Shown here: positions 1 to 38,228 of the stretch, one piece after another
Layout: the number at the start of each line of letters is the position of its first letter
Position numbering within the stretch: the stretch's first letter is position 1
Assembly: GCA_016875535.1 (NCBI GenBank)
Contig: VGPF01000020.1
Coordinates: forward strand, 1 to 38,228
DNA length: 38,228 nt
Reading direction: 5' to 3'
Origin: Chloroflexota bacterium
Lineage (GTDB): Bacteria; Chloroflexota; Dehalococcoidia; SHYB01
Notes under the pieces: generated by a model
The model's input: only the letters and a program-made list of their open reading frames with translations
Databases searched by the model: none
Told to the model about the DNA's origin: nothing
Program-made: the position numbers and the translations under genes

Positions 1-349
1 GGCGATCCCCAATCACCACGACGAACGGGCCTACGCCGCCTGGGTTGCTCCTGCAACCCACCATCCTCTGTAGGGGCGGTCCGATTACATCGGACGAACG
101 CGGTCCTTTCTGAAGGACTCCGTGTGCTTCACCGGAGCGCGTGTCCTCACTCTCATTCCTATGAGTCCGGACTGCTCGGACCGCATGCTGCATCGGAGCC
201 GCACCGGAGCGCCCCAAGGGGATGGGCTGGCCTCTCCGATAGAGATCGGAGCCCTTCGGGTAGGCCAGCAATCCGGAGAGGGGCGCTCACGTGCTTCGCA
301 CCAGAGGCCCTCCCCGAAACTCCGGTGTCTTTGACAGGATGACAGGAGG
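1..349. repeat. Non-coding palindromic repeat block (mosaic copy 1)
   Basis: No convincing gene lies here. The stretch is packed with short hairpins: TGGGTTGC/GCAACCCA at 41-60, GTCCGAT/ATCGGAC at 79-95, GTCCTT/AAGGAC at 103-118, CTCAT/ATGAG at 152-165 and CTCCGAT/ATCGGAG at 234-251. It ends with GTGCTTCGCACCAGAGGCCC near 291-310 and CAGGATGACA at 335-344, modules that recur at 4090-4233 and 21815-21957. It lies just downstream of the SDR gene stop at 350. What lies left of position 1 is unknown. Confidence 0.7.
201..294. repeat. Nested inverted repeat, cruciform-like
   Basis: Outer arms GCAC (201-204) and GTGC (291-294) enclose a 9-bp stem GAGCGCCCC (207-215) with GGGGCGCTC (280-288). Inside it an 8-bp stem GCTGGCCT (226-233) pairs with AGGCCAGC (262-269). 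That stem encloses two small hairpins, CTCCGAT-AGAG-ATCGGAG (234-251) and CCC-TTC-GGG (252-260). All arms are exact matches. The fold resembles a branched RNA or a cruciform, but a function is not known from the sequence. Confidence 0.65.
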
Positions 350-1139
350 TTATCCCGCCACCAGGCCGCCGTCTATGCTCAGCACCGCGCCGGTGACGAA
401 GGAGGCATCGTCCGAGGCGAGGAAGAGGACGCCGTTGGCGATCTCTTCCGGCTGGGCGGCGCGCTATCATGGGATAGCGCTGCTTCAGGCCGTCGAGCGT
501 TGCCTGGGGAACCTCTCTATTGTTCTGCCGAAGCATATTGGTCACGGTGGCCCCGGGCGCGACGGCGTTCACGCGGATGCCGTCGTCCACAAGCTCCAGC
601 GCCATCTCCTTCGTCAGGCCGATGATGCCGTGCTTGGCCGCGCCATAAGCATGCTGGAAGCGCACGCCCACGAGTCCAGCCACCGCCGAGGTGTTGACGA
701 TGGCGCCGCCTGGCTTCTGCCGCTTCATCTGGCGCACCACGTGCTTGGAGCAGAGGAAACAGCCCTTCAGGTGGCTGTCCACCACCTTGTCCCATTCGGC
801 TTCGCTCATCTGGTCAATGGGCGTCGCGCCGCGGACCTGCGGCGGGTCGTCCGGGCTCACGCCGCCTCCGGCGTTGTTGAAGAGGATGTCAATCCTGCCG
901 AGGCGCTGGACCACCTGGCCGACGGCCGATTCCACCTGCGCCTCCGATGAGACATCGCACTTGACGAAGAGAGCCTCCCGCCCCAGGGAGCGCACCCGCG
1001 CGACCGTCGCCTCGCCGCCTGCGGGCCAGATATCGAAGACGGCGATGTGCGCGCCCTCCCTGGCGAAGAGCTCCGCCGCCGCCTTGCCGATGCCGGAGCT
1101 GCCCCCGGTGATGATGGCGACCCTGTCCTTGAGCTTCAC
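350..1139 (-). CDS. SDR-family oxidoreductase, frameshifted near its 3' end
   Basis: A classical short-chain dehydrogenase. The Rossmann motif TGGSSGIG is at residues 11-18, NNAG follows, and the catalytic Ser (VNTSAVAG) and YxxxK (YGAAK) are present. The start is GTG at 1139, overlapping the stop of the upstream VOC gene as GTGA. The reading frame breaks at about 461-480. Beyond this the expected C-terminus ([20 protein letters not shown], then an SIDGG motif and a stop at 350-352) continues in the next frame, so there is one net extra base. Read without correction, the protein runs on to 159 with an unrelated tail. The break coincides with a perfect hairpin, so it may be a real mutation or an assembly error. 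It is the last gene of a three-gene operon with a VOC protein and a hydroxyacyl-CoA dehydrogenase. The substrate cannot be told. Confidence 0.85.
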
Positions 1140-2044
1140 GGCGTCGGCTTCCTGGGATCGTTCGGCAGGCGGCGCGAGGTGAAGCCCAGCACGGCGCCGA
1201 AGGCATCGGCGGGCTCGATGATGATGGTGTCGTTTCCCAAGCGGCGCGTGCGGAGGCGTTTGCTCTCCAGGTGGCGCTGGGCCTTCGCCAGGTCTTTCAC
1301 GCGCCAGGTGACGGCGTGGACGATCTCGCCGTTCTTCTCCATGTCCTCTCCGGCGAGGGAGTCCTTGGCCTGGGGCATCGCCAGCTCCACCACGGTCCCT
1401 TCGCCCAGGAGCACGTAGGCGCTCGCGCACTTCGTGGCCGCCGACGCCTCTTCGAAGAGGAAGGTCGCGTTCATGGCGTTGGTGAAGAGGGCGCGGGCCT
1501 TGGCCAGGTCTTTCACCAGCACGGTGCAGTGCGAGGTGAGCTCGATCCCCAGGGGATGCTCATCGCGCCAATACCGCGCCGACCAGCCCTTCTTGATGAA
1601 GCGCGGGTCGCGCTCGGTGCGTCTGCCGTCCATCATCTCGAACTGGCAGAAGGTGTCCTTGGGGTGCGTGAAGAATGCGCCGCCGGGAGGCGCCTTGTCC
1701 GTCCCCGCGCCCGCGCTGCCCACGATGCGCACGTTGTTCTGCCTGAGGCGCTCATAGAGCGATTGGTGATCGTCCACGAAGAAGGCGAGGGAGTGCAGGT
1801 GCTGGCCGAAGCGCGCGTGGAAGCGTCCCGTGGGGCGCGTCTCCGCCCCGGGGTTCTTCCCCGGCATCATCGGCTCGATGACGAAATCGCCGATGAGCCC
1901 TAGGGAGGCTTCGCGCATCTCGATATCGGAGTAGGCCTTGGGCTGGAACCAGTCTACGGCGAAGACGTCGTTATACCAGCGCTCGGCGGCCTCGATGTCC
2001 GAGACGACGTGGATGACGTGGTAGAGCTTGCCGATGCGGAACAC
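1136..2044 (-). CDS. Two-domain VOC (glyoxalase/dioxygenase fold) protein
   Basis: 302 residues containing two vicinal-oxygen-chelate repeats. The first runs from about residue 5 (LYHVIHVVSD) to 150, with candidate metal ligands in the opening His pair, in GQHLHSLAFF and in CQFEMMD. The second starts near HCTVLVKDLAKA (about 180), continues through VVELAMP and VHAVTWRVKDL, and ends at ILxEPADAFGAVLGF-like sequence. The start is GTG at 2044, three bases after the stop of the hydroxyacyl-CoA dehydrogenase, so the two are co-transcribed. Members include glyoxalases, methylmalonyl-CoA epimerases and extradiol dioxygenases. The CoA-metabolising neighbours favour a role in catabolism of a CoA or aromatic intermediate, but the exact reaction is not identifiable. 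Confidence 0.85.
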   Translation of the reverse strand: MFRIGKLYHVIHVVSDIEAAERWYNDVFAVDWFQPKAYSDIEMREASLGLIGDFVIEPMMPGKNPGAETRPTGRFHARFGQHLHSLAFFVDDHQSLYERLRQNNVRIVGSAGAGTDKAPPGGAFFTHPKDTFCQFEMMDGRRTERDPRFIKKGWSARYWRDEHPLGIELTSHCTVLVKDLAKARALFTNAMNATFLFEEASAATKCASAYVLLGEGTVVELAMPQAKDSLAGEDMEKNGEIVHAVTWRVKDLAKAQRHLESKRLRTRRLGNDTIIIEPADAFGAVLGFTSRRLPNDPRKPTP

Positions 2045-2047
2045 AGG

Positions 2048-2908
2048 TCAGGCCTTGGCCGGGTAGTCGTAGAAGCCCTTGCCGGTCTTGCGCCCCAGGT
2101 AGCCGGCCATCACCATCTGCTTGAGCAGGGGCGCGGGGCGGTACTTGGAGTCGGCGAACTGCTCATACATCAGCTCGATCTCATGGAGGCAGATATCGAG
2201 CCCCACCAGGTCGGCCAGCTCGAAGGGGCCCATCGGGTGGTTCAGGCCCAGCTTCACCGCCGTATCAATATCTTCCTTGGTCGCGACGCCCTCCATCAGG
2301 AGGAAGCAGGCCTCGTTCATCATCGGCCCGACGATGCGGTTCACGATGAAGGCGGGCGAGTCCTTGACCACCACCGGCGTCTTGCCGATCGCCTTGCAGA
2401 AGGCGACGGCCTGGTCCACCGCCGCCTGGCCCGTCCTGACGCCGTGGATCACTTCCACCAGGCGCATGGCGGGCACCGGGTTGAAATAGTGGGTGCCGAC
2501 GAAGCGCTCCGGGTTCTTGACCGCCGTGGCGAGCTTGGTGATGGCGATGGTGGAGGTGTTGGTGCAGAGGAGGGTATCCGGCCCCAGGTGGGGCGCGAGC
2601 TCGGCGTAGGTCTTCTTCTTCACCTCGAACTCTTCAAAGACGACTTCGACGACGATGCCGCATTCCTTCAGGCTCGCCAGCCCGGGGACGGCCTTCAGGT
2701 TCGCCATCGTCTTGTCCAGGTCGGCCTGGGCCATCTTCTGCTGGGCGACGCGCTTGGCCATGCCGCTCTTGATGCCCGCTATGGCGGCGTTGGCCCGCTC
2801 GATGGAGACATCGCAGAGGAGGACGTGTTTCCCGGCCTGGGCGGCGACCTGCGCGATGCCTGCGCCCATGGTCCCGGCGCCGATGACGCCTACGGTGTTT
2901 TCTCTCAT
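2048..2908 (-). CDS. hbd: 3-hydroxyacyl-CoA (3-hydroxybutyryl-CoA) dehydrogenase
   Basis: 286 residues, the usual length for the single-function NAD(P)-dependent enzyme that interconverts 3-hydroxyacyl-CoA and 3-oxoacyl-CoA. The nucleotide-binding motif VGVIGAGTMGAGIA opens the protein. HYFNPVPAMRLVEVI carries the catalytic His, SPAFIVNRI follows, and the C-terminal helical domain begins around MGPFELADLVGLD. The ATG at 2908 is chosen because AAGGAG lies five bases upstream and the GAGTMG motif then falls at the expected position; an in-frame extension to 3022 would run through the promoter. It heads the operon with the VOC and SDR genes and is transcribed divergently from the hot-dog dehydratase. 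Together they suggest beta-oxidation-like chemistry. Confidence 0.93.
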   Translation of the reverse strand: MRENTVGVIGAGTMGAGIAQVAAQAGKHVLLCDVSIERANAAIAGIKSGMAKRVAQQKMAQADLDKTMANLKAVPGLASLKECGIVVEVVFEEFEVKKKTYAELAPHLGPDTLLCTNTSTIAITKLATAVKNPERFVGTHYFNPVPAMRLVEVIHGVRTGQAAVDQAVAFCKAIGKTPVVVKDSPAFIVNRIVGPMMNEACFLLMEGVATKEDIDTAVKLGLNHPMGPFELADLVGLDICLHEIELMYEQFADSKYRPAPLLKQMVMAGYLGRKTGKGFYDYPAKA

Positions 2909-2993
2909 GTGGGGCTCCTTGCAGCGATACGTTGTTGGGAGGTTCGCAAGGCGCCAAAGTAGAGAGGCGCCGGTGCGATGAGGAATCTCGCGG

Positions 2994-3022
2994 AGTGTAG
3001 CAACCGCCCTGATTCGAGTCAA
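2994..3022 (-). promoter_or_regulatory. Promoter for hbd-VOC-SDR operon
   Basis: On the minus strand TTGACT (3022-3017), a 17-base spacer and TACACT (2999-2994) form a near-consensus housekeeping promoter with an extended TGC before the -10. Predicted transcription start is near 2987, giving a leader of about 80 bases before the ATG at 2908. Confidence 0.65.
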
Positions 3023-3040
3023 CGTTGCAGTCCCTATAAT
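3013..3040 (+). promoter_or_regulatory. Promoter for the hot-dog dehydratase gene
   Basis: A perfect TATAAT at 3035-3040 with a weak -35 (TTCGAG, 3013-3018, 16-base spacer). The -35 overlaps the -35 of the divergent hbd promoter. GGAGG at 3060-3064 follows, then ATG at 3070. Confidence 0.5.
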
Positions 3041-3069
3041 CCGCCTATCGCGTATGCGTGGAGGCGTCT

Positions 3070-4089
3070 ATGAAGTTGCCGACAGCACAAGAGCTGCCAG
3101 CGGAGGTCAGGGCCACCATCGGCCAGTGGGGTCCTGAAAATGTCGCGCCTGTCGTCCTCGACCGGATGTTCCTCGACCACTGGTGCGAGGTGTTCCAGGA
3201 CTCGAACCCGCTCTACACCGATGACGCCTATGCGGCCAAGAGCCGCCACGGCGTTCGTATCGCGCCGCCGATCGCGATGATGGCGATGACGATGCAGCTG
3301 ACGTGGCGGCCTGCTCATATCCTTGCCCAGTTGCCTCCAGCGCAAAAGCCTGCGCTCACGCCATATCTCTACTTGCGCCAGAACTACAAGCTCGGCGGGG
3401 CCGTTGCAACGTTCCTCGGTCCTGAGTTTCACAGACCGATCAAGCTCGGCGACCGCTTGCGCAATCGTTCACGGCTCATCAGCATCGAAGGCCCAAGGGC
3501 TACGGGCGTCGGCGAGGGCTACGCGGTGAAGCAAGAGATGGAGTGGCGGAATCAGAACGGCGAGCTGGTGGGGACGAACAAGATCCAGACGTTCATCTAT
3601 GAAGCAGGCCCGCGCCCGCCGGAAAAGCTTGTGCACGGCTTTCTTCCGGGCATCTATGAAGACGCATCGAGCTACAAGCTGCCGCCGCACCTGGCGGGAG
3701 AGAAGCCGATGCAAACGCTGGTCTTCGAAAACACGCCTCTGATGCTCTATCGGGCCGCCGCGGCGATGCGCGATTGGAATATCTATCACGTGGATAACGA
3801 GCATGTGCGCGCGCATGGCGGGGTGGTTTCGATGTACAACAGCCTGCTGTGCACGCTCTCGTATTTCAACCGCTTCGCGGACGATTGGACGAACGGCGAA
3901 TACGACCTGAGGAAGATCGAGGGGCCTGAGTGCGCCTTGCTGCACCCGGGCGACACGATCCGCATCGAGGGGGCGGTGACGAAGCGCTACACCCAGGGGA
4001 ACGAGGAGTTCGTGGAGATGGCGGCGGTGATGCGCACCCAGGCGTGGACGGTGATGCCGGCGAAGCTGGTGGTGTCCAGGCCGAAATGA
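3070..4089 (+). CDS. Double hot-dog MaoC-like dehydratase/hydratase
   Basis: 339 residues with two hot-dog halves. The N-terminal half (to about residue 180) looks like the FAS1-like dehydratase domain: it contains DSNPLYTDDAYAAKSRHG and a following APPIAMM helix. The C-terminal half contains NIYHVDNEHVRAHGG, matching the MaoC pattern in which an Asn/His/Asp group precedes an AHG turn. Such proteins hydrate enoyl-CoA or dehydrate 3-hydroxyacyl-CoA. The ATG at 3070 is preferred over the GTG at 3058 because GGAGG sits five bases before it. It is divergent from the 3-hydroxyacyl-CoA dehydrogenase, which uses the product of such a hydratase, so a shared pathway is likely. The substrate is unknown. 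Confidence 0.85.
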   Translation: MKLPTAQELPAEVRATIGQWGPENVAPVVLDRMFLDHWCEVFQDSNPLYTDDAYAAKSRHGVRIAPPIAMMAMTMQLTWRPAHILAQLPPAQKPALTPYLYLRQNYKLGGAVATFLGPEFHRPIKLGDRLRNRSRLISIEGPRATGVGEGYAVKQEMEWRNQNGELVGTNKIQTFIYEAGPRPPEKLVHGFLPGIYEDASSYKLPPHLAGEKPMQTLVFENTPLMLYRAAAAMRDWNIYHVDNEHVRAHGGVVSMYNSLLCTLSYFNRFADDWTNGEYDLRKIEGPECALLHPGDTIRIEGAVTKRYTQGNEEFVEMAAVMRTQAWTVMPAKLVVSRPK

Positions 4090-4233
4090 CTTCCGTCATC
4101 CTGAGGGCCTCTGGCGCGAAGCGCTAGAGCGCCCGAAGGAACTACGAGGCGTTGGGTTGCAGAGGCAACCCAGGAACGATATTCGTAGACCCTTCGCTTC
4201 CTGGCAGACCAGGAGCGTTCAGGGCGTCAAGGG
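4090..4233. repeat. Mosaic intergenic repeat, copy 2
   Basis: Lies between convergent genes. Read on the minus strand it contains, in order, GAACGCTCCTGG, CCAGGAAGCGAAGGGTCTAC, the hairpin TGGGTTGC/GCAACCCA (4153-4172), GTTCCTTCGGGCGCTC, GCTTCGCGCCAGAGG and CCTCAGGATGAC. The same modules appear in the copy at 21815-21957, which lacks the TGGGTTGC hairpin and has a different one. No open frame of interest. Confidence 0.75.
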
Positions 4234-5043
4234 CTAGAACTGCGGGTTGACGGGGATGCGGGCGCAGGCGAGGCGGCCGCCATCCACGAGCAGGTTGACG
4301 CCGGTGATGAAGCTCGCCGCGGGCGAGCAGAGGAAGGCGACGGCGCCTGCGATATCGTCCGGGTTGCCCAGGCGGCGCAGCGGCGTCATCTCGGCGGTCT
4401 TCTCGGTGAAGCCCTGGCGCAGGGGCTCGGCGGCCTGGGTGAGGGGTGTGACGATGGTGCCCGGGGAGACGGCGGTGACGCGGATGCCGTGGGGGCCGAG
4501 CTCGCCGGCGACGGCGGCGGTCATGTTGATGAGGCTGGCCTTGGCCGAGCCGTAGGGCGTGAGGTTCTCATGGCCTATGGAGCCGCCGATGGAGGCGATG
4601 TTGACGATGGCGCCGCCCTTGCCCTGCTTCACCATCACAGGCGCGATGGCGTGGATGGTGATGTAATGGGCCTTGGCGTTGAGCGCCCAATTGAAGTCCC
4701 AGTCCTCTTCCGTCATCTGCACCAGGGGCTTGGGGCGCGTCTTGCCCATGCCGCCGGCGTTGTTCACCAGGATGTCTATCTGACCGAACTCCTTGACGGC
4801 GGCTTTGACCATCGCGTCCACGGAGGCGGCGCTCAGCACGTCCGTGACGATGCCGAGGGCCTTGTGGCCCTTGGCCTTCAGCGCATCGGCCGTCTGCTTG
4901 CAGGTGGTGGGGTTCTGCTCGGCGATGACGATGTTCGCCCCCAGGGCCGCCAGCGCTTCGGCGATGCCCTTGCCGATGCCCTGGCCCGCGCCGGTGACGA
5001 TGGCCGTCTTGCCTTGGAGGGAGTAGGACTGGAGTGAAATCAT
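4234..5043 (-). CDS. SDR-family oxidoreductase
   Basis: 269 residues, intact short-chain dehydrogenase. The cofactor motif TGAGQGIG is at about 17-24, NNAG near 95, the catalytic Ser is in VNIASIGG, and YxxxK is YGSAK. PG(T) and the C-terminal ITGVNLLVDGG are typical of the 3-oxoacyl-ACP reductase/glucose dehydrogenase-like classical SDRs. ATG at 5043 is preceded by GAGGT. It is a separate unit with its own promoter, convergent with the hot-dog dehydratase. Family members act on many alcohols and ketones; the nearby CoA enzymes only hint at the substrate. Confidence 0.9.
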   Translation of the reverse strand: MISLQSYSLQGKTAIVTGAGQGIGKGIAEALAALGANIVIAEQNPTTCKQTADALKAKGHKALGIVTDVLSAASVDAMVKAAVKEFGQIDILVNNAGGMGKTRPKPLVQMTEEDWDFNWALNAKAHYITIHAIAPVMVKQGKGGAIVNIASIGGSIGHENLTPYGSAKASLINMTAAVAGELGPHGIRVTAVSPGTIVTPLTQAAEPLRQGFTEKTAEMTPLRRLGNPDDIAGAVAFLCSPAASFITGVNLLVDGGRLACARIPVNPQF

Positions 5044-5079
5044 AGAGCTACCTCGGTTCGCCTCTGGTGTGCGCCGGGG

Positions 5080-5108
5080 AGCATAGCACGTTGCGCCCGT
5101 TGCACCAA
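5080..5108 (-). promoter_or_regulatory. Promoter for the intact SDR gene
   Basis: TTGGTG (5108-5103), a 17-base spacer and TATGCT (5085-5080) preceded by TGC on the minus strand. Predicted start is near 5073, about 30 bases ahead of the ATG. Confidence 0.55.
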
Positions 5109-5124
5109 CGTGGCTTCGGCCCGG

Positions 5125-6045
5125 CTAGTCCGCCTCATTCAGCTGCATATCGGGATAGGCGGCCCGCACCATGCGCTTGAAGCCGTCCTTCCAGTTGACC
5201 TTGGTCCTGCCCAGGACCTGGTGCATGAGGGTGGTATCGGGCCAGATGGGCCAATAGGCGGTGTCGTTATAGACGATCTTGGGCTTCTTCCCCACCAGCT
5301 TCCCGATGTATTCGCAGTAGTCCTCGGCGCTCACGGTCTCGCTGCCGGACCAGTTCACCGTCAGGGCCGGGACGTGGGCCGCCTCCATCGCCTTGATGCC
5401 CAGGTTAACGTAGTCGTCCTCAAAGATAGGGTTGTAGTTGTTCGGCCGCTCCTTGTAGAGGGCCACTTCGCGGCCTTCCACGATGGCCTTCATGCGGTCG
5501 TAGGGCGCGCCGCCGGTGGGGCCGTAAGTGGAGAAGATGCGGATGATGGTCGCCGGCATCTTGAACTCGTTGCAGGCGAAGTTGACCACCGCCTCTCCGG
5601 CGATCTTAGAGAGGCTGTAGTTGTGGTTGTGGAGGCCGGGCCTGTCCGACTCCTTTAAGGGGCGCTGGCCCTGGTAATCGTACTGGGAGCCGGTGGAGCA
5701 GTAGAGGAAGCCCTTGAGCCTGCCGCCTTTGTAACGCGACATGAGGCGCCCGGTGGCGTGGGCGTTCACTTCAAAGGCCCACTGCCAATCCAGGGCGGCC
5801 TCCTTGCTGATGGCGGCCCCGGCGTGAAAGATATAGGTGACGTCGCCGGGGAGGTCGTCGAAGGAGGCCTTGCCCAGGTCTTTTTGGACGGGGATGACGC
5901 CGTGGGCCGCCAGCTTCTCGCGGTCGGCGGGGTTGCGGAAGCGCGCCATGCCGTAGACGCGGTTGTACTTGGCGAGCTCCCGCGCGATGGGGAAGGCGAC
6001 GCGGCCGGCCGCCCCGGTGATGAGGATCGTTTCGCCTTTGATCAT
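5125..6045 (-). CDS. NAD-dependent epimerase/dehydratase (extended SDR)
   Basis: 306 residues. The N-terminal ILITGAAGRVAFPIA is a GxxGxxG-type nucleotide-binding motif, and the conserved YSLSKIAGE supplies the YxxxK pair of extended SDRs. TYGPTGG and the C-terminal substrate-binding half follow. The usual role is epimerisation, dehydration or reduction of a sugar nucleotide or a related ketone. ATG at 6045 is chosen: AGGAG lies eight bases upstream, and two codons earlier there is only a TTG. It is transcribed divergently from the HpaB-family gene. No sugar-nucleotide pathway genes are nearby, so the substrate remains open. Confidence 0.85.
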   Translation of the reverse strand: MIKGETILITGAAGRVAFPIARELAKYNRVYGMARFRNPADREKLAAHGVIPVQKDLGKASFDDLPGDVTYIFHAGAAISKEAALDWQWAFEVNAHATGRLMSRYKGGRLKGFLYCSTGSQYDYQGQRPLKESDRPGLHNHNYSLSKIAGEAVVNFACNEFKMPATIIRIFSTYGPTGGAPYDRMKAIVEGREVALYKERPNNYNPIFEDDYVNLGIKAMEAAHVPALTVNWSGSETVSAEDYCEYIGKLVGKKPKIVYNDTAYWPIWPDTTLMHQVLGRTKVNWKDGFKRMVRAAYPDMQLNEAD

Positions 6046-6077
6046 ACCCAACGCTCCTGATTTTCCTGATTCGCGGC

Positions 6078-6106
6078 TCGACGCATCGGCCCCGGGAGGG
6101 TATCAT
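6078..6106 (+). promoter_or_regulatory. Possible promoter for the HpaB-family gene
   Basis: TCGACG (6078-6083), a 17-base spacer and TATCAT (6101-6106) lie 30 bases before the ATG at 6136. Both hexamers are imperfect. Confidence 0.35.
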
Positions 6107-6135
6107 GACGCCATCGCAACGCATAGGGGGCCGTT

Positions 6136-7578
6136 ATGGGTCTTCGCACACCGGCGCACTATATCAAAAGCCTCAACGATGGCCGCGCCGTCTACTACAA
6201 GGGGAAGAAGGTGGCGGATGTCACCAAGCATCCCTTTCTGCGCATCGCCGTTGAGCATGCCGCGATAGATTACCACCTGGCGGAAGACCCGAAGCACAAA
6301 GAGTTGGCCGTGGTGAAGGACCCGGAGACGGGGAACCCGATCAGCCGGCTGTACCTGCCGCCCAAGACTACCGCCGACCTCCTGAAGCGCTCAGAGCTAA
6401 TCGCCCTCGCCACCCGGGAGGGGAAGACGATGGTGACGCTGATCAAGGAGATCGGCACGGACGCGCTCTTCGCCTTGCACATCGTCTCCCGCCAGATGGA
6501 TAAGGCGCTGGGCACACACTTCTACGAGCGCGTCCACCGCTTCTACCGCCACTGCGCCGATAACGACCTGGCCGTGGCCGTGGCGCAGACGGATGCCAAG
6601 GGCGACCGGGTGCTGCGCCCCAGCGAGCAGGAGCACCCGGACTATTACCTGCGCGTGGTGGAGCGCAGGAAGGACGGGATCGTGGTGCGGGGGGCGAAGC
6701 TGCACACCTCGGTCTCCGTGAACAGCAACGAGCTCATCGTCCTGCCGACGCGCAACTTCGATGAGAAGGACAAGGACTACGCCGTCGCCTTCGCCATTCC
6801 GATGAACACCAAGGGCCTGCGCCTCATCACCAGCGCGTACTCGCAGCCCAAGGAGAACGACTTCCAGTTCCCCCTGAGCAACAAGCACCTGATGCTGGAG
6901 ACGACGACGATCTTCGACGACGTCTTTGTGCCGAACGAGCGCATCTTCATGGACGGCCAGTACCAGTTCGCCGGACCGCTTGCCCTGGCCTTTGTGGACT
7001 TCCATCGCTTCACCGCCGTCTCCTATAAGCAGCCGCTCCTGGACCTGCTGGTGGGAGCGGGACTGCTTCTTGCCGACCAGAACGGCATCTCCCGAGTGAG
7101 CCACGTCCGCGATAAGCTCACCTGGCTGGCGACGTACACGGAGACGGTGAAGGGGCTGCTGGGCTACGCCGCCGTGACGGCCAAGACGGTGGAGCCAGGC
7201 TTCGCGGTGCCGAACCGGATGTATTCCAACGTGGCGAAGTTCCAGTTCGCGCACAACTATCACCAGGCGCTGGCCATCGTGCAGGACATCGCGGGCGGGC
7301 TGGTGGTGACGGCCCCCGGCGAAGAGGATATGAAGAACGCGACGCTGGCGAAGGATATCCGCCGCTACCTGGGCGGGCGCAAGGGCGTCTCAGCCGAGGA
7401 CCGCCTGAAGGCGATGCACCTGGTGGCGGACCTGACGGCGACGGAGTTCGGCGGCTACCACGCGGTGCTGGCGATCCACGCCGAAGGCTCGCTGGAGGCG
7501 GAGAAGCTGGCGATCCAGCGGGAGTACGATATCGCCTCCGCGCTGGCCTACGCGAAGCGCATGGCGAACATCAAGTAG
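6136..7578 (+). CDS. HpaB/4-hydroxybutyryl-CoA dehydratase-family flavoprotein lacking Fe-S ligands
   Basis: 480 residues, the full length of the 4-hydroxyphenylacetate 3-monooxygenase large subunit / 4-hydroxybutyryl-CoA dehydratase family (acyl-CoA-dehydrogenase-like fold, FAD). Family landmarks include KALGTHFYERVHRFYRHC, AVAQTDAKGDR, GIVVRGAKLHTS and TTTIFDDVFVPNERIF. The iron-sulfur dehydratase AbfD uses three Cys and one His (Cys99, Cys103, His292, Cys299 in the clostridial enzyme). Here only the His (His290) is kept; the protein has a single cysteine, Cys140, elsewhere. It should therefore be a flavin monooxygenase-like or other FAD-only member. A reduced-flavin supplier is not in the window. 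AGGGGG precedes the ATG. It is followed after 10 bases by a Trm112-like gene. Confidence 0.85.
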   Translation: MGLRTPAHYIKSLNDGRAVYYKGKKVADVTKHPFLRIAVEHAAIDYHLAEDPKHKELAVVKDPETGNPISRLYLPPKTTADLLKRSELIALATREGKTMVTLIKEIGTDALFALHIVSRQMDKALGTHFYERVHRFYRHCADNDLAVAVAQTDAKGDRVLRPSEQEHPDYYLRVVERRKDGIVVRGAKLHTSVSVNSNELIVLPTRNFDEKDKDYAVAFAIPMNTKGLRLITSAYSQPKENDFQFPLSNKHLMLETTTIFDDVFVPNERIFMDGQYQFAGPLALAFVDFHRFTAVSYKQPLLDLLVGAGLLLADQNGISRVSHVRDKLTWLATYTETVKGLLGYAAVTAKTVEPGFAVPNRMYSNVAKFQFAHNYHQALAIVQDIAGGLVVTAPGEEDMKNATLAKDIRRYLGGRKGVSAEDRLKAMHLVADLTATEFGGYHAVLAIHAEGSLEAEKLAIQREYDIASALAYAKRMANIK

Positions 7579-7588
7579 CGCCGCGGCG

Positions 7589-7786
7589 ATGAAGCGCGCC
7601 CTGGTTGCGAAGCTGCGCTGCCCCTCCTGCGCAAGTCCCTTGCGCCTGGAGACGGGCGAGAGCGGCGACGAGGTGGGTGTCGGGAGCCTCGGCTGCACGG
7701 GGTGCAAGGAGAGCTACCCGATCGCCGATGGGATACCGGTGCTGCTGCCGCCGGACCTGCGCCAGGCGAGCATGGGGAAGGGCTAG
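7589..7786 (+). CDS. Trm112-like zinc-ribbon protein
   Basis: 65 residues. LRCPSCASPL at the start and LGCTGCKESYPIADGIPVLLP at the end give two CxxC pairs and the terminal Ile-Pro-Val-Leu-Leu pattern of the Trm112 family. In eukaryotes and archaea Trm112 activates methyltransferases; small bacterial members are usually of unknown function. It follows the HpaB-family gene by 10 bases and is probably co-transcribed. Its stop shares the bases CTAG (7783-7786) with the stop of the convergent folK gene. Confidence 0.8.
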   Translation: MKRALVAKLRCPSCASPLRLETGESGDEVGVGSLGCTGCKESYPIADGIPVLLPPDLRQASMGKG

Positions 7787-8333
7787 CTGTCCCTCAGCGG
7801 GATGCGCTGTTTGCCGCGCTTGAGCCCGGCCCAGTAGGCCGCCTCCCGATCGAAGAGTTTGATGTCCGCCTGTCCGCGGACGGCATCGGCAAGTTCACGC
7901 GCGGTCTTGCCGAGCACGGGATGCGTCACATCCGGGTCGAGCTCCGCCAGGGGAACGACGACGAAGGCGCGGGCGGCCATGCGCGGGTGCGGGATGACGA
8001 GCGGCGGCGTGTTGATGACCGCATCGCCGTAGTAGAGGATGTCAATATCCAAAGGGCGGGGGCTCATGGGAGGGCCGCCGGGAACGCGCCCCATGTGGCG
8101 CTCCAGCTGCTTCGCAAAGTCCAGCAATGCCTGGGGAGAGAGCGCCGTTTTGCCGGCGCAGACGGCATTGAGGAAGCGTGGCTGAGCGGTGTAGCCTTCC
8201 GGCACGGTGTCATAGATGGAGGAGAGGCGCAGATCGGCGATGCGCTCCCGGAGGAGCTCGGCGGCGCGGGTGATGTTGCGCTCGCGGTTGCCCAGGTTGG
8301 AGCCCAGGGCCAGGTAGACGGCGACGGGGGCGC

Positions 8334-8337
<4 letters not shown>
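7783..8337 (-). CDS. folK: 2-amino-4-hydroxy-6-hydroxymethyldihydropteridine pyrophosphokinase
   Basis: 184 residues, slightly longer than the usual 160. It transfers pyrophosphate from ATP to 6-hydroxymethyl-7,8-dihydropterin in folate synthesis. YLALGSNLGNRERNI at the start and RPLDIDILYYGD in the middle are the two family signatures, and VIPHPRMAARAFVVVPLAE follows. The ATG at 8337 overlaps the folP stop as ATGA, so it is translated after folP from the same message. The last 20 residues beyond the normal end look unstructured. Confidence 0.95.
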
Positions 8338-11298
<2,961 letters not shown>

Positions 11299-11301
11299 CC
11301 G

Positions 11302-11910
11302 ATGGCCTCGCAAGTCTGGCTCATCGTCGGCCTCGGCAACCCAGGGGCGAAGTACGCCAAGACGCGCCACAACGCCGGGTTCATGGCGGCCGAGGCCTGG
11401 GCGGCGCGGCACCGGATCGCCATCGAAAAGAAGAAGTCGGCCTATCTGTACGGGGAGGGGAAATTCGACCTAACCCCCAGCCCCTTCCCTCTCAGGGAAG
11501 GGGAGGTGCGCGTTATCGTGGCGAAGCCGCGCACCTATATGAACCTGAGCGGCGATGCGGTGGGCGAGCTGGCGCAGCGGCATCACATCGCCAAGGAGCG
11601 CCTCATCATCGTCTATGACGATCTGGACCTGCCCCTGGGGCGCATCCGTATCCGCGCCGCCGGGTCGGCGGGCGGACACAACGGGATGAAGTCCATCATC
11701 GAGCGGCTGGGGACGCAGGAGTTCGCGCGGATGCGCATCGGCGTCGGCAGGCCGGAGGCGGCGGGGAAAGAGGCGGTGGACTATGTGCTGGAGGGATTCA
11801 CGAAGGCGGAGCAAGCGGCGCTGGATGCGACGATCGCCCGCGCCTGCGACGCCTTGGACGAGATCATCGCCAAGGGGATCGCCGGCGCGATGAACAAGTT
11901 CAACGGATAG
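11302..11910 (+). CDS. pth: Peptidyl-tRNA hydrolase with an in-frame palindromic insert
   Basis: 202 residues; most family members have about 185-195. It releases peptides from stalled peptidyl-tRNA. VGLGNPGAKYAKTRHNAGF holds Asn13 and the catalytic His23, KPRTYMNLSG and VYDDLDLPLGRIRIR follow, and GSAGGHNGMKSI is intact. Between the KKKSAYLYGEG strand and VIVAKPRTYMNLSG lies an odd segment, residues 54-68 (KFDLTPSPFPLREGE). It is encoded by a perfect 10-bp palindrome, CCCCTTCCCT-CTC-AGGGAAGGGG (11481-11503). This falls in the surface loop before the YMNLSG strand, so the enzyme is probably active. It is the second gene of a ligA-pth operon. Confidence 0.95.
   Translation: MASQVWLIVGLGNPGAKYAKTRHNAGFMAAEAWAARHRIAIEKKKSAYLYGEGKFDLTPSPFPLREGEVRVIVAKPRTYMNLSGDAVGELAQRHHIAKERLIIVYDDLDLPLGRIRIRAAGSAGGHNGMKSIIERLGTQEFARMRIGVGRPEAAGKEAVDYVLEGFTKAEQAALDATIARACDALDEIIAKGIAGAMNKFNG
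11471..11510 (+). repeat. Palindromic repeat inserted in frame in pth
   Basis: The arms at 11481-11490 and 11494-11503 match perfectly around a CTC loop, preceded by CTAACCCCCAG. The sequence resembles intergenic palindromes of the CCCCTTCCC...GGGAAGGGG kind that are common between bacterial genes. Here it is translated as LTPSPFPLREGE without breaking the frame. Confidence 0.75.
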
Positions 11911-12078
11911 CGGAAGGACTCATCCACAGATCGCCATAGAGACACACAGATCAGAAGGATCATCTACCGGATATACCGGGCGGTGAAGGGGCCGGAGATC
12001 AAGGCCTGACGGGTTGATACTCGCAGGGATCAGAGACGAAAGATAGTGAGTCCAAGGGACTTGTAAGGCAGTGAAGAC
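11911..12078. other. Intergenic region between pth and the YkvA-like gene
   Basis: 168 bases with no convincing gene or RNA. CACAGATC occurs twice (near 11925 and 11945), resembling decayed short direct repeats. No strong promoter or terminator was identified. Confidence 0.4.
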
Positions 12079-12363
12079 GTGTTCGAGAGGCTGAAGGGCG
12101 CCGCGGCTCGAATCAAACGAGAGATCAACGTGCTCCGGCTCGTTGCGAAGCACCCAAAGACGCCGCGCCTCAGCAAAGTGCTGCTGGTGGTTGCGCTGGC
12201 CTATCTGCTCTCGCCGATTGACCTCGTGCCTGACTTCATCCCTGTCCTCGGCCAGTTCGACGACCTCATCGTGGTGCCTGGGCTGGTGCTGCTCGCGCTG
12301 AAGTTGGTTCCAAAGGCCGTTGTGGCTGAATGCAGGGAGAAGGCGAAAGCGCCGGGGGCGTAG
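12079..12363 (+). CDS. YkvA-like (DUF1232) membrane protein
   Basis: 94 residues. The core LSKVLLVVALAYLLSPIDLVPDFIPVLGQFDD is the DUF1232 signature, in which a membrane helix ends in the SPIDLxPDFIP turn. A second hydrophobic helix (LIVVPGLVLLALKLVP) follows. A positively charged N-terminus (LKGAAARIKREIN) should lie in the cytoplasm. The function of the family is unknown. Start is GTG at 12079 with no strong ribosome binding site. It is convergent with serA, whose stop is four bases away. Confidence 0.85.
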   Translation: MFERLKGAAARIKREINVLRLVAKHPKTPRLSKVLLVVALAYLLSPIDLVPDFIPVLGQFDDLIVVPGLVLLALKLVPKAVVAECREKAKAPGA

Positions 12364-12367
12364 GGAG

Positions 12368-13945
12368 CTAGGCCTTCACCAGACGCGCGCTGAGGATGCC
12401 CTTGATCTGCAGGATCTGCTTCAGCGCGGCATCGGGCATCGGCTCATCGAGGCCGATGGCCATCATGGCCTTGCCGCGGCGGTCCAGGCGGCCCACTTCC
12501 ATGAAGCTGATGTTCACGTCCGACTTTCCGGCGATGGTGCCGATGGCGCCGATCATGCCCGGCTGGTCCTGGTTTTCGATGAAGAGCATGTAGCCGTTGC
12601 TGACGCGCACGTCCATGCGGTAATCGTTCACCTGGACGATGTGGGTGTGGCCGAAGGCGCTGGTGCCCGCGACGGTGGTGACGCCCTGGCTGGTGTGGAG
12701 CTCCACGGCCAGGAGGTTCCGGTAGGCGCCTGATTCGGCGCCCTTCTGCTCGCTCACCTTCATGCCGCGCTGCGCGATGATGTGGTTGACGTTGACGGCG
12801 TTGACTCGCTCTTCGCTGATGGGGGCCAGCAGGCCGCCGACGACGCCCGCCTTGATGAAGAGCGAATCGTGCTTGGCGATCTCGCCTTCGTAGCGGATGA
12901 CGATGGCGTTGACTTGGCCCTGGGCGAGCTGGGTAGCGACGCGCCCCAGGAGCATGCCCACATCCACGAAGGGCGTGATGATGGCCAGGGCATCGGGGAC
13001 GACCACTGGGGCGTTCACGGCGTATTTAGCGGGGCGGCCCTTGAAGACGTCCAGGAGCTGTTCGGCCAGCTCCACGGCCACCAGGGCCTGCGCCTCATTG
13101 GTGGATGCGCCAAGGTGGGGCGTGACGATGATCTTCTCGCTCTTGAAGAGGACGCTTTCCTTCGCCGGCTCTTCGCTGAAGACGTCCACCGCCGCGCCGG
13201 CGACGCGCCCGGCCTCGACGGCCTCATAGAGGGCCTGCTCGTCAATGACGCCGCCGCGCGCCGTGTTGAGGAAGCGCACCGTGGGCTTCACCTTCGCCAG
13301 CTCCTCTTTGCCGATGAGCCCCTTGGTGGCCGAGGTCATAGGAACGTGGACGGAGATGAAATCGGACTCCCGCAGGACGGTCTCCTTATCGGCCAGCTCG
13401 ATGCCCATGCTCTTTGCGCGCTCCTCCGAGACGAAGGGGTCGTTGCCCAGGACACGCATATCGAAGGCGCGGGCGCGCTTGGCGACCTCGGTGCCGACCT
13501 TCCCCAGGCCGATGATGCCCAGGGTCTTGCCGCGCAGCTGGGTGCCGGTGAACTCTTTGCGGCCCCAATGGCCGCCCTTGAGCTTCTGGTGAGCCTGGGG
13601 AACGTGGCGCGCCATGGAGAGGAGGAGGGCCAGAGTGTGCTCCGCGGCGGCGATGATGTTGGCCGTGGGAGCGTTGATGACCAGGATGCCGTGGCGCGTG
13701 GCGGCGGGAACGTCTATGTTGTCTATGCCGACGCCCGCCCGGCCGACGACGGAGAGCTTTCTGCCTTTGCTGAGGATGGCTTCGGTGACCTGGGTCTCGC
13801 TGCGCACCACCAGGGCGTCATAGTCCCCGATGGCGGCGGCGAGGGCATCGGGCTTCTGGCCCGTCTTCACGTCAACCTGGTGGCCGGCCTCCCTGAGCAG
13901 GCGTATCCCCTCTTCGGCGATGGGGTCAGCGACCAGGACTCGCAC
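12368..13945 (-). CDS. serA: D-3-phosphoglycerate dehydrogenase
   Basis: 525 residues, the long form with an intervening ASB domain and a C-terminal ACT domain. It oxidises 3-phosphoglycerate with NAD+, the first step of serine synthesis. GIIGLGKVGTEVAKRA is the Rossmann motif. LNTARGGVIDE carries the catalytic Arg, EEPA the Glu and TPHLGAST the His. The ACT domain (from YMLFIENQDQPGMIG, about residue 450) is the site where serine inhibits related enzymes. Start is GTG at 13945, directly abutting the TAA of the aminotransferase, so the two genes form an operon. Confidence 0.96.
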   Translation of the reverse strand: MRVLVADPIAEEGIRLLREAGHQVDVKTGQKPDALAAAIGDYDALVVRSETQVTEAILSKGRKLSVVGRAGVGIDNIDVPAATRHGILVINAPTANIIAAAEHTLALLLSMARHVPQAHQKLKGGHWGRKEFTGTQLRGKTLGIIGLGKVGTEVAKRARAFDMRVLGNDPFVSEERAKSMGIELADKETVLRESDFISVHVPMTSATKGLIGKEELAKVKPTVRFLNTARGGVIDEQALYEAVEAGRVAGAAVDVFSEEPAKESVLFKSEKIIVTPHLGASTNEAQALVAVELAEQLLDVFKGRPAKYAVNAPVVVPDALAIITPFVDVGMLLGRVATQLAQGQVNAIVIRYEGEIAKHDSLFIKAGVVGGLLAPISEERVNAVNVNHIIAQRGMKVSEQKGAESGAYRNLLAVELHTSQGVTTVAGTSAFGHTHIVQVNDYRMDVRVSNGYMLFIENQDQPGMIGAIGTIAGKSDVNISFMEVGRLDRRGKAMMAIGLDEPMPDAALKQILQIKGILSARLVKA

Positions 13946-15052
13946 TTAGGCGCTCCTTGCGGGGGCTTTCAGTCCGCCCATTGTACCCATGACGGTCTTG
14001 ACCGCCGCAAGGCAGTCGTCAATCTCCTTCTGGGTGAAGAAGCCCAGGTGGCCGATGCGGAAGATCTTGCCCGCGATGGCGCCCTGGCCGCCGCCGAGGA
14101 CGACGCCGTGCTCCTTGCGCATCGTGGTGTTGAAGGCCTTCCAGTCCACGCCTTCCGGGATCTTGATGGCAGTGACGGTGTTGGAGGCATAGCGCTCATC
14201 GGCGAAGAGCTGGAGGCCCATCGCTTTGACGGCCTGCCTGGTGTGCGCGCCGATGGAGGCGTGGCGCTCGTAGACGCTGCCCAACCCCTCCTTGAAGAGG
14301 AGGTCGAGGCCCGTGTTCAATCCGTAGAAGATGCTGATGGCGGGCGTCCAGGGCGTCTCACCTTTATCGGCGGACTCCTTGGCCATCTTCAGATCGAAGT
14401 AGAAGCGCGGGCACTTGGCCTTGGCGATGGTCTCCCAGGCCCTGGGGCTGACGCTGAGCATCGCCAGGCCGGGAGGCGTCATCCAGCCCTTCTGGGAGCC
14501 GGAGATGGCGATGTCTATCTCCCATTCGTCCACGGGCAGAGGCAGGGAACTGATGCTGCTGACGCCGTCAACGACGATGGTCTTGTTGAACTCGCCCTTG
14601 ATGACCTTGGCGAGGGATCTCAGGTCGTTGGTGACGCCGGTGGAGGTCTCATTGTGCGTGAGGTAGACGGTGTTGACCTTGGTCTCGCTCTTGAGGACCT
14701 GGCGCACCTTGTCCGGGTCGGCGGCCGAGCCGTAGGGGAAGGAGACGGGGACGACATCGGCGCCGTAGGCCTTGGCGATCTTGATGAGGCGCTCGCCGAA
14801 CTCGCCGATGGAGATGACGACGACGCGCTCGCCTGGAGAGAGGGTGTTGGCCATCGCCGCCTCCAGGCCGCCTGTGCCGGAGGAGGTGAGGATGATCATA
14901 TCGTTCTTTGTGCCGAAGACCTTCTTGAGGCCCTCGGTCACCTTGTTCTGGATGGCGGCGAACTCCGGGCCGCGATGGTTGATCATGGGCCCGCTGAGGG
15001 CTGAAAGGACCTCTTGGGGGACCGGCGTTGGTCCGGGAATGCGAAGGTTCAT
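13946..15052 (-). CDS. Class V aminotransferase (serine-pyruvate/phosphoserine type)
   Basis: 368 residues, PLP-dependent fold type I, class V. RIPGPTPVPQEVLSALSGPMINHRG is the typical start of alanine/serine-glyoxylate aminotransferases. SSGTGGLEAAM binds the cofactor phosphate, DGVSSISSLPL carries the PLP-contacting Asp, and the Schiff-base Lys lies in SGSQKGWMTPPG. Linkage to serA suggests it transaminates 3-phosphohydroxypyruvate, filling the role of SerC, as proposed for class V enzymes in other bacteria. That is inference; serine-glyoxylate aminotransferase is the alternative. The ATG at 15052 has AGGAG upstream. Confidence 0.88.
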   Translation of the reverse strand: MNLRIPGPTPVPQEVLSALSGPMINHRGPEFAAIQNKVTEGLKKVFGTKNDMIILTSSGTGGLEAAMANTLSPGERVVVISIGEFGERLIKIAKAYGADVVPVSFPYGSAADPDKVRQVLKSETKVNTVYLTHNETSTGVTNDLRSLAKVIKGEFNKTIVVDGVSSISSLPLPVDEWEIDIAISGSQKGWMTPPGLAMLSVSPRAWETIAKAKCPRFYFDLKMAKESADKGETPWTPAISIFYGLNTGLDLLFKEGLGSVYERHASIGAHTRQAVKAMGLQLFADERYASNTVTAIKIPEGVDWKAFNTTMRKEHGVVLGGGQGAIAGKIFRIGHLGFFTQKEIDDCLAAVKTVMGTMGGLKAPARSA

Positions 15053-15085
15053 GGCGAGACTCCTACGAAGGCGATACGCTTGTGA

Positions 15086-15094
15086 ATTTTACCA
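15086..15094 (-). promoter_or_regulatory. Extended -10 of the aminotransferase-serA operon
   Basis: TGGTAAAAT on the minus strand (15094-15086), about 34 bases upstream of the ATG. The -35 is weak. It separates the serine operon from tyrS, which stops at 15146. Confidence 0.5.
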
Positions 15095-15145
15095 CAAATC
15101 AACGGCTACGACCGTTCTCTCTCCTGTTGTCCAGAAGGAAAGCAG

Positions 15146-16372
15146 CTAGGAGGCCTCCGAGACGACCTGGACGTAGCGGCGGCTACCGACTTGGATGACT
15201 GCCCCTGGCTTCACGACGACCGACTGCTCGTGCGCCTCTAGTTTACGCCCATCGAGCTTCACGGAGCCTTGCTGGACAAGGCGCCGACCTTCCATGGCAC
15301 TGGGCGCAAGGCCCGCGCGATGGAGAAGCTTGGCGACGTTGACCTCAGCCGTTGCCCCGCCGAAGGGGAGGGCGATGGTGGGCATATCGGCCGGGCGCTC
15401 CTTGTGCTGGACCGTCCGCTCGAAGTGCTCAGCGCCCTGCTGCGCGCCGGCCTTGCCGTGGAACTGCTCCGTGATGAGGGCGGCCAGGCGCTTCTTCAGG
15501 GTCATGGGGTTTACGGCGCCCGATTCGACCTGCTTCACGATGCCGGCAAGCTCCGCATCGGGCACGTCCGTGAGCAGCTCGTAGTAGCTGCCGATGAGCT
15601 TATCCGGGATGGACATCACCTTGCCGTACATATCGTTGGGCGAATCGTTCACCGCGATGTAGTTCCCCAGGCTCTTGCTCATCTTCTGCGCGCCGTCCGT
15701 GCCGACGAGGATGGGCACGAGGAAGACCTGCTGGGGACGCTGGCCTGAGATTTCCTGCAGCTCGCGCCCGAGGAGATTGTTGAAGCGCTGGTCGGTGCCG
15801 CCGAACTCCACATCGGCCTGGACCATGACGGAGTCGTAGGCTTGGAGGAGCGGGTAGAGGAGCTCTGTGATGGCGATGGGCTGGTCGGCGGCGAAGCGCT
15901 TGGCGAAGTCGTCGCGCTTGAGCAGCTGCGCCACGGTGAACTTGCGCGTTAGCTGGATGACGTCTTTGAGGTCGAAGTGGTTGAACCACTCCGTCTGCCG
16001 CCGCACCTCGGTCTTGTTGGGGTCAACGATTTTGAAGAACTGGTGCAGATAGGTCTCGGCGTTCTGAGCGACTTCCTCCGCCGAGAGCATAGTGCGCATC
16101 TCCGAGCGGCCGCTGGGATCGCCGATCTGGGCCGTCCAATCGCCGACGATGAGGACGACGGTGTGGCCCAGCTCCTGCAATTGGCGCAGCTTGCGCAGCC
16201 CGACGACATGCCCCAAATGCAGGTCGGGGCGCGTGGGGTCGAAGCCCTGCTTGAGGCGCAGGGGCTTGCCGGCCTTGAGGAGGCGGGTGAAGACCTCCTT
16301 GGAAATGATATCGGCGACGCCCCGGTTGAGGATGGCGTGCCGTTCGGCGTTCGTAGGGATGCGGGCGCTCAT
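15146..16372 (-). CDS. tyrS: Tyrosyl-tRNA synthetase
   Basis: 408 residues. LKQGFDPTRPDLHLGHVVGL holds the class I HIGH-like motif, GGTDQRFNNLLGRELQ the tyrosine pocket, and QKMSKSLGNYI the KMSKS loop. A C-terminal S4 RNA-binding domain begins near VAKLLHRAGLAPSAMEGRRLVQQG. It belongs to the shorter TyrS type. The ATG at 16372 overlaps the ribF stop as ATGA. It is the last gene of the operon headed by the Phe/Tyr leader peptide, which would link synthetase levels to charged tRNA. Confidence 0.96.
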   Translation of the reverse strand: MSARIPTNAERHAILNRGVADIISKEVFTRLLKAGKPLRLKQGFDPTRPDLHLGHVVGLRKLRQLQELGHTVVLIVGDWTAQIGDPSGRSEMRTMLSAEEVAQNAETYLHQFFKIVDPNKTEVRRQTEWFNHFDLKDVIQLTRKFTVAQLLKRDDFAKRFAADQPIAITELLYPLLQAYDSVMVQADVEFGGTDQRFNNLLGRELQEISGQRPQQVFLVPILVGTDGAQKMSKSLGNYIAVNDSPNDMYGKVMSIPDKLIGSYYELLTDVPDAELAGIVKQVESGAVNPMTLKKRLAALITEQFHGKAGAQQGAEHFERTVQHKERPADMPTIALPFGGATAEVNVAKLLHRAGLAPSAMEGRRLVQQGSVKLDGRKLEAHEQSVVVKPGAVIQVGSRRYVQVVSEAS

Positions 16373-17322
16373 GACTTGAGCCTCGGGGCGGTCAGCGCGC
16401 GCGATTGTTCGACGTCTTTCCTCATCTGGGCCACCAGGGATTCGATGCTTGCGAATTTCATCTCTGGGCGGATGCGCGCCAGGAACTCGATAGTGATCTC
16501 CTTGCCGTAGATATCGCCGGAGAAGTCCATGATGAAGGTCTCGAAGGTGCGCGCATTATGCCCGAAGGTGGGGCGCACGCCAATATTGGTGGCCGCGCCG
16601 TAGCGCCTGCCGCCGACGACGGCGATGGTGCTATAGACGCCATCGCCCGGGATCGCCAGCTCCGGGTCGCTCTTGACGTTGGCGGTGGGAAAGCCGATGG
16701 TGCGGCCGCGCCTATCGCCAACGACGACGGTCCCGGTGACGACGTAGGTGCGGCCCAGCAGCTCCGCCGCCTGTTGCACGTCGACTTCTGCCAGGGCCTT
16801 GCGCACCGCCGTGCTGCTGACGATGGCTCCCTTGTGGAGGAAGGCGGAGGCCGTCTCCACGCGGAAGCCGAGCTCTTTCCCGATGCCCTGGAGCACCGGG
16901 ACGGTGCCTTCGCGGCCTTTGCCGAGGGCGAAGTCCGGCCCGACGATGAGGAGGCGCATGCGGAGCGATGTGACCAGCATCTCGGCGAACTGGCGCGCCG
17001 TGTACTGCGAGAGCTCTTTCGTGAAAGTGAGCGGCACCACGTGGTCAACGCCGGTGGCGCGCAGGAGCGCGAGGCGCTCCGGGAGCGGGCAGAGATAGGG
17101 GAACTGCACCTCCGGGTTGAGGACGGTGCGCGGGTGATTGCGAAAGGTCACTACCGCAGAGGCGAGGCCGCCGGACTCAGCGGCGCGCACCTGGCCGATG
17201 AGGTGCTTGTGGCCCAGGTGGACGCCATCGAAGACGCCGATGGTCAGCGCTGTATCCTTGGCAGGCCGGACGGCCGCTAGATCGGAGACGGGGTTGGGAG
17301 CCATGGCGGCTGCGAGCGTCAT
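16369..17322 (-). CDS. ribF: Bifunctional riboflavin kinase/FAD synthetase
   Basis: 317 residues. It phosphorylates riboflavin to FMN and adenylates FMN to FAD. The N-terminal nucleotidyltransferase has GVFDGVHLGHKHLIGQV. VTFRNHPRTVLNP and LLIVGPDFALGKGREG follow. The C-terminal kinase domain has GRTIGFPTANV and GVYSTIAVVGGRRYGAATNIGVRPTF-type sequence. ATG at 17322 is used; an ATG at 17304 is possible, and neither has a strong ribosome binding site. It lies 14 bases after aroF and overlaps tyrS by four bases. DAHP synthase does not use flavin, so its place in the aromatic operon looks like simple operon packing. Confidence 0.95.
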   Translation of the reverse strand: MTLAAAMAPNPVSDLAAVRPAKDTALTIGVFDGVHLGHKHLIGQVRAAESGGLASAVVTFRNHPRTVLNPEVQFPYLCPLPERLALLRATGVDHVVPLTFTKELSQYTARQFAEMLVTSLRMRLLIVGPDFALGKGREGTVPVLQGIGKELGFRVETASAFLHKGAIVSSTAVRKALAEVDVQQAAELLGRTYVVTGTVVVGDRRGRTIGFPTANVKSDPELAIPGDGVYSTIAVVGGRRYGAATNIGVRPTFGHNARTFETFIMDFSGDIYGKEITIEFLARIRPEMKFASIESLVAQMRKDVEQSRALTAPRLKS

Positions 17323-17336
17323 GCGCCCGGGTGCGG

Positions 17337-18380
17337 CTAGGCCTTGGCCGCGGTGAGCGGCTTGCGCGAAAGGCCCTGCACCTTCGAGATGGCGCGCACC
17401 TGCTCCATCATGTAGGCGAAGTTCTCCGGCGTCAGCGACTGCGCGCCGTCGGATTTCGCCTGGTCCGGGTTGGGGTGGACTTCGATGATGAGGCCGTGGG
17501 CGCCTGCGGCCACGGAAGCGGCGGCCATGGGCGGCACGAGGTACCACTTGCCGGTGCCGTGGCTGGGATCGGAGACGACGGGCAGGTGGCTGAGCTTGCG
17601 CACCACGGGGATGGCGCTGAGATCGAGGGTGTTGCGGGTGTAGGTCTCGAAGGTGCGGATGCCGCGCTCGCAGAGGATGACGTTGTGGTTGCCCTGGGCA
17701 AGAACGTACTCGGCGGCCAGGAGCCACTCTTCGATGGTGGCGGAGAGGCCGCGCTTCAGCAGGACGGGCTTGTGCTGCTTGCCCACTTCGTCCAGTAGGT
17801 TGAAGTTCTGCATGTTGCGCGCGCCCACCTGGAGGACATCCGAATACTTGTGGACGACCTCCACATCGCGGGTGTCCAGGACCTCCGTGATGACGGGCAG
17901 GCCGGTCTCCTCGCGGGCCTTGGCCAGGAGCTTGAGGCCGTCCAGCTTGAGGCCGCGGAAGCTGTAGGGGGAGGTGCGGGGCTTGAAGGCGCCGCCGCGG
18001 AGAACCTTGGCGCCCGCGGCTTTGACGGCCTTGGCGACTTCGACGACCTGCTTCTCCGTTTCGACGGAGCAGGGGCCGGCCATCACCATCACAGGATGCT
18101 CGCCGCCGATGTAGGCGTCGCCGATCTTCACCACGGTATCGTCCGGGTGGAATTCGCGGCTGGCCAGCTTGTAGGGCCGCGAGACGCGCAGCACCTGCGT
18201 CACGCCCGGCAGGCGCTCCAGGGAGCTGCCTAGATCGGGGCTGACTGCGCCGCCGATGATGCCGACGATGGTGCGCTCGGCGCCGGTGACGACGCTGGTG
18301 CGCAGCCCGGCCTCCTTCACGCGCTTGGAGACGCCGTCTATCTCTTCCTGCGTGGCGCCCTGCTTCATGACAACGATCAT
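17337..18380 (-). CDS. aroF: 3-deoxy-7-phosphoheptulonate (DAHP) synthase
   Basis: 347 residues, the type I-beta (Thermotoga-like) enzyme that joins phosphoenolpyruvate and erythrose 4-phosphate at the entry to the shikimate pathway. Residues 1-70 ([17 protein letters not shown] to the [12 protein letters not shown] join) form a ferredoxin-like regulatory domain. The barrel has VMAGPCSVE with the metal-binding Cys, [38 protein letters not shown] with a metal His, and IEVHPNP with the Glu. The related enzyme is feedback-inhibited by Tyr/Phe through the N-terminal domain. Start is ATG at 18380. Here control would exist both in the protein and in the upstream attenuator. Confidence 0.96.
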
Positions 18381-18409
18381 CTCGTCCTCCTTGATTCCTT
18401 CACCTGTGG

Positions 18410-18823
18410 TCAGGTCTGGTTTTTACGCCGTGTCGTCCGGCTCTTGCTCACTGCTCCTGCCTTGGAGTTCATCTCCGGCCGGAGCTTGATTGCTTCTTTC
18501 AGGTAGACGTGCTTAATAGCCTTCTGGCTCTTGGCGGTGTTGGCCACCAGCATGATGCGCACCACCTTCGCCAGCGCGCCGGGAACCTCCATCTCGTGCC
18601 CGCAGAGGAGGGCCACATCCGTCCAGCCCATCTGGCGCGCGGCCACCGCCGGGAACTCGGCGTTCAGGTCGCGCGTGGTGGTCAGGAAGGCGCAGGCGAT
18701 AGCGTCCTTCTTCAGCCCGTTCGCCTCCATCATCGCCTCAAGCAGCTCGCGCGTATTGCGAAGGATGGACTCCTTCGTATTCTCCTCGCTCGTCGTCGCG
18801 CCTCGGATGCCTCGCGCCGTCAT
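18410..18823 (-). CDS. aroH: Chorismate mutase, AroH type
   Basis: 137 residues. It converts chorismate to prephenate, the branch to Phe and Tyr. [16 protein letters not shown] at the start, [19 protein letters not shown] in the middle and [19 protein letters not shown] at the end are the landmarks of the trimeric Bacillus-type enzyme, including its active-site arginines. A basic tail ([10 protein letters not shown]) is longer than usual. ATG at 18823 overlaps the trpA stop as ATGA; aroF starts 29 bases after its stop. The open frame extends upstream to 19114 inside trpA, but the family N-terminus fixes the start. Confidence 0.94.
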
Positions 18824-19638
18824 CGCCGCGCCTCCGCCGCGCCCTTCGTCGCTCCTTGGCTGAGGGAGGCGATGAAGGCCTTGGCGGCCTGGGCCGCGCC
18901 TGCGTGGCCGCCGCTTTCGACGGCCTGCATGAGAGCGCTGCCGACGATGACGGCCTCCGCATGCTGGCCAACGGCGCGCACGTGATCGCCGGTGGAGACG
19001 CCGAAGCCCACCGCCAGGGGCAGGCGCGAATGCTTGCGCACCCGCGCCAGGAACTCGGGCAGGCCGGAGGCCAGGTCCGCCCGCGCGCCGGTGACGCCGG
19101 TGAGGCTGACGCAATAGACGAAGCCGCTGCTGGCCTTGGCCACCTGGATGATGCGATGCTCCGTGCTGGTAGGGGCGATGAGGAAGATGACGTCCAGCCC
19201 TTTGGGGCGCGTCGCGGCAAGCAGAGGTCCCGCCTCATCAGGCGGCAGGTCCGGCACGATAACGCCATCGGCCCCTGCCGCAGCCGCGCGGGAGGCGAAG
19301 TCCTCCAAGCCCATCGCGAAGATGGGGTTGTAATAACCCATAAGGATGAGGGGGGTGTTCGGCAGGCGCTTGCGCAGCTGGGCGCAGACGTCAAGGCAGG
19401 CGCCGAGGGTGACGCCGTTCTGCAAAGCAGCCTGGTTGGTCCGCTGGATCGTGGCGCCGTCCGCCAGGGGGTCGCTGAAGGGGATGCCCAGCTCCAGCAT
19501 GTCAGCCCCGGCCTGCACGATGGCCTCGGCGATGGGCACCGTGGAATCGAGCTTGGGAAAGCCCACGGTGAGATAGGCGCTGATGCCCGTCTTGCCCCGG
19601 CGCTTCAACTCCGCGAATGTCTGTTCTATGCGGCTCAT
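18820..19638 (-). CDS. trpA: Tryptophan synthase alpha subunit
   Basis: 272 residues. It cleaves indole-3-glycerol phosphate to indole, which passes to TrpB. LTVGFPKLDSTVPIAEAIVQAGADMLELGIPFSDPLADG contains both catalytic residues, the Glu of LELG and the Asp of PFSDPLADG. GVIVPDLPPDEA and SLTGVTGAR follow, with a glycine-rich phosphate site near GFGVSTGDHV. Start is ATG at 19638, 10 bases after the CPBP gene. No trpB or other trp gene lies in the window, so trpA is detached from its partners and tied to the Phe/Tyr branch genes. Confidence 0.95.
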   Translation of the reverse strand: MSRIEQTFAELKRRGKTGISAYLTVGFPKLDSTVPIAEAIVQAGADMLELGIPFSDPLADGATIQRTNQAALQNGVTLGACLDVCAQLRKRLPNTPLILMGYYNPIFAMGLEDFASRAAAAGADGVIVPDLPPDEAGPLLAATRPKGLDVIFLIAPTSTEHRIIQVAKASSGFVYCVSLTGVTGARADLASGLPEFLARVRKHSRLPLAVGFGVSTGDHVRAVGQHAEAVIVGSALMQAVESGGHAGAAQAAKAFIASLSQGATKGAAEARR

Positions 19639-19648
19639 TGCTGTGGGA

Positions 19649-20368
19649 TCACCCGAATACGGCGATGGCGAAGATGGTGGCGTTATAGCCCATGTGGACC
19701 AGGATGTTGATCCAGAGGGAGCCGGTCCTTTTATAGACGTAGGCCATGAGGAGGCCGATGAGGAAGATAGGGACGAAGAGGGCCGGTTCCAAGTGGGCGA
19801 GGGTGAAGAGCATGGCACTGAAGAAGGCGGCGCTCCAGAACTTCATCTCCCGGGAGAGGCCGGCGAAGACGAAGCCGCGGAAGAAGGTCTCTTCCACAAC
19901 GGGGGCGACGGCGATGGCGAGGAGGCCGCCCGCGAAGAAATAGGCGTGGGCCGGATCGTCCAGGAATTCGGGCTTGAGGCGATCGTCGATCCCGGTGGCT
20001 TGAGCGATCAGCCCGTAGATCATGGCGATGACGAGACAGCAGGCGATGCCCATGGGCACATAGCCCCAGGTGGCTCTGCGGAGCTTCTTGCGGAAGCCGA
20101 GATCGCGCCAGCGGCCGCGCCGATCGGCCACGGTGAAGCGCCACGTGGTGAAGATGAGGACGATCTGAATCACTCCGGAAAGAATGAGGCCTAGGGGCGC
20201 TTTGCTGAGGTCCACGTTCTTGGCGACGGAGGCCGCGAGGACAACAAGAGCGAGCATGCCGACGATGATGACGGAGACGGCCTTCGCGACCTCGCGGGTG
20301 CCCCACGGCAGGCGCGGCGGCGCTTTGGCGGGAGGAGCTTTGCGGGTTGGTATGCTTCCGATTGCCAT
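19649..20368 (-). CDS. CPBP-family intramembrane metalloprotease
   Basis: 239 residues with several hydrophobic segments (about 30-50, 60-75, 105-125, 145-160, 185-220). The CPBP/Abi core is complete: VEETFFRGFVFAGL supplies the EExxxR motif, FTLAHLEPALF the His, and VHMGYNATIF the terminal His/Asn motif. In eukaryotes the family removes prenyl-protein tails; bacterial members are tied to bacteriocin immunity or remain unassigned. ATG at 20368 has GGAAG seven bases upstream. It is the first gene after the aromatic attenuator and sits 10 bases before trpA, so it is read with the aromatic genes for no obvious biochemical reason. Confidence 0.88.
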   Translation of the reverse strand: MAIGSIPTRKAPPAKAPPRLPWGTREVAKAVSVIIVGMLALVVLAASVAKNVDLSKAPLGLILSGVIQIVLIFTTWRFTVADRRGRWRDLGFRKKLRRATWGYVPMGIACCLVIAMIYGLIAQATGIDDRLKPEFLDDPAHAYFFAGGLLAIAVAPVVEETFFRGFVFAGLSREMKFWSAAFFSAMLFTLAHLEPALFVPIFLIGLLMAYVYKRTGSLWINILVHMGYNATIFAIAVFG

Positions 20369-20408
20369 ATGTCTTCCAATGGCTGGAACGCGGCCCCTAC
20401 AAAGTAAG

Positions 20409-20433
20409 AAGGCCCCCGGTAACCGGAGGCCTT
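20409..20433 (-). terminator. Attenuator terminator hairpin (3:4)
   Basis: On the minus strand AAGGCCTCCGG (20433-20423), loop TTA, and CCGGGGGCCTT (20419-20409), with one G-T pair, followed by CTTACTTTG, a moderately U-rich tail. It lies 41 bases upstream of the CPBP start and 35 bases after the leader peptide stop. Confidence 0.7.
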
Positions 20434-20467
20434 GTTCATTGCAAGGTGCGCGCTCAGTTACCGTAGC

Positions 20468-20518
20468 CTAGGCTAGGCGCCCGTAAAACCCTCCAAAGTA
20501 GTAGGCGAACTGAGACAC
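20468..20518 (-). CDS. Aromatic leader peptide (16 codons)
   Basis: Translates as MSQFAYYFGGFYGRLA followed by TAG. Six of the 16 residues are Phe or Tyr (Phe 4, 8 and 11; Tyr 6, 7 and 12) and there is no Trp. The start is GTG at 20518, with GGGAG (20530-20526) seven bases upstream, an ideal spacing. The promoter is about 20 bases further up. The peptide itself need not do anything: its role is to let the ribosome sense charged tRNA-Phe and tRNA-Tyr. It precedes a terminator and the operon CPBP-trpA-aroH-aroF-ribF-tyrS. The codons used are TTC/TTT and TAC. Confidence 0.75.
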   Translation of the reverse strand: MSQFAYYFGGFYGRLA

Positions 20519-20544
20519 GGCGGCTCTCCCAAAGGGATGTGGCT

Positions 20545-20573
20545 ACTATAACACAGGCGCCACAGAGGCGCAA
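20545..20573 (-). promoter_or_regulatory. Promoter of the aromatic operon
   Basis: TTGCGC (20573-20568), a 17-base spacer and TATAGT (20550-20545) preceded by TGT, an extended -10, on the minus strand. Predicted start is near 20538, leaving a short leader before the peptide's ribosome binding site. Confidence 0.65.
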
Positions 20574-20628
20574 AGCGAGGATCGAGGAGCAAGGTTCTCA
20601 CCCCGAAGCTCTTTGGCTTCTCTCGGGC

Positions 20629-21741
20629 TTAGGGGGCTACGGCCGCTCTCGATATCCTCTCTTGGGCCTTCCCGAGCCATTCCGATTGCTGGAAGGCCTG
20701 GTTTATCTCAGTGAGCGGGAAGGTGTGGGAGACGATCTTGTGGAAGGGGTACTTGGACAGGGTGCGGGATGCGAAATCGAGGACCTTGGGCATGATGCTC
20801 GCCTCGTAGAGGACGATGCCGTGGAGCGTCTTGTTGCCGAAGACCATCTGCGAGGGGTCGTATTGCATGGTCATGCCCCGGTTGATGTTGCCGATCTCAA
20901 CATAATGACCTCCTGGGCGCAGCATGTCCCATCCCTCTTGGACCACGCTCGGGAAGCCTACCAGCTCGGCCACCAGTTCGGCTCCTAGGCCGTCGGTGAG
21001 GCGTTTTATGGTTGCCACGCGCTCCTCCGCGCTCTTCACCTGGCCGGCGTTGATGACATAATCGGCGCCGAACTCCCTGGCGAGGGCGAGGCGTCCTTCC
21101 AGCGCGTCCAGCACGATGATGGGCGCGGCCCCCATCTCCTTGGCGATGGCGGTGGCGTAGAGGCCCAGTCCGCCTGCGCCCTGGATCGCGACCGATTGCC
21201 CGAACTTCAGACCTGCCGTCACCCAGCCTTGCATCACTTGGGAGAAGGCGCAGTTCACGGAGGCGACGATATTGTCCGGGATGCGGTCGTCTTCCACCTT
21301 GAAGAGAGCGCGGCCCGGCGGCACGTAGTAGTACTCGCCGTAGGCCCCGGTGAAGTAGGGCCACTCGCCGAAGGTGCGCTTGGCGTGGCGGTTGGGACAG
21401 GCGCGGGTGACGCCGCTGAGGCAGATGGGGCAGGCGAGACACGGCTGGAAATACTGGTAGACGACCCGGTCGCCTTCCTTGAGCGCGCGGCCGAGGGAGT
21501 CCGTGGTCTTGCCCTGGCCCAGGGCATAAATGCGGCCGGACATCTCGTGTCCAACGGTAGACTCCTTGTTATCAAAGCCGGGGAGATCGCCGCGCCAGAT
21601 GTGGAGGTCGGAGCCGCAGATGTTGGCCATGGAGATCTTGACCAGCACGGAGCCGGGCTCAAGGGAAGGCAAAGGGAATTCGCGGATGGTGAAGGGCCTC
21701 TTGGTCCCATGAAAGACGGCGAGCCTGCCAGTGGATGCCAT
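20629..21741 (-). CDS. Zinc-dependent alcohol dehydrogenase (MDR family)
   Basis: 370 residues. NICGSDLHIW carries the catalytic zinc Cys, GHEMSGRI the following His-Glu, and CLACPICLSGVTRAC the four cysteines of the structural zinc site. The Rossmann motif AIQGAGGLGLYATAIAKEMGA follows. The family oxidises alcohols, polyols or sorbitol-like substrates with NAD(P). The ATG at 21741 is chosen because GGAG lies seven bases upstream; the frame is open to 21849, but that part is repeat-derived. It is a single-gene unit with its own promoter. The substrate is not known. Confidence 0.92.
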   Translation of the reverse strand: MASTGRLAVFHGTKRPFTIREFPLPSLEPGSVLVKISMANICGSDLHIWRGDLPGFDNKESTVGHEMSGRIYALGQGKTTDSLGRALKEGDRVVYQYFQPCLACPICLSGVTRACPNRHAKRTFGEWPYFTGAYGEYYYVPPGRALFKVEDDRIPDNIVASVNCAFSQVMQGWVTAGLKFGQSVAIQGAGGLGLYATAIAKEMGAAPIIVLDALEGRLALAREFGADYVINAGQVKSAEERVATIKRLTDGLGAELVAELVGFPSVVQEGWDMLRPGGHYVEIGNINRGMTMQYDPSQMVFGNKTLHGIVLYEASIMPKVLDFASRTLSKYPFHKIVSHTFPLTEINQAFQQSEWLGKAQERISRAAVAP

Positions 21742-21768
21742 GGCGCTGCTCCAGCGTGGAATGGGCGC

Positions 21769-21777
21769 AGGATAGCA
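21769..21777 (-). promoter_or_regulatory. Extended -10 of the alcohol dehydrogenase gene
   Basis: TGCTATCCT on the minus strand (21777-21769), about 28 bases before the ATG at 21741. No clear -35. Confidence 0.4.
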
Positions 21778-21814
21778 CGGAGGCGCAGGGGCGGAGGCGT
21801 AGTGCGGTGCGGCA

Positions 21815-21957
21815 TCTCTGTCACACTGAGCGTTCCTGGTTGTCCTCATCCCGATTCCCCATCGGGACCGCCAGGGAGCGAAGGGTCTACAAACTCGTCG
21901 TTCCTTCGGCCGCTCCGATGCTTCGCACCGGAGGCGGCCTCAGGATGACAAAAGCGA
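21815..21957. repeat. Mosaic intergenic repeat, copy 3
   Basis: Contains, on the plus strand, CACTGAGCGTTCCTGG, the hairpin CCCGAT-TCCCC-ATCGGG (21850-21866), CCAGGGAGCGAAGGGTCTAC, GTTCCTTCGGCCGCTC, GATGCTTCGCACCGGAGG and CCTCAGGATGACA. It is in the opposite orientation to copy 2 and carries a different optional hairpin. It lies between the alcohol dehydrogenase start and the argS stop. Confidence 0.75.
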
Positions 21958-23646
21958 CTACATCTTTTCCGGCGCGGTCATCCCCATAAGGTGCAGGGTG
22001 GCGGCCAGCGCCACCTTAGCGGAGGCGACGATCTTGAGGCGCGCGGCGGTGATGGCCTCGTCGCCCGGCTCGCTGGAGACGACCCGGCACTGTTTATAGA
22101 ACCAGTGGAAGGCCGTGGCCAGGTCCTGGGCGTAGTGGGCCAGGTGGTGCGGCTCCATGAGCGCGGCCATCTTTTCGATGAGCTCCGGCAGCTCCAACAT
22201 CTTGCGGATCAGGGCCAACTCCGCCTCGTCCTTGAGGAGCGCAACATCGCCCTTGGAGTAGTCAATGCCCTTCTCCGCGCCGAGGCGCAGGATGCCGGCG
22301 ATGCGTGCGTGGGCGTACTGGACGTAATAGACGGGGTTCTCCTGGGATTGCGTCTTCGCCGCTTCCAGGTCGAAGTCCATCTGGCTATCGGCCGATCGGG
22401 AGAGGAGGAAGAAGCGGACGGCGTCCTTGCCCACTTCGTCCACCACTTCCCGTAAGGTGATGATATCGCCGGTGCGCTTGGAGATGCGGACGACTTCGCC
22501 GCCGCGCTTGAGGGTGACGAGCTGGGAAGTGAGGATGGAGAGGCGAGCCGGGTCAATGCCCAAGGCGGAGACGGCGGCCTTCATGCGCGGCACGTGGCCT
22601 TGGTGGTCGGCCCCCCAAAGGTCTATCACCCGGTCAAAGCCGCGCTCGGCGAACTTGTTGTAGTGATAGGCGATGTCTGTGGCGAAGTAGGTGGGCGTGC
22701 CGTTGCTGCGGATGATGACGTTGTCCTTGTCCTCGCCAAGGCTGGTGGAGGTGAACCAGGTGGCACCTTCGCGCTGGGCCAGGTAGCCGCTATCGCGCAG
22801 GGCGTCCAGCACCTTCGCGTACTGGCCTTTGGCGAAAAGGGATGCTTCGCTGAACCACTCATCGAAGCGCACGCCCAGCGCTTCGCAGTCCTCGCGGATC
22901 TGGGCCAGCATCTTCTTGAGGCCGCCGGCCCCAAGCTCCTTCTGCGCCTCCTCCGGCTTTTCCCTCACCTGCTGCTCCAGGGCCTTCTTGTCCTTCGCTT
23001 CGGCGATGATCTCCTCCGCCAAGTCGACCATGTACCGGCCCATGTAGCCATCGTCGGGCATCTTCACGTCCATGCCGAAGGCCTGGGCCGTCCGGGCATA
23101 GAGCGATTTATAGAAGTTCTGCATCTGGTTTCCGGCGTCGTTGATGTAGTACTCGCGCTGGACGGTATAGCCCGCCGCCTGGAGGACGCTGGCGAGGGCA
23201 TCGCCCAGCACGGCGCCGCGGCCGTGGCCCACGTGGACGGGCCCCGTGGGGTTGGCGCTGACGAACTCCACCTGGACGCGCTCGCCGTTGCCCTTGGCGA
23301 CGGTGGCGAAGGACTCGCCCAGGCCGTTGATGAGGTTGACCTGTTCCTGGAGCCAGGGCTTGGAGAGGGTGATGTTGATGAAGCCCGGCAGCGCGACGGA
23401 TGCCGCTTCGATGGCGGCCGACTTGGGCATGTGCGCCACCAGGCGCTTGGCGATCTCCAGGGGCGCCATGCGGGCGCTGCGGGCCAGGCGCATCGCCATG
23501 TTGGTGGCGAAATCGCCGTGCCCGGCGTTCTGCGGCCGCTCGATGACGATCTCCAGGACGCCCAGCTCCGGCAGGGCGCCCGACTTCACGGCGGCCTCCG
23601 CCGCTTCACGGAGCGACTGAGCCAGCCGGTCTTTGATAAGTTCCAT
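21958..23646 (-). CDS. argS: Arginyl-tRNA synthetase
   Basis: 562 residues, class I. The N-terminal ArgS-specific domain includes NAGHGDFATNMAM. VEFVSANPTGPVHVGHGRGAVLGDALA holds the HIGH-like motif (HVGH) and the arginine pocket. VNPVYYVQYAHARI-type sequence precedes a C-terminal DALR anticodon-binding domain. The KMSKS position reads ISKRTGDIITL, as in many ArgS enzymes without a canonical loop. ATG at 23646 has GGAG 11 bases upstream. It is a single gene with a short leader that contains a terminator-like hairpin. Confidence 0.96.
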   Translation of the reverse strand: MELIKDRLAQSLREAAEAAVKSGALPELGVLEIVIERPQNAGHGDFATNMAMRLARSARMAPLEIAKRLVAHMPKSAAIEAASVALPGFINITLSKPWLQEQVNLINGLGESFATVAKGNGERVQVEFVSANPTGPVHVGHGRGAVLGDALASVLQAAGYTVQREYYINDAGNQMQNFYKSLYARTAQAFGMDVKMPDDGYMGRYMVDLAEEIIAEAKDKKALEQQVREKPEEAQKELGAGGLKKMLAQIREDCEALGVRFDEWFSEASLFAKGQYAKVLDALRDSGYLAQREGATWFTSTSLGEDKDNVIIRSNGTPTYFATDIAYHYNKFAERGFDRVIDLWGADHQGHVPRMKAAVSALGIDPARLSILTSQLVTLKRGGEVVRISKRTGDIITLREVVDEVGKDAVRFFLLSRSADSQMDFDLEAAKTQSQENPVYYVQYAHARIAGILRLGAEKGIDYSKGDVALLKDEAELALIRKMLELPELIEKMAALMEPHHLAHYAQDLATAFHWFYKQCRVVSSEPGDEAITAARLKIVASAKVALAATLHLMGMTAPEKM

Positions 23647-23660
23647 GCGAAAGGCGCTCC

Positions 23661-23687
23661 AAAAAAAGAAGGTGGCCTTGAGGCCAC
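23661..23687 (-). terminator. Terminator-like hairpin in the argS leader
   Basis: On the minus strand GTGGCCT-CA-AGGCCAC (23687-23672), a perfect 7-bp stem, is followed by CTTC and seven Ts (23667-23661). No minus-strand gene ends upstream, so it lies in the argS leader. The predicted transcription start is at or next to the hairpin, which would leave little RNA for regulation. Confidence 0.5.
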
Positions 23688-23693
23688 AGGGAT

Positions 23694-23702
23694 AGTTTAG
23701 CA
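23694..23702 (-). promoter_or_regulatory. Extended -10 of argS
   Basis: TGCTAAACT on the minus strand (23702-23694), about 50 bases before the ATG at 23646. No clear -35. Confidence 0.4.
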
Positions 23703-23720
23703 GAAAGCCGAGGGGGCCTC

Positions 23721-23729
23721 TGCTAGAAT
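23721..23729 (+). promoter_or_regulatory. Extended -10 of the P-loop kinase gene
   Basis: TGCTAGAAT ends six bases before the ATG at 23736, so transcription would start at about the first base of the start codon. No ribosome binding site lies between them. Confidence 0.45.
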
Positions 23730-23735
23730 CCGGCC

Positions 23736-24275
23736 ATGGCGACGACCCCCATCAAGGACGTGTGGCTCATCAACGGCATCCCCGGCGCGGGCAAGACGAC
23801 GGTCTCGCGCGGGCTAGCCAAGCGCTTTCCCAAGGGGGCGCACATCGAAGGGGATCGCCTCCACGCCTTTGTGGTTGCGGGGAACGTTCCGCCGGGAGAG
23901 AAGCCGGAAGAGGAGTCGAACCGACAGCTCTATCTCTGCGCCAAAAACCTCTGCCTGCTCGCACGTTCCTTTGCGGAGGCCGGGTTCGTGCCGGTGATGG
24001 ACTATGTTGTGGCCTCTCGGAGGAATCTTGGACGCTATGAGGAGCAGCTTGCGGGCCATCGTCTCTACTTTGTGACGCTCGCCCCTTTGATCGAGGTAGT
24101 CCTCACACGTGACGCCCAACGGGAGAAGCACTTCGCCAAACAGTTCGCTTATCTGGACGGGGTGATGCGCCGCGAACTCACAGGCGTGGGGCTGTGGGTA
24201 GACTCCAGCCGCATGACGGCGGAAGAGACGGTGGAGCACATCATGAGGTGGAAGAGGCAGGCATTGCTCCATTAA
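23736..24275 (+). CDS. P-loop kinase-like NTPase
   Basis: 179 residues. Walker A is GIPGAGKTTVS at 14-24, at the very start of the first beta strand, as in small-molecule kinases of the AAA_33/Zeta-toxin/chloramphenicol-phosphotransferase kind. IEGDRLHAF and VPVMDYVVASRRNL would carry the acceptor-site Asp residues. LTRDAQREKH is a plausible lid with arginines. The substrate is not identifiable. Base composition is a little less GC-biased in places than its neighbours. The gene lies alone between argS (divergent) and a secreted protein (convergent). The message is predicted to be leaderless. Confidence 0.8.
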   Translation: MATTPIKDVWLINGIPGAGKTTVSRGLAKRFPKGAHIEGDRLHAFVVAGNVPPGEKPEEESNRQLYLCAKNLCLLARSFAEAGFVPVMDYVVASRRNLGRYEEQLAGHRLYFVTLAPLIEVVLTRDAQREKHFAKQFAYLDGVMRRELTGVGLWVDSSRMTAEETVEHIMRWKRQALLH

Positions 24276-24309
24276 GCGGCCTGTTCCCTAGTCTCCGGCT
24301 CTGTGCAGC

Positions 24310-26666
24310 TTACAAGCGGCAGGTGGCCTGGCCGGACCCCCCGCCAAAATCAGTTGTGATCCTGACGGTGAATGGTCCGCTACCCCCAAACCGCGTCGCT
24401 GAGTAGGAAGACGATGGGGCGTACGGTCCTGTAAGTGTCCATGTGGTGGATTCCGGCTGCCCACCCTCGCGGCGCACGCCGGGCGTCCGGCCCCGGCCTC
24501 CACTCGCCACACCGTCGTTCGCCGACCAGCTTCCCGGGGTGAGCGTCCAGGTGTCCATGGGGTGGGTTATCAGAATACGGGTGTTGGCGGGGCCGGTGGC
24601 TGTACCTGTTGCGGTGATCTGCCAGGTCACGTAGGTCAGGGTCTGGTTGTTGGCCGAGTCGAACTGGGTCCGCGAGGAGGTCGCGGTGCAGGTGACGGAG
24701 GTGACGGTGGCGGTTGTTGCGACCTGCGGCGGCGTAGGAGTCAACGTGGGTATGGGTGTAGGTGAAGGTCTTGGGGTTGGTGTAGGCGCGCCGCCGACGG
24801 ATATAGAAACCTCACGACAGACGAAATCGCCTGTCAGGTCAATCGCGCAGACGGTGAATCGGTAGGTACTCCCTGCTGTCGCGGCATGGGGCGTCCCCGT
24901 GAGTTGGCCGTCCTTCCCAAGAGACATCCCAAACGGCGGGAAACCTCCGGCCGTGCCCGCCTGGAAATGGTACGGCGGACTGCCGCCGGACGGGTTTCTG
25001 CCGGTTGTGCCGGGTGGAGGGCATTGCGTTGTAAAACCGATTGTTGGCGGGTCACAGAAGGAGAAGGCCTGGCCGTTGGGCAAATATGGTTTGCCTGCCT
25101 CGGCGGCGGGCAGGGTTCCGGGCGCAGTGAACTGGAATCTTGAGGTGCTTGTGGAGACGGACATCGCTGGTCCTGCTGGAGCAGTTTGGTTCAGGAATTC
25201 GATCTGAAGATAGGCAAGGGCGGCCATTGATTCCATGACCGTGGCATTCGAAATCTCCGGTCTACTCGTTGCCGCCTGTATGATCAGGCGCACATTTCGC
25301 GTTCCTGTGTAGAGGTTGAACGTTCGTATGCCATCGGCTCTTTCATAGACGCAGGCTTTTGCGGCATCCCCTACCGGAGGACTGGAGAGTTCCGTGACTC
25401 GCTCTCCGGGAGCGCCGCCGCACGTTTGAAGGGCAATCAGCCGGGCGATATCAGCAGTCACGGGATACATATCGATAACGAACCAGAAATAGCCCCGCAG
25501 ATTGAAATCATCGGAGTCGAACTGTCTCCTCCAGCCGCCGTTGTCCAGGGATTGCGACGACTTTGCTGTATAACCGGGAAGGGGGAAAGTGTCAGGCGGA
25601 AGGAGCGTCTGCGGACTGACGGGTATAGGCTTCGGCGTCGGCGTAGCCGTTGGGAGAACGGGCGTCGGGGTTGGTCGTATTGTCGGCGTGGGCGAAGGAG
25701 GGACTGGGGTTGGTACCGGCGTTGGCGTGGGAGTTGGCGTCGTGAGGCGCGTCGGCGGAGGCACGGGAGGCCGGTTCCCGCCCTGTTGGTTCTGGTTATC
25801 CTCCTGGCGCGCGTCATCGGGTGCCTTACAGGAAAAATCAACTTGCGCGATGCGCGGGCTCCCGCCGGGCGGCGTGACGCCATAGCGGATGACCATGACG
25901 CGCACAGAGGCCTCTGCGCCAGCCGGCAACTTTCCTTGAACCCCCGTCTCATACAGAGCGGTCCACTTCGTTGATTCGTCCGGATTGTTTTCGCCGCGGA
26001 TGATCGTAGGGACTCCCAGGCCTTGAGCCCACGGCGGAGGATTTGCGGCGTTCAACCTAGGCGCGGCTATCCACTTTTCGGCGATGACGCTATCGAATTT
26101 CTCGTCACTTCCTCCGACTTCCAGCAGCAGGATGATTCCCTGGTTAACGGGGGCCGTCGCCGTGCCGCGCACGGCGATTCGGATCTTGGTGTCTCCTCCG
26201 GCCGGCTGTTCGATGCCGCAGCCGAATTCTTCCACCCTCGCATCGGCGATGATAGGCTCCGGAGCCTTGATCGCGTCCTTGCTGGGCTTGCCCGGCTTGG
26301 CAGGTTCTTAAAGCTGAAGGAGACTTGCGCCGTCACCGGCGGCGTGAGGGACTGGCCTACGGAAGTAAGCATCTCCGCGCCCGCTGTGTGAGGGCCATCG
26401 GTGATGCCGGTCACCTTGATAGAGGTCTTGGTGGAGGTGGTGACCACGGCCCCATCGAGGACGTAGCGATAGCGTGCGCCTTTGGGGGCGTTCTTGGCAG
26501 AGAGCTTCACCTCAACCTCGTTGGCGGTCACCGTCCTGTCGCCCTTGGGGCTGGTGATGCTAAGGGAGGGTGGCTTTTCGGCGGCGTGGGCTGTGGCGAC
26601 CGTGAGAAGAAGGGTGAGGAGGACGAGCGTCAGGCACCCTGCTCGAAGCATGCGTCGTCTGCCCAA
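24310..26666 (-). CDS. Secreted Ig-like protein with Pro/Thr linkers, frameshifted
   Basis: One gene split by a single frameshift at about 26308-26313. The first part has a signal peptide (MGRRRMLRAGCLTLVLLTLL then an AHA cleavage site) and an Ig-like domain (SITSPKGDRTVTANEVEVKL). In the -1 frame it continues through EPAKPGKPSKDAIKAPEPII into VEEFGCGIEQPAGG, consistent with loss of one G in AAGGAA. Next come a TPTPTP/VPTP linker, a middle domain, a He_PIG-type Ig domain (SPPYHF to GQLTGTPHAATAG), a second TPTP linker, and a C-terminal domain ending SGQATCRL. The start is TTG at 26666 with GGGAGG upstream; an ATG at 26651 is the alternative. It is likely a cell-surface protein. Function is unknown. 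Confidence 0.8.
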
Positions 26667-26725
26667 AGTTTCCTCCCTAAGTAAGCCGTGCACCCTCAGC
26701 ATACACCTGTCGGCAATGAAGGCCG

Positions 26726-29224
26726 TTAGGCCTCTCCCGGCGCCATATCGCGGTTGGCCCAGAGGCGCGCCACTTCCGCCGCCAGCGTCTTGTGCTCCGC
26801 CTTGGCTAGCGCCGGGTCGTCGCGGTAGACGGCCTCCGCCTCCTGCCGCGCCAGCGCGAGGAGCGCAGCATCGGAGAGGCGCGCCATGCGGAGATCGGGG
26901 AGGCCGCTCTGGCGCGTGCCGAAGAAGTCGCCGGGGCCGCGAAGCTTCAGGTCCTCCTCCGCCAGGGCAAAGCCGTCGTTCAGCGTCTCCATGAGCCGCA
27001 GGCGCTCGCTGGCCTCCGGCGTCGGCGAATCGGACATCAGGATGCAGTAGCTCTGGTGCTCGCCCCGGCCCACGCGACCCCGGAACTGGTGGAGCTGGGC
27101 CAGGCCGAAGCGGTCGGCCGATTCCACCATCATCACCGTTGCGTTGGGGATGTCTATGCCGACTTCGATGACGGCGGTGGAGACGAGGATATCGAATTCG
27201 CGGGCCTGGAACCGCCGCATGGTGGCGTCCTTCTCGCCGCCCTTCATGCGCCCGTGGAGGAGGGCCACGCGCAGGTCCGGGAAGACCTCCCGGCTCAGGC
27301 GCTCGTGCTCCTTTACGGCGGCCGCCGCCTCCAGCTTCTCCGACTCTTCGATGAGGGGGTAGATGACGAAGGCCTGGCGCCCCTCTGCCACCTGGCGGCG
27401 GATGAACTCGTAGGCCGTCTCCCGCCGCGCCGATTCCAGGTAGCGCGTGCGGATGACCTGGCGCCCCGGCGGCAGCTCGTCCAGGATGGAGATATCCAGG
27501 TCGCCGTAGAGCGTCAGCGAAAGGGTTCGCGGGATGGGCGTGGCCGTCATGACCAGCAGGTGCGGGTTATAGCCCTTCTGCCGCAGCTCCATCCGCTGCA
27601 TCACGCCGAAGCGGTGCTGCTCGTCCACCACCACCAGGCCCAGGCCGCTGAAGGCGACGTCTTTCTGGAAGAGGGCGTGGGTGCCGATGATGACGGCGAT
27701 CTCGCCGTTCGCCGTCATCTGCTGGAGCTCTTGCTTGCGCTTGCGCGTGGTGCTGCCCGTCAGCAGGCCGAAGGTGATGGGCCGGCGCAGCTGCGGCAGG
27801 GTGAAGCGCGCCAGCTCCTTGGATGGCTCGCCGGCGAGCGCCGGGCCAAGGAGGCGCTGGACGGTGCGAAAGTGCTGTTCGGCCAGGATCTCCGTGGGGG
27901 CCATGAAGGCCACCTGCTGGCCGTTCGCCACCGCGGTGAGGATGGCCGCCACAGCCACCACGGTCTTGCCGCTCCCCACTTCGCCCTGCACCAGGCGGCT
28001 CATGGGCGTGGACTTGCCCATATCGCCCAGCGCTTCCGCGATGGTGCGCTCCTGCGCCCCCGTCAGCTTGAAGGGCAGGAGGCCGTAGAAGGCGCCCAGC
28101 AGTTCGGCGTTGGCCTTGAGCGGGTGGCCCGGCATCGTCTCCTTCCACTCGCGCTTGCGCGCCAGGACGCCCAGCTGGATGAGAAGCAGCTCATCGAAGG
28201 CCAGGCGGCGGCGGGCCGCCTCCTTGGCGGCCTCGCTCTCCGGGAAGTGGGCCTGGCGGATGGCCGGGCCCACCGGGGCAAGCTGAAGGCGCTGGCGCTG
28301 GGCGGGGCTGAAGGAATCGGGCACCAGGGCGGCGTACCGGTCAGCCACCTGCTTCATCAAGGAGCGCAGCCTGCGGCCGGAGAGGCCCTCTGTCAGCGGG
28401 TAGACGGGCACCAGGCGGCCCGTGTGCACCAGCTCGCCCTCGTCGGCCACTTCGTACTCGGGGTTCTCCAGCACCTTGCGCCCTTGGTAGAAGACCACGC
28501 GTCCGCTGAGGGCGATGCGCATCCCCTGCTTGAGGTTCCGCGCGATGTAAGGCTGGTTGAACCAGATGACGCGCACGCTGCCGGAATCGTCGCCGACGAC
28601 GGCCTCGGCCGCGCCAAGGCGACGCTGACCGTAGCGCACCTCCTTGGCTTCCAGCACCACACCGATGACCGTCTGGTCTTTGCCTGCCTGGAGCAAGGGG
28701 ATGGACGTTGTCTGCGAGAAGTCAATGTGCTTGCGGGGGAAGAAGTAGAGGAGGTCCCGGATCGTCCTGACGCCCAGGCTCTCCAGCCGTTCCGCGATGG
28801 CCGGGCCGAAGCCGCGAAGGACGGTGATGGGATCGGTGAGGCTGGGGCCTTGGGGGACGGGCGGCGGATGCGGCGCCGCCTGTTGCGGCGGCGCAGGCTG
28901 GCGGGAGGCGGGCTTGGCCGCCGCTCCGCCGCTCACCTCGTCGCACCACGTCAGCACGGCGGCGATCCATGCCTCCCGCGCCGGGAGCCCTTTGCGCCCA
29001 TAGGCAGGCGCGGTGAGTTCGAGCTTCGCCAGCCTTTGGTGGAGGGCCGGGTCGGCGATCTTCCGTTGAGCGTCTGCGCCCCACCGGGCCAGGAAGGCGT
29101 CCAGTCCCCCCGCCACGGCCTTGTTGCCGTAGCCCTTGCTCTTTTCCAGCGTCAGCACCTTGCGCAGAAGCTCGGTGTTCAGCGCTTGGGCGATGGAGTC
29201 AGGCTGGTTGGGCGCTTGCGGCAT
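26726..29224 (-). CDS. recG: ATP-dependent DNA helicase RecG with N-terminal extension
   Basis: 832 residues against about 690 for E. coli RecG. It remodels stalled forks and branched DNA. Residues 20-97 are an extra helical domain, followed by a Pro-rich linker to about 127. Then come a helix-hairpin-helix (LRGFGPAIAERLESLG), the OB-fold wedge, and the helicase motifs: Walker A GEVGSGKT near 414-421, DEQH near 535, MTATPIPRTL near 560 and QFRGRVGRG near 714. ATG at 29224 is used; an open extension lacks a ribosome binding site. The extension resembles that of Thermotoga RecG and is related to the adjacent 113-residue protein. Confidence 0.95.
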   Translation of the reverse strand: MPQAPNQPDSIAQALNTELLRKVLTLEKSKGYGNKAVAGGLDAFLARWGADAQRKIADPALHQRLAKLELTAPAYGRKGLPAREAWIAAVLTWCDEVSGGAAAKPASRQPAPPQQAAPHPPPVPQGPSLTDPITVLRGFGPAIAERLESLGVRTIRDLLYFFPRKHIDFSQTTSIPLLQAGKDQTVIGVVLEAKEVRYGQRRLGAAEAVVGDDSGSVRVIWFNQPYIARNLKQGMRIALSGRVVFYQGRKVLENPEYEVADEGELVHTGRLVPVYPLTEGLSGRRLRSLMKQVADRYAALVPDSFSPAQRQRLQLAPVGPAIRQAHFPESEAAKEAARRRLAFDELLLIQLGVLARKREWKETMPGHPLKANAELLGAFYGLLPFKLTGAQERTIAEALGDMGKSTPMSRLVQGEVGSGKTVVAVAAILTAVANGQQVAFMAPTEILAEQHFRTVQRLLGPALAGEPSKELARFTLPQLRRPITFGLLTGSTTRKRKQELQQMTANGEIAVIIGTHALFQKDVAFSGLGLVVVDEQHRFGVMQRMELRQKGYNPHLLVMTATPIPRTLSLTLYGDLDISILDELPPGRQVIRTRYLESARRETAYEFIRRQVAEGRQAFVIYPLIEESEKLEAAAAVKEHERLSREVFPDLRVALLHGRMKGGEKDATMRRFQAREFDILVSTAVIEVGIDIPNATVMMVESADRFGLAQLHQFRGRVGRGEHQSYCILMSDSPTPEASERLRLMETLNDGFALAEEDLKLRGPGDFFGTRQSGLPDLRMARLSDAALLALARQEAEAVYRDDPALAKAEHKTLAAEVARLWANRDMAPGEA

Positions 29225-29320
29225 CGCTGTCCCTGCAGGGCGTCTCCTCACGCGCCGCATCGAAAGCGGAGGGGAAGACTCCCTGAGATTCGGGGAACAT
29301 GATACCGCTATTCGAGGCGG

Positions 29321-29662
29321 CTATCGCTGCTCGGGCTGGTCCAGCGGTATCGGTGTGGAGCCTGCGATGACTCCATCGAGCCACTTCAGCATCTTCTCCA
29401 CCCAGGCCTGCCGCTCGGCGGGGCCTTTGGCCGCGTAGGCCGGCGCGATAAGCTCGAAGCGGCGGAGGAGGGAGCGGAACATCGGATGGTGGACGGCGGC
29501 ATGGGCCTCCAGGCCCCACTGCTTCACGAATGGGTCAAGGCCGCCGGGGACGCCCGTATCCTTGAAGCCGCTCCGCCTTTCTGCGGAGAGGGCGTCGTAG
29601 AGGCGCTGGGCTTTGACGATCTGGGCGGCATGGCTCGGCTGGTTGGGGAGGGAGGTCGTCAC
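29321..29662 (-). CDS. Stand-alone RecG N-terminal-domain-like protein
   Basis: 113 residues from GTG at 29662, which overlaps the fakB stop (GTGA). Residues 30-97 align by eye with RecG residues 29-97 with about 27 identities in 70: GVPGGLDPFVKQWG matches AVAGGLDAFLARWG, ELIAPAYAAKGPAERQAWV matches ELTAPAYGRKGLPAREAWI, and KWLDGV matches TWCDEV. It has no helicase motifs. It lies between fakB and recG on the same strand, 96 bases before recG. It is probably a duplication of the RecG extension or an older partner. Function is unknown. Confidence 0.75.
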   Translation of the reverse strand: MTTSLPNQPSHAAQIVKAQRLYDALSAERRSGFKDTGVPGGLDPFVKQWGLEAHAAVHHPMFRSLLRRFELIAPAYAAKGPAERQAWVEKMLKWLDGVIAGSTPIPLDQPEQR

Positions 29663-30504
29663 GCCGCCTCGCCCTTCCACATCCCCATGCCGATGGCCTT
29701 CGGCCCAAGGTGCGCCCCCATGACGGGCGTGAACTCGCAGATAAGGACCTCCTTGCGGGGGAAGTGCCGCCCAAGCTCATCGGCCAGGGCGGCGGCCTCA
29801 TCGGCGCAGGCGCTGTGCATCACGCCCAGGGCGCGCAGGCCCTTCGCCTCGCCCGCCATCTCCACCAGGCGCGCCAGCATGCGCTTCCGCGTGCGGACGC
29901 GGTCCACGGGGTGCACTTCGCCATCGCGGACGGAGATGATGGGCTTGATGTCCAGCAGGGAGCCGAAGAAGCCCTGGACCCTGCTGGCCCGCCCGCCGCG
30001 CACCAGGTATTCCAGGGTGTCCACGGAGCAATAGCAGGCGATGTTGGGGATCTCCCGCGCCAGGAAATCGGTGGCTTGCTTGAGGGTGCCGCCCTGCTTG
30101 GCGATTTTGGCCGCCTCGCGCACCAGGATGCCCAGGACCAGGGAGACGGTCATCCCGTCCACCACCGCGATCTTCGCCTTGGTCTGGGCCTCCTTGGCCG
30201 CTTGGAAGGCGGAGTTATAGGTCCCGCTCAGCTTGGCGGAGATATGGAGCGATAGGATCTCATCGCCGGGGCGGCCGATCTTGTTGTAGACGTCCAGAAA
30301 TGCGCCGACGGACGGCTGGGAGGTGGAAGGCGCGGGGCCGCCTTGGGCCAGGCGCTTGTAGAACTCCTCTGAGGTGATGTCTATGCCGTCCAGCAGCGTC
30401 TTATCGCCGATGTGGAGGTTGCAGGGCAGCACCGTGACGCCCAGTTCGGCGATGAGGCTCTTCGGCAGGTCGCAGGTGCTGTCTGTGACGATTTTGAGGG
30501 CCAT
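29659..30504 (-). CDS. fakB: DegV-family fatty-acid-binding protein
   Basis: 281 residues. KIVTDSTCDLP opens the protein and PSTSQPSVGAF follows, both phosphate/carboxylate-contacting in the DegV fold. SAKLSGTYNSA and the C-terminal lobe are typical. FakB proteins carry a fatty acid to the kinase FakA, which makes acyl-phosphate for phospholipid synthesis. The neighbour two bases upstream is a FakA-like kinase, which supports that role strongly. ATG at 30504. Confidence 0.9.
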   Translation of the reverse strand: MALKIVTDSTCDLPKSLIAELGVTVLPCNLHIGDKTLLDGIDITSEEFYKRLAQGGPAPSTSQPSVGAFLDVYNKIGRPGDEILSLHISAKLSGTYNSAFQAAKEAQTKAKIAVVDGMTVSLVLGILVREAAKIAKQGGTLKQATDFLAREIPNIACYCSVDTLEYLVRGGRASRVQGFFGSLLDIKPIISVRDGEVHPVDRVRTRKRMLARLVEMAGEAKGLRALGVMHSACADEAAALADELGRHFPRKEVLICEFTPVMGAHLGPKAIGMGMWKGEAA

Positions 30505-30506
30505 GG

Positions 30507-32141
30507 TTACTCCACTGAGAGCAGGTACTGGTAGTGGGGTTGCCCCCCGGCGATCGCCTCGATCTTCGCCTGGCGGAACTCCCGCTTCAGCCGCGCCGCC
30601 AGCTCTTCGGCGTCGGCTCTGGAGACCGCCGCGCCATAGTACACCGTCACCGCCGAGTCCGCCTCCACCCCCATCCCGCGCGCCAGCGCGATGGCCGCCT
30701 CTCCTGCATCGCTCGTGGCCGCCACGAGCCTGCCGCCCGTCATGCCGATGGCCTGCCCCCGCTTGACGGCGAGGCCGTCCACGATGGCGTTGCGCACCGC
30801 CGTGGTCACCTCGCCGGTCTTCACGGCTTTCAGGGCCTTCTGCATGGCGGCCAGGTTTTCCTTGGCGTCCGCCTCATAGCTGTAGGCCATCATCGCGGCC
30901 ACGCCCTGCGGCAGGTCAACCGTCGGCACGATGGCGACGTCCTTGTCCACCGCCATCTCCGCCGCCTGCCTGGCCGTGGGGATGATGTTGCTATTGTTCG
31001 GGAGAACGATGACGGCGGTTTGCTTCGCCCCGCGCACAGCCTTCAGGATGTCCTGCGTGCTGGGGTTCATCGTCTGGCCGCCGGGGACGATGGCCGCTGC
31101 GCCGAGGCTGCGAAAGATATCGGCCAGCCCTTCGCCCGCCACGACGGCCACAACGCCGACGACCCCTTGCGGCGCGGCGACCTTCCTGGCCGAGTACTCC
31201 GTATGCTGGGCGTCTATATCGTCAATCTTCTTCTTGGCGATGGTTGCAACTGACTTCAGCCACGCCTCCGCCTGATCGGGCGTTCTGGTGTGCAGGTGGA
31301 CCTTCACCAAGCCGCCATCGCCGACGACGATGACGGAGTCGCCGAGCGCCAGCATCTTCTCTTGCACCTGCTCCGTGGCCGCCTTGCAGTTCTCCACTAA
31401 GAACTCTGTGCAGTAACCGTAGGAGCCAGCGGCCTTCTGCCTGCTATCGCCTGCGCCTATGGCGGCGGACTTGGCCGCCTTGGGGGCGGTTTCCATGGGC
31501 GCTTTGCCCTGTAGGTAGGCCAGCGCCCCCTCAAAGAGATAGGCCAGCCCCTGCCCGCCTGCATCCACCACGCCGTTCTGTCGTAGGATCTCCAGCATGA
31601 AGGGCGTCCGCGCCACGGTCGTCTTTGCCGTGCTCGTCGCCGCTTGAAGGACCGCCGCCGGCGCGCCGCCGTCCGTGGAGGCGGCCTTCGCCGCCGCCGC
31701 CGCCTCCCGCGCCACGGTGAGGATGGTCCCCTCCGTGGGATTCGTCACCACGGTGTAGGCCTGCTTGCTCCCCTGCTCCAGGCCATCCGCAAAGTCCCGG
31801 CCCGTCAGGTGCGGCTTGCCTTGGGCGCTCTTGTTCAGCCCGCGAAGGATCTGGGAGAGGATGACGCCGCTATTGCCGCGCGCCCCCATCAGCGAGCCTT
31901 TGGCCATCGCAGCCAAGACCTCGGTGGCTGTCCCCGTGGCGTACTTGTCCGCCTCCTCCAGCGCTGAGCGCATGGTGAGGAGCATGTTGGTGCCGGTATC
32001 GCCGTCCGGCACGGGATAGACGTTGAGGGCGTTCACGGCCTCTGCCTTGCTCTCCAGGACCGCCATGGCCGCGCGGAACATCGCAAAGAGCGACGGCCCG
32101 TCTAGCTGGGTGAGCGAAGGTTTTGCGGTGGGATTTGCCAT
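30507..32141 (-). CDS. fakA: Fatty acid kinase catalytic subunit (DAK-domain, YloV family)
   Basis: 544 residues. The N-terminal DhaL domain binds ATP-magnesium through NVYPVPDGDTGTNM and GARGNSGVILSQ. A middle domain (GYCTEFLVEN, GDGGLVKVHLHT) and a DegV-like C-terminal lobe with ILPNNSNIIPTARQA follow, as in FakA/YloV. It phosphorylates the fatty acid carried by FakB, whose gene follows after two bases. AGGAG lies five bases before the ATG at 32141. It heads a fakA-fakB-(small protein)-recG run on the minus strand; linkage to recG is common in Gram-positive lineages. Confidence 0.93.
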   Translation of the reverse strand: MANPTAKPSLTQLDGPSLFAMFRAAMAVLESKAEAVNALNVYPVPDGDTGTNMLLTMRSALEEADKYATGTATEVLAAMAKGSLMGARGNSGVILSQILRGLNKSAQGKPHLTGRDFADGLEQGSKQAYTVVTNPTEGTILTVAREAAAAAKAASTDGGAPAAVLQAATSTAKTTVARTPFMLEILRQNGVVDAGGQGLAYLFEGALAYLQGKAPMETAPKAAKSAAIGAGDSRQKAAGSYGYCTEFLVENCKAATEQVQEKMLALGDSVIVVGDGGLVKVHLHTRTPDQAEAWLKSVATIAKKKIDDIDAQHTEYSARKVAAPQGVVGVVAVVAGEGLADIFRSLGAAAIVPGGQTMNPSTQDILKAVRGAKQTAVIVLPNNSNIIPTARQAAEMAVDKDVAIVPTVDLPQGVAAMMAYSYEADAKENLAAMQKALKAVKTGEVTTAVRNAIVDGLAVKRGQAIGMTGGRLVAATSDAGEAAIALARGMGVEADSAVTVYYGAAVSRADAEELAARLKREFRQAKIEAIAGGQPHYQYLLSVE

Positions 32142-32167
32142 ACGTGCTCCTGAAAGGGGGCGGCTCG

Positions 32168-32197
32168 TTGCCTTGAGGCGGCTATCCGTGGTATTGT
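32168..32197 (+). promoter_or_regulatory. Promoter of rpmB
   Basis: TTGCCT (32168-32173), an 18-base spacer and TATTGT (32192-32197) preceded by TGG. The -10 overlaps the -10 of the divergent fakA promoter. GAGG precedes the ATG at 32233. Confidence 0.45.
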
Positions 32198-32221
32198 AGG
32201 AAACGTTCCCACCCCAGTCAA
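32193..32221 (-). promoter_or_regulatory. Promoter of fakA operon
   Basis: TTGACT (32221-32216), a 17-base spacer and TACAAT (32198-32193) on the minus strand, one of the best matches to consensus in the window. Predicted start is near 32186, about 45 bases before the ATG. Confidence 0.65.
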
Positions 32222-32232
32222 AGAGGCCCAGT

Positions 32233-32418
32233 ATGCCTGCCTGCGATAACTGTCATAAAGGACCAGCCTTCGGCTTCAACGTGAGCCACTCCAAGCGCCA
32301 CACCAAGCGCAAGTGGGAGCCGAATATCCAGCGGACGACCGTCTACGTCAGCGGTCGGCCGAAGCAGATGGCCCTCTGCACCCGCTGCCTGCGCAATATG
32401 ACCAAGGCCGCCCGCTAG
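32233..32418 (+). CDS. rpmB: Ribosomal protein bL28
   Basis: 61 residues. CDNCHKGPAFGFNVSHSKRHTKRKWEPN is the family start, and SGRPKQMALCTRCLRNMTK the end. The CxxC pairs at both ends form the zinc-binding (C+) form of L28; many bacteria carry a cysteine-free copy under zinc limitation. It is a single gene, divergent from fakA, ended by a strong hairpin terminator. Confidence 0.96.
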   Translation: MPACDNCHKGPAFGFNVSHSKRHTKRKWEPNIQRTTVYVSGRPKQMALCTRCLRNMTKAAR

Positions 32419-32439
32419 GCAGCTTCGCTCAGATGCGAA

Positions 32440-32470
32440 AAGCCCCCGGAAGTTCGGGGGCTTATTATTT
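32440..32470. terminator. Bidirectional rho-independent terminator
   Basis: AAGCCCCCG (32440-32448), loop GAAGTT, CGGGGGCTT (32455-32463), then ATTATTT for rpmB. On the minus strand the same stem is followed by CTTTTCG, ending the transcript of the convergent gene, whose stop (32465) touches the stem. Confidence 0.85.
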
Positions 32471-32722
32471 GCCCGCCAGCAGGCTCTCGATCCTCTTCAC
32501 CAGCGCCGCCCGCTCCTTCGCCGTGTTCACCGCTGTCCGCTGGAACTCTTTTCCCACCTTCACATCGGCAAAGAGCCCCGCCGGGTCCTCATGGAAGTGC
32601 AGGAAGGCCACCGACTTCAGGTAGAAGATGCCGGGCCTCTTTTCCGTCAGCGCAGGATACCTGCGGATGGCGGCAAGGAGAGCGGGGATCGTGGAGAGGG
32701 CTTTAAGCCCGGCGTGCTTCAT
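32465..32722 (-). CDS. Small uncharacterised protein
   Basis: 85 residues, not assigned to a family. The middle reads TEKRPGIFYLKSVAFLHFHEDPAGLFADVK: a beta hairpin with HFHEDP and a following LFADVKVG strand, flanked by helices at both ends. It has no signal peptide or membrane segment. It lies 16 bases after rpe and is the last gene of the arginine operon, ended by the shared terminator. It could be a small metal- or ligand-binding protein, but that is only a guess from HFHEDP. Confidence 0.7.
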   Translation of the reverse strand: MKHAGLKALSTIPALLAAIRRYPALTEKRPGIFYLKSVAFLHFHEDPAGLFADVKVGKEFQRTAVNTAKERAALVKRIESLLAGK

Positions 32723-32738
32723 CGCGAAGCCATCCCGC

Positions 32739-33410
32739 CTACGCCAGCCCCGCCACGCTGCCCTTGAGCCGCGCCATCGCCTGCGCCACGCTTTCGCGCT
32801 TGTTGAAGATGGCCGACCCGGCCACCAGCACCCGCCCGCCCGCCTTCACCACCGATGGCGCCGTCTCCGCGTTCACCCCGCCGTCCACTTCCAGCTCGGC
32901 GGCATAGCCGCCTTCATCCAGCATCTTCCGCAGCCGCTCGATCTTCGGCAGGACGCTCTTGATGAACGATTGCCCGCCAAAGCCGGGGTTCACCGTCATA
33001 ATGAGGATAAGGTCCAGGTATGGAAGCATCTCTTCGATAGAGGCCAGCGACGTGCTGGGGTTCAGGGAGACACCGGCCCTCACGCCGCGCTCCTTGATGA
33101 AGTGCACCGTCCGGTGCAGGTGCGGCGTCGCCTCCGCGTGGACCGTCAGGATGTTCGCCCCCGCCTTGGCGAATTCGGGGATGACGCTGTCCGGGTTCGT
33201 CACCATCAGGTGCACGTCCAGCGTCAGCTTGGTGCGCGGCCGTAGGGCCTCCACCACCACCGGCCCGATGGTCAGGTTCGGCACAAAGTGGCCGTCCATC
33301 ACATCCACGTGGATATAGTCGGCCCCGGCCGCTTCGGCCTCGGCCACCTGCTCGCCCAGACGCGCGAAATCGGCGGAGAGGATGGACGGCGCGAGCTTAA
33401 CGTGCGCCAT
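32739..33410 (-). CDS. rpe: Ribulose-phosphate 3-epimerase
   Basis: 223 residues, TIM barrel. It interconverts ribulose 5-phosphate and xylulose 5-phosphate. APSILSADFARLGEQV begins it, YIHVDVMDGHFVPNLTIGP supplies the metal-binding His and Asp, LDVHLMV the next His, MTVNPGFGGQSF the loop, and EVDGGVN the last Asp. GSAIF closes the phosphate site. ATG at 33410 overlaps the end of argH by 14 bases, so the two are translationally coupled. Confidence 0.96.
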   Translation of the reverse strand: MAHVKLAPSILSADFARLGEQVAEAEAAGADYIHVDVMDGHFVPNLTIGPVVVEALRPRTKLTLDVHLMVTNPDSVIPEFAKAGANILTVHAEATPHLHRTVHFIKERGVRAGVSLNPSTSLASIEEMLPYLDLILIMTVNPGFGGQSFIKSVLPKIERLRKMLDEGGYAAELEVDGGVNAETAPSVVKAGGRVLVAGSAIFNKRESVAQAMARLKGSVAGLA

Positions 33411-34773
33411 GCAGCGCCCTCTTTGCCTCCGCCAGCGCCTTCGTCACCGATGCGGTGGCCGTCCCGCCGATGACTTTCCGCGAGTCCACGGAAGTGCGGA
33501 CGTTGATCTTCAGCACATCCGGCCCAAAGCGCTCGGAGAACTTCTGGAACTCGGCCGGCGTCAGCTCGGAGACGTCCTTGCTGTTGGCGATGGCGTACTG
33601 CACCAGCTCGCCGATGATGCCGTGGGCCTCCCGGAAGGGGACGCCCTTCATGGCCAGGTAGTCGGCGTAGTCCGTCGCCAGCAGGTGGCCGCCGTGCGCC
33701 GCCGCAGACATGCGCTTCTCGTTGAAATGGGCCGTGGCGATGGCCTCTGCCAGCACCTCCAGCGTCGCGTTCAGCGTCTCCACGGTGTCAAAGAGTCCCT
33801 CTTTATCCTCTTGCAGGTCGCGGTTGTAGGCGAGGGGCAGGCCCTTCATCAGCGTCAGCATGGCCACCAGGCGCCCGTAGACGCGGCCCGTCTTCCCCCG
33901 CGCCAGCTCCGCGATATCCGGGTTCTTCTTCTGCGGCATGATGCTGGAGCCGGTGGTGTAGGCGTCGTCCAGCTCCACAAAGCGGAACTCGGAGGAGGAC
34001 CAGAGCACCAGCTCCTCCGCCAGCCGCGAAAGGTGCATCATGGCGATGGCCGCCGCCGCCTCGTACTCGATGACGAAGTCCCGGTCGGAGACGGCGTCCA
34101 TGCTGTTGGCGCTCACCTTGCTGAAGCCCAGCTCCCTGGCCACGAAGGCCCTATCCAGCGGGTAGGGCGACCCGGCCAGCGCGCCGCTGCCCAGGGGCAT
34201 CACGTCCGTGCGCTTGAGACAGTCAACAAAGCGTCCCACGTCCCGCTGGAGCATCTCGAAGTAGGCGAGCAGGTGATGCGCCAGGAGGACCGGCTGCCCC
34301 CGCTGGAGGTGCGTGTAGCCGGGGAGTACCGTCTTCGTGTGCCGCTCCGCCTGGGCCACCAACGCCGACTGGAGCGTGTAGAGCCGCCCGATCGTCCGAG
34401 CGATGGCGTCCTTCACAAAGAGCCGCGCGTCCAGCGCCACCTGGTCGTTCCGGGAGCGCGCCGTGTGCAGCTTGCCGGCCGCATCGCCGATGAGCTCCTT
34501 CAAGCGGCTTTCGATGTTGAGGTGGATATCCTCCAGCTCGTCCCGGTAGGTGAACCGGCCTTCGGCGATCTCCTTGCCGATGGCCTCCAGCCCTTGCACG
34601 ATGCGCTTGCCCTCCGCCGCCGTGATGATGCCCTGCTTGGCCAGCATCTTGGCGTGGGCGATGCTCCCCTGGATATCGTAGGGCGCCAGGCGCCGGTCAT
34701 AGGCGATGGAGGCGGTGTAGTCCTGCACCGCTTTCGCCATCGGCTTGCTCAATCGGGATCGGCTAGCTTTCAT
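33397..34773 (-). CDS. argH: Argininosuccinate lyase
   Basis: 458 residues. It splits argininosuccinate into arginine and fumarate. HTARSRNDQVALD, YTHLQRGQP and the signature GSSIMPQKKNPD are complete. The extreme N-terminus is unusual: most ArgH proteins open with LWGGRF, but here MKASRSRLSKPMAKAVQDYT leads straight into SIAYDRRLAPYDIQGSIAH. GGAG lies ten bases before the ATG at 34773 and there is no open frame with that motif upstream, so the divergence looks real. It is preceded by a terminator hairpin and overlaps rpe. Confidence 0.95.
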   Translation of the reverse strand: MKASRSRLSKPMAKAVQDYTASIAYDRRLAPYDIQGSIAHAKMLAKQGIITAAEGKRIVQGLEAIGKEIAEGRFTYRDELEDIHLNIESRLKELIGDAAGKLHTARSRNDQVALDARLFVKDAIARTIGRLYTLQSALVAQAERHTKTVLPGYTHLQRGQPVLLAHHLLAYFEMLQRDVGRFVDCLKRTDVMPLGSGALAGSPYPLDRAFVARELGFSKVSANSMDAVSDRDFVIEYEAAAAIAMMHLSRLAEELVLWSSSEFRFVELDDAYTTGSSIMPQKKNPDIAELARGKTGRVYGRLVAMLTLMKGLPLAYNRDLQEDKEGLFDTVETLNATLEVLAEAIATAHFNEKRMSAAAHGGHLLATDYADYLAMKGVPFREAHGIIGELVQYAIANSKDVSELTPAEFQKFSERFGPDVLKINVRTSVDSRKVIGGTATASVTKALAEAKRALHGAR

Positions 34774-34797
34774 GATTCGCTCCGTCTATCTTACCAG

Positions 34798-34835
34798 GAA
34801 AAAGGAGAGACGCCCGTCTGCGACGGACGTCTCTC
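34798..34835 (-). terminator. Hairpin terminator between MaoC-like gene and argH
   Basis: On the minus strand GAGAGACG (34835-34828) pairs with CGTCTCTC (34812-34805), with an inner CGTC-GCA-GACG stem and a two-base internal mismatch, followed by CTTTTTCC. It lies 38 bases after the MaoC-like stop and would lower transcription into argH unless read through. Confidence 0.6.
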
Positions 34836-34872
34836 GGAAGGACCCTCGGGAACCGTTGCGCGCGGTGGGCGG

Positions 34873-35346
34873 CTACTTCGGCTTCAAGGGCACCATGAAG
34901 CTGCGGCGGAGGCTCATCGTCTTTTCGTTCCGTTGGTTCGTCACCCAGGTCTCCACCCGCACAACGCCTCGGTCGCCCTTGCTGGTCAGCTTCTTCTCCA
35001 GGATCGTCGTGTGGGAATAGATTGTGTCACCGATGAAGGTCGGCCCAAGGTGTTTCACGTTCTCGTACTCCAGCGCCGCGATGGCCTTCCCGCTCGTCTC
35101 CACCACGCTCATGCCAACGGCGAGGCTGAGCACCAGCAGCCCGACGACCAGGCGTTGCTTGTGAGGGCTCGCCTCGGCGTAGGCCCGGTCTATGTGCAGC
35201 GGCATGTGGTTCATCGTCAGCAGGCTGAAGAGGTCGTTGTCGTACTCGTTGATCGTCTTCCCCGGCCAGTGATGGTAGGTATCGCCGACTTCGAACTCCT
35301 CGTAGTACCGCCCGAACCTGTCCTTGAAGTGGATCTCCTTAGGCAC
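34873..35346 (-). CDS. MaoC-like hot-dog dehydratase
   Basis: 157 residues, one hot-dog domain of the MaoC/R-hydratase kind. TMNHMPLHIDRAYAEAS supplies the Asn/His-Asp pattern of the active site, GLLVLSLAVGM the following helix, and GDTIYSHTTILEKKLTSKGD the outer strand. It hydrates an enoyl-CoA-like substrate. Start is GTG at 35346 with AAGGAG six bases upstream, 10 bases after argG. It sits between argG and argH, where a CoA hydratase has no evident role in arginine synthesis. Confidence 0.85.
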   Translation of the reverse strand: MPKEIHFKDRFGRYYEEFEVGDTYHHWPGKTINEYDNDLFSLLTMNHMPLHIDRAYAEASPHKQRLVVGLLVLSLAVGMSVVETSGKAIAALEYENVKHLGPTFIGDTIYSHTTILEKKLTSKGDRGVVRVETWVTNQRNEKTMSLRRSFMVPLKPK

Positions 35347-35356
35347 GCGAATCTCC

Positions 35357-36643
35357 TTACCGGCTAGATTTTTTCGAGGGGGCCCTTGCCCCCGCCGCTT
35401 TCTTGCTTGGTTGCGCCGTCGCCAGGCTGAAGGGGGCGCTTCCCTTGGTCAGCAGTTGGGCGCTCGCCTGGGTGCTGACGGGAAGGCCGTAGACGTGGAT
35501 GAATCCCTCCGCCTTCGAATGGTCGAAGGAGTCCTCGTGCCCGTAGGAGGCGAGGCTCACGTTGTAGAGTGACCGCTTGGACTCGCGCCCCACCACGACC
35601 GCCCCGCCCTTGTGCAGGCGCACGCGGACGTTGCCCGTGACGTGGCGCTGGGTGCTGGCCACATAGGCCGCCAGGTCCTGGTGGTAGGCAGTGAACCAGA
35701 GGCCGTTATAGATAAGGTCGGCATACTCCTGGGCGATCTTCGCCTTCAGGCGCGCCTGGTCCTTGCTGAGGGTCATCCCCTCAAGCGCCAGGTGGGCTTG
35801 GAGCAGCACCGTTGCGGCGGGCGCTTCGTAAATCTCCCGCGACTTGATGCCGACGAGCCGGTTTTCAAGATGGTCCACGCGCCCCGCGCCGTGCCTGCCC
35901 GCCAGGGCGTGCAGCTGGCTGATGAGCGCGATGCCGCTCAGGCGCTCCCCGTCCAAGGAGACGGGCGCCCCCTCTTCAAAGCCGATCTCCACGTACTCCG
36001 CCTTCTCCGGCGCATCCTTCGCGGACTTGGTCCAGGCGTAGATCTCCTCCGGCGGCTCCGTCATCGCGTTCTCCAGCTTGCCGCCTTCGATGCTGCGCCC
36101 CCACAGGTTCTCGTCCGTGGAGTAGGGCTTCTCCGCCGTCACCGTCAGGGGGATGTTGTGCTTCTTGGCGTAGGCGATCTCCGCCTGGCGGTCCGTCATG
36201 TCCCACTCGCGCGCAGGGGCGATGACCTTCAGGTCCGGCGCCAGGGCATGGGTGCTGACATCGAAGCGCACCTGGTCGTTCCCCTTGCCCGTGCAGCCGT
36301 GGGCGATCGCCGTCGCCTTCTCCTTCCGCGCGATCTCCACCAGGAGCTTCGCGATGAGCGGCCTGCCGAGGGCCGTCGCCAGGGGGTAGACCCCTTCATA
36401 GACGGCATCGGCCTTCAGCGCCGGGATGATGAAGTCGTTGACGAAGGTCTCCTTCGCATCCACCACGTAAGCGTTCACGGCGCCCGTCTTCAGGGCGCGC
36501 TCCTTCACCCCGGCCAGGTTGGAGGCGCCGCCAAGGTCAATGGTCAGCGTCACCACGTCCATGCCGTAGGTCTCTTTGATCCACCGTATCGCGACGGAGG
36601 TGTCCAGCCCGCCGCTGTATGCAAGCACTACTTTTTCAGCCAT
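35357..36643 (-). CDS. argG: Argininosuccinate synthase
   Basis: 428 residues; the core of about 400 is followed by a Lys/Ser/Ala tail (SKKAAGARAPSKKSSR). It joins citrulline and aspartate with ATP. VVLAYSGGLDTSVAIRW is the PP-loop, GVYPLATALGRPLIAK and AHGCTGKGNDQVRF bind citrulline and aspartate, and GRSIEGGKLEN follows. ATG at 36643. It is in line with argD upstream and the MaoC-like gene downstream. Confidence 0.96.
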   Translation of the reverse strand: MAEKVVLAYSGGLDTSVAIRWIKETYGMDVVTLTIDLGGASNLAGVKERALKTGAVNAYVVDAKETFVNDFIIPALKADAVYEGVYPLATALGRPLIAKLLVEIARKEKATAIAHGCTGKGNDQVRFDVSTHALAPDLKVIAPAREWDMTDRQAEIAYAKKHNIPLTVTAEKPYSTDENLWGRSIEGGKLENAMTEPPEEIYAWTKSAKDAPEKAEYVEIGFEEGAPVSLDGERLSGIALISQLHALAGRHGAGRVDHLENRLVGIKSREIYEAPAATVLLQAHLALEGMTLSKDQARLKAKIAQEYADLIYNGLWFTAYHQDLAAYVASTQRHVTGNVRVRLHKGGAVVVGRESKRSLYNVSLASYGHEDSFDHSKAEGFIHVYGLPVSTQASAQLLTKGSAPFSLATAQPSKKAAGARAPSKKSSR

Positions 36644-36665
36644 ACAAATGTCCTTCCGACTCTGC

Positions 36666-36905
36666 CTAGCGCAGAAAAGTGATTACAGGTTTTCTGCTCG
36701 GCCTGGGGACGGGGAATCCATAAGTCCGCAAGAGCGCGGTATGTTCCTTGATTCCCTGTCGGGCCTTATGAACACAATCTGCGATTGAAGTGCCTATGCC
36801 AGTGAAGTCATCCAGGTCAGGCGCAAAGAATCCGAAGAAGTCAGGATCTTCGGTCGCTTCGATTATCAGTAAATATGTGAGGACAGCGTTCTTGCTCTTC
36901 TTCAT
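36666..36905 (-). CDS. HicB-like antitoxin-fold protein, no HicA seen
   Basis: 79 residues. YLLIIEATEDPDFFGFFAPDLDDFTGIGTSIADCVHKARQGIKEHT follows the HicB pattern of two strands, a DLxDFxGxG turn and a helix, ending PVPRPS. No C-terminal DNA-binding domain is present. HicB normally neutralises the adjacent toxin HicA, a 60-80-residue RNA-binding protein with a conserved His; no such frame lies in the 41 bases before or 22 bases after. It stands alone between argD and argG, and its codon use is more A/T-rich than theirs, which suggests it was acquired. ATG at 36905. Confidence 0.8.
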   Translation of the reverse strand: MKKSKNAVLTYLLIIEATEDPDFFGFFAPDLDDFTGIGTSIADCVHKARQGIKEHTALLRTYGFPVPRPSRKPVITFLR

Positions 36906-36946
36906 ATCGGGTATCTATCTGTGCGATCTGTAGAGGAGATCCCTTC

Positions 36947-38149
36947 CTACTTCAGCCCCTTCGCCTTTGCCACTTCGGCGATGGCCTTCCCCAGCCGCTT
37001 CACCCCTTCATCCACCTCATGCGTCGTGATGACCAGCGGCGGTATGAAACGCAGGGTGTTCGGCCGCGGCGCGTTCACCAGCAGCCCGTGCTTGATGGCG
37101 GCCGTCAGCACGTCGCCCGAGATATCGTCCTTGAACTGGACGGCTTGGAGCAGGCCCTGGCCGCGCACCTCCGTGATGAAGGCGTGCTTCTTCTGCAGCT
37201 TCTGCAGGTCCTTGGTCAGTCGCGCTCCGCTCTTCTTCGCGTTCGCCAAGACCTTTCGCTTCAGCACATAGTCCACCACCGTACAGCCTACGGCGCAGGC
37301 CAGCGGGTTCCCGCCGAAGGTCGTCCCGTGGTCGCCTGGGGTCAGCACCGCCGCGTGCTTCTTGGCCAGGAAGGCGCCGATGGGCACGCCGCCGCCCAGG
37401 CCTTTTGCCAGGCTCATCACGTCCGGCTCCACGCCGAAGGCCTCATAGCCGAAGAGCGTGCCCAGCCGGCCGATGCCCGTCTGCACTTCGTCAAAGATAA
37501 GCAGGAGGCCCTTCTCGTCGCACCACTTCCGCAGCTGCCGCATGTACTCCTTGGAGGGCACGATGACGCCGTTCTCGCCTTGGACCGGCTCGATGAGCAC
37601 CGCGCACGTCTTGTCCGTCGTCGCGCTCATCACTGCCTCGATGTCGTTATACGGCACGTGGACAAAGCCGCTGGGCATCGGCAGGAAGTTCTCCTGGTAG
37701 TGCGGGTTGCCCGTTGCGGCCACGGCGGCCAGGGTTCGCCCGTGGAAGGAGCCCTCCGTCGAGATGATCTCGTACGCCCCGTTGCGCTTCAGCTTCCCGT
37801 ACTTCCGGGCCAGCTTGATGGCCCCCTCGTTCGCCTCAGCGCCGCTGTTGCAGAAGAAGACCTGGTCCATGCAGGAGTTCTTCACCAACAGCTCGCCCAA
37901 TTGGACCTGCGGGATCGTATAGAACTGGTTGGAGGTCTGGATGAGCTTCTTGGACTGCGCGGCAAGCGTCTTCACCATGGCCGGGTGGCTGTGGCCTAGG
38001 GTGTTCACGGCCCACCCCCCCACAAAGTCCAGGTACTTCTTGCCGGAATCGTCCCACACCCACACGCCCTTGCCGCGCTCGATCGTCAGCGGCACGCGCT
38101 TGTTCGTGGTCATGTAGACCTTGGCTGCCCGCTCTTGCCACTGGCTCAC
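36947..38149 (-). CDS. argD: Acetylornithine aminotransferase
   Basis: 400 residues, PLP class III. It converts N-acetylglutamate semialdehyde to N-acetylornithine. FCNSGAEANEGAIKLARK begins the cofactor site, FHGRTLAA follows, LIFDEVQTGIGRLG supplies the PLP Asp, SLAKGLGGGVPIGAF the Schiff-base Lys, and GTTFGGNPLACAV the substrate loop. Start is GTG at 38149 with AGGGGGT upstream. It heads the operon argD-hicB-argG-(MaoC)-argH-rpe. Acetylornithine and ornithine aminotransferases cannot be told apart from sequence alone; the arg context favours ArgD. Confidence 0.93.
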   Translation of the reverse strand: MSQWQERAAKVYMTTNKRVPLTIERGKGVWVWDDSGKKYLDFVGGWAVNTLGHSHPAMVKTLAAQSKKLIQTSNQFYTIPQVQLGELLVKNSCMDQVFFCNSGAEANEGAIKLARKYGKLKRNGAYEIISTEGSFHGRTLAAVAATGNPHYQENFLPMPSGFVHVPYNDIEAVMSATTDKTCAVLIEPVQGENGVIVPSKEYMRQLRKWCDEKGLLLIFDEVQTGIGRLGTLFGYEAFGVEPDVMSLAKGLGGGVPIGAFLAKKHAAVLTPGDHGTTFGGNPLACAVGCTVVDYVLKRKVLANAKKSGARLTKDLQKLQKKHAFITEVRGQGLLQAVQFKDDISGDVLTAAIKHGLLVNAPRPNTLRFIPPLVITTHEVDEGVKRLGKAIAEVAKAKGLK

Positions 38150-38202
38150 GGTGGACCCCCTTGGACAAACGACAAGGTTCCGGACGGAAAAAGTGACGAC
38201 CT

Positions 38203-38208
38203 ATTATA
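38203..38208 (-). promoter_or_regulatory. -10 of the arginine operon promoter
   Basis: A perfect TATAAT on the minus strand (38208-38203) 54 bases upstream of argD. The -35 would lie at about 38226-38231, mostly past the window end, so it cannot be checked. Confidence 0.55.
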
Positions 38209-38228
38209 GCCGATTTCCCCGGTGGCGG

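Follow-up and report, generated by a model that had tools for sequence, protein, structure and literature searches.

The window, by which we mean the whole stretch of 38,228 nucleotides analysed here, carries on its minus strand the gene series CPBP-trpA-aroH-aroF-ribF-tyrS, preceded by a short leader region. The trpA and aroH genes overlap by 4 bases, as do ribF and tyrS, and the other genes of this putative operon are closely spaced. The original prediction had named trpA, chorismate mutase, DAHP synthase and tyrosyl-tRNA synthetase in that order, which is right; the CPBP gene stands first and ribF lies between aroF and tyrS. The window comes from a 2.5-Mb genome (G000), which was compared with three other members of its family: G001, of the same genus (L002/L112), G003, of another genus (L114), and G002. 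The genes at the locus are:

20629-21849, minus strand: alcohol-dehydrogenase-like gene upstream of the leader, on the same strand and ending about 200 nt 5' of the hairpin
19649-20368, minus strand: CPBP-family intramembrane protease-like, first gene of the putative operon (NCBIfam, below curated cut-offs)
18820-19638, minus strand: trpA, tryptophan synthase alpha (TIGR00262, over cut-off)
18410-18823, minus strand: aroH-type chorismate mutase (TIGR01796, over cut-off)
17337-18380, minus strand: aroF, DAHP synthase, fourth gene of the cluster (TIGR01361 and PRK08673, over cut-off)
16369-17322, minus strand: ribF, riboflavin kinase/FAD synthetase (TIGR00083, over cut-off)
15146-16372, minus strand: tyrS, tyrosyl-tRNA synthetase (TIGR00234, over cut-off)

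Between the alcohol-dehydrogenase-like gene and CPBP, at 20573-20409 of the minus strand, lie a -10 box, a 16-codon open reading frame with a GTG start, and three competing pairings; every part of the predicted element was found at this place. Its features are:

20568-20573, minus strand: -35-like box TTGCGC, with 3 of 6 consensus bases
20545-20550, minus strand: -10 box TATAGT, in the context TGTG(T/C)TATAGTA
20524-20530, minus strand: Shine-Dalgarno-like GGGAGAG, about 6-7 nt 5' of the GTG start
20468-20518, minus strand: leader peptide ORF MSQFAYYFGGFYGRLA, 16 codons with GTG start and TAG stop, with homologous ORFs in G001 and G003
20508-20514, minus strand: strand 1, CTCAGTT, the protector, pairing over 7 bp with AACTGAG at 20453-20459
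20483-20488, minus strand: predicted main control codons, Phe11-Tyr12 (TTT TAC), from the ribosome stall scan
20450-20463, minus strand: strand 2, CGGTAACTGAGCGC, 5' half of the antiterminator, from 2:3 duplex energy against shuffles
20417-20430, minus strand: strand 3, GCCTCCGGTTACCG, common to antiterminator and terminator
20409-20433, minus strand: predicted intrinsic terminator hairpin (3:4, 11 bp), AAGGCCTCCGG-TTA-CCGGGGGCCTT, from folding and terminator scoring
20401-20408, minus strand: interrupted U-tract CTTACTTT, from sequence and terminator scan

The ribosome binding site and the 16-codon ORF with six Phe/Tyr codons are both as first described. The codons read GTG TCT CAG TTC GCC TAC TAC TTT GGA GGG TTT TAC GGG CGC CTA GCC TAG, with Phe4, Tyr6, Tyr7, Phe8, Phe11 and Tyr12 as the aromatic residues and no Trp codon. 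The promoter stands in part: TATAGT and its context are common to the window, G001 and G003, and TTGCGC lies 17 nt from it; a strict promoter scan of the leader region reported no promoter, because this -35 box matches the consensus at only three of six bases. By eye, TTG-starting hexamers are also present about 17-18 nt 5' of TATAGT in G001 and G003. Strand 2 lies 3' of the leader stop codon, which is about 100 nt 5' of the CPBP start. The U-tract of the window is broken up (CUUACUUU), the sequence after the hairpin being CTTACTTTG. The hairpin ends 40 nt from the CPBP start, so that a transcript coming from upstream must pass it.

Competing pairings and ribosome position

The original prediction gave the three pairings as 7, 9 and 11 base pairs. 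The first (1:2) and last (3:4) have these lengths, but the antiterminator (2:3) comprises 13 pairs interrupted by two single-base bulges, CGGTAACTGAG.GC opposite GC CTC.GGTTACCG. In the window this duplex has an energy of -18.5 kcal/mol, the mean for shuffled sequences being -9.9, and 2 of 1000 shuffles were as good (p = 0.002); with p <0.001 in G001 and p = 0.011 in G003, the antiterminator is better than shuffles in all three genomes. Strand 2 was set in this test against the terminator 5' arm plus loop, replacing an earlier test on the 5' arm without the loop that gave no signal for the window. The 1:2 pairing, CTCAGTT:AACTGAG, is present with its 7 bp in the window and in G001, where strand 1 is unchanged (shuffle p = 0.14, not significant, and 0.046 respectively), and is not kept in G003; this protector pairing is the least conserved part of the leader.

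Of the shuffles of the 180 nt 5' of the terminator, 0.05% contained an ORF with at least six Phe/Tyr/Trp residues in 14 codons. Requiring both such an aromatic ORF and a terminator score no lower than 26 leaves the element as the sole match on both strands of the window, and a looser terminator threshold adds one weaker match. Folding energy over the leader as a whole is ordinary (z = -0.53), as expected for a switch, and is uninformative as a test. A ranking of amino-acid triples placed Phe-Trp-Tyr only 5th to 45th; it was uncorrected for codon number, and shuffles of the same sequences were preferred for that reason.

The influence of a ribosome was modelled by removing, codon by codon, the RNA as far as 13 nt past the first base of the codon, to represent ribosome cover, and computing pair probabilities for naked RNA at equilibrium and 37 °C. 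In the window the terminator probability is 0.96 at early codons, falls to 0.86 at Phe8, 0.63 at Phe11, 0.37 at Tyr12 and 0.48 at Gly13, and is back at 0.95-0.96 between codon 14 and the stop. The G001 values are 0.62 at Phe11, 0.01 at Tyr12 and at Gly13, and 0.85-0.96 at codon 14 and beyond. For G003 they are about 0.34-0.37 at codons 10-15, which include Tyr11 and Phe13, and at least 0.70 from codon 16 on. The best predicted escape in both the window and G001 is thus with the ribosome at Phe11-Tyr12-Gly13, whose codons are identical in the two; from these minima, the predicted read-through codons are the identical Phe-Tyr pair and the Gly that follows.

These in silico folds indicate that the position of the ribosome would decide which helix forms. 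Stalling at Phe4 or at Tyr6/Tyr7 gives termination at equilibrium in the window, so that these codons would matter only kinetically, or less. Because the terminator still wins at several of the Phe/Tyr codons at equilibrium, antitermination there would rely on kinetics.

Occurrence among relatives and across the phylum

The leader of G001 is 84% identical to that of the window in an alignment of 135 bases, which begins at the leader start and runs slightly beyond the terminator; no alignment was found further upstream of it. The G001 peptide is MTQFSYSFGGFYGHRA; codons 9-13 (GGA GGG TTT TAC GGG), strand 2 and all 25 of 25 bases of the terminator are identical to those of the window. G003 has TATAGT, a leader MQRHVSAAWGYLFTEHG with the aromatics W-Y-F, and the same CPBP-trpA-aroH-aroF genes downstream; its antiterminator is re-matched (GGTAACTGG:CCGGTTGCC, -19.1 kcal/mol) and its terminator ends in an unbroken seven-T tract (TTTTTTT). 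CPBP is the first gene in both genomes. The G001 contig is also that of L002 (CAMAVV010000081.1), whose title, Thermoflexus hugenholtzii, may be a mislabel given its placement in the genus of the window, the class of which looks to be Dehalococcoidia.

Three of the four family genomes therefore keep the -10 context, aromatic ORF, antiterminator and terminator before the same genes; the close sample is thin, consisting of three leader-bearing sequences and one family member that lacks the leader. In this last genome, G002, the upstream region was recovered from an overlapping contig (C26/C35; L243, L244), and it shows no aromatic leader ORF and no T-tract, although a hairpin is found at the same place. 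Retention of this hairpin before CPBP-trpA-aroH-aroF gives the appearance of a switch that has been lost.

Wider in the class, no leader was detectable at 37 of the 39 trpA loci sampled; the two that show one are those of G001 and G003, both in the family of the window, and none was seen where trpA lies directly 5' of aroH-aroF outside that family. The expectation that relatives would keep the aromatic codons is thus borne out in G001 and G003 and fails in G002 and in these 37 clusters, and that of kept stems holds for strand 2 and terminator in G001 and the re-matched antiterminator of G003 but not for the 1:2 pairing of G003. The gene order CPBP-trpA-aroH-aroF is itself widespread among class-level relatives (L112-L150), with CPBP constantly tied to trpA.

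The trp genes of G000 are dispersed, with trpA in the window (contig C20), trpB on C21 and trpE-like genes on two further contigs, C44 and C17. By eye, the gene 5' of trpE on C44 looks to be the end of trpS. No other trp genes were recognised beside trpB. A Trp leader was not seen before the trpE-like genes of this genome, nor a Phe leader found before its pheS. The trpA gene is therefore the only trp gene found under the putative Phe/Tyr switch.

A scan upstream of aroF covered 60 loci from roughly 44 Chloroflexota families, together with other fetched loci. An aromatic leader ORF followed by a terminator precedes aroH-aroF or aroF in 14 Chloroflexota families besides that of the window, examples of such ORFs, each with its terminator, being MQPRSAYFFWFWYFASSPRDWLLRVG, MQRFATFFFYFFYFTSRHRAWLLRVA, MASARYYYWFYFFGPAERG... 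and MLIYQFGFYFYSTA. Among aroH/aroF-proximal terminators, 18 of 23 follow an ORF with at least six aromatic residues in 14 codons, compared with a mean of 0.17 and a maximum of 2 for shuffled sequences. Additional genomes of the same families supplied about 25 more such leaders, and others are found in L076 (a record named Anaerolineales, METSARFYFFWFYFYG...) and L029 (a record named Thermoflexales). Some of the carriers are apparently cultured organisms.

Outside the phylum, a Phe/Tyr/Trp leader peptide and a terminator stand directly before a DAHP synthase gene in an Acidobacteria record (L079, about 5850-5955, leader MRFSRFYFYGGWADH) and in a Phycisphaerae record (L041, about 5800-5935, leader MQFVLAQFGFWFTAYFYA...). 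A second type of leader was noted by eye directly before aroF in L204, L207, L208, L228 and L238, with a strong 1:2 hairpin. This hairpin is GGCATGACGG/CCGTCATGCC in L228 and GGCACGACGG/CCGTCGTGCC in L208, a change from U-A to C-G, and the varying pair appears by eye as U-G in L207.

The leaders of Chloroflexia type, from families f81 and f114, were aligned as a set of 23 sequences (L187 4102-4178, L188, L196-L199, L250-L261 and L264 among them). Here the 3' end of the leader ORF contains TGGTYGCTTCGC, which pairs with GCGTGRAGCAAC within the terminator 5' arm. The antiterminator is paired in 92.2% of alignment cells, compared with 32-58% in slid controls, and the terminator in 98.3%, with 21 compensatory cells in three pairs and none of 500 shuffles as high. 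The two helices are mutually exclusive, share strand 3, and are both kept in the 23 sequences. In nine of these an A to G change in strand 3 retains both a U-G pair with strand 2 and a G-C pair in the terminator, so that strand 3 is able to serve both helices. A swap (permutation) test gives 2:3 covariation, taken by itself, weak support (p = 0.07), and for this reason we rely on joint conservation for this helix. The aroH-aroF leaders of the alignment have a conserved peptide end, W-(L/S)-L-R, which coincides with the antiterminator strand and is probably conserved for the RNA that lies there.

Mechanism and alternative explanations

From the sequence, its conservation and the modelled folds, we conclude that the leader is very probably a classical ribosome-mediated transcription attenuator of the trp/phe type, sensing charged tRNA-Phe and tRNA-Tyr, a reading that is well supported overall. 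Transcription would start near 20538, and a ribosome would translate the 16-codon leader behind RNA polymerase. With an ample supply of charged Phe and Tyr tRNAs, the ribosome would reach the stop codon and cover the 5' part of strand 2, allowing the 3:4 hairpin to form and transcription to end near 20400. When they are scarce, it would pause, most effectively at Phe11-Tyr12, leaving strand 2 exposed to capture the terminator 5' arm, with read-through into CPBP-trpA-aroH-aroF-ribF-tyrS. In the absence of a ribosome, or with one at the first codons, strand 1 would pair with strand 2 and termination would be the default.

It seems improbable that the hairpin is no more than the ordinary terminator of the alcohol-dehydrogenase-like gene, the Phe/Tyr ORF and the pairings being coincidental. 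That gene does end on the same strand some 200 nt before the hairpin, and the U-tract is modest, but a promoter-like -10 box kept in three genomes lies between the two, the aromatic ORF is kept in the same three genomes, and strands 2 and 3 match far beyond shuffles in each of them. Like leaders before aroH/aroF throughout the phylum also argue against coincidence, as does the 40-nt interval between hairpin and CPBP, in which no recognisable promoter was seen. There is similarly little likelihood that the Phe/Tyr leader acts on translation or coupling, by reinitiation or a hairpin-masked start, and not on transcription termination. The leader ORF is close to the first gene, and a published proposal of reinitiation at such ORFs extends to many phyla (PMC4833913); yet the leader stop is about 100 nt from the CPBP start, and the hairpin, with its U-rich 3' stretch, leaves that start uncovered. 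Long U-tracts in relatives, both in G003 and in many of the aroH leaders, point to termination.

Control by a metabolite riboswitch or T-box of known family can be given almost no weight, even though T-boxes control aromatic genes in Firmicutes and are present in Chloroflexi (PMC3766115). The leader falls short of the length of a T-box, what is conserved in it is a translatable aromatic ORF, and no Rfam family other than tRNA and tmRNA reached threshold in the window and 20 related loci. A refinement that overlaps our main reading is a functioning attenuator that in effect responds to a single amino acid, either Tyr by way of Tyr12 or only Phe, with the remaining codons passive. This is a distinct possibility, although we think it less likely than not: predicted read-through is strongest at Tyr12 in both the window and G001, and a Phe-Tyr-Phe leader in Corynebacterium glutamicum, discussed below, reacts to Phe only (PMC11802643). 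On the other side, Phe8 and Phe11 also reduce the terminator probability, and Phe and Tyr are mixed throughout in the leaders of other families.

Relation to known attenuators and significance

The closest functional likeness to the attenuator proposed here is with aroR of C. glutamicum, a leader with Phe-Tyr-Phe before the aroF operon of DAHP synthase, in which stalling raises read-through and regulation follows limitation of Phe, not of Tyr (PMC11802643, citing Neshat et al. 2014). As a Phe/Tyr leader before a DAHP synthase operon, the leader of the window falls by this likeness into the same functional class. One leader for both Phe and Tyr, which the original prediction considered unusual, is therefore not new in kind, although that precedent responds to Phe only. 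The two differ in phylum and in aromatic content, a short Phe-Tyr-Phe run with only Phe effective in aroR and six Phe/Tyr codons in the window; moreover, the genes that follow in the window extend beyond DAHP synthase to CPBP, trpA, aroH, ribF and tyrS, unlike the aroR operon.

At the level of arrangement, the E. coli pheA (pheL) and pheST systems are also similar, with a Phe-rich leader, an antiterminator opposed to a terminator, and targets that comprise aromatic genes as well as an operon for an aminoacyl-tRNA synthetase (PMC11802643), but they are Phe-directed and control other genes. The trp attenuators of Proteobacteria and Actinobacteria (Rfam Trp_leader) share the three-state 1:2 / 2:3 / 3:4 logic; they have Trp codons and precede the trp operon, whereas the window leader has neither a Trp codon nor an Rfam match. 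Rfam covariance models, including Trp_leader and T-box, gave no match at gathering score to the leader in the window and 20 related loci. No tRNA was found in the window, and NCBIfam models did not match the longer leader peptides of relatives.

The other Chloroflexota leaders resemble that of the window in their aromatic ORF, their terminator, the antiterminator (in f81/f114) and their place before chorismate mutase and DAHP synthase genes. In them, the 3' end of the leader ORF holds strand 2, strand 3 is GCGTGGAGCAAC-like, and aroH or aroF follows directly, whereas in the window strand 2 is found 3' of the stop codon and the leader is followed by CPBP-trpA. Because strand-2 position and gene order differ in this way, common descent of the two is unsupported.

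Leader-peptide attenuation was long thought to be limited to Proteobacteria and Actinobacteria; a 2010 survey reported leader-peptide systems from these two groups only and added a his case in Firmicutes (PMC2965389). A 2013 survey that included five Chloroflexi genomes proposed that the Rfam attenuators are of gamma-proteobacterial origin, with few transfers (PMC3766115). A search of the open literature on leader peptides in Chloroflexi/Chloroflexota found no description, in keeping with the original prediction, which knew of none for such organisms; Lopatovskaya et al. 2010 (PubMed 20198868) might list some. The distribution of aromatic leader attenuators across Chloroflexota thus appears to be undescribed.

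We lean, on balance, towards the view that control of chorismate mutase and DAHP synthase genes by ribosome-mediated Phe/Tyr attenuation is old and widespread in Chloroflexota and has been re-made repeatedly with different strands and gene orders, also in some Acidobacteriota and Planctomycetota, and that in the lineage of the window trpA, ribF and tyrS were placed under one such switch. If this is true, leader-peptide attenuation would not be chiefly an invention of Proteobacteria and Actinobacteria. The leaders would add families absent from Rfam, and would imply that transcription and translation are coupled in these bacteria. With Phe/Tyr leaders in front of DAHP synthase genes in at least 15 Chloroflexota families, this control would be common in the phylum, and the entry point to aromatic synthesis would have a specific regulator that can be tested.
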